From contig CAIIXF020000002.1 of assembly GCA_903813345.2 (NCBI GenBank), positions 27,287,223-27,351,222 on the forward strand: DNA of 64,000 nt. Reading direction: 5' to 3'. The notes beneath the pieces were generated by a model that was not told the origin of the DNA, did not search any database, and saw only the letters and a program-made list of their open reading frames with translations. This stretch comes from Owenia fusiformis (Eukaryota; Annelida; Polychaeta; Sabellida; Oweniidae). Shown piece by piece: positions 1-64,000 of the stretch. The stretch's first letter is position 1. Each line of letters begins with the position of its first letter. The translations under genes and the position numbers were made by a program.

Positions 1-1532
1 TACCCGGGAATTTATCGGTTCGTGCAGTACTTGTTTGTGATAGCGCCCTCTGTAGGTCACTGTGCTTATAGCCTACAGTAATACGGGGTAGGATATCGGG
101 AATTCGGTCAGTTTCTATCCGTCGATTTCGCTATGAATTGAAGCAAGTGTGACCACTTTATCCACTTAAACAATTTGATAATTGATTAAATCTTTAAACA
201 AAATCGATAAACACGTTATACACTTCCTATCTCCTTATGCTAATTAGTATGACGTCATATTTTCCTGGGGAATCCTAGATTTCAAAGCCTCAGTCTGTTA
301 TTGTGTCAAATGTAAACGCTCTTTTGCAGACAGAAAATTGACAGATTAGCTTTTAACTTTCAGCTTTGATGTTTAAATATTCTGTATTTCTACCGGACTT
401 CTTGCTGAATATCATATAATGTTATAACTTGATTTGGACCATTGCCTGACTGATCATTCTGAAATTTTGATTGTGATTCATGATTGATTGACAAGAAAAA
501 TAATTCCTATTGTTTTCCAGCGAAGTGAAAATGTTACAGCATGAGTTATAATGTCGAGTTTGCATCATGTTAAATCCTGCTAGTGATTAGAAGTCCATGC
601 ACAAGCATACACATAAGAGACAAACACATCCAGGCTCCAGGCCGTGGATGGAAATATAAAACTATTTAAGGCACAAACTGGTATTAATAGACTGATATGT
701 AGTGTCTGCAATGTATTGAAGGTAAACCAATCTGCATTATTGATGTTTCTTCTATCAATACATGGATTGTGCAATGGAAAAGCAATGGCACAATCAAAAA
801 TCTGCATATCAATCGTGAATATCTCTCGGTTCAAAGCTTATTTCCAACAGAATCGTGTCAAAATATGTGTCTGAGTAACAGTTATACATTATAAGATCGC
901 AAACTCTTACCAATTATCAGCCGAATGGCTCATTTTCAACGAAATGTCCTTAAGACAACAGCCCTGGGTCGCGCCTGAGACCAAAAACTATTTCAAATAG
1001 CCCTCCCCTAATTATATTGGATAATCACATTTATGCGTGCGCGCGCAGCTCATCCACTGAACGAAACGCCACATCCCGCTGAAATCACTGGGTATTGATC
1101 TTTCCCTTGCATAAACATGGTATAAAAAGAACGTTGTTGTAACGTGTCCGTAAAGTTCGTTAGTGTGGAGACATAAGAAACAGGAACGTTTGATTTTTTA
1201 CTACATTCTGGTCCATATGTGACGTAACTCAAACGTTAAAATTCAACGTTGTCAAAACAGGCTTTTAATATCAAAATATTTGTTGGTGGAAAAAAACATG
1301 ACAAAAACTTTGTGTTCTCACTAAATTGGTTCATTACCAACGTTTTTTAACGTTAAAAGTTAACGTTGTCAAAATGTTCTTACGATGTGAAAAAACTCAA
1401 ACGTGACGTCGAAAATAACGTACATGTATCGTCCAACATTATAAATAAAAAAATTCCTAACCCTGCTAGGAACGTTAAGTACCCGGTCACCCGGTTACCC
1501 GGTTACCCGGTCACCCGGTTTTTTACACAAAC
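1..1532. other. Unassigned AT-rich flank
   Basis: I recognise no gene here. The open frames are short and unsupported. Several AACGTT-containing phrases recur between about 1130 and 1360, which suggests a degraded repeat. An 8-bp motif, ACCCGGTT or ACCCGGTC, is repeated about five times at 1482-1520. Confidence 0.5.
1482..1520. repeat. 8-bp ACCCGGTY microsatellite
   Basis: About five head-to-tail copies of ACCCGGTT or ACCCGGTC are visible, immediately left of the CDKL5-like exon copy. Confidence 0.8.
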
Positions 1533-1925
1533 CCATAGAAGAGCAAATAAAAATCTATTTTGGAACTTACTGACTATCCATTGGATCATTTTTACGACGT
1601 TTTGTATTGACATTTGTATCGATAATTTTCATTGGCACTTGATTACAATGTATTAGCTACTCTGTCTGGAAACAAGGGTGGTCCATACATTGCTGTATGG
1701 AGAATCTGTCATGTGGTTCAAGAACTAGACGGTTTTTAATAAAGTTTATCATATTTTTCAGACATTACCATGGCTACACATTGATAATGGTGGCATTACA
1801 AATGGTCTCATATTCAATAAAAGTTGTTTCCTTTTGGTATTTATAAAAGGGCCTAGTTTTCAATAAACATGGTCTCCCAAAGTTATACACCTAGTAACTT
1901 GATTGTGAATATTTATAATGACAAA
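1533..1925 (-). pseudogene. Partial unprocessed copy of a CDKL5-like exon and its introns
   Basis: This stretch aligns almost base for base with 31165-31735, which is kinase-gene exon G (31201-31445) plus flanking intron on both sides. The copy keeps the splice donor and the minus-strand coding sense. It is broken in at least three ways. The glutamine codon before the Leu-Ile of the parent is TAG in the copy, at about 1655. About 91 bp spanning the acceptor end of the exon (parent 31381-31471) are missing at 1751. About 97 bp of intron (parent about 31613-31709) are also missing near 1898. Retained intron sequence argues against retroposition of a spliced mRNA, so a DNA-level duplication or copying of an unspliced transcript is inferred. 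Confidence 0.88.
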
Positions 1926-1972
1926 ATAGGCTATTCTCGTACATCAAAAGTCTGAGGAAAACAACTGACTCT

Positions 1973-3132
1973 GTGGCTCCTTTAAAAAAGGATGGAGTAT
2001 TGACCTGCGATAACATCGGCAAGGCCAATATACTCAATGAGCAGTTTCAGTTTGTTTTCTCCAAGGACCCTAACACCCCCTTGCCAGACAAAGGACATAG
2101 CCCTCACCCAACCATGCCGGACATCAACATCACCCAAGAAGGAGTCCGGAAGATGCTTGAAGGCCTGAACCCCAACAAGGCTAGTGGCCCAGACTCAATA
2201 CCATCTCGAGTCTTGAAGGAGCTGGCATCTGACATCGCCATGCCGCTCACACTAATCTTCCAGCGGTCACTAGATCAAGGCAAAATACCAGCTGACTGGA
2301 AGAAAGCCACAATATGCCCCGTCTACAAGAAGGGTGAACGATACAAGGCCTCAAACTACAGACCAGTGTCCCTTACCTGCATATGTTGCAAGCTTGCTGA
2401 ACATCTTCTAGTTAGCAACATGATGCAGTTTCTTGAGACCAATGGGATCCTGTATGACTTGCAACATGGTTTCAGGAGTAAGAGGTCATGTGAAACACAA
2501 CTTGTCACCTTTTTCCATGACCTTGTACTGGCGAATGACACTAATCACCAGACTGATGTCATAGTGATGGACTTTGCAAAGGCATTTGACAAAGTATCAC
2601 ATCGCCACCTGCTTTACAAACTCCAATACTACGGTATCAGAGGTCAGGCCAACTACTGGATCAAAGACTTCCTGCAAGCAAGAACCCAAAGAGTTAGTGT
2701 AGATGGAGTGACATCGGATGAGGCAGCTGTAACATCAGGAGTCCCCCAGGGGACTGTCCTCGGTCCGATCCTCTTCCTCATTTACATTAACGACTTACCT
2801 GATGTCCTGCAACATAGTACCTTGAGGCTTTTTGCAGATGACAGCATCATTTACAGACAAGTTGATTCACCACTCGATGCAGCATTACTACAAGAAGACC
2901 TTAATGCTGCAGTAGCCTGGGAAAATCAATGGCTGATGCAATTCCACCCAGACAAGTGCACTGTGCTGTCGGCAACTGGAAGACGAACACCTGCTGTCTC
3001 CATCTACAACATGCAGGGACATGCCCTTAAACAGGTATCGTCTGCAGAATATCTTGGTGTTACAGTGCAGGCAGACCTTAAGTGGAACCAGCATATTGCT
3101 AAATCCATAACCAAGAGTAACCAGCTCCTTGG
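1973..3132 (+). pseudogene. LINE reverse transcriptase, N-terminal part
   Basis: The frame carries the standard non-LTR reverse-transcriptase blocks in order: NKASGPDSIP, NYRPVSLT, the aspartate block DFAKAFDKVSH, the SGVPQGTVLGPILFLIYIND block, and the catalytic FADD box near 2830 (the usual YADD with Phe). A YLGV block follows near 3050. No internal stop is seen before the foldback insertion at 3133, where the genuine reading frame ends. The first codon here is GTG and homology continues upstream of it, so this is not a real start. The remainder of the ORF resumes at 4512. Confidence 0.92.
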
Positions 3133-4500
3133 GCTTTGTATAAAAAACCTCCTACCCACGTACCCTCGTACCCACGTACGTGGGTCCTGACCCAGTCTTT
3201 AAAGAGTTGCGTGGGTAGGAGGTTTTTTATACAAAGCCAGAACTATGGAAATAAACAAACGTTCTCCACAGTTTGTAACCTCTTTGCAGCACCCTTTGAA
3301 GAAATAAAGGCTAGCCTACAGTTTGGGGGCAGGGGCAGGGTAGTGTGATACGTACCTTTAAGTTCTACATAACTTACCTAAACAGTAAAAGCTCATGCAG
3401 ATCTGCCGTTCAAGTAGCACTGTCCGTCGTGTCCGACTGTTGCCTTCTTGTGTTCACACTTGAAAAGTTGCAAAGTTGCAAGAAAAGGGTTTGGAAACAT
3501 TTACTTCCTCTCATTTCTTACATTTGTACTCCAGTCAGGAGAATGCAAATCGAAATTACTTGCACCGCAATGGAAGCCTAATAGACGAATGCAACAAAAT
3601 TAGGTAAATAACATGAATAATCTAATAACGAAATATTTGAAAAGTAGAAGGATTCGCTACATTCGTTTTTAATCGCTTTTTGGCACAATTTAAGGATAAT
3701 TGTGCGCACTAGTTCAGTGAATCATTTAGATGGAATTAAAAGTTAGAGTTGCCAAACTTATGCAGGGGAGTGTAAGTTTGGTTTTGTAAACTTCGACATT
3801 ATTCATGGCCGTTTGATCCATAATTAGGTAATATGAAGAGTAGAGTTTTATTTTGACAATGATTTGATGTAAAACTGGTTTGAATGATAAAAGTTCAGCT
3901 TTGTAGTTTCTAGCTTTTTGCGCGTAAAATGTGAATACAATGGACAACAACGACACCAAATCTTTGACTAACATACGTTAATAACGTATAATATTCGTAA
4001 GAATGAATTCTAATAACATTTGAAATAAACATCTAATAAAATGTGGTGAATTTAATTGGTTGGAAACTCTAAGAAATATATTTTTAAAAAGATGTCAACT
4101 TTTGGACAAGGGTAAACTTCCGGGACATTTACAATCTGCATGAGGTAACAGGAGGCACGGATTGCACTGAACGAAGGCTAGGAGATTGCTAATCAGCACT
4201 GATGTGTTATACAGGTAAGACTGCCCGATCAACAAAAAACATTTCGACAATATCAAAAACATAAATCAAATAGCTCAAAAATAATGAACATTTATGCAAT
4301 TCCGGCTTTATTTTATTTTACTAGAGAGATGTCAGACCTATAAATAAAGGCATATGGATGCATAAATTCATCTATAATTCAGGATAAACTGAGATTGAAT
4401 AATGTTTTAAACATTTAAAAATTTAACTCTTTAAAGACTGGGACAGGACCCACGTACGTGGGTACGAGGGTACGTGGGTAGGAGGTTTTTTATACAAAGC
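3133..4500. mobile_element. Foldback transposon with about 75-bp terminal inverted repeats
   Basis: The left arm (3133-3207) and right arm (4427-4500) are inverted copies differing at about one position. Both begin or end with GCTTTGTATAAAAAACCTCC or its complement. The insertion is flanked by an 11-bp target duplication, CAGCTCCTTGG, at 3122-3132 and 4501-4511. Removing the insert plus one duplicate restores the LINE frame. The left end is asymmetric: after the 75-bp arm a second inverted copy of the outermost about 30 bp follows (to 3236), so the left end alone can form a hairpin. The interior (3237-4426) shows no transposase I recognise. Confidence 0.9.
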
Positions 4501-4511
4501 CAGCTCCTTGG

Positions 4512-5039
4512 CATGCTGAGACGTCATTTATGGAAAGCTCCTCAACATACTAAGCAGACTGCATATTTCACCCTGATTAGACAAAGGCTTGAATATGCAG
4601 GCTGTGTCTGGGACCCTTACACATCAACCCAAAAACAAGCTCTGGAGATGACCCAGCGAAGAGCAGCACGGTATGTCATGAATGACTTCAACCGTGTTAG
4701 CTCTGTCGGTGCTATGCTGTCCAAGCTACAATGGGAGTCTCTGGAGCAGAGAAGACAACAACAACGGCTCACCATGCTCTATAAAATCAACAATAGCCTA
4801 GTTGGAATTCCCAAGGACCAATATCTTGAAGCCCCCTCCCACAATAGACCCAGACGATTACAAGTAACTAACAGCCAAGCCTTTGTCCGCCACAGATACA
4901 ACAAAGATGTCACTTTGCAGTCTTTCTTCCCAAATACAATCAGGGAATGGAACTCCTTCCAGAATCAATAGTGACAGCGGGAACATTAGAAGGCTTTAAA
5001 ACCACGCTGGGTTCTTACTACCAAAACCCCATTCCTTAA
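4512..5039 (+). pseudogene. LINE reverse transcriptase, C-terminal part with frameshift
   Basis: This continues the LINE ORF after the foldback element. It contains the thumb and C-terminal region typical of CR1/Jockey polymerases, including RLEYAGCVWDPYT and a QRRAARYV block. At about 4952-4960 (AACTCCTTCC) one base appears to be missing: the expected Trp-Asn-Ser-Leu-Pro reading becomes Trp-Asn-Ser-Phe and stops at 4971. In the shifted frame about 26 more family-like codons continue to a TAA at 5037-5039. Confidence 0.85.
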
Positions 5040-5188
5040 CTCTTACTGTTGTGTAACTGTTTTTAAACCGATTTTAACTTTACCTTTTACTCTAACACTG
5101 TTTTTATCTTTTACTATGCATACTAACCCGCGATGTAGTAATCAGTAAATGATTGAATCGTGTACTATGATGATGAAAATAAACACAT

Positions 5189-5728
5189 TCGCAGGGGCGG
5201 ATCTGGGAACCAACAAGGGGGGGGGGGCCAAAACTTATGATCTGAGAAAAAAACGTCCGCGCTTGCGCGGAAAAAAATTTTGGGCCCCATAAACCCAAGG
5301 AGGATTGGAAGCCAGGGTTCCAACTCGATATTCTTTAATCTCCACGCATGCGTCATTTGCTATTCGTGTCTGTATAATTTGTACGACTGCATGGAGAATG
5401 ACCCGATACTCTCCAACAAAGCTATCGCTAGGTGATTGTTTTGCAGAATATCGGTGTTGCATTCTGGGAGCCAATCCTCCTTGCCATAAACCCAAAAGTG
5501 GGCCCAAATTTTGAAATTTTGAGGCCCATTTTCTTCAAAATTTGGCCTAAAATTAACAAATAAGGCCTTACAAGGCCAATTTATGACCAAAAAGGCCTAC
5601 TTTTTGGGGCTTTAAAGCCTTTTTAGGCTCAAAATTTTTTTTGGGCACAATTTTTTTTTTCTGGGCCCACCCAAGGGGGGGGGGGGGCCCGGGCCCCTGG
5701 GCCCCCCCCCCCCATATCCGCCAGTGCA
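5189..5728. mobile_element. G/C-run repeat with short inverted ends
   Basis: The repeat opens with GCAGGGGCGGAT and closes with a loosely inverted ATCCGCCAGTGC. Long runs of G or C lie just inside both ends. The core repeats phrases such as AAAAAGGCC, TTTGGGGC and GGGCCC. A related copy lies at 39325-39530. It is probably a non-autonomous DNA transposon. It is itself interrupted by a 188-bp MITE (5296-5483). Confidence 0.7.
5296..5483. mobile_element. MITE with 13-bp inverted repeats and 9-bp target duplication
   Basis: The ends are CAAGGAGGATTGG and its exact complement CCAATCCTCCTTG. The flanks CCATAAACC are duplicated at 5287-5295 and 5484-5492. A 9-bp duplication fits Mutator-type transposases; the family assignment is inferred because no transposase is present. 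Confidence 0.85.
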
Positions 5729-6168
5729 TTGCTACTCAAGGACTTGTTTCAACATAGTATTATTTCAGTGACTGTATCTGCAGAAAAGTATATGTTTCAG
5801 AACTTATGCATTTATAATGCTCTGAAATTACACTGAATGCACCTATAGTCAATTTTCTTGGGGAGGACACCACCAGACCCCCTATGCTTGGGTTCACTCG
5901 GCACGGTTCGCTTCGCCCACAGCCATTATCAAGCGCCCCTCCCCTAACACAAATTCCTGGATCCGGCCGAAGCTGATCCCCCCCCCCATTCTCCCCCTAC
6001 CAAAATATAACGATTGATGATTCAGAGTTTCTTTTGATTGATTCTAATGAATCAGTGAGTCAAACAATCCAGTATGAGCTGGTTTCTAAATTTGTTTGCG
6101 ACGTCATTTGATGAATCAGAACTTACACCGTTGAGTTGTTGTTGTTGAGTTGTTAATGTCTTCCACGT

Positions 6169-6275
6169 GTTTCAAGTATTTTATTGGAATGTGTTACAGC
6201 CAAGATTGTATTGTCCAATCAAGTTTCAAGTATTTTATTGGAATGTGTTTCCAACTAGTTTGTATTGTCCAATCA
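6169..6275 (+). repeat. Tandemly duplicated about 53-bp promoter segment with CCAAT box
   Basis: Two adjacent copies (6169-6222 and 6223-6275) start with GTTTCAAGTATTTTATTGG and end with TGTCCAATCAA. Each ends in a CCAAT box and also carries the inverted form ATTGG. They lie about 90-190 bp upstream of the tubulin TATA box. Confidence 0.9.
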
Positions 6276-6367
6276 AAATACTCACTCAATTTAATGTTTT
6301 GATTTGACCAATCAGACTTAAACAATTCAAATTTAGTCACGCCCACGAAGGCGGGCGAAGTATATAA
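6215..6367 (+). promoter_or_regulatory. Alpha-tubulin core promoter: CCAAT boxes and TATA box
   Basis: CCAAT occurs at 6215-6219, 6269-6273 and 6308-6312. TATATAA occurs at 6361-6367, about 130 bp before the start codon. Transcription would be expected to begin near 6390-6400; this is inferred from TATA spacing only. Confidence 0.75.
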
Positions 6368-6494
6368 ATCAACACGTGAGAATTTACCGGTGTAAACAAC
6401 TTGCAGACCCTTTGCAACGTCGTGCGAGTGAAATATTCTATCGCAATCTCAGTCTTACACCTTCCGAAAGAAGAAAGTAAACTCAAACCTCAAC

Positions 6495-12227
<5,733 letters not shown>

Positions 12228-12590
12228 AGATTCCATGATATTTATTGATCCATAGTACATCCATGTTTTACAAAATACAAGATCTCAATCTTAGTGTACT
12301 CCTTATTTCAACACAGTGCTATTTTAGTGAACATTAATCTACGAAAAGAGACTACTTTATATCAGCCCACGGCAGTACTATGGGTATCAATATAGACTAA
12401 GTCGTGTGAATGACCCAAGAAAATATTTTGCTTTGTGCAATATACAGTTGCAATTGAGTTTTATATTATATTTTGTTGCAATATTTTTTAACAAAAAGTG
12501 CTAATACCTGTACTATAGGTGTCATATACTTACCTTTAAAGGTAACAACATACATATTTCATAAATTAATAAATTACATTCAAAGTGAAA
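12228..12590 (+). terminator. Alpha-tubulin 3' UTR with polyadenylation signal
   Basis: AT-rich sequence downstream of the stop with an AATAAA hexamer at 12568-12573. The cleavage site is inferred to lie shortly after it. Confidence 0.6.
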
Positions 12591-12997
12591 AGTATTGGTT
12601 ATTAGTGTATTTATTTAGGTTAGGTTATTAAACTGTTAAATAGATAATATTGCAGATCTTTTGGAAGATTTACATTTAACATCGTGAAGAACGCGATGCT
12701 TGCTCAATTGGAAACATTGCTTGCAAATTTTGTCAACCTTTATAGATGTGATTCCACCTTTAAATGAGATATTAGCAAAGACTACTACATAGAGATGTAA
12801 TTGTTGTTTCCAAAAACCGAAGTTTGAATGATTTTATCTTGCTTTGATATTTCCAGAAGAAGATATCGGTCCATTTATCGAATAATTTAAGACACCAGGT
12901 TGAGCCACTTGAGTTTTTGAGAAGGTCCCTTGTAAAAGTTGACAAATCAATCTATTGACCTACTACCTGATAACAAGAAAGTTAGGTTTACACTTAT

Positions 12998-14649
12998 TAG
13001 ACTCCAGATGAAATCTGGAGTCTATTGTTTTTGCCTGTTTTCTTATTATTTTTATTATTCTTCTTTTTTCTTCCTCCTAACAGATTTTCTCTCCAACTAT
13101 AACATCTTACTTAATCCAACTTACATGGTTAACTAAAGACTGTATCCGGCTTTCTGGGAAATTAGGTCAAATTTTTATCTAGGTCAAAGGTCAAGAACTA
13201 GGTCAAATCTTACATTTTCAACATTCTTCATCATATCTTCGTCAATATTCTTCGTAACTCCTTCATCTTTTTTTTATCGTGTAGCTTAGAAAAAGGCAAA
13301 TCAAAGATATGACATCAGAATTTTGATTACTCTTACCGATTTTGAGATATGGCGTCCGGAAAGTAGGTCAGAACAAAAAGTTCTCCAAATTCAACATGTG
13401 AGTTATGCAATAAGTGTAGAATGATCTCAGGAATCCGAATCTGCAAACCAAATTTGAATCGGACTTCCGGTTCGGAAGTTATGGCGTTTTGAAAGCTCAA
13501 AAATCGCTAAATTTGGTGCCTATGTTAAGTCAATGGGAAAAAAGACTTTTTCGAAGTGTAAAATACAAGATATAGACTGAGTACAGCTTAACATAATGAT
13601 TGAATGCTTATAAAAGAAGGGGACCTCAAAAGCTACATAATTTCAAAATTTGGACACCAAAATGCCTAGGTCAAAATCTAGGTCAAATTCATAGTTTTTC
13701 CTTATTTTTACGATTCTGATACTACACTTTAATAATTTACTTCAAAATTTTGTATACAGGTAGCAAAGAGTATGCTAATAGTGTTAGCCTTTTGCCGTCA
13801 GAAAGTATTTTGACCTACTTTTGAGATATGGTGTCCGAAAAGTAGGTCAAAATAAAAAGTTCTCCAAATTCAACGTATGAGTTATGAATTAAGGGTAGAA
13901 TTTTCTAAGGAATCCGAATCTGCAAACAAAATTTCGATCCGACTTCCGGTTCGAAAGTTATGGCGTTTTGAAAGCTCAAAAATCGCTAAATTTGGTGCCC
14001 CATGTCATGTCAATGAGAAAAAGGATTTTTTTGAAATGTCAAATACCAGATATAGACTAAGTACAGCTTAGTATTCTAAAAGCCTATAAAGGAGGGGACC
14101 TCGAAGGCTACCTAGCTTTAAAATTTGGACGCAAAAATGCCTAGGTCAAAATCTAGGTCAAATTCATAGTTTTTCCTTATTTTTGCGATTCTGACATTAC
14201 ACTTTAAGGATTTGCTTCAAAATTTTGTATACAGGTAGCAAAGAGTGTGCTTATAGTGTAAGCCTTCTGCCGTCAGAAAGTATTTTGACCCACTTTTGAG
14301 ATATGGTGTCCGAAATGTAGGTCAAAATAAAAAATTCTCCAAATTTAACGTATGAGTTATGAATTAAGGGTAGAATTTTCTCAGGAATCAGAATCTTTAA
14401 ATCAAATTTCGATCTAACTTCTGGTTAGATAGTTATAGCGGTTTGAAGTCTCGAAAAGTCGATATGATGATATCCCCATGTTAAGCTTATAGAGTTGAAG
14501 ATAGCCTTCTTAAAAGTTGTCTAAATGTCTATATTCTAGCTGACTCAGCTTATTCTGAATGATTCAGCTTACAAGTTTTTGATGACTCAGCTTAAAAAAA
14601 GTTTGAAATCTGGAGTCTTAAATTGAACTTGTTCAATTTACATGTCTAG
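12998..14649. mobile_element. Helentron-like unit 1 with internal tandem repeats
   Basis: The unit starts near a 12-bp-stem palindrome (12998-13024, core GACTCCAGAT). That subterminal motif returns as ATCTGGAGTC at 14608-14617, followed by a 20-bp hairpin AAATTGAAC/GTTCAATTT (14620-14639), a 6-base spacer and terminal CTAG (14646-14649) before TT. Inside are about 2.5 copies of a 478-bp repeat rich in AGGTCAA, with GAGATATGGYGTCCG at about 13342, 13822 and 14298. Subterminal inverted repeats, a 3' hairpin before CTAG, insertion next to T and a tandem core match Helentron/HINE-type rolling-circle elements. No Rep/helicase ORF is present, so it is non-autonomous. Confidence 0.72.
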
Positions 14650-16417
14650 TTATTCATTCTTTCTTTCTTTCTTTCCGAACACTTTTTCTCAGCAACTAGA
14701 AGAACTTACTTTAACCTACTTACATGGCTAACATAGCCCATCAACCTAGTTTCTGGGAAATTAGGTCAAATTTTTATCTAGGTCAAAGGTCAAGAACTAG
14801 GTCAAATTTAGGTAAAATCAACATTCTGTCAATTATCTTCGTTGCTTATTGTCGTTACTCCTTCATCTTTTTTTCATCATGTAGCTTAGAAAAAAACAAA
14901 TCGAGAGTGTGCCATCCGTTTTTTGATTACTCTTAGCGATTTTGAGATATGGCGTCCCGAAAGTAGGTCAAACTAAAAAAGTTCTCCAAATTTAACATAT
15001 GAGCTATGGAATAAGGGTAGAATTTCCTCAGGAATCCGAATCTGCAAACCAAATTTCGATCCGACTTCCCGTTCGAAAGTTATGGCGTTTTGAAATTTCG
15101 AAAAAAATCGATCTGATGTTATCCTGATAGAAAGTCAAGGAAAAAAGATTTTTTTGAAGTGTAAAATACGAGAGATAGATTGAGTACAGCTTAAGATAAT
15201 GAATTCCTATAAAAGAAGGGGACCTCAAAAGCTACCTAGTTTCAATATTTGGACACCAAAATGCCTAGGTCAAAATCTAGATCAAATTCATAGTTTTTCC
15301 TTATTTTTGCGATTCTGGCACTACACTTTTAGGATTTGCTTCAAAATTTTGTATACAGGTAGCAAAGAGTGTGCTAATAGTGTTAGCCTTTTGCCGTCAG
15401 AGAGTATTTTGACCCACTTTTGAGATATGGTGTCCGAAAAGTAGGTCAAAATAAAAAATTCTCCAAATTTAACATATGAGTTATGAATGAAGAGTAGAAT
15501 TTTCTCAGGAATCCGAATCTGCAAACCAAATTTCGATCCGACTTCCGGTTCCAAAGTTATGGCGTGTCCGAAAAGTAGGTCAAAATAAAAATTCGCCAAA
15601 TTTAACGTATGAGTTATGAATTAGGGGAAGAGTTTTGTCAGGAATCCGAATCTTTAAATCAAATTTCGATCCGACTTCCGATTCGGAAGTTATGGCGTTT
15701 TGAAATTTCGGAAAATTGATCTTATGGTATCCTGATAGAAAGTCAAGGAAAAAAGATTTTTTTGAAGTGTAAAATACGAGATATAGATTGAGTACAGCTT
15801 AAGATAATGAATTCCTATAAAAGAAGGGGACCTCAAATGCTACCTAGTTTCAATATTTGGACACCAAAATGCCTAGGTCAAAATCTAGGTCAAATTCATA
15901 GTTTTTCCTTATTTTTGCGATTCTGGCACTACACTTTTAGGATTTGCTTCAACATTTTGTATACAGGTAGCAAAGAGTGTGCTAATAGTGAGAGCCTTTT
16001 GCCGTCAGAAAATATTTTGACCCACTTTTGAGATATGGTGTCCGTAAAGTAGGTCAAAATAAAAAGTTCTCATAATTTAACTTATGAGTTATGAATTAAG
16101 GGTAGAATTTTCTCAGGAATCCAAATCTGCAAACCAAATTTCAATCCGACTTCCGGTCAAAAATTCCTACTTACCTACCTACTCGGCTACCTACTTAGCT
16201 ACTTACTCAGCTACCTACTCAGCTACTTACTCAGCTACCTACTCAGCTACTTACTCAGCTACCTGCTCAACTACTTATTCAGCTACTTACTCAATTACTT
16301 ACTCAATTACTTAATCATCTACTTACTCAGCTTCCTACTCAGTTACTTACTCAGCTCTTTACTCAAGTAAATCAATCTGGAGTCTTAAATTGAACTTTGT
16401 TTAATTTACCAATCTAG
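14650..16417. mobile_element. Helentron-like unit 2, directly following unit 1
   Basis: Begins directly after the CTAG of unit 1 and realigns with the interior of unit 1 (a TTCTTTC-rich start, then CTTACATGG, then the AGGTCAA-rich repeat). GAGATATGG units occur at about 14943, 15421 and 16030, with an extra about 131-bp partial duplication near 15560. The end repeats the pattern: ATCTGGAGTC, an imperfect hairpin at 16387-16407, then CTAG at 16414-16417 before TT. A 12-bp minisatellite lies just before this end. Confidence 0.72.
16166..16370. repeat. 12-bp CTACTTACTCAG minisatellite
   Basis: About 16 variants of CTACYTACTCAG in tandem, inside Helentron-like unit 2. A short degraded version (GACTCAGCTTA repeats) sits at the matching place of unit 1, about 14535-14600. 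Confidence 0.92.
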
Positions 16418-16622
16418 TTATGTTTGAGCTTTTATATCCACTCTGACTTCGTTGACATATCAATCTCTACCAGTCAACACATCAAGTGCGGTAACTCAGT
16501 TATAAGGGCCAGTAGGTTTGATTTATTTTATGATGTTTATACTTGATGGTGTTGTGCCTTGTTCTAATAGTAACAAATCTGTTACACTTGTTGATTAAGG
16601 TTTAAGACTTTTGTCCCTGTAG
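16418..16622. other. Intergenic spacer
   Basis: AT-rich sequence with no recognisable feature. Confidence 0.5.
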
Positions 16623-17023
16623 CACTGCTACCCACCTAGTTACACAGACGTATCGTCAGCGTATCATGGCTGAACTACTTCCGGGATTTGAATTTGGTAA
16701 GATATTTTTATTTCTCTTTTGTTACACTGACGATCGGCATTAATATTGCCAATATTACACTGTTATTGGTCGTTCGTCAGTGTAACAAAAGCGAGGGACT
16801 AAATACTCGAATTGTGTCTTCGTTAACATATAAAACCTAAAACCATCGACATATTCTCAAACTAGACTATCTTCCTTAACTTCGAGCCAAATTATTATCC
16901 ACAACGTGACTTATAAGTAGTTGTAAATCGGGAAATAAAAAAATCTTACCGAAACCTAGTCCCGGAAGTAGTTCCGCCATGATACACTGACGATACGTCT
17001 GTGTAACTAGGTGGGTAGCAGTG
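16623..17023. mobile_element. Foldback MITE, 401 bp
   Basis: Inverted ends of about 90 bp begin CACTGCTACCCACCTAGTTA and end with the complement. TGTAG is repeated on both sides (16618-16622 and 17024-17028), a possible 5-bp target duplication. A second inverted pair built on GTTACACTGACG lies inside (about 16720-16790). There is no convincing coding sequence. Confidence 0.82.
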
Positions 17024-17028
17024 TGTAG

Positions 17029-18336
17029 GATATCATCGGCATATTTTTGACTTATGGAAATAATGATTTTGCTGTCGTGCTTTCTCTGAGGTCCCCTCGC
17101 TAAAGAATTTGAAAAATGCTCACGTCTCAAGAAAATCATTAAAAGAAAAATCTGTGCCATTAAATCAAATTAATGATTGAAAATTGTTCTCCCAAAATTA
17201 TACTAAGTCTCCCCCCCCCCATTCGCTCTCAAAGGCTTGTGTGTGACATTTTGGTCAAATGATGATTTTTTAAAAATTTTGAACATTAAATGTTATTGGA
17301 TGAATATAATATGAGCAAATTAGTTGAATATGTCGTTCTAATACTCCAACCATCTTTGCCTTGCTAGGCTGTGATCTGTCACAATGGAAATATGCAGCTA
17401 TGAGAATTTTTGGAAAAATGTTGAATGACCAAAGTAAAGTTATCGGGATTATAAACAGATATCTCCCGAAAAACCATTGTTGACATGTCGAGCCCATCTT
17501 AAGACATTTTTCAAAATGTCAGACTTATTTTCTAAAAGGAGACCACTCCTTTGCTCATTTTTACCATATCAAGTTTTTCCTGCAATCTGTTCACCTTTTG
17601 AAAGGGAGAAGGGCATTGAGATTTATAAATGAAGTTGAAAATACCATATCCAATGTTATTTTCCCATTGAAAGAAGAACCATTGTTTTCAGCCCTATTTT
17701 GGTCATCAAAATTTGATATCTTGCAAATTAGGCTTTCAATGCCATTCTACCTTTGAAGAAGTTATAGATCTCTTTTATGATGAACATCTCTTTTCAGGAA
17801 AAAAATATTTTGAAAATTGCTAAAGTAAGGTCATAATTCATGATTTTTGGAGAGTCCGATTGATAATTTCATAATCCTGGGGAACACACTTAGACACATG
17901 GTCAAAGATATGACTGTCTAAAAGCATTTGTTATACCATACCCGGTCCTTTGCCAATCTAGTGGCTGCCTTCAGGAATGGAATTTGTTTTTGTGTTAATG
18001 GCCTATGATTCTTTCAGATCATCAATGAAAATAGCAACAATGTGTTTCTACTTACTGTAGCTAAACTTAATTTGACGCTACTAAATTCGGCGGATTTGCT
18101 CAATTTCAAGTATTGATGGCTATTTAATTGGCGGAGTGAGAACTGAGCTGAAGTTTTAGCATAGATCTGAAAATGAACATTTCAGGTTCATGTGTTCTGC
18201 TTTCAGTATGTCTTGGTATGGCACTGACATGGCACTGGTGGATTTTTTCAATCTGTCAAATTAAAACGGTAGCCAAATTAAGTGCATCTACAGTATGTGA
18301 GATGTGTGTGGTAACAACATCTATCATACACCAATA
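17029..18336. other. Intergenic, no gene seen
   Basis: AT-rich DNA with a poly-C run near 17210. A fragment at about 18055-18140 with AATTTGACGC and GGCGGATTTG resembles a repeat at 29622-29790. No exon-like ORF was recognised. Confidence 0.5.
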
Positions 18337-18475
18337 CAGTAAATCCTGTGTTAGTGGACACCCCTTCTCAGCACATACTGCACTGACTTCTGTATAAAAT
18401 TGTCTCTGTATTGAACACCTAGAGTGAACACCTCTTTGTGACTCAATAGGTGTTTAATGTACACAGGTTTTACTG
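18337..18475. mobile_element. MITE of the CAGTAAAACCTG family
   Basis: 139 bp between TA dinucleotides. The ends are CAGTAAATCCTGTG and CACAGGTTTTACTG, with the internal phrase GAACACCT. The same family recurs at least seven times in the window. Confidence 0.8.
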
Positions 18476-18935
18476 TAATATGTAGAGATGTCACGGGTCA
18501 GATATCTTTCTAATATTTTAATTCAGAAATCTTTTCAATATTGAAACTTTCCTCCTCCAGAAAACAAAATTGATCGGTTTTTGAAAGATTTTTTCAGCCA
18601 TTTTACACACTTAAATTCTATCCCATTTATTTCCTTCAAGTACTACATACATGAAGCAAAGTGTTGATAATGTTGGACAAAAAGATTTGAACATGTTGTA
18701 GTGAAATGTTTAATCATGACATACAAATTTTTGATCACAAGTGGTGAAATATTTGTTGGTGTGTAGTTAATTGTTGACCGTGGTAGCCTGGACAGTTCAC
18801 TTATTGCTTAACATTTAATATGACTAGGCCTAATATTTTGAGAATTCAAAAGTATCTAACATGTCTAATACCAGTTAGTATGTAAGATAATTAAATTTAT
18901 TAAAATTAAAATAAAACAAGGCATTAACATGCAAA

Positions 18936-19650
18936 ATGTCACTACCTGCCATTTGTTATAAAGGGTGTCAAATGGCGTTGTGCCCCCCCCCCCCCTCCAC
19001 GGCATAAACTAGGAAAGATACACACACATACCATATACCATTGGAAAGAGCATTTAATTGTTGTTAACATGTGAAAAGATGAAGATGTATGATGGAAAAT
19101 AAGATATATTTTTAATTTACTTTTAAAAGTGAGTATGACCCCCTTGGGCAGCCTTAACCGCTGCCAATCTAGCCGGATATGAAGCTAAAATGGAATGGAA
19201 AAGGGCTGTGTCTTTCTCAAGAGATTTTAATACTTCGTAATGAAACTAGCACCCTCATCTCGGGCTTCTCTAAATGCAATACACCTTATTCTGTCTCTAT
19301 ATTGCTGATTATCATCATCAAAAAGTTGTTTTGTCATCTTTATGTCAACTGTGAACTAGCTTTAGTCTAAATAAATAAAATATTAAAGGCACTACACTTT
19401 ACAGTCAGCCACTTCTCAAAAATCAATGAAATAGAGCACTACACTAGTATATTTCAAATGCATGTGACACTATGTAGCAATATCATCTAGGGTTTATTTT
19501 ATCCAGAATTGAATGCTCTTTCCAATGACATACATAATGTGTAGGTACCTTTCAAGTTTATGCTGTGGAGGGGGGGGAGGCACATGGAACACTAACTGTC
19601 ACAAAAGTTGGGAGACTATAACAATATGTCACCACTTGTGCTGGTGACAT
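18936..19650. mobile_element. ATGTCACCACC-family MITE split by a foldback element
   Basis: The outer ends are ATGTCACTACC and CTGGTGACAT, as in the about 100-bp copies at 27541 and 43199. An insertion at about 18966-19600 has its own inverted ends: a poly-C tract next to CTCCACGGCATAAAC on the left and GTTTATGCTGTGGAGG on the right, with GGAAAGAGCATT and AATGCTCTTTCC further in. Confidence 0.75.
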
Positions 19651-22087
19651 AAAAACAACAAATAAATGACATAAAATATGTCACAACTTCTTGGTACTGA
19701 CATTAACTAGGAAACGCACAAGATTCTGAACAAAATATTCCAATAATTTTTGATATTTATTATGTTCACTGTTTAAATAACAATATTATGCATAAATGCA
19801 ATTTGCATTCAGCTGGTGGAACATGCATGCATAACGTATAAAATAACTACTGTTGCCATAGTGATTTATATTTGCATGCATTACAATAACTTATGACTTA
19901 TATCATACAACTTATAATTACAATTAACTATACATGTAAAGTATGTACATATTGACATGTACATATGTTTATGTACTTATATTTACATGAATTTATGCTA
20001 CTATACAGTGTGTACAATATGAAGATAGTTGCAGATTGAGTGAGAAAATTGCCCAAACTTTGAGAATACTTTGGCATTAATTCTTTTGTTTTACATGTAT
20101 TTACAATATTCATTGGCATACATGGTGATGGCATATTTCAAGATTGAACTTCACTGTTATAACAGCTATATGGAAGGAACCGAAATACCCTTGGACCAAG
20201 GAAGGGAGGGGGGGGGGCTCTTTCAGAGGTACATCATTCTTATCTTAAAGTAAGACAGTGAAACCTGTATATCATTACATTTGTCACTATGAAGACTTTT
20301 TTCTCAGTCCCAATTTTTAAGACACACATTAAGAAATATTGGAAATGTGAATACCTGCTAATTTGAACACTTTTCATGTTTTGGCTTGTCCCAGAGGCAT
20401 TCAGATTATAATGGTTTAACTTTACAATATTTATTGGCATACAAGGATATACCTAATCATATCATTAGCCAAATATTTACAATGTTTATTGGCATATCAG
20501 GGGGAAGAGTCTATCATAACAGAAATCCATGTTTTATCTTGATACATCCACCATTGACACACCGGAAAAGCCTGACTACGGTAAAGTTAGTTTCCGTTGT
20601 CACAAATAGCGGACATAACTGTCGCTTCAACTGTTTAATCACTTGGTCCTCATTTCATGGGATTTTATCATCGCTAATTCTGTGCATGTATTAAGCTCAT
20701 GTGATGATGTTTCATATGAAATCCCAATTTCGATCAAATTGGGTCGTGAATCGCCACAATATAGCGTCTTCGATATCGTCAATGACAACGGAATCTGAAT
20801 TTGAGTAATTTTGAAAGACAACGGCATATGGTAATTGAAGTGAAGAACATTATTACTGTACAATGAGTATTAAGACATTTTGATTGATTGTTGTTCCAAA
20901 GGAATTTAGTCTAGGTGCCCTATTAAACATACAGTTCATGAAAATCTAATTGAAGCGATGGTTAAGTCCGCATTTGTGACAACAGTATCTGACTTTACCA
21001 TTGTCAGGCTATTCCGGGGTGATTAGGGAAACAAGAGAATCTTAAAGTTTCTACAAAGTATCGTAAATCATATCTTTCTAGCTATCACGTGCAGTTTTTG
21101 GCTTATAACTGAACCAACTGGAGATACCCTGACCCCCTCCCTATATCCTATGACTTTGATCATACGATTTATTCTTCAGTTCTCATGTAATTAATTGGCA
21201 CTTTTTGATAACCTGGATTAAATAAAAATATAAATATTGGATAGTATTGTTTATACAAATGTACAATTATATAGCAAAACAATATAAGCAAATCAATAAT
21301 GTATATATGTTTTTAAAATTATTGGAGGGACGACCAGTTGTTTGATTTTCTGCCCTTTTTTCTCAGTCCCATCTGTTGTATTCTTACATGACTTGTTGCT
21401 ATAGTAGTGAAGCACTTACAAAGACATTGCCAAATAATTAGAAAAATGTCATTTATCCATTTAATTGAAATGTTTTGAACTATATTTTCTACCCTAAAAT
21501 GTAAATATCCACATAAAAATGTGATTGAAATACTACTTTCACATACTAATGTATTTGGTTCTGTAATTATAATCATGAAAATAGAAACTCTCATAATGCA
21601 GATATACCTTGACAATTAGGATGCTACTTAATTAACCTTAATATATTTTCATGAAAAGCATGGACCATGTCCAGTTGTCACTGACTCTATTATCTTTTTA
21701 CTATGAGGTGTATTATGGTGCTGTAAGTTGAACACACAGGCCCGTAGCCAGGAGGGGGGGGGGGGCTTCGATGGGTTTGAGCAAACCCCCCCCCCCCAGC
21801 CAAAAAATCTTTCAAAATCATGCAGTTTTTCACCATTCTGAGCACTTTTTAAGTGATTTTGGCCATTTTTGGACAAAAATTGACACAAGTGAACCCCCCT
21901 AAAATTTTTAAAAAGTGAACCCCCTGGCAAATCCTGGCTACAGGCCTGACACATATGGGCACATAGGTAATGTCTAATTAGAGATTGGTACAGACAATAG
22001 GTGGTAATTTAAGAATATTGTATAACTCATTGTATATCTCATTTCTGCATCAAGATATTGAACAAATATTTCACTCTATTGAGGTGA
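19651..22087. other. Intergenic, no gene seen
   Basis: AT-rich with many TACATGTA-like words. A partial CAGTGAAACCTG-type MITE end is at about 20250, and a MITE lies at 21737-21948. No exon with coding character was recognised. Confidence 0.5.
21737..21948. mobile_element. MITE with G/C runs next to its ends
   Basis: The ends CAGGCCCGTAGCCAGGA and TCCTGGCTACAGGCCTG are inverted copies with about two mismatches. Poly-G and poly-C tracts sit just inside. ACACA is present on both flanks (21932-21936 and 21949-21953), a possible target duplication in low-complexity sequence. Confidence 0.75.
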
Positions 22088-22170
22088 ATACCTGTACATC
22101 TTTCACAAGTGATATTCCACGAAGCCCGAAGGGCAAGTGGAATATCACCTTGTGAAAGTGCTACAGGTAT
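22088..22170. repeat. Long hairpin around GCCCGAAGGGC
   Basis: ATACCTGTA, TTTCACAA and GTGATATTCCAC on the left pair with GTGGAATATCAC, TTGTGAAA and TACAGGTAT on the right. The loop is centred on GCCCGAAGGGC. It is probably a transposon end or MITE; the family is unknown. Confidence 0.7.
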
Positions 22171-23464
22171 ATAGTCATAGGTTAACATTGAAATACATTG
22201 AATCTACTCGGTTCGTCTGCCATTTTGACTTACACTGAACTAAATTATTTACACTGAACGAAAACAAATTCTTTGAAAATTCCCGGGAGCGTGGGATATC
22301 GCTAGATATCTCACGGTTGTCTTATCTGATTAGCATTGCCATTGAATATCGCCAGATATCCCACGACATGTGACCCGGTTTTGACCAATCATACTGTCGC
22401 TAGCTAGATAGTGATATAATAATGCCACAAATCCATTCCATTGTCCCTGAACTTCTCTCTCATTGTCTACACTGATACCTTAAAGATTTAATGAGTACTT
22501 TACACATGTAATAAAGTTGACTTGAGGTTTAATTGTCTTTTACAACGTATATGTGTAAACTATAACATAAAGTAATAATAATAGTAATAATGGGCATGTA
22601 TGCTGTATTAATTACTTAGAGATACCCCCAAGCAAGTTAACCCTACATTGTCCATGAACCAATATTTTAGATCTATCTTAGGACTAATAATTTAGATGTA
22701 ACCTCAGGTAGCATACTGCCATACTAATAACTTATAACTAATAGTATATGGTAATGTAGATAGTGTAACCTTGTCATAAGGTAATATCCAGCTCTTACTC
22801 ATAACTTCTTTTCAACATTCTTGTCATGGATTTCGCACATTCTTACGAAATATCAGGCATTTTTATCCATATAAGGAGTGATCAAAAAGTTAACTGACTG
22901 TGTCTGTATTGTTTACTGAAATTTCATATAGCAACCATAAAATGCTTATTGGTTATAGGACTGAAACATTAATAATGCTTTAGTTTAATACATTAACATG
23001 TTTAGACATACAAAAAGTATGATAACGTTCCCTGCAACATTCAAATGAATGACTCAGATGTGAGTAGGTAGTTACCAGTGTATAACTTGTGTATATCATT
23101 ACTCAATTCAAGAATCCTGAAGATATAACACTTCAACAACAGTATAAAAATAATGCTGGGGATAAAACCCTCTGATAGAAGTGAATAACTCAACCATCTG
23201 AGAGGTTTCCGCTTTCTAAAATGCTGTATGATTTTGTAATTTTTGCATTCTTCTGTTGTTTAACACTAACAACTACAGTTTGTCATAATGTATCCAGATT
23301 TACTTGTCTAATATATAGCCTGAAGAATTTTTCCTTTGTTCTATAGATGTCGCTGTAATTCTCATGTTCTCATGTCGCCATTGCTTGATTCTATCCCTCT
23401 CAACAGGTATCCATGAACACTGACCCTTAATAATTACTTAATTATGGGTAAGCCTACATTTATA
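22171..23464. other. 3' flank of the CDKL5-like gene
   Basis: No separate gene seen. It presumably holds the 3' UTR of the minus-strand kinase gene, but I could not fix a polyadenylation signal. Around 22285-22360 GATATCGC-type words recur in both orientations. Confidence 0.45.
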
Positions 23465-23776
23465 TCATATAGCCGTTTCTTTCAACCCTTTGAAGTCTGG
23501 GTGATTTCTCTCTCTTTTAGCACTTTTAACAGGTTTCAGATCGCGAGGAGATATTTTCAAATCTGATGTCAATTGTTCGATACTTTCTGGGGAAGTTTGT
23601 CTTTTTGGCCAATTCGGTGGGCGAATGTCCGTACCTGATAATGAGGCGATGGCAGGGCCATCTATATTGTCAGATCTATGTGGGTGAGAGGTACGAGACG
23701 AATCATGTGTCTGGGATTGATACATGGGTGTAGCTGCTAGGTTGTTGATGTGTGGCAATGGTTGCAAACGCTTACT
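23465..23776 (-). CDS. CDKL5-like exon M (terminal)
   Basis: Residues 873-975 and stop TGA (23467-23465). Contains [18 protein letters not shown]. The acceptor is TTTTCAG. Confidence 0.88.
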   Translation of the reverse strand, partial: SKRLQPLPHINNLAATPMYQSQTHDSSRTSHPHRSDNIDGPAIASLSGTDIRPPNWPKRQTSPESIEQLTSDLKISPRDLKPVKSAKRERNHPDFKGLKETAI

Positions 23777-26700
23777 CTGAAAATTAGAAATGGGGGTTAA
23801 AATATGTTATAATCAAAGAAACAACATTTATTTCTATGAATGTTCATCTCTCTGGTAGTGATGTACTATTAACATCCTATGGACATCCTACGAAGCGTCA
23901 AAAATAAAAATAAATAGCTCTGAGAAAGAAAATCAACAACTTTGTTAATGGTAACATTTATTTGGTATTTGTACTGTCACATAACAATTTTGGTGGGACT
24001 CACTACTATTATTTGATAAGACTATTAAGTGATGATCAACACAATGCAGGAAGTATCAGATCTAGTAAGTGGGGTGGGGTGCCAGTGGTCAGTGTTTTGA
24101 CAAAAATAGTTTTCTGACTTTAATTAAGACAACAACTAAACAGACAAAACAAACCTTATCAACTGGTGTCTGGGTGAGCTTTCTAAGAGCTACCCCTTGT
24201 TTGTTGTACTGAGGAGGGTCCCTGTATGGGGGTGCATCTCTGTATTGTCCTTGACCCACAAAGTAACCTTGACCTTGGTGGTGACCTTGACCTTGAAGTT
24301 CCCTGGGACTGTTGTCATTGCTACCTCCTGCTGACCTTTGACCTTCAGAGTTTGACTGGTCCATCAGCTACAAAAATAAAGATTGCCATAATATCACATG
24401 GATCATCATTTAAAGATCGAATGTATAAGGGTGATCATTAAGTTCTCATATCTCTATATGTTTCATTCTTTAATATATCGTAATGAAATCTTCACAGAAT
24501 TTGACACAAACAAGAACATTAATCCAGCAAAAGAAATTAGTTTATTAGAGAGATATTACAAGACCTTTTGATCACTCTTCATATGATAGTTGACTTTACA
24601 TTATGAACCATTCACTTGCTAAACTGGGGTCACTGGCTACAATCAAGGGACAAAAATAAATAGTTCAATGTTAACATTTCCAATGACTTACCAGTTGCAT
24701 TCTTTGGTCATGGCGTTTCTTTTTCTTCTTTTTAAATAAAGCTTGTAGTGAGTTCTTATCTTTCTCTCTGTCGAATCTATCATAACTGTCTCCAGGACTG
24801 AAATCAAGTATGTACCATTGTCACACTTTTGAATGTTACAGCATGATAGGTGGAATAATCACAATCGACCAACTTTTTGAGAGACAATATCTCCATAGAA
24901 TTTCATGCAATGTACTCAAGACTTATAACTAAAGTACTCATCACTTACATTTCATGTATTACTAACTAGTATTCAAAATATTTTCTGGATGGATGGACAG
25001 ACTGATTGACGGATGATGGACTTTACTATATCCCTATTAAACTTCATACATTGGGAGAATCATATTTAGTTCTAGAGTGTACTCACTACTTACATCAAGG
25101 GTACTCATACTCATTACTTATCATTGTGTACTCTTTTCTTACATTGAGAGTATTCATACTCATTACTTATACATTGTGTACTCACTACTTACATCAAGAG
25201 TACTCACACTCATTACTTATCATTGTGTACTCATTACTTACATGGAGAGCACTCATTACTTCTATATTGTGTACTCATTACTCACATTTGTTGCTGATTG
25301 TCCATATTCGTCTGAGATGATGAATATTTGACAATAGATTTGTTCTGGGGTGAGGATCCACGTCTTCCCTGACCTCCTTGACCCCCAGGCTCTCTATAGA
25401 TACCAATATCTGAAATCAAGACAAACATGTGCTGATTTTGTTGTATAGCAAAAATCAGTGTGATGCCGATGAATTTACATATCCTAAATATAATGATTTT
25501 ACAGAATTGAACTAATTGACATGAATGGACATGAATTTTTTTTTAATTTTGATTTTTAAATTGCATGCAAAAATTAGGCATGTCTCATTACCTAGTATTT
25601 AGTGTATCTTACACCATGAACAGTGGAAGAACTTTGAAAGACAATAGCAAAATGTTTATTATTCAAAATTCTCATGTTTTTCTGAGCAGAATGTATGAAA
25701 TCTACATTACTTTGCATAAAGGAGGATAATTTAGTAATATGGGGGCCATTAACAGAAGCTTCATAAAGTTAAGAATTCGTAAAACCCATTGTTCTCTACC
25801 TGTGACATCATTATATCCAAGGTTACAATAATTGATTTACGAATTCGTAACTTTACTAAGTTTCTGTTAATGACCCCATGGTTAGTTTATTACCATGGTA
25901 ATAATCAGGACTTTTCCTATAAACAAAACATTGCCAAAATAATCATGGGTACAATACATACTGAAGGAAAGTAGATGACTGATTAAAGGAAATAAAGTAC
26001 AGGTAAAAGTAGGTCTGAAATAAACAAAAATCAAAAGCAATGCAAAATGACAATTAACATGCATGTTACAAATTTCACTATTAAGTATAGAATCCACTCA
26101 TTTCTGAGAATTTTGCATCAACTGAATGACAAGAATGAAAGGATTGAAAATTCTAAAAGCTGCAGCAAATAAAGAAGATGTACTTCATATCATTGCATAC
26201 AGTTACAAATAAAGATACTAAAGGCTGAATGCATTATGTAATAATAATAATAGATTATAGAAAAGCAAAAAGGTTTCCACTCGCCATGCCTACAGGGGAG
26301 TAAACAGAGGGAGTAAGTTGGATAAAAAGAAGAGTTTCTCACATTTCTGACTGTATAGGGGGCCTTTAAGACTTTTAAGTGGTTCTAAAAACAAACATGT
26401 GAATGATATGTGACAATACATGTGTATAGTGAAAATGGTGGAAAGAAAATGAGTTAACAGGGTGAGCACAAAGTGGAATCCACAAATCCTTAGGTTCTGT
26501 TTTTTGGGCCACCCTGTATAATATACAGCAAAACTTGTTTAAAGTGAGTGTCAAAAAGAGTCGAATTGGCTAGACCCAACATTTTACCCTCTGGAATCTT
26601 TTTCTAAATGAAATATCTGTACAAAATATATAAACTTTGGGGTTCCCAAAATCATCCCTTGATGCTTTTATACTGTCCAGCTAAATATCAATTTGTCATA

Positions 26701-29700
26701 AATCAACAAATCGACACATTCACAATAAGATTTGGAATCTTGACAGTTGGTATATACAGAGGATAATTAAATGAAAATTATACCACCCAATTCAAAATAC
26801 CCACAGTACATCTTTAAAGGGACATCCCATTAATGGTACCAAAATAGAGTTTAAGTGTTCACTTTAAATAGATGTTCACTTACACAGGTTTTACTGTATA
26901 TTTCATAATGAAACACATTTGACACATTCTTAGATCCACAATAGCACTATATGCTTTATTTATACAAGAATCTATAACACACTAGAAATGGGTGAGCTTA
27001 TGGGTGTGATCTAACTATGGGTTAGGAAAACAAACAAAAAAACTAAAATATAGGCTGAAAAACACAAAAAAATTAACAGAGGATTAATGTCCACATATCA
27101 GTTTCTATAAATGAAGTATTAAAACATTTCCATCTGTATATATAAACAAAAGTTCTTGTTCTCATTTCCAACAGTGAATCATCATAGGCCTCATTTCAAA
27201 CTTTTTTTTATTATTTGTAAACTATTTTCCGTTACTTAAAAGTTATTCTTGATATTCCCTTCGAACAAAACTTATTTGCCTTTAGTTTTACAAAATTCAA
27301 CAGAAACTGATATTATGGCACTTTCTATGAAAAACATAAATATCTAAATAAATAAATAAATAAACAAATGTTTTGTTTAACTTGGTACCTTCTACAGATG
27401 GCATGCTGGGATCATTGTTGGCTAGGCTAGGGTCTGTAATCAACAATGCATCACAATCAAATAATGCATCACAATCACAAACAATGCATCACAATCAGAA
27501 ACAATGCATCACAATCACAAATAAGGTATTAATATGCAAAATGTCACCACCTGCGATTTGTTACAGACACTGAACGCCGGACGCCTACCATCACAAAATA
27601 TGGAGACCATAACAATACGTCAACACTTCTGGTGGTGACATAACAATGTTTCACAATCACAAATAAAAATCATATCAAAGATAACAACTTCCGATCCAAT
27701 CATAACGATAAATAGCATGCATTTAAAAAACAAATTCAGATATAAACAGCTAAAAACATGGAGTTCACAGTGATCACCAAACATAAAAAAAACAATGTTT
27801 TTCTTTGTATCTGTCAGTATTTTTTTTTTTTTTGTATTTGACCACATCCATTTACAGACAAACACAACAAGCTATCAATACAAAGTGGAGGAATTGCTGA
27901 ATTTCCCAATTTGTTACCAAGAGAAACCCATGATTATATCTCCTTAGTTAACTACTTTCCCATTTTGTTACCAAGACAAACCAATCATAATATCTAATTA
28001 GTTGAGTACTTTCCCATTTTGTTACCAAGACAGACCCATCATTATATCTCATTAGTTGAGTACTTTCCCATTTTGTTACCAAGACAAACCCATCATTATA
28101 TCTCATTAGTTGAGTACTTTCCCATTTTGTTACTAAGACAAACCCATCATAATATCTCATTAGTTGAGTACTTTCCCATTTTGTTACCAAAACAGACCCA
28201 TCATTATGTCTCATTAGTTGAGTACTTTCCCATTTTGTTACCAAGACAAACCCATCATTATATCTCATTAGTTGAGTACTTTCCCATTTTGTTAACAAGA
28301 CAGACCCATCAATGTGAAAGGATTTAAGCCAAGGACTCAATGTATTGTATGATGATTTAACAATGTATGTGTTGTTTCCAGACCTTTGCATGAGTGCAGC
28401 AGCATGAATGCAAGGTCTAGGAAACAATGCATTAAAAACATCAACAATGCATTGAGCCGTGTGCTTAAATTAAGGAATAAATAATGATAGGCCATTCAAT
28501 ATGGTGAAATTCAGCACGAGTTGGACAGAATGTTGTACAAAGCACGAACCGAAGATTGAATAGAGCATGGTCGTGCATCTATGGAGAATTAGAGAACGTT
28601 CTATATTGGCTATGCTGCATTCTGATTGGTTGAGAAATTCGAATAGAGCACGATCACGTTTGAATTCATTTCACATATATCAAAACAATATATACAGAAT
28701 AAAATGTCACTTGAATTTTTTGCATGGAAACTGTGCCACCAAAACTTCTCATTCAAGATTCAACAGAATATATGTGTATTGCTGTTTTATAGGATACACT
28801 GCTGGGCTGTTTCTTTAGATTATACATTCAATTCTTATACAGAAAACATCAATCTATTAAAAAAATACTCTTGACATCTTAAATTTTATTTGATTAACAT
28901 AGCACGTACACAACTAATTATCAAGTAATTAAATCCACATTACCGTAATAATGGCCTTTAGTTCGCTTATCACGTGATGCAGTTCCAGCTCCCGACCCGA
29001 CACTTCCATTGGGAAACGTCTTGTATTTGCCTTGGCCTTGGGGGTCCTGGTATTTTGCTTGCCCTGAGTTATCCAGAGACTGACTGACCAATGACGCTTG
29101 AGCAAGCTGTAGCGGAAAATAAATAGCGGAAAATATAAAATAAAAAATCTGCTCCGTCAAGATCTTTAAGTATTCAAATTAAAAATGATAACTTGTCTAA
29201 ATAAGCCATTACTGTGTTTAAATAAAATAAAAAGGCTGCATAATTTTGAAGTTGACAAATATAAATTTATGTTTAAATTTTGATCTATATGTGCACATAA
29301 TTGTACATATTTTGACCAAGGATTCATATAATATATTTATGCTCATTTCTCTAGTAATAACAGATCAAATTTCTCTTATTGATATTTTTAAAGTCATGAG
29401 GATGTTAGATGTGATCCATTTGTGACCCAACTTGCAATTATACCTTGCATCCTCAATGGTGATAAAAATATCTTGGAGAAAAAAAGTTTATTATGCTGTA
29501 ACATATTTAGTTTTGTTGAGTTTTGTTTTATCAAGGATTGATGCTGAAAAGTTTGTGTATACTTTGCTGCATCATATCTCGTATGCTAAACACAGGGGAC
29601 AGGACACAATTCACTTTTGGATCTAATTTGGCGCTACATATTTTGGAGGAATTGCTGTCTTGAGCATTAGGTGGCTACTTAATTTGGCGGATTTGTAATA

Positions 29701-32700
29701 TTAAAATGTACTATACATATTTATGATTGATATATGAAATATTGAATTTGATGGATCCGCCAAATTAATTAGAAGTACAGTATTAAGACACTTGGCATAC
29801 TTCAAGGTGTGGTTAATAAGTTAAGATTAGAGAGTTACTGTAAATCAATCCATACCTTAGCCTCAGCCAATCTTTCATCATGAGTTTTATTTGGTGCCGA
29901 TCCATCTCGATTTTTCCGCCTGGAAATTGAGTTTGATTTAATCCTATCAAGTTCCTCCTGGTGGCTAGCATTGAATTTATTTTTACGATCTTGTGAATCT
30001 TGAGCATGCTGAGGTTGAAAATATTTATTTTTACGTTCCACTGCTGGGGATTGGCTATTATGATATTGTTTATTTTTCCTCTCCATCTGAGGGCTTTGCT
30101 GAGCCTGCTGGGAGTGAGCATGACTTTGCTGAGCATGCTGGGAGTGTGCATGGTGTGAAGACCCAGCGTTCACTTTAACAGTGTATGTATTGCTATTTTT
30201 TATATTGTTTGCTTGAACATTGGCATTACGATTCTCAACGCTCTGATTTTCAGTCTCATTTTGATAATCTTGTCGATGTCTGTCATGTTTTTTGAGGTAC
30301 TTAGATTCCATATTTGGGTATTCTTGATCCTGATGCAAGTCTATACGAGATTCAGGTCGATGATGATCGACCCTTCGTTCATCGCTCTTCTGCTGAGCTC
30401 TTTGGGGATTCCCACTTGATTCAGAATTTCTAAAATCTGCAAACGTCCGATGTTTATCATTATTCAAGGGTTCAGTTCTACTTTCTGATCTTTGGTGGGA
30501 AGCTTCTGTTGTGTCATTTTTCACATTTTTGCTCAGATTTTTATAATTTTTTGATGGGTCCATATTCCCATGATGCTTTGCATCAGATCTGACTTCCATA
30601 CTATCTTGACTATCACGCTTTTTATACGTCTTTATGTATTTGGCTACATGTTCATTTTCAGGATATTGCCTTTGATTAGCGATTTTCACAGCCTCAGTTT
30701 GAGGAGAGGATTTCCGACGCTCTTTTGATTTCATAAATTTATTATGTGTGGAGGTCTGATGATCATTGTTTGTTGTATCACTGTCTTGGCGACCATGAGA
30801 TGAAAATTTGTTGTTCTGGTTGCTTGGTGGATGTTGTTGGGGTGGGGGTTTGTTGCTATGGTTACTCAACTGGACCTGGGATGAGGGCTGTTCAATTTGG
30901 GGGCTGGAAAAGAAAGTGAAATGGTATACATATGCAGATTAAAACGAGACAAATGAAGGAGCAGGAACCAATGGTAACCATGGTAAATAATGGTATAAAA
31001 AAACCAGTATGGAGCCCAAAAAATGGATATTAGACCAGACATAAGGCAGTTTCATTTGTATGAAAATGTTGATGAATGGATAGATGGACAGACAGAAGAG
31101 TGGACAATTCCATAGGCTCACCATGAGAGACAAAACAATGAAAAAAAGTAAAGCAAAACATCATAGAAAAGTAAATAAAAAAATCTATTTTGAAACTTAC
31201 TGACTATCCATTGGATCATTTTTACGACGTTTTGTATTGACATTTGTGTCGATAATTTTCATTGGCACTTGATTACGATGTATTAGCTGTTCTGTCTGGA
31301 AACAAGGGTGGTCCATACATTGCTGTATAGAGAATCTGTCATGTGGTTCAAGAACTAGCGTGTTTTTAATAAAGTCTATCATGACACCACTTAGAATCCC
31401 TTTGTAGCGTTGTTGTAATGTTGTAGGGCTTGTCACCGCAGGGAACTGAAATCAAAGTTTAAATTATTTACATATTTTTCAAACATTGGCATGACCACAC
31501 ATTTACAATGGTGGCATTATGAATGGTCTCATTTTCAATAAAAATGGTCTCATTATAAAAGGGTCTAGTTTTCAATAAACATAGTCTCCCCAAATTGTAC
31601 ACCTAGTAACTTACTGGTAACATTGTGGCGACCATAATTTTTCACTGGCGAGTGTGAAAACACAAGTCACTTGCCAATTGGCGAGCAAGAGAAAAATCCT
31701 AAGACCCACACTGTGATTGTGAATATTTACAATGATAGAATAAACACATTGCTACATGAGAATGTTTCAACACAGTATTAACATTTTCAATTTTTTCAGT
31801 GTCAACCAAAATATGACTGATTTGTATGTTTCCATTAGAAACTGTACATGAATTGTTCAATTTGGAACTATTATCTTATTGTCTGAAATGTAAATGTCAT
31901 CTGCACCAAGAATTGCATTATGGGTAATAAATATATTTGAATCATATAAATTTTACCTTAAGCCCCTGGAATCTTGGATTCTTGTAGAACATCTCCATTT
32001 GTTCAGGGGGTAAGGGAGCAATTATCTTTTGTATACAGTAAAGCTGATCTATCTCACTCTCTCCTGGAAACAGGGGTTGCCCATCACTCAGCTCTCCCAG
32101 TATACAGCCTATGGCCCATATATCTACAGGCTTACTGTAGGCTGATCTGTAATATATGATATATATTATGAAATCTTGTATATGATAGAGATTATTGTTG
32201 TGTTTAGAGAAGGAATATGGTAGCGCTTGCACAATAATTAAAATCTGAGGAAATCCATTTCACATAATTTCTCTACCCCATTGAGTTCTAGTTACAAAAA
32301 AAACAGATCAAAGATGTCAAACAAGTTTTATATAGAGCTGAACATTTTTCTAGCCCCTTCTGCTAGAAAATACGAAGATTCTACCCCCCTTCGATGTGTG
32401 TTGGCTGCTACAGAAAGAATACCTACCCCAGTAAAAGTTCTGGAAAATATTTCTTAGATAATCATCTCTTATGGCATTTTTGGGCAAAATCTGAAAAATT
32501 CTAATCCTAATTTGCATATTTTCAAACAAAATTTTTCTAGCCCCTATCCTAGAAAAGGGGCTAAGAATACCTACCCTAGTAAAAGTTCTGGTGAGCGGTA
32601 CCACCTTGTGGCAACGTAGTCAGTGTAGTTGGCACTTCTGTCTCCCTGAAGGTTGCGTGCAAAACCTATGAACAAAAAATAGAGAATGACCAGTTACTGT

Positions 32701-35700
32701 ATAACACTTATATTTCATGTGCAAAATCCCCTAACTCAGATTGGTTGAAAATTCCTGGGAATGGCAGAAATCGAATATCTGAGTATTTAGTAAATGATAT
32801 ACAGCTTAAAAAGGCTATTTTTACAATCAAAAAGTTGTTTTTTTAAAATTATTTTTATTGTATTACTAAATTTTGAATCAACCAATCTTACCATCCCAAA
32901 GAGAATTTCTTAAAAATCAATAATGTGATAAAGTAAAACCTGTGAACAAGGAATGCTCTCTGAACTGGCCAAAACTGTTCTTTGTAGACAGGTGTTCTTT
33001 AAAGAGAGAGTCCCTTAACATGTAAGTCAATGGAAATTATTTGGCTCTTTGGAAAACTGTTCCTTGGAGACAGGTGTTCCCAACAGAAAGGTGTTCCATT
33101 TTACTTTATACCATCAATTGGGGAAAAACTAACCATAAATTATATGAACTATAAATAATCTCAAAAACATTCAATGAAAAGGGATCTAATCCAACTTACC
33201 AAAGTCACACAATTTCAATTTGTCGTCTTTACTGATGAGCAAATTTTCTGGCTTTATATCTCTATGTATTATATCATTGGAGTGGCACCAAAATATAGCC
33301 TTGCAAAGTTGATAGATGTAGCTACGAACTTTCTCTGCTGGAACTCCATTTGGCATGTCTTCCAAAAGCTCCAGCATATTCTGAAATACAATTACATAGT
33401 TGTCAGATGCCTTTCAAAAGCTCCAGCATATTCTGAAACACAATTACTTAGTTGATAGATGTCTTCAAAAGCTCCAGCATATTCTGAAACACAATTACTT
33501 AGTTGATAGATGTCTTCAAAAGCTCCAGCATATTCTGAAACACAATTACATAGTTGACAGATGCCTTTCAAAAGCTCCAGCATATTCTGAAATACAATTT
33601 CTATCCATTTCTGGTCTGAGCTAATTTGATATAGCAATGAAGCTTTTATCTTAAAATACATTTTCTAAAGACATTACCTTTCTGCATACTAATAAGCTCT
33701 TTTAAGTTAGGTTATAATAAAAGACAACATGATTTGTATTGTCTTTTAGCACCTACATCCTAATTTATACAACAAACATTTACATAATTATTGTTAAAAA
33801 CATGGTGATGTGCATTGGGATTCGTGGGACGAAACTTTAAGTTTTTAACAACATCTCAATTGCTCATAAAGAGACCATCTCTTCTAAAACATGTAGTATG
33901 GAATTTTACATCTCCTGTACATACCCGTTCAACATATTCAAAGACGAGATAGAGTTTCCCGCGACGTCTGAATGCCTCTCGTAGCTCGACAATGTTTTCC
34001 TGTTTGAGAGAGCGTAACATCTTGAGCTCGCGAAGAGTTGTACGCTTGACATCTTCATTGTCTGGAAATAAAAAATGTACATCATTTACCCTGGGTCCAT
34101 ATGAACCAGTATAGTAACAACTCCCTCTGACTATTGATGATTTTTTACAGTTTCGACGTTTGTCTTAGGATCTGCAGCTTCGATGGGAGTTTAAAGGACG
34201 ATTCTCGGTTTGGAGAACGAAGTTCATCAATCTAAATGAGCATTATCCCTGCTTCGGACAAATTTGATTTTTTTACATAATATAGATTTGAATGTCTTCT
34301 TTTGAATAGTCATAATTTAATTTGGGTAATATTTCTAGATTTTTCGAAAAAAAAATATTAGCGCAGTACACTGATGAACTTCTTTCCCCAAATCGAGACT
34401 TGTATTTTATTGAATCGGTCAAATTGAGCGTTATCCCTGCTTCAGACCAATTTGTTATTTTTACATCTTGTAGATTTAAATGTCCTCTTTTGAATATTCA
34501 TAGTTTAATTTGGGTAATATTTCTATATTTTTTATGAAAAAAATTATTAGCCCAGGAGACTGTTCTCCAAACCGAGAATCGTCCTTTGAAATAGAAGATT
34601 AGCTTATAGGTGGCAAATGGAGTATTTTGATTTTTGACAATACATAAGTCATTTATCACTATTATGTATATATGTTTATATGATTTTAATTAACAAAAAA
34701 ATCTATATATATGTATGATATATAGGCCAGAAAAAAGCTCATTTAAAGAGTTTAGACGAAGTCTTACGAAGGGTATTCAAAATGTCATGTCAGTGATCCT
34801 CTAACAAATGATCCAATGAATTACAGGATCAATTACCCAGCTCTATGTAAACGTGTATAGTATATAAAAATATAATGTAAAATACATACTTGAAATTGAA
34901 GCAGATTTTATTCAACTTTTTGAATTACAAGTAGGGTGGTACTACCAATATGAGAACACTGTAATTGAAAGTTAAGAACTGAATACACTCAACACTTGAC
35001 ATCTCTCCCAAAGAGTTCTTTTATAATTTTAGCTTACATTTTTGAACTCAAACATGATGCATAGGAATTATTAAGAGTATCATCAGAATTTGTATTTTCA
35101 TATGCAACTTTTCTTGTGTCCTAATTTAACTTTAACAATAAAGGTCTAAAGGGTCCAAAAAAGTTGATAAGGTTGTTTATGACTATGTTAATTTACATAG
35201 GGGAAAATAAACTTGCTTATTACACATCACTTCATTATATTAATGTCATACGCAAATCAATTTAATTCTAGTATTATAACGTACACATAAATATAAAATG
35301 TGAATCTTGGTAACTTGGTCTTAACTGAATTTATATTGAGCCAAATGGACAGATGTTTTATAGATGACAAATCATACATTCTTGCCTCGACCTTCTTATT
35401 TTTTGATGTAGATATTTTACCATTTATAAACATAGCTAACAATTAAAGCTTTAAAATCAAAGAATTCCTTTTTACTGTCAAGGTTATTACAATTTAAAAA
35501 AACAGATGTTCATTTTACAAAAAAAATATCTAAAGTATGAATATATGAAAACTAGGCACTGTATAACAAAACACATATTTTAGTACACACAAGTTGAATA
35601 TTATCATACAATACAATATTCATAAAATGGAATTTTAATGTTTTCAAATTCATTGACACATGGAATTTACAAATCCCCAAAACTGCATACAAATTACTGA

Positions 35701-38700
35701 ATAATCGAAAAGTAACAATGTAAGGTCAAAAAGCACAAAGGGGAAAGTTTCACAATGTTTATAAATCGAAATATTGAGAAAAGGTTAGTCTCTATGTACA
35801 TATTTGTTCAATAGGTTGCCCCAGCCATATATAACTCTGTACCTTCGAGGAAATAATATTACAGTAGATCGTTTCTACGCAAATTAAGAATTTATAAGCA
35901 CTTCGGTCTATAACCATAATGTTATTAATGATACAGAAATCCCTCAAAATTGGACAATTTATTACAACATAAGAAAAAAGAAAATCGTTATTTAGGTTTA
36001 ATCAGGTGAATTTTCTTGAACTGGCCCAAAGGAAACAAACACATTATGTTGACCTACACATAGCATTGTTAAGGTGTGTAGACTATGCAACGGTATATAA
36101 AAGCGTCTAAATAGTAAAATGTTTTGAAATCAGATTACAAAGCTTGGACAGAATTTCAAAATCAATATACATGTGTGTCACGTACAAACTGTATATACAA
36201 AGTATCTCAAAAAAAGAATTTGTGAAATGATAAAAAATTGAAATTTTCTCTTAATTGGTTTAAAGCTTTAAAAGTTTAAAACATGTACGTTTAGAACACT
36301 TAACCCTCTAACAAGTAAGGTATCCACTCATATGATTAACAATGCCTGGTCCGGATACCAACACTAACAACTAACAGATACTATATACAAATTAATTTCT
36401 GAGGTGTAATATTTCAATACATTTTCAACATTTTCAAAATGTACGCAATTTCCCAGAAGACTTCCTCCTATTGGCAATAATATAAATATAATAACAATTC
36501 CCTTTGATTTAAACTCTGAAAATTGTGTTAACTAAATGTAGTCTTGCACCAGGCTCCTGTATAGGTTTTGTCAAAATACAGTAGAAACAGGCCCCTGGTT
36601 CACACTACAGGTTGGTCATCAAAACTTCCACAACTGATCCCCGTTTCATTCAGCTCAAGGAGCTATATGAATATGATAGAACTAACGCATAAATCACAAT
36701 GGATTAATCCTTTCTTGATGAGGTAATTATTCATTGATTTAATTACATAAAGCAAACATCTGTTTTCATTAAACAATCAGATACCATCAAATCAACCATT
36801 AACTCGTTATTTTATCTCCAAGAAAGACATTCTTATCCAACTATTTATGAGGAGATTTTTAATTAGACACTATATCAAGCTAAGATCAATATGACTGAAA
36901 CAAGATATTCGCCGTGTCACACCCCTAGGAAACTCTTAATTTTTGTATTGAATTTTGCTTCCTAACACGTATCATATTACATGTATCTACATATGTATTA
37001 TGTCAGTTCAAACACCGTAGAAAGAAGATAAGAGCCAAATACCCCCTACTGCGGAGCTTTTTCCCAGAATGTAAAAGCACCATGGGCTTAAAGTAACAAG
37101 GCCTTGAAAAATGCAACTACCTGCCATTTGCTACAGATACCAACCACCAAATGCCAACCACCGAACACCATCCACAAAAAAGTTAGAGACTATAACAATT
37201 GTCAGCACTTGTGGTAGTGACAAAAAAAACTAAATTGGGGTAGTTCATGTTACCCTTTCAAATAGTTTGATTTTGGTTCTCTAAAAGAGAGCTTCATATA
37301 CACTCTTACTAAGAGTCTCTTAGTCTAGCTACAAGCCTTTATGACCCCCCCCCCCTCATACCCCTCCAACAAGGTCGTGTATGCTCTATTTGAGAAAATG
37401 GGGGTCCAGATTTGAAGCAAGAGTGCTATACTCTTTGAGTTAGAGATAATCCTTTGATTTGGCCTAACCTCATGTATTAGGTCTTGGCACTCAGAGTAAG
37501 TACATGTAATCCTTTTTGGATCAAATGTGTTTCAGTTTTCAATTCTACATTTCAGCGAGACAACTGGATAAGACATTTGAGTATCTGGTTGAGGAAGCCC
37601 TTTTTAAAAACATTAGGATGACACTTTTCCAATTTGACATTTAAGTAACATTGATTTGTGCCAAAGATCCAGGGGCCCCGGAATAAAAAAGCAACCCATT
37701 ATTTCAAGACAGGAATATTCTTTAAGTTAATCGTCTTAACTCTGTAAAGGCATTTTGATTGATTAGAATCAATCTTTATCTTAAGCTACTCCTCTTCCAG
37801 AGATAGTAGAGACAAATTGTATAGCACCTTTAAGTAGTCTTGGTGAAAAATCTGCATGATTTTGAAATTTTTGCTCAGGGGGCTTAGTGACTGAACTTAA
37901 AAATTGAAGTCAGAACATAAAAACATTTTTATATGACCTATATAGTAATCCATACAGTGACAGGACTGCAGTTTTGTGGCCTTCCGTTAAACTTGATCTT
38001 CCCAATCATAAACTGATTTGAAACAGAAGAATGGGTAGTGCTTTATGCCCCATGTTGTCTGCCGGTAGCTCTGTATCCCTTAGGGTTTATTTTCACAAAT
38101 TATATAGCACCTTTAAGTAGTCTCTAAAATGGATCTGACTTACTTTCATAATATAGGGTTTCAAGAATGATCCATAATAGGCTAAATCAATTGGCAATTC
38201 AATTCTCAATACCTGAAATCTATTTACTCTTAAAATAAATATAACAGAATTGAAAGAGATTATGATATAAACACCCAGAGACTGATTAAATATAACTGAG
38301 GTTTGTGGTAAAAATAAAAGGACAAAATATATTCAGCTCTGCAAAACAACACTAATAAGTGCATGATAAATACATCAGAATAAAAACCTTCAGAAATTAA
38401 AATTTATTAAACTTAACTTATATACAAGAAACCAAGACATTTCCTTCGGTAATTTCATCATATTAAAGCACATGGATATATGAGAAGTTTTTGATCACCC
38501 CCCATATGTAAATTTTCAGAAATCCTAGTTTGAGTGAGTTGGAAGATAATTGATCACAATGATGGAAATGATGCTACTGCCCCAGTTAACACCAAAGTAA
38601 GGCATTTACACGACAAAATTTCACCTCCCCCCCATAAATGCAACAATTTGTTACAGATGCCATATGCTAACCACCAATACAAAAAAATGAAGGCTATGAC

Positions 38701-41700
38701 AACATTGTGACATTAAAAGTATGTATAATTGGTTCACTAGTGAAATCCTTAGAATTAAGCATTCTGATACTCTGATACGTCACAGAAGGACATAGATGGA
38801 GAGGGTGTGGCTTACCATGATGAAAATTAATGAATTCTGATGAAACATGATTTCAGTGAAGTGATCGGTTTATCCCAATACCACTTACCTTCACTGTCTT
38901 TGAACTTCTTTATTGCAACTATTTCACCTGTGTCCTGAAACAAACAAAAAAACATTCCTTTTAACTCTCAATATCATCATCAAAGAGGTATACATATCTC
39001 GAATGAACTCTAAGTTGAGACCACATTTTGACTCAAAATTCATTTTTCACAAAATCATTTTTTCGAGCCAAATATCTTCAGCTTTAATCCAGAAAATTCA
39101 GACAATAACATAACCCAAACATGTACATCATCTGAGAAAAACATGATAAAACAAGATATAGAGGCAGTCAGATAAGCTTCTCTTGTGATCTGCCAAGCAG
39201 TGAAGGAACCCAGGTGTTTCGCATTCTGCTATACATGAATAAGATCATCTCTAATTTAATGCAAGAGAGAAGAGAAATATTCATCATCTTGGGCGTGGCT
39301 TTATTTGATGATTGCTTCATATACAGGGGCAGATTTGGGAACCACCAACAAGGGGGGGGGCCCAAATTTCAGGTCTGATAAAAAATATTTGGGCCCCTTA
39401 AACCGTCAAAATTTGGCCTATACTGAAACAATAAGGCCTTTAAAGGTCTAGTAATGGCCAAAAAGGCCCACTTTTGGGGCCTTAAGGCTTTTTTTGCCCA
39501 ATTTTTTCTGGGCCTGCCCAAGGGGTGGGTATTAATAGTGAGTATTCGAGATAGAGTTTACAGAAGAGTCTTGATAAAATCCTGGGGAGTTTTCCCTTGT
39601 GGAGAGGCAAGAAACTGAGTCTAAAAAGCAAACTTGAGTTATACAAAAAACCAAACATGTATTTGCATCTTCTTACTGTATGTATTCATCAGGGCAGTCA
39701 AAGGTCACTATCTCTTGTAGATAAAGTCACAATTCTCCTCATATTTTATTTACAAGACTTTTCCCAATAGATACAGAGTTATGTAAATCATTTCCCATGC
39801 AACAAACACAAGTATTTTCCAAGCAAAATATTATATTAAGCCTAGAGCGATAACTTTTGTGAATAACTTGGTTGAAATGATTTAAAGTTAATCAAAATAT
39901 ATTTTTGTGTAAATAGATAGCTACAGGTATAAGTGTTGAACATTATCTGCTAATTGCAATAATAGATCATTGTATTTCTCAGTTCCAAATAACTTGAAAG
40001 ATTACGAATGTAAATAGTACCAGTGTAATAATATTTATCCACATTTACATAGAGAACTTTATCACTTTGTTGAAATCAAGATTTGTCAGTGAAAAAGTGT
40101 TGAAATTCAGGCCAGAGATCACATATTTAACAATGGAAGGCATGCTTATAATAACAAATCTATATAAGTTAATAATCTATCAAAGTATTTTGTAAAATTG
40201 AAGGAATGCATGGTAGAATGATACAAAGAATCTACTAAAATGACAAATGCCTCAGTCACATTTGATCTATGGCAATGTATGGCGGCTGTAGCTTCCCAAA
40301 ATCAAAAGAATGCAGCATAATATATAGGGATAAGCAGCACCATGTAGAATTCTATATCATTTTCCAAAACTAAGGCTGCTGTACACCCACCGTAGAGCAG
40401 ATGCAACTGAGGGTTAAATGGCATTCCGGAAAATACATTTGAGGGGACTAAAAGTAATTTTACGAGCCAAGATTGATCATATTAAGTATAAAAATACAAT
40501 AATTGTGCCATAGCATGCAGTCTGCAGGCCATCAACCTGATATCATACATTTCCAATAGCTAAAAATGGAAGCAGATACTAAAAAGCCAATAATACCTTG
40601 GTATCTTTACAGTGTTACTATGGCGCTAATACACATCACTTAGCAACATACAAGTAACTCAAGTATCTCTTGTCAAACTGAATTCCTAAAGATATTAATT
40701 TCTAGCCATTGGTCAAAACTTTTGAAAGTTACTTTGCGATAATTTCATGTACTAAATCGTTATTGCCTTTGTAAGAAATACTATAGAAAAGTTAAGATGA
40801 ACGTTTGAATACCAAAAACACCACTATCCCGATGCTTACATAACTGAAGATATTGAATATGTCATAACATAAATGTTTAACAGAAAAAGCATACAAATGA
40901 ATTCCTAAGAAAACATACTCTGACATCAATATGAGAATATTGAATTACTGGATCTGCAATAATTTACATGAGGTCAACTGAAGGTCATATTTGTTAAAAG
41001 TTTCAATAGGCACAATTTCACAAAATAAAAAGTCAATATTGTTAGACTCTGACTGACAAACAAAAACTGAGAAGTGTGTAAAATATAAAAATGCAAATCT
41101 TGATTTCCTAGTAAAAACAGGAATATCAATTCCATTTCAGTGTGAGATACCAGAATAATCCTACCAAATGAAGAACCTAATAAAATATGTGTAATTCCTA
41201 ATCAGGGCATTGAGACCTGTCAAAATGGATCAGTGTCTTGCTTAAAAGAACTACCTATAATGCAACCAAATTGAGATAGATCAACGAAGGGTTTTAACTT
41301 AAACGAATGTTATACGTTGAGAGCCATTTGACTATAAAAAAACAAGTTTAATTAAGGAATAATTAGGGGTGTTCAACTCATAAAAGTGTCTCACTTATAG
41401 AATGAAAACCTGTATATACAAACACCTGGCTAATCTGAACATCTCCCAATCTGAACACCCTTTTTTGGTCCATTTTTCCTAACCATCAACTCCCATGTTA
41501 AATAAAAACCTAGAAATATGGAACACCTCCTAATCCGAACACTTTTAGCTGATCCCAATGGTGTTCAGATTAGACAGATTTTACTGACCTAAGTCCTAAA
41601 CTCAGAGATTTTTGTTTGACCTATTGATCTAAAATAAATATTGCTCCATAACTTGAGCCATTTTTTGTTGATGAGCACAAGACTGTAAAGGGCTAAAGAA

Positions 41701-43044
41701 AGTTCACCATAACACAGGTACCACCATACCAGGTAGCCTGATTCAGATACATAGTAAATTAGTCTTCTATAGCCCACTGTTTATCAACACCTAAAGTGGA
41801 TTAAGTTATCTCTAAGATAAACATTTTTCTTTACATATACATAGGGGAATGTCTGGGTTCTATCAGTTCTGGCAAGATAAACTGGTGTCTGAAACTGACC
41901 ATTTTCTTGACCAGTTAAGAAATATATTAATAAAAATATTCCATATGGAAGGTATAGGTGAGACCATGATACAGTGAAGTAGCCACACCTACCTATATTC
42001 TATTGTCTCTCAAATGAGATGGCGTTTTTACAGAAAACTGTCATATAAACACCCCTCTAAGGTGAACACTTCATTATATGAATATGAACACTTTTTAGAC
42101 TCATTGTATAAAACCAATTTACTCACTCATTATCAGAACCTTGAAATATGAACACCTTTTATTTCTAACCAATCATAAACATCCACTTCAATCAGGTTTA
42201 ACTGTGTATCTAATGTAAATATTTTCAATTGTTCAAATCTCAGATTTTGTTATTTGCTTAGAAACTGATAATAACATAGCAACATCTCAGTAGCAATATG
42301 TTTCTAAGACTATACCATTGTTGAGTATAGTACAGCATGAAAGATTTGAATAATTAATGTGACTCATGGGCAGATTCTTATCACTGTTTTCAGACAGAAC
42401 AAGAATCATGTCAAAAGTAAAGCATTTCAGGAAGTGAAAATTAAATTCAAAATTACGAGGAATTATAAGACTTACACCATAATCATAATTTATATAAGAA
42501 ATCTCCAAATTATTGTTGTTCTGTTGTAAATACATGTATGTCAATATTTATCAATTTGTAAAGGAAATAAAAATCTTATCTGTCATCATGGAATCTCTAT
42601 ACAGCTTATTTTTCACATAAACAAATGCATATGCGCCTAAGAAAACTGAGCCACCAAGCATCTGTTTATTCTAACAAAGTTTTTCAAATATATAAATAGT
42701 TTCAGAAAAAAGTCCAACCACCAAGATTTTATTATTTGAAAATGATCAATCATACAATTATATTAAAATGCTTGTCTGAGTGAGAATTTTATTCAGTGTT
42801 GTTTTGGCCATGACTTCTCTCGTAACCTCAAGAACTTATGCGAGAACAGGATTTGAGATGTGCAAACTGACTGCGCAATCGGCACTGAAGTACAACCTTA
42901 AGCACATTTGTGACAATTCAATTGGAGACTGCTCATATGGAAATTGATCAACAATCATACAAGGGAGCCTACCTTATGTCTACACCGCAGGACCACACCA
43001 TATGCTCCCTCACCGACCACTCCAAGTACCTCATACTTATTCAT
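23465..43044 (-). CDS. CDKL5-like CDC2-related serine/threonine kinase, 13 coding exons
   Basis: Exons in coding order: 43044-42973, 38934-38889, 34061-33925, 33380-33200, 32665-32575, 32146-31957, 31445-31201, 30903-29856, 29106-28944, 25409-25286, 24797-24692, 24367-24155, 23776-23465. They total 2928 bp (975 residues plus stop), and every junction keeps frame with GT-AG borders. The kinase domain (about 1-310) has the glycine loop GEGAYGVV, Lys33 in VAIKK, HRD at 124-126, DFG at 144-146 and the activation motif TDY at 160-162. [20 protein letters not shown] matches CDKL5 rather than CDKL1-4. The long low-complexity tail (Q, H, N, S, K) includes a KKKKKK stretch, as in CDKL5. Vertebrate CDKL5 acts at microtubules, cilia and synapses; that role here is inferred. 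An in-frame TAG 24-26 bases before the ATG supports this start, which corresponds to human Met10. Confidence 0.93.
24155..24367 (-). CDS. CDKL5-like exon L
   Basis: Residues 802-872, exactly 71 codons, a GQGQ-rich linker ([18 protein letters not shown]). The acceptor is TTTGTAG and the donor GTTTGT. Confidence 0.85.
24692..24797 (-). CDS. CDKL5-like exon K (polybasic)
   Basis: Residues 766-801, with [15 protein letters not shown]. Human CDKL5 has a comparable polylysine stretch in its tail. Confidence 0.88.
25086..25290. repeat. About 49-bp tandem repeat carrying donor-like sites
   Basis: Four or five units. On the minus strand each contains GTAAGTAATGAGTAC or a close variant. The unit bordering exon J supplies its actual donor (GTGAGTAATGAG). 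Extra donor-like sites end at about 25242, 25193, 25143 and 25094. Confidence 0.88.
25286..25409 (-). CDS. CDKL5-like exon J
   Basis: Residues 725-766, [20 protein letters not shown] then an S/Q-rich stretch. The donor GTGAGTAATGAG is the first of a tandem series of donor-like sequences running to about 25090. Confidence 0.85.
26526..26896. mobile_element. MITE of the CAGTAAAACCTG family, long copy
   Basis: 371 bp between TA dinucleotides, with ends CAGCAAAACTTG and CACAGGTTTTACTG. It lies in the intron between exons I and J of the kinase gene. Confidence 0.65.
27443..27523. repeat. 20-bp AATGCATCACAATCACAAAC tandem repeat
   Basis: Four near-identical copies in the kinase-gene intron. Confidence 0.85.
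27541..27641. mobile_element. MITE of the ATGTCACCACC family
   Basis: 101 bp with inverted ends ATGTCACCACC and GGTGGTGACAT. A complete copy of the family that recurs at 18936, 37111, 38617, 43199 and 43971. Confidence 0.82.
27899..28312. repeat. 54-bp minisatellite, about 7.5 copies
   Basis: The unit contains CCCATTTTGTTACCAAGACA and CTCATTAGTTGAGTAC. Because 54 is a multiple of three, long frames stay open on both strands (18-residue repeats). I treat these as a consequence of the repeat, not as genes. Confidence 0.92.
28944..29106 (-). CDS. CDKL5-like exon I
   Basis: Residues 671-725, containing [20 protein letters not shown]. The acceptor is GCTACAG and the donor GTAATG. Confidence 0.85.
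29622..29790. repeat. Interspersed repeat with AATTTGGCG ends
   Basis: CTAATTTGGCGC at the left, AATTTGGCGGATTTG in the middle and ATCCGCCAAATTAATTAG at the right give inverted pairs. A related fragment lies at about 18055-18140. Probably a MITE. Confidence 0.5.
29856..30903 (-). CDS. CDKL5-like exon H (large tail exon)
   Basis: 1048 bp, residues 321-670. Low-complexity, hydrophilic tail rich in Q, N, H, S, K and R with HAHSQ-type and RKNK repeats. It has one open frame with a matching phase on both sides. Little sequence conservation is expected here. Confidence 0.9.
31201..31445 (-). CDS. CDKL5-like exon G (end of kinase domain)
   Basis: Residues 240-321, including [19 protein letters not shown] and a basic TKRRKND stretch that closes the kinase domain. 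This exon is the parent of the broken copy at 1533-1925. Confidence 0.94.
31957..32146 (-). CDS. CDKL5-like exon F
   Basis: Residues 176-239, containing [15 protein letters not shown] and the CDKL5-type [14 protein letters not shown]. The donor is GTAAAA. Confidence 0.95.
32413..32605. repeat. Duplicated segment containing the exon E donor
   Basis: GAATACCTACCCYAGTAAAA plus GTTCTGG occurs at about 32418 and again at about 32566, with TTTTTCTAGCCCC-type sequence preceding each. On the minus strand this copies the last exon E codons and the GTAGGT donor. Confidence 0.82.
32575..32665 (-). CDS. CDKL5-like exon E (activation loop)
   Basis: Residues 146-176, containing [19 protein letters not shown]. 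The donor GTAGGT and the preceding exon bases are duplicated about 148 bp downstream. Confidence 0.93.
32931..33106. mobile_element. MITE of the CAGTAAAACCTG family
   Basis: Ends AAGTAAAACCTGTG and the roughly inverted TTCCATTTTACTT between TA dinucleotides, with the internal phrase GACAGGTGTTC. It sits in the intron between exons D and E. Confidence 0.65.
33200..33380 (-). CDS. CDKL5-like exon D (catalytic loop)
   Basis: Residues 86-146, with [13 protein letters not shown] and [12 protein letters not shown]; it ends within the DFG glycine codon. Its acceptor and first 22 bases are part of a five-copy tandem array (33364-33600). Confidence 0.95.
33364..33600. repeat. Five-copy 51-52-bp array containing the exon D acceptor
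   Basis: On the minus strand each unit contains TTTCAGAATATGCTGGAGCT, that is the acceptor plus the first codons of exon D. Acceptor positions (first exon base) are 33380 (the one that fits the protein), 33432, 33483, 33534 and 33586. Confidence 0.95.
33925..34061 (-). CDS. CDKL5-like exon C
   Basis: Residues 40-85, including [20 protein letters not shown] (alpha-C helix region) and [11 protein letters not shown]. The donor is GTATGT. Confidence 0.95.
34193..34587. mobile_element. MITE with 26-bp perfect inverted repeats
   Basis: The ends AAAGGACGATTCTCGGTTTG (plus GAGAAC) at 34193-34218 are perfectly inverted at 34562-34587. The interior holds two tandem copies of an about 188-bp unit (TTATCCCTGCTTC at 34243 and 34431). 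Target duplication unclear. Located in the intron between exons B and C. Confidence 0.88.
34590..38880. other. Large CDKL5-like intron (exons B-C), mostly unassigned
   Basis: AT-rich intron sequence. I see no ORF with coding character. MITEs of the ATGTCACCACC family lie at 37111-37222 and, degraded, at about 38617-38713. Confidence 0.6.
37111..37222. mobile_element. MITE of the ATGTCACCACC family
   Basis: Left end ATGCAACTACCTGCC, right end GTGGTAGTGACA. Internal phrases GCCATTTG-TACAGAT and ACTATAACAAT are shared with the other copies. Confidence 0.7.
38889..38934 (-). CDS. CDKL5-like exon B
   Basis: 46 bp encoding [15 protein letters not shown]. Lys33 is the ATP-anchoring lysine (human CDKL5 Lys42). 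The donor is GTAAGTGG. Confidence 0.92.
39325..39530. repeat. GGGCCC-type repeat, second copy
   Basis: Starts CAGGGGCAGATTTGGGAACC and repeats AAAAAGGCCCACTTTTGGGG and TTCTGGGCCTGCCCAAGGGG, matching the element at 5189-5728. It lacks the 188-bp insertion seen there. Located in the intron between exons A and B. Confidence 0.75.
41403..41585. mobile_element. Degraded MITE of the CAGTAAAACCTG family
   Basis: AAAACCTGTATA at the left and GACAGATTTTACTG at the right, with internal CTAATCTGAACA and its inverted form. Confidence 0.6.
42031..42204. mobile_element. MITE of the CAGTAAAACCTG family
   Basis: CAGAAAACTGTC at the left, CAGGTTTAACTG at the right, with the internal ACACCCCTCTAAGGTGAACAC phrase; TA precedes the left end. 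Confidence 0.6.
42973..43044 (-). CDS. CDKL5-like exon A (start)
   Basis: Residues 1-24, [19 protein letters not shown] then RCRHK, carrying the glycine-rich ATP loop. The exon extends upstream to an acceptor at 43078, so at least one non-coding 5' exon exists that I could not place. Confidence 0.92.
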
Positions 43045-43078
43045 GGTAGCACGGCACCTCCCATAGCCCTAGTGTTGC

Positions 43079-44401
43079 CTGAAATTTGAAAAAATATGTA
43101 TAAATATAAAACCGTTTTAGGCTATGTTTTTTTTCATTTGAGGCACATAACAATTATGTATAGCCATGTCAATATTTGACAATGCATTAAGATGTAAAAT
43201 GTCACCACCTCCAATAGTTACAGATGCCAAATACCAACCGCAAAACACCATTGCAAAAAATCTACAGACCATAACAATATGTCACCACTTTTGGTGGTGA
43301 CATAACAAGGTATAAACAACAAAAATGTTAGACTGATGGTAGAAAGTATAAACTTTGTTCATTGCTATGGCAACCAATATTTTCCATAATCCAAAGATGT
43401 CAAGCACTTACACCAAGCTGAAAACCTGTTGCAAAAATGGTAGCTATAAACTAATAACATTTAACATAACTGTTGTTATGACAACAACACTTGGATGTAT
43501 GGATGAAATACATGTACTTAATGAGCAATGTTTCGTTTAGACCTCACATGATAAAGTCAAGAATCCAGAATGACATTACACTTTTTATATTTATAAACAG
43601 CCTTTTTTATTACAAACACACACCCTAATTCCAGTCTATCTAAATAAACTGTGAATTCTGGAAGGAGCAGTGTTAACACTAACTACATGATCATATTATA
43701 TAGGCTTAGAGGTTTGAGAATACTATGTCTAGATATTCAGCAAATGATTTAATGATACATGAATTTTACATGTTGCAAGATGGTAACTGGAAATCAGCTC
43801 TCCCAATTAATTATAGATATACTCTGTGAACAAACCCATCTAATATGTAGTCAGACAGTACCTGGCATGTATGGAAAAAACAATTTACTGAAATATGAAT
43901 AGGTAATTAACACAGGACAGCTATGCTGAACAAGCCTCCCAATAAATTGTAAACTAAAAGAGCATGCAATATGTCACTACCTGCCATTTGTTACAGATGC
44001 TGAATACCAACAGTCATAACCAAAACACAACTGCCATGTCAAACACTGAGAAAACGAGAAAATAAAATTTATTTGGAACAACTCTATTGAATCAGTCTCC
44101 CAAAAGATTAAAAACGAATGTTAAAAATCAAAAAGAAAAATGAGAAAATAAAATTTATTTACCGTAATACAGTAGTGTGTTTCCTGAAACTGGCAAACTG
44201 TTCTACCAATGTGTTTTTTTCAATATTATGGAACAGCTTATCGGATCACAGTGGGAAACTGATATATTTTTAAATCCGAACTGAACACATGGAAAATATT
44301 TCTCTTATCATGACACAGATACTTGTCTAGTTACAGGACTTCTACTTCTATGTCATCACGACCTGCCAAAAATTAAAGTGCAGTCTTCACTTGCTAATAA
44401 C
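43079..44401. other. Upstream flank of the CDKL5-like gene
   Basis: 5' intron or flank, AT-rich. Contains MITEs at 43199-43303 and from 43971. A non-coding first exon must lie upstream of 43078 but was not identified. Confidence 0.5.
43199..43303. mobile_element. MITE of the ATGTCACCACC family, complete copy
   Basis: 105 bp, with ends ATGTCACCACC and GGTGGTGACAT exactly inverted. Confidence 0.85.
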
Positions 44402-44403
44402 TA

Positions 44404-45376
44404 CAGGGTGATCAATATAAATGCAACTTTTCTTTCCGCAAATAACTCTGTCAAAATCAAGATGATTTTAGGTATTGAGAAAGAGTAACAAAAATAGCTT
44501 GTATAAGGGTAGAGATTAAAAGGTGGATTGGATCGAGTGGATTGGATTCATGTAAAAGGTGGATTGGATCGGGAATCTTCAAAATATGGATTTTTTAGTT
44601 GATCTCCCTCTAAGCAATTTCCTCCGGCCTAAAGTATTTTGTGATTACATGGGTCCCTTTAAGGAATGGACAAAGCAATGACAAATACATCTTCAATTAG
44701 TTGATAGATACTCTAAAGTATTCAACTGCTCTCCCTTGTAAATCAACATTAGAAAGACATAATAAACAAAGATCTGTAGATAAGAGCTGTCATTCAAATT
44801 GACGTGTGGGTGTTCCCAAGACATTTTGCCATGTTCTGTTTGAATTGAAAACAGATGATATGGATCTTCGACTTCAAAAGTCTGCCTTATGATTTGTGAA
44901 ATGTCTAAAATTACCCTTGGAATGAATAAGATTGTGTATCAGATCACCTTTCCAGCCTACCCAAGCAAAATAATATAATTTCTATTATTTGACATTGTGG
45001 AAGTGAGGAGAGCATTAATCGTCTGATGGGAGATCAATGTAATTTTTTTAAGGAAAATCCATATTTTGAAGAATCCCGATCCAATCCACCTTTTACATGA
45101 ATCCAATCCACTCGATCCAATCCACCTTTTAATCTTTACCTGTATAAGACATTTTGGAAAATATGTTCAAAATCTAAAGTTCAGAGGCATTCACAGGCTA
45201 GAATTGAATTATTGTACATATTACCAAGTTTATCACAGTCTCCCCTTTATTCAGACTGGACCACCCAAAGATGAGATGACTGGTTGAATTAAAAAAAACT
45301 GATCATAATATAGCACCCAAAGGTGTGATAAAAAGTTAATTAAAAGAGATGGGTCGCATCTTTTTCAATCACCTTG
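44404..45376. mobile_element. Mariner-like MITE split by a hAT-like MITE
   Basis: Ends CAGGGTGATCAATATAAATG and CATCTTTTTCAATCACCTTG, flanked by TA (44402-44403 and 45377-45378). Without the nested 633-bp element and its target duplication it is about 332 bp, so non-autonomous. Confidence 0.83.
44508..45140. mobile_element. hAT-like foldback MITE, nested
   Basis: Long inverted ends (about 90-100 bp) begin GGTAGAGATTAAAAGGTGGA and contain tandem GGATTGGATCGAGTGG-type words. The 8-bp duplication TGTATAAG flanks it at 44500-44507 and 45141-45148; 8 bp suits the hAT superfamily. No transposase. Confidence 0.88.
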
Positions 45377-45738
45377 TAGTTGCATATAACTTGATCTGAT
45401 GGAATATTATTTTGATGGAATGCCTAGAACCTGTGGGATTAAGATTAGTATGAATTTGGAAGAGTGGAAATTTCCAAATTCGATGACCTATATTTGGTAA
45501 TGGTAAGTTACCCTGACCTAGTTTTTGTTCCACTTATCACCTCCACCTCCCTATCATTATGTTTCATTACATTTTCAATCTTCACACACAGGGGATTGAG
45601 ATTTAATTTACCCCTAATTTTATCAATTCAATGTTTGTCATTTCATCTGACTATCAAGATTTTTTGTCAAATGGTCTCTCCAAAATTCTAATTTCACCTA
45701 GTTTGACTAAGAATGTCAAAAATCAAGCAAGAATATAG

Positions 45739-45924
45739 AGTCAAAACCTGTTTATATCCAAATACCTCTCTAATCTGAACACTTTTCAATATGATCACCT
45801 TTTCTTGGTCCCGATATTAGTTCCAATCATTGATTCATATGTTAAGAAACAGAAATGTGAACACAGCTACGAATCCAAGCACTTGACTGGTCCCAGTGGT
45901 ATTCAAATAAGACAGGTATTACTG
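45739..45924. mobile_element. MITE of the CAGTAAAACCTG family
   Basis: AGTCAAAACCTG at the left and CAGGTATTACTG at the right. Internal CCTCTCTAATCTGAACAC is shared with the copies at 41403 and 47884. Confidence 0.65.
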
Positions 45925-47883
45925 TATTTCAAACTGGATATAATAAAATGTTCACAATTTTGTAAACACCTGCTTGATTTAAAGCTTAGCAGATCACAGC
46001 TAAACATTTCAGCAGCAGCTTTACAAAAGATGTAACAGAGAAATCCTGGCATGATTTCCTTATTCTAAGCTATTTTTCAGTATTATCTAGTTTAGTATAA
46101 CCTCAAAAAAGTCATTTAAACAAACAGAATACCAGCTAGTGCTAGCTGTAGAGATAAGGTACCCACTTGTTCACAATTTAATATCCTTTCCAACTTTGTT
46201 ACTTTTCAAGTGCTGGATATATGACATAAGATCAATTATTGATTCTAAAGAAAAGGCCACAAAAATGCATTCTTAATCAGTTCAATAATTTAAATCTCAT
46301 CATCATTCATGTCTTTAAAAAAAAGTTTGTCTAAAATTCAGATTTAGAAAATTTACAAAAGTAGAACTGCTTGCTACAAATTGATCTTGAAAGATGCATT
46401 GGTTTTTCCCAAATTCACCACATAGCATGTGTTACACAAAGCATGAAATGTCACAAAATGTCAAAAATCTGCGTTGCTGATGACACAATTATGAAAAAGT
46501 TGCGAGAGTGAGGATTGACAACTTCTAGAACAAAGAACCAGTCTGCTTTACAGTCTAGCATATAAGCCAGAAACATATTGACAAAATATTAATATTTTTC
46601 AGCTTGTTTGTATACATGTATAACTATTTGTCCATTTTGAGTTTTGCTTGGCCTGAAGGTCCTTGAGAGACAAGAACAATTTGAAGTGCTACTTATTCTC
46701 ATGTTATCCTGGCTCTCATCTACTTCAGTCTGTAACAAATTAAACCTGAACATACCCTTGATACCTAACATCTTTCTATACGCCCTCTAACCATAACAGA
46801 ATAGTTCAAAGTTTTGATATTGATAAGATCTTATCGATCTCATTTGGGACTCTTATGGGAGTTTGAATGTGAAATGAAATTTAGCGACCCACAGGTATGT
46901 GACATTGTTACTTTCCGATGACATAGTCTGATTGGTTTTACATCATGTATATAAAAGTATGATCTCTCATTTTAAGAGTATATTTATGGATAATGAAGTA
47001 GAAAGCTTGACAAGGGTAACCTGATTCTTAAAGGCATTCCAGCTTTACAACTTTTCTCACTTAAAACAAGTAGAGATTTCTCATGTTTCTCTTGAACCTT
47101 TTGGGTATTTTCCTTCTTATTCTCTTGTAATTTTATCCTTATATGAGGAAGGAGGGTTCATACTGGAGAAGCATTTCATATTGATCAAAACATATTTAGA
47201 TCTTCTGGTCAATTTCATCAACATTGAAGCAATCAAGCAAAAATTCAGACAAAATTTGAAAATAATCTAGTAGGGATAATTATTTAAAACATATTGAAAA
47301 CTGAATATTTTAGCTGAAATTTGTTTCAGAATAATGAAAATGTTTGTTCCATGTTGTTCCAGTTATACATGTATACATGTACTATAGTAACTACCAACAA
47401 GTATTCATACCTAGAATAGCCATATCTGTACCAAGCCTTATTGCGAGTCAAAACAAATATGCAGCTTGTTATCTGAGATATAAATGTTGTTAATTGATAT
47501 GAAACAAGGTAATCACTAACCAGCTATACCTCAAAACTTGATATTTTCTTTCAAACATCAAACCATTAACATTCCACTCTGAAACATTACCTACAGAAAC
47601 TAAATCAGTACTTTCTATACCAGTTAAAGTTTGTGAATGCGAGAACTTAATTGGAAAAATAAGCAACTCTGTGGATGAAAACTTTAACTGTGGCATATCT
47701 ATAGATGAAATGGTACATGATATGATATTAAAATCGAAGATAAGTCAAAATCTGCCATTCAAATATTTGGAATGGTAAGTCATAAAAAAATGAAACTTTC
47801 AAACCTATAAAATACAGCTTAAACACTGAAAATTATCATTTTAGGCTTACTCACAATATCAACCATGGGCCATTTATTGATAG

Positions 47884-48056
47884 TTCAGTAAAACAAGTAT
47901 ATTCGAACACCTCTCTAAACTGAACACTTCTCAATGTGAACACTTATTGGTCCTATAATTGTTATCTTTCATTGGCCTACATATTGAAAAACGCTTGAAA
48001 TGCTAATTTCAAACACTTTTGGCTGGTCCCAATTTCAGATAAGACAGGTTTTATTA
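47884..48056. mobile_element. MITE of the CAGTAAAACCTG family
   Basis: CAGTAAAACAAG at the left and GACAGGTTTTATT at the right, with internal ACACCTCTCTAAACTGAACA. Confidence 0.65.
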
Positions 48057-48578
48057 TTTAGTACAGCAAATTTGAGGGAAATCAAAGATTTTCATTAATA
48101 TGCATGTTAAATGATTTCTAAGCTTCCAGTCAGTCTGTTGAATAGATACTATGTGAACCCCCCTACCATGGTAAGTTAGTCACCCCCTCTCTAATATTCT
48201 CTGTTAAAATACAGAGACTATAAGAGGGAGGGGTGACTTACTCAACATGCCCTGTACCCCAGGACTTGCTCACAGTGATGCAAACCCAAAAAATCACAGG
48301 TTGTATTCACAAAATCGCTGTTGTTTTTAGGGACTTTTCTATTTTTTATGATTTTCCATATAATTTTGCCTGTTGTTTTCATTTATTTAGCCAGTTGTGA
48401 GAAATTCAAGTGAAACCCCTGAGTTTGACAATTTTTGAAATTTTGTAAGAAATATTCAAACTATGGCTGTTGTAATGTTGGTGTACAAACATATTTGTTT
48501 ACATGTAAATTATAATTCAAAATGGCATATTTGTTATCTCCATTAATGCTGTGCTACTTTTTATAGCATTTTATTGTA

Positions 48579-49129
48579 CAGGGTGGTCAAAAAAAATGGA
48601 AACCCTGCATTTTCCTCATATCTTTGTCACTTTAAGAAATTACTCCCTGATATTTCACACATTTGTAAATCATTCAATTTCCCACCACCCTACTATATTT
48701 CATGACCATCAGACTGATAGTCACAATTTTACAGCACTTTGAACAACATGCTTCAGGTTTGGCCATCATCGCGCTGGAGGCAAACCTGCACAGCTGTCAA
48801 TGATTCAAATGCATTCCTCAGCAGGTATGGCCTGAATGATACAGATAATCTCTCTTTTGAGGTCTGCAATTGTCCTGGGGTCATTATTATACACTTTATC
48901 TCTGCCATAGCCCATAGGGAAGGACATTTTGGACGTCATGTGCAGGTTGGTCTTCAGCGCAATAGTGGCCACTGGGAATGTTCTTTAAAGTGCTGTAACA
49001 TGTTGACTATCAATCAGATGGTCATGTAATATGGTAGGCTGGTAGGAAATTGAGTGATGTACAAATGTGCAAAGTTATTTCTTAAAATAATAAGCATATT
49101 ATGAAAATGGTGTAAGGGTTTCCAGTTTT
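48579..49129 (-). mobile_element. Mariner-like element, inverted and end-truncated copy
   Basis: Left end CAGGGTGGTC after TA. The interior is the reverse complement of the element at 8248, including a minus-strand transposase remnant with RTIADLKREI and IPAEECI. The right side stops at about 49129, lacking the last about 12 bases of the terminal repeat. Confidence 0.8.
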
Positions 49130-49285
49130 TACGAGTTGTCTTGGGTACGACTTGTCTTGGGTACGAGTTGACCAGTTACCAGTACATACACCCACTTGGG
49201 TATGTCTGATTGTGGAGTCCGTGGGTATGCTCCCCAGAATTTTTTTGAAGATGTCATTTGATGCTATCTGAGCATTTTTTTTATG

Positions 49286-49739
49286 AAACACGAATTAACT
49301 CGATTAGCGTCGATCAGCGGCTTACTTTTGGTCTCTAACTGTGTCTTCCATCGGTATCATCAATCCGTGCAAGTATTGGAGCGCTGAAGTACTTCTTTTT
49401 CGATCAAGACTTGTAAAATGTTCATCGAGTGAATGTTTTTTGACCCATTTCCAATATGGCAGTTTGCTAGGAGCAAGATACGCAACGAACGAAATGAATT
49501 TTGGGAATGAGTTAGGTTCGGACAACCTACGGAGATTTACGAAAATGTCCGAGCAGACAACGCCATATTGGAATTTGGCAGAAAAAACATTCACTTGACT
49601 AACAATTACAATTCTTGATCGCAAAGGAAGTACTTCAGCGCTCCAATACTTGCACAGAAGGATGATAATGATGTATGACATAGTTAGAGAACAAAAATAA
49701 GCCGCTGATCGACGCCGATCGACTCAATTCGTGTTTCAA
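49286..49739. mobile_element. Foldback element, about 454 bp
   Basis: GAAACACGAATTAACTCGAT at the left pairs with the complement of ATCGACTCAATTCGTGTTTC at the right. Matching continues inward for most of the element (AGTATTGGAGCGCTGAAGTA on the left against TACTTCAGCGCTCCAATACT on the right). Overlapping frames on both strands mirror each other. No transposase recognised. Confidence 0.82.
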
Positions 49740-52700
49740 AGGTCACTATTATTCAGCTGTCCATTTCCACGTTCTCGAAGTAAGTAATAAATGACAACTT
49801 TCACTCCTCAGTGTACGTGGTGGTTACGTCACTGGGGTGACTTCCTGTGTGCTTGTGTGAGGTTAGGCCTAAGCTACCCCCATAAATGTAGGGTTGCTTT
49901 TTCAAATCATCGGTGATTGAAAAATCAACCCCCGGAATCAACCCCACATGTATGCCGGAGGTTATCCCGATGCCTTGGCTAAATTAAAACATGGATTTTC
50001 TGTCATGTGAGTCTGTGGTTTAAAGTTTTCATTTCACGAGACTACAGTGACAATATCAAATAGTATTGATCCTAATTAATTATCTGTAACTGTAATAAAT
50101 ATGTCATGAGATATCCCCGGGAACTGATCAAACTCAGCGCAGAAAAATAAAAATAAAACTTACGATGTTTTGGACTTTTTCTTCCCTTTGTCAGGCTCTT
50201 CCTCTTTCAATAGTTAATTATATACAGCTTTGCTTTATTAGTTTACGTAAGCATAATATCATAACGGGTTTTGTAATGGTTAACATGTGATAAATCATGA
50301 ATTTAGTTAATGTTTTAACTTTTCAACGTCCGCCATAATTTTCCTTGCCAACATACCCACAATTCATAGCGCCAAATACTTTTTGGTCGATCTCCACACA
50401 GGGGTTGAAATAACCATACAGCTGTTCTGGTTTTATCCAGAAGAATTTCAGTTCCATTGTCAAGAAGGCGATATTTAATTTATAAATAAATTATAATATA
50501 CTAAATTTATCATTATTATAAATTGATTAGATACACAAAATCTCTATGAAACTATAGAAAACTACCAATATTTACAGATGGCACATTTATTGAAATTCTC
50601 ATTTTGCCAAGAGATATCAAGAATTTGCCAGAATTAATTTGATAATTCACACAAAGTTATTGAAAAATTAAACCATCCAACTGGCCCTTCAATCAAGGCC
50701 CTCCAATATCCATGATCTCGTCCACCTACTGATTAAATATTTAATTTCTTCTCTTTCTTGGTTGGTTCTTGCATTGGCATTCAACCTCCAGTTCTAAAGT
50801 CTGATTCAAAATAATCCTATTGAGTACTTTGAATTTAAAAAATAAGCAATCAAATGACTATATTCACAACAGTATATGGAAAAACAGAAACATATTAACA
50901 GGGCCTAACTTTTGTATATGTCAGGTATGCAGCTAAGCAGTGGCCTTTTGTAGTTTAGGGAGTATGATAGCCACGAACTACAAAACAAACCAAAATATAT
51001 AAAAGTTGGCCTTGTATTATTGTTTCTATTTTTCATATACTGTTTCACTATGGTCCTTTGGTTATGCTCGGATTCAAAGTACTCAATGGCATTATGAATC
51101 TGACTTTAGGTAAATGAATGGTTCTTGCAAAATAAAATATGTAACCTCAGGGACGTGGTAGCCCAGGGGCGTAGGAAGGTGTAAATTCAACACTACGCCA
51201 AAAATCCCGCCAAAAAATATGAAACAATTGTGTCAATATTCTATATCAAAACGCCTATATTATGCATGCTCGTAAAACGTCATTTTATGGTAACAGAGAT
51301 TTTAAGCTTCCAATATTCACCAACCTAAATGTGAACGGAAATACTTAAGCGATGCATTTGTATGGGCGATTGGTCATACGTATAGGTTGGCGTTTCGATT
51401 TCATATGCAAGCTTTAAATCCCTGATACCTTTTTAATGTGCTTTAAAATGTTCGAATGATTTTCATCATTTAAAATCACCTTGGAAAGCCTATCTTTTAA
51501 ATCTCGACACAAATCATTCTCACTTTGCTAATGTTTCGAACGATTGAAACGACCAATTTCAAAAAAACAATTAGAGATATTTTAATCATTTTCGAATAAT
51601 TGAATTAAGATATATAGTATTGTCGGATTCCATCGTGTACCGTGCAATACAATACGTACAGATTAAAGAAACTAGTTTGATCAATTGATATAAAGAAACG
51701 CATTCGTGATCAATGAAACAAATAAACACACTTACCACAAAGGTCAAATCGAGTTCAACGTGACTTAGGGGATGCCAAAAAATGTTATAAAACAAGAATC
51801 TATTATTTTTCAAATGAAAAAAAAACTAGGTAATCGCTTTTCTAGAACTGAAACCAATGGAACATGTAATTGAATAATCAGCCGCATTTTCAAGTTGTTT
51901 TTGTCTTTAACATCCATATTTCAAAAAGTACTACCAATAACAATTAGTGATTTAGTAAGAAGATAGATAATTGTTGACTTAACTATAATTTCGTGTCTAT
52001 GATTTTGCATAGCAACGGAATATAAATCGATAGTGAAATTGAAAAATTGGGGTAGGGAAGAATAAAAAAATATACATCTAAATTTAAAGAGGTTCATCAT
52101 TATAATTATATGATACCATAGTTAGCATAAGCATTACGGAAAATGCAGAAAAAATGTCAAAGGTATTCATCAAGTAGTTTTTGAAAAAAAAACAGTTTTC
52201 CTCTCAAATTCGTGAAGAGAACGCGATTCACGAATATTTGGCGAAATTGTATTTATAAGACAGTCAATAGTGGCTCGATTTTCATGAAATAAAGCATGTT
52301 GGTAAGGGAATTCAATCTGTTAAATGATGTTTGCCAGACAGACCAATAATGATATGGTATCCACAAAACATTTCTTTAGGCTAGTGTGCTCGAGATTACT
52401 TTTGCACAATACAATGAGAAAATATGACTAAAGAACATAGGAAAGTTAAAAAGTCTTTTTTATTCTCACTTTTCAACACTACGCACTGGCGTTTTGGCGT
52501 ACATTGTTCCTACGCCACTGTAGCCTGTAGTGTTACTAACAGAAAATGCCCTGCAGTTTAAAAATCTGGGAAAGCACTGGATGGACCACTCAGCCAAATA
52601 TGCCAACAAGTAACAAAATGCCCCGTGATGTACAATATTGATAATATTCTCCATTTAGAAGTGCGTCTTTATCATAGACAACATAGTTTGTATTTCCTGT

Positions 52701-52917
52701 TAGGATTGAAAAATAGAAACCCCGTGTGGAGTATTAGTGTAATCCGGTAGACTTTTGAAACATGGTTTTCAAAATTTATCATTTTTAGGAACAAAATCCG
52801 GGATAAATAAGATGCTATAGTAAACTTCAAACACATAATTAGTCGCTGCATATACCAGACATTAGCTGTGCCGAATTCCAAAGCGATCATTGGTGGTATA
52901 GTTAAAAATGGAGGTAA
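49740..52917. other. Intergenic region between CDKL5-like and PLRG1
   Basis: No protein exon recognised. On the minus strand, about 50163-50215 reads a lysine/glutamate-rich stretch ending in a good donor (CATC then GTAAGTTT). It might be a non-coding first exon of the kinase gene, but this is weak. Confidence 0.4.
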
Positions 52918-52923
52918 GATAAA
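52918..52923 (+). CDS. PLRG1: PLRG1 exon 1 (probable): Met-Glu
   Basis: AAAAATGGAG followed by GTAAGAT. Splicing to 54386 gives Met-Glu-Glu-Val-Gln-Lys-His, very close to the vertebrate start. It was chosen because it keeps phase, has a good Kozak A at -3 and a strong donor. Two codons cannot prove it. Confidence 0.5.
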
Positions 52924-55900
52924 GATGATCTGATCAAATAATTTTTTGCCTTTTCTTTTCTTCAAAATCTTGCTCTACGTTTTTTAAACGTTAGAAATAC
53001 AAGAAGGAATAGAATACTCTTATTATACATGGGGAGTTAGTTAATCTTTTGGTTTAGAGCAATCGAAAATTTTCAATACAAGGATGTCATATTATTTTAC
53101 ATCGCAACACAGCCGGCCTATAGTCTAGACTAGTGCTAGATTGTGTATTGAAATGATATTATAAAGCATGAACGATTGCACTTACGATGAAATATAGAGT
53201 AGAATAACCCAGATGCGAGTAGGTTGTTACCACTTTCACCACGAAGTGGCTTATTAGTCTATTCATGGGCTTTCAAGAGATCAGTTTTAGTCGTTCAATT
53301 TTCATATTTCTATTATATATTTGATTGTTATACAAATTAAAATATGTTCAGTTAAAGAAAATGGTGCCATGGTAGTTAACAGGAAATGACAAAACAGGAA
53401 GTGACAAACCCATTCTGGATTTCAAACTTTTTTTGAACTACTCCTTGTTGCGTGTTAAAAAAGGCAAGAACTTAACTTCGACATTTGAGTGTTTCCTGAT
53501 GAATGGGACCCTCACGTGCCTTCCAAATGGTAGTAAACGAACTCCAATATAACTACATCAGCTTATCTTTCCGTCTGATCAACAATAAGTATAGTTATAC
53601 AAAAAATGTAATCGAACTGAAAAAATTGTCATTTCCGGAAGTTCTGATACGTTATATTACCAACATGTGTGAAAATGAAATGTTTGTTCGATGCTCTGAT
53701 ATTCACATTTTATTTAGCTCTCTTAAAATGAACGAACAAACATTTCATTTTCACACATGTTCGGTAATATGATGTATCATAACTTCTGGAAATAACAAGC
53801 CAGTCGGAACATTTTTGGGAATTTTTTCAGTTAGTTTACATTTCTTGTATAACTGTACTTATTGTTGATCGGACGGAAAGATAAGCTGATGTAGTTACAT
53901 TGGAGTTCGTTTACTACCATTTGGAAGGCACGTGAGGGTCCCATTCATCAGGTAACATGGATGTGTCGAAGTTAAGTTCTTGCCTTTTTAACATATCTTG
54001 GTTCAAAAAATGTTTGAAGTCAAGCATGGTTTTATCTCTTCCTGTTTTGTCATTTCCTGTTAAGTATCATGACACCTAAGAAATGGTATTTCACTTTTTG
54101 TGATTTTATAACGCGGGGCTTATGGGGAATCTCCCCATCTTAGAAGTCATATTTTCAAAGAAAATTAAATTTTCAAAGTTGATAAACACTTTTTAAAATC
54201 ACATTTATAGATGTAATTTGACATGTAGATTTCAAATATGTAATCACTGAATTTTGAATTCTTAATTATTTTTATTTGCAAGATGTATCTAGTCTTAATA
54301 ACATTTTGACATGATACTACAACTCTGTAAGCATGCAAGGTTAAACCTTGTTGTTCTCAAATCTTACTTCTTAATTTGGTTCCAGGAAGTTCAGAAACAT
54401 TCCGTGCATACATTGGTGTTCAGATCGCTGAAGCGTACCCATGACATGTTCCTGGCCGATCAAGGCACAGCACCACCAGTAGATGAAAGGGCGTAAGTGT
54501 AGAACATTTAGTTGCATCTTGCAATATCAATTGTCATTGTATTATTTTAGGTACAAAGACCTAAATTCTATCATTCTATCAATTGTGGTCAAAGATTTTA
54601 TTCTGTTTATTGTTAAGTCTGAAATTACATGGGCATTGAGGTCTCAGGCAATGTCTAAAATAAAATCTGTTGTCATATGTTTGCCATGAATAATTAAATC
54701 AAGGTCTTTGTTACAATTCTAATATGATAAAAGTATGTACATTTACGAGTCTATAATGCTATTTACTCTTCATTCATGCCCTGTTATTGCCCAAGAAACC
54801 AATTTTTCTAGTTATTGTGACAACATTAATTTCAAATATACAACTTTTGTTTTTGATTTCTCATGGACATAAATCTGTGAATTAAAAATTAGATACATTA
54901 AAGGTGCAACAACCAGTGTCAAAATATATTTAAGTAAATGGATATTTCATCAAGACTAACATATATTTTTATTATCAACAAAGAAACCACCTGGATGAAC
55001 ATTATTTCAGCTGATATTCCTCTTGAAACATGGTGGATCATAAAAATCAATATAAGTGGGACTCCTTTAAAGAAGCTTTTTACTGAATTTACACTTCTTA
55101 ATGCTGAAATTGAGAGTTTATCCATACATTTTAAGAAAATAGGTATGTAAACAAAGATTTTAAGCTAAATATTGACCTGATAGCTCAGAAAAAATAAAAA
55201 AATCAAATTTTCTCTACAGTCCTTGTTGCCCCTTTAAAAATGATAAGTACATTAATGCAATTAGCAGTTACTGTACTGATAATTCATTTTATAGGCTTGC
55301 TACCAAATTGGCGGTAAAGATAAGAGACGAATATGGTCTGGTAAAAGATCTCACAGAACAAGAGGAGAGAAGAAAGGCCAGCAGGGGGCCAAGTCAAGAA
55401 GCATGGCGAGGTATTTATTGATGCTATCTAATTTATACAGGGTGACCTAAAAATAACAGTCCAAAATTATAATAATTGTAATTCGCCTAATTTTCCATTT
55501 CAAATTGATTTTTAGATCTCTTCAAATTTTGACAAATATTTATACCCAAATCAGTTTTTTCTTTTTTGGCTGTAGACAGCAATGTAAGATTCTGCGAACT
55601 TTTCAAAAACTTTTCACAACTAGGAACAATGTAAATTTTTCCTATACCCTATTATTGTGACAACACTGAACTTGCATCTTGGCATTCTTTTCTGTTTGGT
55701 CCAATCCTTCGAGGTCCACGAAAATTGTACTTTAATAGTACATGTAGTTTCTAGTGCAAATTTTTGAAGAGAAGCAAATACATTTTTGTTATAGTAATAA
55801 CCAGTGTTATTTCCTTTTTTCAGCCCAGCAAAAGAAGAGAGAAGAAGGGAAGGAAGGTAAATTGTTTTTTTCACTAATTTTGTTACAGAATAATAAGTTC

Positions 55901-58900
55901 CTTGATTCTTCGATTTATGGCTTAATACAAACATGTTATGATGCCCATTGAAATTGCGACATATTATTATATCCAACATACAAACATATTGTGCTGAGCA
56001 TTGAAATTGTGACATATTATTATATCCACCTTCTTGTGACGAGCATGCGGCGTCAATGTCAGAATTTGCATCATTCTGTAACAGTTGTTACATTTTTGAA
56101 ATTGCATTCAGTTTGTCACATTTTATTTAAATCTCATATCGATATGGTACTGAAGTTAGGTGGAAAATGGAAATATAAAGTGGTAGTTTATGTGTACCAG
56201 TATGTTAGGTCTCTGTCCTGGGTTATATGCCTTAAAATACGATATAGCATACCCATGAAGCAATTTGTGTTTGCAAAATTACACAAGTGATATCACTTAC
56301 TGCATGTGTAGTTTCCATACTTGTAGGCCAAAATATTAATTGGCACTTTTGTTTATGTTCACTGTATTATACCCCGGGATAGTGTCATAATTTTCTAATT
56401 TGATGTATCTCTTTTTTTTCAATAGGAGAGACTGCAGACTATGATAGATCAGTCATATCCAGGTATGTATTCAGATTTTTATTATACAGTAAAACATGTA
56501 AGGTGGAACACCTCTGTAAATGGTTCTCCTCAATAAATGGAATACTTCAAAGTTCTGTTTTTCATCTTGAGCTTAATGTAAAACGAACATCTATACATGG
56601 AAGGCCATCAATGTGAAACACTATTTTCAGGTACCAATTTCACAGGTTTTACTATATTTGATTTATTGTACCATACTGGAGATATCCAAAAAATCAGTAG
56701 ACATGTAATGATAAATCCTTCCCATCGAACGAAGTTCAGGGGATATAGAGAACGGCTCCGTCCATTTGTCCATCAGGACAATAACTCAAATACTGTTGGC
56801 CCGTTGGCTCGATATCATTTGTATTTTATATACATATTTGCCCCATGTGTAAAGAAGTTCTGTCGAAAGCTGATTTTCAAAATGGCCACTAGTTTCAAAA
56901 TGAACGCCATTTTAGTTTCAGTTTTACAGTATTTTAGATAGAACATATTAAACTTTAAAGGCTCATAGATTTGAACCTGGGTGAAGCTATTAAGAATCAG
57001 TCCTAATGTGTTTGGTTTAAATGTCCAGCATATTCAGAACAAAATGGTCTGCTATAATAGAGGGCTTACAGACAACTCATCCCCTAGACAACTCATCCCC
57101 TGGACATCTCATCCCCTGGACAACTCATCCCCTGGACAGCTCCTCCCCTTGACAACTCATCCCCTGGACAACGCATCCTTTATCAAATGAAGCCAAATTG
57201 TAAAGTGTTTCTGGATATTGAAAGTTAAGAACATTGTAAATGAAGAATCGTAAAACTTCAAAGTCAAATTTTTAATGTATTGACAAAGCATCAAAAGTTC
57301 CTCAAGTTCAGGGTTTGAACTTAACCTGATATTTTTTCTAGGTATCTCAATACCAAAGAAAGGTAAAAGGATTTAAGGATTAAAGGTTAAAGGATTTAAG
57401 CCCTGGACTCAGTGCATTGTGTGCTGGATCATTCCTCTTGAAGGTGTTGTTTTCAAAGGAAACGATGCCTGAGTGGAATGAATCAGCCACAATACATCGA
57501 GTCTTGAGCTTAAATTCTTTTCACACATTGCAAAATATTTTATACTATATCACCTAAAAGATATGAAATGACTTCAAAGAATATATTTTCAAGGGAACTT
57601 TTTGCATGGGTCAGGTTGAAACTTCTGTGTCTGTCAGTCAGCATCATGGATTGTCACCTTGACAACACTTACCATTTGACCATAAGCACATAGATTGTTA
57701 TTCCCTATGATGCTATGAATAGATTTTACTCAACTATAAAATTGATCAGTGTATCTGTTTCATTAGTTTAACTTGATAAGATAAATTTCTATCATGTAAT
57801 GTCCAAAATGACAAGATATTTGATAATACATGTTTTGTTGGGTTGGACATGCAACTTTTTGGAGTTGCTGTTTTCTAGCTTTAAGTGTTCTGCCTTTATA
57901 TTCTAAAATTAACAGCCATCTTTTATAAAAGAATGCTTAGACCATCGAACCATAAAAGACTCAAAAGAACATTATATTTTTGTCATAAAGCAACAATCCA
58001 ATTATTAAAACTCTGAATTTATCTTCAGATTGGAGGGAGAACCTGAAATTCTACAAGAGAACAACCCATCATCAAGGGTGAGTAAAAGGCATGTTGCTCT
58101 AAGGAGTTTAATGAGCAGGAACCAAAATTTGACGATTTATCCAGTTTTTTAACCAAAGTTGCCTATTGTTTATAGGAATTTGGCAACTATTTTCATGTTG
58201 AAAATACATTTTCCGGTAATTTTGCCTGCTGTTTTTATGCATTTGGCTTGGTGTTTGAAATTTTAATGAAACCTTCGTATTTAGTAAACTTAGCATCTCT
58301 CTCATTTGTTTAAATTGCAAAATAAATAAGGTCCTTGTATACCACAAATAATTGATTTTAAGTACATTTATAGTTTTACAAAGCATTTCCCTTTGAGTAA
58401 ATATTTCTTTATTATTTAAAACTATTGCTGTAGTATCATCTTCACCAATTCTAAACATATTTACAAATGCTCTACTGATTGTGTAATAAAACTGTGATTC
58501 AAATATATCTACTTTATTTGAAATATGTATCTTATGTTGTACATTTACATATTTAGTTGGATAACATTATATAAAACCAATTTACATAACATTTTCAGGC
58601 TTTAGTAGCTGTAAACCCTGGAAAGGACATGTCATTGGTTCCCAAGAAGGCCCCAACAATGCCAAAACCCACATGGCACGCCCCTTGGAAGCTATACAGG
58701 GTAAGGGTTCTATTCAATTTATAAAGCATTTGTTACATATTATGATAAACATGCTTAGATGGACTACATGCTGTTGCGCCATACACATTAGCTGTGGAAA
58801 TGTAGAGGTTTCCTCAGCTGCCTCCAACTTCCATCAGAGTAGACATCCCAACTAACATTATAATTAAAATACAATTGATAATTATAAAAGAATTCATCAT

Positions 58901-61538
58901 CACCCATATATACAATAAGTTTTGATAACAGTGAATCTTAATGATCTCATTTGATGTAATCATCTGACCCAACTTCATGTACATTATATAGGCTATAATC
59001 TAGACCCTCCTCATCTGACCCAACTTCATGTACATTATATAGGCTATAATCTAGACCTTCCTCATCTGACCCAACTTCATGTACATTATATAGGCTATAA
59101 TCTAGACCTTCCTCATGACTCCTCTGACCCAACTTCATGTACATTATATAGGCTATAATCTAGACCTTCCTCATCTGACTCAACTTCATGTATATTATAT
59201 AGGCTATAATCTAGACCTTCCTCATCTGACCCAACTTCATGTACATTATATAGGCTATAATCTAGACCTTCCTCATCTGATTCAACTTCATGTACATTAT
59301 ATAGGCTATAATCTAGACCTTCCTCATCTGACCCAACTTCATGTACATTATATAGGCTATAATCTAGACCTTCCTCATCTGACCCAACTTCATGTACATT
59401 ATATAGGATATAATCTAGACCTTCCTCATACTTGTATTTTTAAGTCTGTGTCTTTCTTTGTACAGTGTATATAGAAATGTACATTTTATTTATGTACTCT
59501 AGGTGCTAAGTGGACATTTAGGATGGGTAAGGTGTATTGCTGTTGAACCTGGTAATGAATGGTTTGCTACAGGATCTGGAGACAGGGTTATCAAGGTATG
59601 TTATAAACAGTATTATCTGAGAGGGGGTGGATGCAATCAGGATGATATGGGTTGAGCTTGGGTCCTGGGTGTTCAGATGGGTTTGGCCCAGAATGTTCAG
59701 TTGGGTTTGGTTCAAAGTGTTCAGTTGGGTTTGGTTCAAAGTGTTCAGTTGGGTTGGTTCAAGAATGTTCAGATGAATTAGATCCAAAATGTTCATTTTG
59801 GTGGGATCCAAAATGTTCAGTTGGGTTGGGATTAGATCCAAAATGTTCATTTTGGTGGGATCCAAAATGTTCAGTTGGGTATGGTTCAAAGTGTTTACTT
59901 GGGTTGGGCCCAGAAGGTTCATTAAGTTTATGTGCTTTTGAATGTTCATCCATTTACAGCTCAAAATATGCATAAAGTAGTTATTCACGATCACCCAGAG
60001 GGATTTGATATGGGGAATTTCACAAGGGTGATATCAATATTTCAAGATCATCTGTTTTTATAAAAGAAATTTAGAATTTGAACTTTTATTTTTGACATTT
60101 TCAAATTTGAACCTATTATGTTACAGATCTGGGATCTTGCAACTGGAACCTTAAAGCTGTCTTTGACAGGACATATTAGTGCTGTACGTGGTCTCGCTGT
60201 ATCTGCACGACAACCTTATCTCTTTAGCTGTGGGGAAGATAAGCAGGTATGGAGTGCCAAATTGTTAATTCAGGGTTCAATTAATTGTAACAAGTTAAGA
60301 AAGAAATGATTTTGGTAATAGACAAATACATGTAGTTCAAAATTAAAACAATGTGTTGTTATAGTTACATACAGGTATGCTCTTCTAAGTTTTCTCACAT
60401 TTCCCCTTGTTTATAGGATGCTAGTGTTAGCGCCATCTATATCAAGTAATTCCATGAAACCAAAAAATAATGTGAATAATATATTCACTTTATTAATGGT
60501 TTATGCACCATCCTATTCAATAATGCTCAATTCATATATAATATCTCATTCCTACTTTTTGTCCCATGACACCCTCTACAAGCAAATATTGAAGATCTGA
60601 AGTAATTCATTACATAAACAACCAAATTGTTTGCACTGATATATTGAGTTAATTCAGCAGGGCTAAGCACAAATGTTTTCTATGCCCCCAAATGACCGAA
60701 AGCTTTTGTGCCTAGCCCTAAGGTATTTTTTATAAGTCGATATGATACCTGATCTGAGGTCTTTATTACAATTTGAACATGAAAACTTTGCAAAATCTTC
60801 ACTTCATTTCATACTTCCGATTTAGCACTGAACAAAAACACTTAGTACAGACCAGGTATTGTGTCGAAGAATAAAAACCAGGTGAAATATTGACATTGTT
60901 CACAGTTTATAGAAGGTGTGAATACAGTCATGTTTGAATATCAAATAGGGAAATACAGTAAGTGAATTACCATGTTATTTATGATTTTTCTTTTTACAGG
61001 TCAAATGTTGGGACCTTGAATACAACAAAGTGATCAGGCATTACCATGGTCACCTGAGTGCTTGTCATGATCTGGCATTGCATCCAACCATTGACGTCCT
61101 TGTCTCATGTGGGCGTGACGCCACAGCAAGGGTAAGTGACTCCTCCGTAGCATATAGACGTTAGCATGAGTGTTTCTACAATTCAATACTACCACCTTGT
61201 TATTTCTATGATCTATCATATAATTTTTAGAATGAGGAGCAATTTGATAAAATATGTTTTGTGCCCTGGGATTTGCTACTCCATAGAGTTGCTGTCTTTC
61301 CAGTTGGACTCTGGATTTATTAAAGCAAAATTGCTATAAAACACTATAGGACCTAAATACCTGTCAAATATTACCTTATTTATTTTTTGATTATTGCCTT
61401 ATTGTAGAATTTTTTTTCATATTTACTGTAGTAACTATTTTACAGGTATGGGACATGAGAACGAAGGCATGCATTCATACATTGACGGGACACACTAACA
61501 CAGTAGCATCTGTGAAATGCCAGGCAGCAGAGCCTCAG
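52918..61538 (+). CDS. PLRG1: PLRG1 (pleiotropic regulator 1), 5' part, 11 exons; continues past the window
   Basis: Core component of the NTC/PRP19-CDC5L complex in the activated spliceosome (nucleus), a WD40 protein. Exons: 52918-52923 (probable), 54386-54492, 55295-55410, 55824-55856, 56426-56462, 58029-58077, 58599-58700, 59503-59595, 60127-60246, 61000-61131, 61446-61538. They sum to 888 bp (296 codons) with all phases consistent. The N-terminus reads [20 protein letters not shown], nearly identical to vertebrate PLRG1. KKAPTMPKP and PWKLYRV precede the propeller. Three WD repeats and the start of a fourth are present ([66 protein letters not shown]). The remaining repeats are not found in 61539-64000. 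The linker (residues 39-116) is short and divergent, built from small exons. Confidence 0.95.
53380..54059. mobile_element. Near-perfect 680-bp palindrome, piggyBac-like foldback
   Basis: Two arms of about 340 bp read CAGGAAATGACAAAACAGGA inward from each end and meet near 53720. TTAA flanks both sides (53376-53379 and 54060-54063), the piggyBac target. It lies in the putative first PLRG1 intron. Confidence 0.85.
54386..54492 (+). CDS. PLRG1: PLRG1 exon 2
   Basis: Residues 3-38. [20 protein letters not shown] is the conserved N-terminal signature. The acceptor is TGGTTCCAG and the donor GTAAGTG. Confidence 0.97.
55295..55410 (+). CDS. PLRG1: PLRG1 exon 3
   Basis: Residues 38-77, with [14 protein letters not shown], matching the vertebrate KRKMAIKLRNEYGPV region. 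Confidence 0.92.
55824..55856 (+). CDS. PLRG1: PLRG1 exon 4 (33-bp microexon)
   Basis: Encodes a charged [10 protein letters not shown] segment. Acceptor TTTTTTCAG, donor GTAAAT; the phase fits both neighbours. Confidence 0.78.
56426..56462 (+). CDS. PLRG1: PLRG1 exon 5 (37-bp microexon)
   Basis: Encodes [11 protein letters not shown]. Acceptor TTCAATAG, donor GTATGT; phase-compatible. There is no clear match to the vertebrate linker. Confidence 0.75.
56487..56653. mobile_element. MITE of the CAGTAAAACCTG family
   Basis: CAGTAAAACATGT after TA at the left and CACAGGTTTTACTAT at the right, with internal GGAACACCTCTGT. In the PLRG1 intron just after exon 5. Confidence 0.7.
56718..56950 (+). 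repeat. Left-end fragment of the tubulin-intron repeat element
   Basis: TCCCATCGAACGAAGTTC, a CTCCGTCC tract, ATTTTCAAAATGGCC and ATTTTAGT-TTTACAGT follow in the same order as at 8031 and 9927. The tandem core and right end are absent. Confidence 0.8.
57070..57178. repeat. 18-bp GGACAACTCATCCCCT repeat
   Basis: Six variants of CTGGACAACTCATCCCCT in tandem, in the PLRG1 intron. Confidence 0.88.
58029..58077 (+). CDS. PLRG1: PLRG1 exon 6
   Basis: Encodes residues 100-116, [16 protein letters not shown]. Acceptor ATCTTCAG, donor GTGAGT. Confidence 0.78.
58599..58700 (+). CDS. PLRG1: PLRG1 exon 7
   Basis: Residues 117-150, containing [19 protein letters not shown], strongly conserved with the vertebrate protein. 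Confidence 0.97.
58955..59430. repeat. 51-bp minisatellite, about nine copies
   Basis: The unit contains CATCTGACCCAACTTCATGT and GGCTATAATCTAGACC. 51 is a multiple of three, so a 17-residue repeat frame stays open on both strands; I do not regard it as a gene. It lies in the intron before PLRG1 exon 8. Confidence 0.95.
59503..59595 (+). CDS. PLRG1: PLRG1 exon 8 (WD repeat 1)
   Basis: Residues 151-181, [18 protein letters not shown] then [13 protein letters not shown], 31 codons in phase 0. Confidence 0.97.
59653..59930. repeat. About 24-bp GTTCAGTTGGGTTTGGTTCA repeat
   Basis: More than ten degenerate units of TGTTCAGTTGGGTTTGGTTC and GATCCAAAATGTTCATTTTG, immediately after PLRG1 exon 8. 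The open frames on both strands come from the repeat. Confidence 0.88.
60127..60246 (+). CDS. PLRG1: PLRG1 exon 9 (WD repeats 1-2)
   Basis: Residues 182-221: [20 protein letters not shown] through SCGEDKQ. 40 codons, phase 0. Confidence 0.97.
61000..61131 (+). CDS. PLRG1: PLRG1 exon 10 (WD repeats 2-3)
   Basis: Residues 222-265: [20 protein letters not shown] through CGRDATAR. 44 codons, phase 0. Confidence 0.97.
61446..61538 (+). CDS. PLRG1: PLRG1 exon 11 (WD repeats 3-4); last exon in the window
   Basis: Residues 266-296: [20 protein letters not shown] through QAAEPQ, donor GTAAGAC. The next exon, expected to start with a GSHDTTIRLWD-like stretch, is not in the window. Confidence 0.97.
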
Positions 61539-64000
61539 GTAAGACATACTAGTATACACTCTTTATTCGTTTCTGTTCATATTAAGGATTCGAGCACCTG
61601 CCCTCTTTCTGAACCAAAGAAACTCATATCTATCAGTTTTATGATCGGTGATTTTTCTCAACAAAATTCGAAGATACTTTTTGCCATACCTAAAGGTATT
61701 GTTACCATGTTGTTAGTCAGGTAGATGATGTGATTTCATTTTTTTCTTTGTATTTTAATTTCTTCGTATTTTCAGACACTCATAGATACTAGTTTTCTGT
61801 TTTTTTCTAATTTTTCCCCTTGCAGAATATCCCATTTTTCTTGCAGAATTTTTTACAGAAGTACTTTAATTTTTTTCACGCAGAAAACTAATATGTCTAG
61901 ACAATCGCTAAATGAATTGATTTGAGATTTTCAAGGATGTTTTTTGAATGTAAATCTAGAATTGATTAATTTTTGAGCATGCTGGTTTCATGTTGAGGAA
62001 TTCAATCTGGTTTAAGGTATGATTATCGTTCAACCTGTGACCAGTTTAGAATTAGCAATAAGTTACAAATAAGGATCTATTTTCTAATTTGCTTATTTTG
62101 CTAAATTTGTGGGATTTAAGTTAAGCATTACCTCTTGTAGTATGAGGTTGCATTATTGTTTATCATATAACTTGTGTTTAACCTTTACCATGCTGCCTTA
62201 TTTCAGCAAATATATCCCACGCAACTGGCTTATTTTTCAAAGAGTGCAAAAAATGATATGCCTGGACTAAATAATTAATATCTCAATAACTACTGAATGA
62301 ATCTGGATAAAATTTTCACAAAGGGAAGATACAGTGGCCTGGCTCATGAAAAAAATGTTCTCATGAATTTTTTCGTACATTAACACGACTGGGCATAAAT
62401 ATACCATGAATACTCCTCCGGAATCCGCCGCTCCGCCTCTTCGTCTGGTCAGAATCCAAATCTGAATTTGCAGCGATCGAATGTTCAATTTTTCAATTCA
62501 GAAAATATTCTAGTTTCTATTTTCGATGACCGTTATCGGCTTCCAAGAGCCTAAAGAGCTCGAAATCGTAATCCACTTCCTCCACATTTTCGTTGTGATC
62601 GTATTTGTCCACCATTTTGTACGATTCGTTCACTAAAAACGACTAAAACACTGTTTAAATTGTTGAATTGAGAATTATTTTTCGAAATATCGCCATTTCT
62701 AGGTCAACAGGAAGTCATGTTAGGCACTGAATAAATCGGGCAATCTAATTGGACAATACGAACGGCGCGAAAAAGTAAAGTTTTTAAAAGTTTGAAATCG
62801 GGCGTACGGGTCCGCCGGCAGTTGTGAGAGACATTTTAGTCTCGGCGGACGAGTCCGCCGGCAGCACGCTAAAGGTTAAAGGCCCTATATAATATGCCCA
62901 ATAATATGTGGCCAAGAATATAAAAACATGGTGTTTAGAAATGATCAAATAACCAATTATCACACCCTAATAAATAACATACAGTTATACAGTACTTGAA
63001 AAAAGATTAAAATTTTGTAAAATGAAAAAGGCGAAAAATTTAAGACTTACTTTTTTGGAAAGGTTAACAAAATTTGACAATTAATTGTTAACACATAAAC
63101 TTTAAATATAACATAAAAACATAAAAATTGTTTATATTGCGTTATGAGCTTACAAGGCAACTGATTAAATCACTATGTTATGATGGGGTTATCCAGTACA
63201 TCTTATATTTTTCTTTCAATATCACTATTATATTATTTGAACTACTTGTCCATTAGCCAAGGAAATGCTTGTCTTAAATCAATTAACCCTTTCAATTAAT
63301 ATGGCATTAAGGAGTATCATTGTTTCCATCCACTTAAACAGGGAAATGGGGTTTTCATTGGGAAAATGGACTTATGGCTGCATTTTTGTATATGATTTTT
63401 TGGCCGCAAGCAAGATTTTAACCCTAAAAATTAGCTATGATTTGAGTTAGCTTGTGAAATACAGTACTGCTGTGTAAAACTACTTGTAATAGATAAAATA
63501 TTACGCTACCATATCAAATTCACTTGCTCCACAGTCATACAAAAATGCACTCTTTATCTCTATTCAGACACATATTGAATTTTAAACAATATCACTTTGT
63601 TTTCTATTTTTTAGCCTCATCAGATACTTGAAAATGCCAATATGTCATAACTTGACTTGCAGAGGTGTCATGATATTCCATATAATTTCTAAAAATAAAT
63701 CAAAAAATACAAAATTTCTCCTCATTTAATCACTGGATTAGCCTGCATCCTTGAAATAATGATTTACATGACATCAGTTAGACAGGCCTTGAACACAGTT
63801 TTACATGACACCTAATTATTTCAAATCTAACTGCCTTTTAGATGAATCGACAATAACCGATTGTGTCATAATGTGTCAGTTGGGATCAGTATACAATCTC
63901 TGTGAATTCCTACATGAGATTAGTATACAATCTCCGTGAATTTCTACATAGTATGTATGACATAATGATTTTCAGTGTCGGGATATAATGCTCATTTTAT
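61539..64000. other. PLRG1 intron running off the window
   Basis: More than 2.4 kb with no further PLRG1 exon recognised. Contains a piggyBac-like MITE at 62182-62875; the remainder is AT-rich and unassigned. Confidence 0.7.
62182..62875. mobile_element. piggyBac-like MITE
   Basis: Ends CCTTTACCATGCTGCC and GGCAGCACGCTAAAGG, flanked by TTAA (62178-62181 and 62876-62879). A TTAA target and CCTTT-type termini are the piggyBac signature. The interior is GC-richer near the right end, with repeated GTCCGCCGGCAG and a CGGCGGAC/GTCCGCCG palindrome. No transposase ORF. Confidence 0.85.

Follow-up and report, generated by a model that had tools for sequence, protein, structure and literature searches.

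Two diverged, HINE-like units lie head to tail in a 64-kb window of Owenia fusiformis DNA

INTRODUCTION

The Cg_HINEs of Crassostrea gigas are non-autonomous Helentrons (HINEs) with a 5′ subTIR that, as outlined in PMC7492417, is normally 11-12 bp long and is followed after 1-12 bp by its inverted copy (IR). A microsatellite, central tandem repeats with a monomer consensus of 138-181 bp and a 3′ subTIR with a palindrome complete the element, which occupies T-rich targets. The DINE-1 and Helentron-HINE families, in the account of PMC4067079, have subTIRs, an IR, a microsatellite or central repeats, a 3′ stem-loop and a preference for TT; in the mite HINEs covered there, a subTIR lies 2 nt from the end and the 3′ subTIR 38-60 nt from the 3′ end. 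The same account includes proto-Helentron-Pi of Phytophthora infestans, a 14-kb coding element of Helitron-like structure that has 5′ TT and 3′ CTAG and sits between A and T.

Elements of this kind can also be neighbors. Distantly related Helitrons that directly adjoin are reported in bat and maize, and bat and silkworm are cited as hosts of tandem Helitrons that arose when termination signals were bypassed (both in PMC4067079). In many plant tandem Helitron arrays (Xiong et al. 2016, as relayed by PMC12628747 and PMC8268682), multiple 5′ ends accompany one 3′ end.

Here we analyze a 3.4-kb locus in Owenia fusiformis (assembly GCA_903813345.2, contig CAIIXF020000002.1). "The window" denotes the whole stretch of DNA that was analyzed, 64,000 nucleotides in length. 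An earlier note on this DNA had described the locus as two head-to-tail Helentron-like units and had read them as a concatemer produced by replication through a terminator, perhaps satellite DNA being born. The Helentron-like description is supported, since unit 1 shows the sequence features of a HINE insofar as a single copy reveals them. We consider the concatemer and satellite-birth reading possible and do not favor it.

RESULTS

Setting of the locus

By gene content, the window is eukaryotic and animal-like. An alpha-tubulin exon ends near 7984, coding resumes at 11101 past a 3.1-kb intron, and the locus starts 770 bp past the tubulin stop codon. A Pfam scan also found a reverse transcriptase domain (RVT_1), whose enzyme we read as non-LTR-type, and there is a probable WD40 exon with matches under the Pfam cut-offs.

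Other repeats occur in the window. The alpha-tubulin intron (7985-11100) is full of ~135-bp repeats and holds a 173-bp block in duplicate; it also carries 144-bp inverted arms at 8280-8792, and this segment is found again, inverted, at 48600-49073. The reverse transcriptase frame (1922-3190) seems to be broken by a segment with 77-bp inverted repeats that are 99% complementary (3132-4501), and the frame past this segment (4435-4971) had no Pfam match. An inverted-repeat element with 92-bp arms lies at 16623-17023, 205 bp past unit 2. A short repeat family with TATGTCACCAC or GTGGTGACATA words, partly in hairpins, is dispersed at 18914-19673, 27519-27664, 37089, 43177-43326 and 43949. Finally, 27902-28311 holds 7.6 copies of a 54-bp repeat whose minus strand is open and would encode a repeating 18-aa peptide.

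Anatomy of the two units

Unit 1 (12998-14649) and unit 2 (14650-16417) are made up of the following features:

12998-13024, plus strand: unit 1 5′ subTIR (12998-13009), 3-nt loop and inverted copy, IR (13013-13024); a 12/12 hairpin, in unit 1 only
13025-13339, plus strand: unit 1 left flank, a T-rich microsatellite and then a block with four AGGTCA words (13151-13208) that is identical in unit 2 (alignment)
13340-14474, plus strand: unit 1 core, about 2.3 monomers of ~478 bp in the order a1 b1 a2 b2 a3 (tandem-repeat search and alignment)
13806-13854, plus strand: 49-nt palindrome with perfect 17-bp arms at a b/a junction; copies with mismatched arms at 14281, 15405 and 16013
14475-14607, plus strand: unit 1 tail, the start of a third b module, weakly alignable, with three ACTCAGC/ATTCAGC words
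14608-14649, plus strand: unit 1 3′ end, subTIR ATCTGGAGTCT (14608-14618), hairpin (14619-14640) and 9 nt ending in CTAG
14650-14940, plus strand: unit 2 left flank without subTIR/IR, opening with TTATTCATTC in the microsatellite; 58-bp AGGTCA block at 14750-14807
14941-16157, plus strand: unit 2 core, a1 b1 a2 a3 b2 a4, lacking one b module at a TATGGYGT joint near 15556-15566
16158-16374, plus strand: 12-bp satellite CTACTTACTCAG, about 16 copies (TRF, 16175-16365)
16375-16417, plus strand: unit 2 3′ end, subTIR (16375-16385), hairpin with one G.T pair (16386-16408) and 9 nt ending in CTAG

Unit 1 is complete. Its 5′ hairpin, TAGACTCCAGAT-GAA-ATCTGGAGTCTA (12998-13024), folds at -10.8 kcal/mol (z -6.5), and 0 of 200 shuffles fold as well. 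The 3′ subTIR of both units is an 11/11 inverse of the 5′ subTIR, and both have a hairpin 9 nt from CTAG. The T-rich, microsatellite-like stretch is visible by eye in both units and absent from the output of the tandem repeat finder.

A scan for an exact 10-bp 5′ hairpin, its right arm repeated downstream and a 3′ hairpin with an exact 8-bp stem found only this locus in the window (both strands). The same three-part pattern was absent from 60 Markov windows (one strand each). Because an exact 8-bp stem was demanded, the scan missed the 3′ hairpin of unit 2. Pairs of hairpin and arm that have no 3′ hairpin are found elsewhere in the window (for example at 3154, at 19625 and in the 8-11 kb region) and were not counted as HINEs; the Markov windows held a mean of 0.08 such pairs (maximum, 2).

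Ends of the units and their junction

The earlier note had given both units the same 3′ end, with a hairpin, CTAG and TT, and this was borne out. ATCTGGAGTCTTAAATTGAAC has exactly two copies in the window (14608 and 16375) and none in 100 shuffles even at 3 mismatches. Each copy is followed by the hairpin, 9 nt ending in CTAG and then TTAT, and 21 bases of the two 3′ ends are identical. The inner hairpin, that of unit 1, folds at -5.2 kcal/mol, versus -3.1 kcal/mol for the outer one of unit 2. For unit 1, 5 of 200 shuffles fold as well as the hairpin with its subTIR, and 1 of 200 as well as the hairpin alone, whereas the unit 2 hairpin is not significant by itself (26/200 with the subTIR, 11/200 for the hairpin alone).

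The start GACTCCAGAT is present in unit 1 (12/12 hairpin) and absent from unit 2, at the start of which there is no copy at ≤1 mismatch and the best match in 14640-14800 is 7/11. Unit 2 can be aligned to unit 1 only from the microsatellite on and is collinear with it thereafter. With no 5′ subTIR/IR hairpin in unit 2, the locus has a single 5′ end against two 3′ ends. The sequence across the junction is CTAG-TTATTCATTC. The 5′ hairpin of unit 1 has TATT on each side; if such a hairpin were excised from unit 2, the observed junction would result, which leaves room for an old dimer.

TTAT precedes unit 1 and follows each of the two units, with T on both flanks; it may be target, element end or duplication. 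The subTIR lies 0-2 nt from the 5′ end versus 31-32 nt from the 3′ end. The 5′ boundary may alternatively be placed at A/TTAGACTCC, giving an element with 5′ TT, 3′ CTAG, A/T flanks and a subTIR 2 nt from the end.

Upstream, 83 bp before unit 1, positions 12884-12914 (minus strand) form a 31-bp inverted match to 16361-16391, within the inner portion of the unit 2 3′ end (84% identity, E 0.015, blastn against the window). In this one of eight comparisons (two 3′ ends by two 300-bp flanks), none of 300 shuffles reached the score. The 3′ end of unit 1 against the same upstream flank, inverted, was reached by 2 of 300 shuffles, and the other six comparisons were unremarkable (47 to 195 of 300). 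The match may be the remnant of another or earlier HINE end, or it may be due to chance.

Comparison with described elements

We regard the locus as very probably a HINE. A HINE is recognized by a 5′ subTIR of 11-15 bp with an adjacent inverted copy or palindrome, which unit 1 has (12 bp, 3-nt spacer) and unit 2 lacks, and by an inverted 3′ subTIR followed by a hairpin 8-35 nt from the terminus, which both units have. The left-flank microsatellite and central tandem repeats are also present. By the cut-offs of Thomas et al. given in PMC4067079 (80% for a subfamily, the family being judged by the subTIR), the last 60 columns of the two units (44/60 identical) fall below the subfamily level, and their identical 11-bp subTIRs place them in one family.

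Like the Cg_HINEs, as portrayed in PMC7492417, the locus has a 5′ subTIR/IR, a microsatellite, central tandem repeats, a 3′ subTIR with a palindrome and what may be a T-rich target. Compared by description, not by sequence, it differs from them in its monomer of ~478 bp and in the 12-bp satellite that unit 2 adds before the 3′ subTIR. It shares with DINE-1 and the Helentron-HINE families of PMC4067079 the subTIRs, IR, microsatellite or central repeats, 3′ stem-loop and perhaps the TT preference. It differs in having its subTIR 31-32 nt from the 3′ end, nearer than in mites, and no autonomous Helentron partner was found among the window's scanned ORFs.

Canonical Helitrons, as presented in PMC4067079, resemble the locus in their 3′ end: CTAG fits CTRR, and the hairpin lies 9 nt from the end. 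They differ in that the locus has inverted subTIRs and no 5′ TC, its 5′ end being TTAGACT, TAGACT or AGACT. Insertion between A and T fits only if the element starts at TTAG. If unit 1 is read in this way, from A/TTAGACTCC to CTAG/T, it resembles proto-Helentron-Pi in having 5′ TT and 3′ CTAG between A and T; unlike that coding element, as depicted in PMC4067079, the locus is non-coding and has subTIRs. The plant tandem arrays, going by PMC12628747 and PMC8268682, are likewise tandem rolling-circle elements tied to satellite formation, but the arrangement of the Owenia locus is reversed, with one 5′ end and two 3′ ends.

Core modules, divergence and the 12-bp satellite

The ~478-bp tandem cores that had been noted earlier were recovered as a repeat of period 475 in unit 1 (2.3 copies, 88% matches; TRF), and identity is 84-92% in the six pairwise comparisons of full-length monomers. 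Each monomer can be divided into two modules, a (about 133-155 bp) and b (about 325 bp). The order is a1 b1 a2 b2 a3 plus a diverged b tail in unit 1 and a1 b1 a2 a3 b2 a4 plus the 12-bp satellite in unit 2. A 49-nt palindrome is present at all four b/a junctions (z -8.4, -3.5, -6.1 and -5.1).

Between the units, 1,282 of 1,593 aligned columns are identical (80.5%), with 206 of 265 in the left flanks. In a tree of the seven a modules, a1 pairs with a1 (95/95) and u1_a3 with u2_a3 (88/86), while the a2 and a4 modules, the other three, do not separate further. Where the tree resolves them, then, a modules pair by position, and the tandem array is thus older than the split of the units. For the b modules, the grouping follows the unit (100/100; four rows, the poorly aligned unit 1 tail left out). 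Those within unit 2 are identical at 312 of 324 positions, which indicates that they were homogenized after the split. Within unit 1 the figure is 286 of 323 (88.5%), little above the 84-87% seen between units, so homogenization is weak in unit 1.

All 4 × 11 bases of the subTIR arms are identical. Under joint decay in place, the probability that these 44 sites would all stay unchanged is about 0.01 at the overall divergence, 0.006 at that of the left flanks and 0.06 at a core-like divergence, figures that presume uniform neutral change. Because the arms stayed identical, most of the divergence between the units is probably older than their adjacency. Selection on the ends or gene conversion between the units could mimic such low divergence.

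The earlier note had placed a 12-bp satellite at the same position in both units, degraded in unit 1. The satellite is clear in unit 2 (15.9 copies, 16175-16365), but a degraded array in unit 1 is poorly supported: the three ACTCAGC/ATTCAGC words in the unit 1 tail are spaced 19 and 23 bp apart, not 12. These words do beat shuffles (9 and 4 of 1,000 reach their scores), and they score 18 against the 12-bp unit, versus 16 for the array-free left flank of unit 2. They sit in the putative third b module, which aligns weakly (53-59% identity to the other b copies). A common origin of these words and the 12-bp satellite is possible.

AGGTCA half-sites

The AGGTCA words, noted earlier in the cores as AGGTCAA, are strongly clustered: of the 55 occurrences in the window, the 3.4-kb locus has 23 (all but one on the plus strand) and the other 60.6 kb have 32. 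WAWNTRGGTCA is a binding-site consensus of ROR-type receptors, and 18 of its 21 matches in the window fall in the locus, versus 2.2 expected for the whole window. Both counts overstate the evidence, because the repeat copies are not independent. An AGGTCA cluster at 24270-24344 was considered as a second element and set aside, since by eye it is probably coding sequence on the minus strand.

The left flanks, otherwise ~71% alike, share an identical 58-bp block (13151-13208 and 14750-14807) with four AGGTCA words, including a perfect DR1, AGGTCAAAGGTCA. None of 100,000 permutations of the left-flank columns reached such a run. The longest identical run over the whole unit is one of 60 bp in the core (4 of 5,000 permutations); long runs of identity thus occur outside the left flank as well. 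Both runs may reflect gene conversion. For the 58-bp block, constraint and gene conversion may each account for the identity, which looks the same in sequence under either.

Across the pairwise alignment, AGGTCA columns are identical at 71 of 73 positions versus 1,211 of 1,520 elsewhere (47/49 versus 1,179/1,487 when the left-flank block is left out), and AGGTCA ranks first in constancy among 37 frequent hexamers. Its excess constancy is not significant across the seven a copies (6/6 versus 97/149, p 0.18) or across four b copies, the unit 1 tail being left out (11/12 versus 245/311, p 0.47). The ISX of Drosophila is a Helitron-type element. It is described as a mobile element that spreads binding sites. 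Our literature search found no related report joining AGGTCA with a Helitron in the text that it returned, its sole match being judged unrelated.

Search for relatives and partner

Within the 64-kb window, no further copy of the locus was found; blastn gave seven short matches, the best being the 31-bp match described above. A Pfam scan of 10 of the window's 13 ORFs of at least 120 aa found no Rep/helicase-endonuclease domain. Exact-pattern scans gave one match in viral contigs (L001, at one place, with a self-complementary hairpin pattern that matches on both strands) and none in prokaryote contigs, in neither of which relatives are expected. Blastn of 13098-16417 against plasmids gave no match.

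DISCUSSION

Taken as a whole, the locus is probably best explained as two diverged copies of one HINE family lying head to tail, and we lean, by a little, towards their having been juxtaposed. A Helentron Rep/helicase-endonuclease acting in trans would nick the T-rich 5′ end, rolling-circle replication would copy the element up to the 3′ subTIR, hairpin and CTAG, and the copy would insert at T-rich DNA. The left flank of unit 2, being T-rich, would be a preferred target, and unit 1 would have landed against it. The tandem core would already have been present in the common ancestor of the units; it would then have been reshuffled, and unequal exchange or gene conversion would have homogenized it, with the clearest signs in unit 2. 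We infer the mobilization in trans and this order of events, as well as the manner in which unit 2 lost its 5′ subTIR/IR, probably truncation or excision of the hairpin.

We rejected insertion of unit 1 into an intact unit 2, since the sequence upstream of unit 1 contains nothing recognizable as a left half of unit 2 (for 12880-12997 against the unit 1 left flank, 241 of 300 shuffles reach the score); simple nesting would need unit 2 to have been truncated beforehand. Other observations also stand against the juxtaposition of diverged copies. Unit 1 has TTAT at either side, which might represent a 4-bp target duplication, unexpected for Helentrons, and the upstream 31-bp inverted match is left without an explanation.

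A concatemer formed by read-through of a terminator should consist of units that are identical at birth and have complete internal 5′ ends, whereas the units here are 80.5% identical and no 5′ end is present at the junction. For these reasons, a recent read-through dimer was rejected as the first choice, and the proposal that satellite DNA is being born here is unsupported on the same grounds; the locus is probably not satellite DNA at that moment. It is possible that a read-through concatemer later lost a 5′ end and decayed. In that case a dimer would have inserted once, the second 5′ hairpin would have been excised between its TATT repeats, and the units would have diverged in place. The head-to-tail order, the shared remainder of the left flank, the core and the 3′ end all speak for such a history, as do the junction CTAG-TTATT-CATTC, which is what excision of a TATT-flanked hairpin would leave, and the bat and silkworm tandems from bypassed termination signals mentioned in PMC4067079. 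We nevertheless think it unlikely, given ~20% divergence between units with identical subTIR arms and a junction that has no 5′ end; moreover, the published model removes terminators, and many of the arrays it covers combine multiple 5′ ends with one 3′ end (PMC12628747), the opposite of what is seen here.

The remaining explanations account for parts of the structure. A crossover between two HINEs, their arrays or their microsatellites, fusing a complete element to a 5′-deleted one, would suit the reshuffled modules and the loss of a unit 2 b module at the TATGGYGT microhomology, and oyster Helitron/satellite loci are said in PMC12628747 to be built by insertion, deletion, tandemization and recombination; a random crossover would rarely hit exactly the CTAG end, however, and we hold this to be rather unlikely. 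A composite element with one origin and two terminators, which would move whole or, if the first terminator were obeyed, as unit 1 alone, would suit the single intact 5′ end ahead of two 3′ ends and an inner hairpin that folds better than the outer (-5.2 versus -3.1 kcal/mol). With a single copy known in the 64-kb window, such a composite is quite doubtful. We give still less credence to its extension, in which both terminators work, selection holds the nuclear-receptor-like half-sites in the left flank, and the family disperses binding sites and breeds satellite arrays. As for a TIR or foldback transposon with a TTAT target duplication, TTAT does occur on both sides and the subTIRs are inverted, but the repeats lie asymmetrically, at 0-2 nt from the 5′ end versus 31-32 nt from the 3′ end, and the hairpin and CTAG lie outside them on the 3′ side only, which makes this origin highly improbable.

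Because tandem-repeat HINEs of molluscs and adjacent or tandem Helitrons are already published, the locus represents a new family of a kind already known. Two diverged copies lying head to tail add to the HINEs a family with an unusually long monomer, whose core evolved partly by position and partly by local homogenization after the two copies had parted. They also illustrate how a pair of neighboring copies can pass for a concatemer. If the AGGTCA block is functional, the family would be another mobile element that spreads regulatory motifs.
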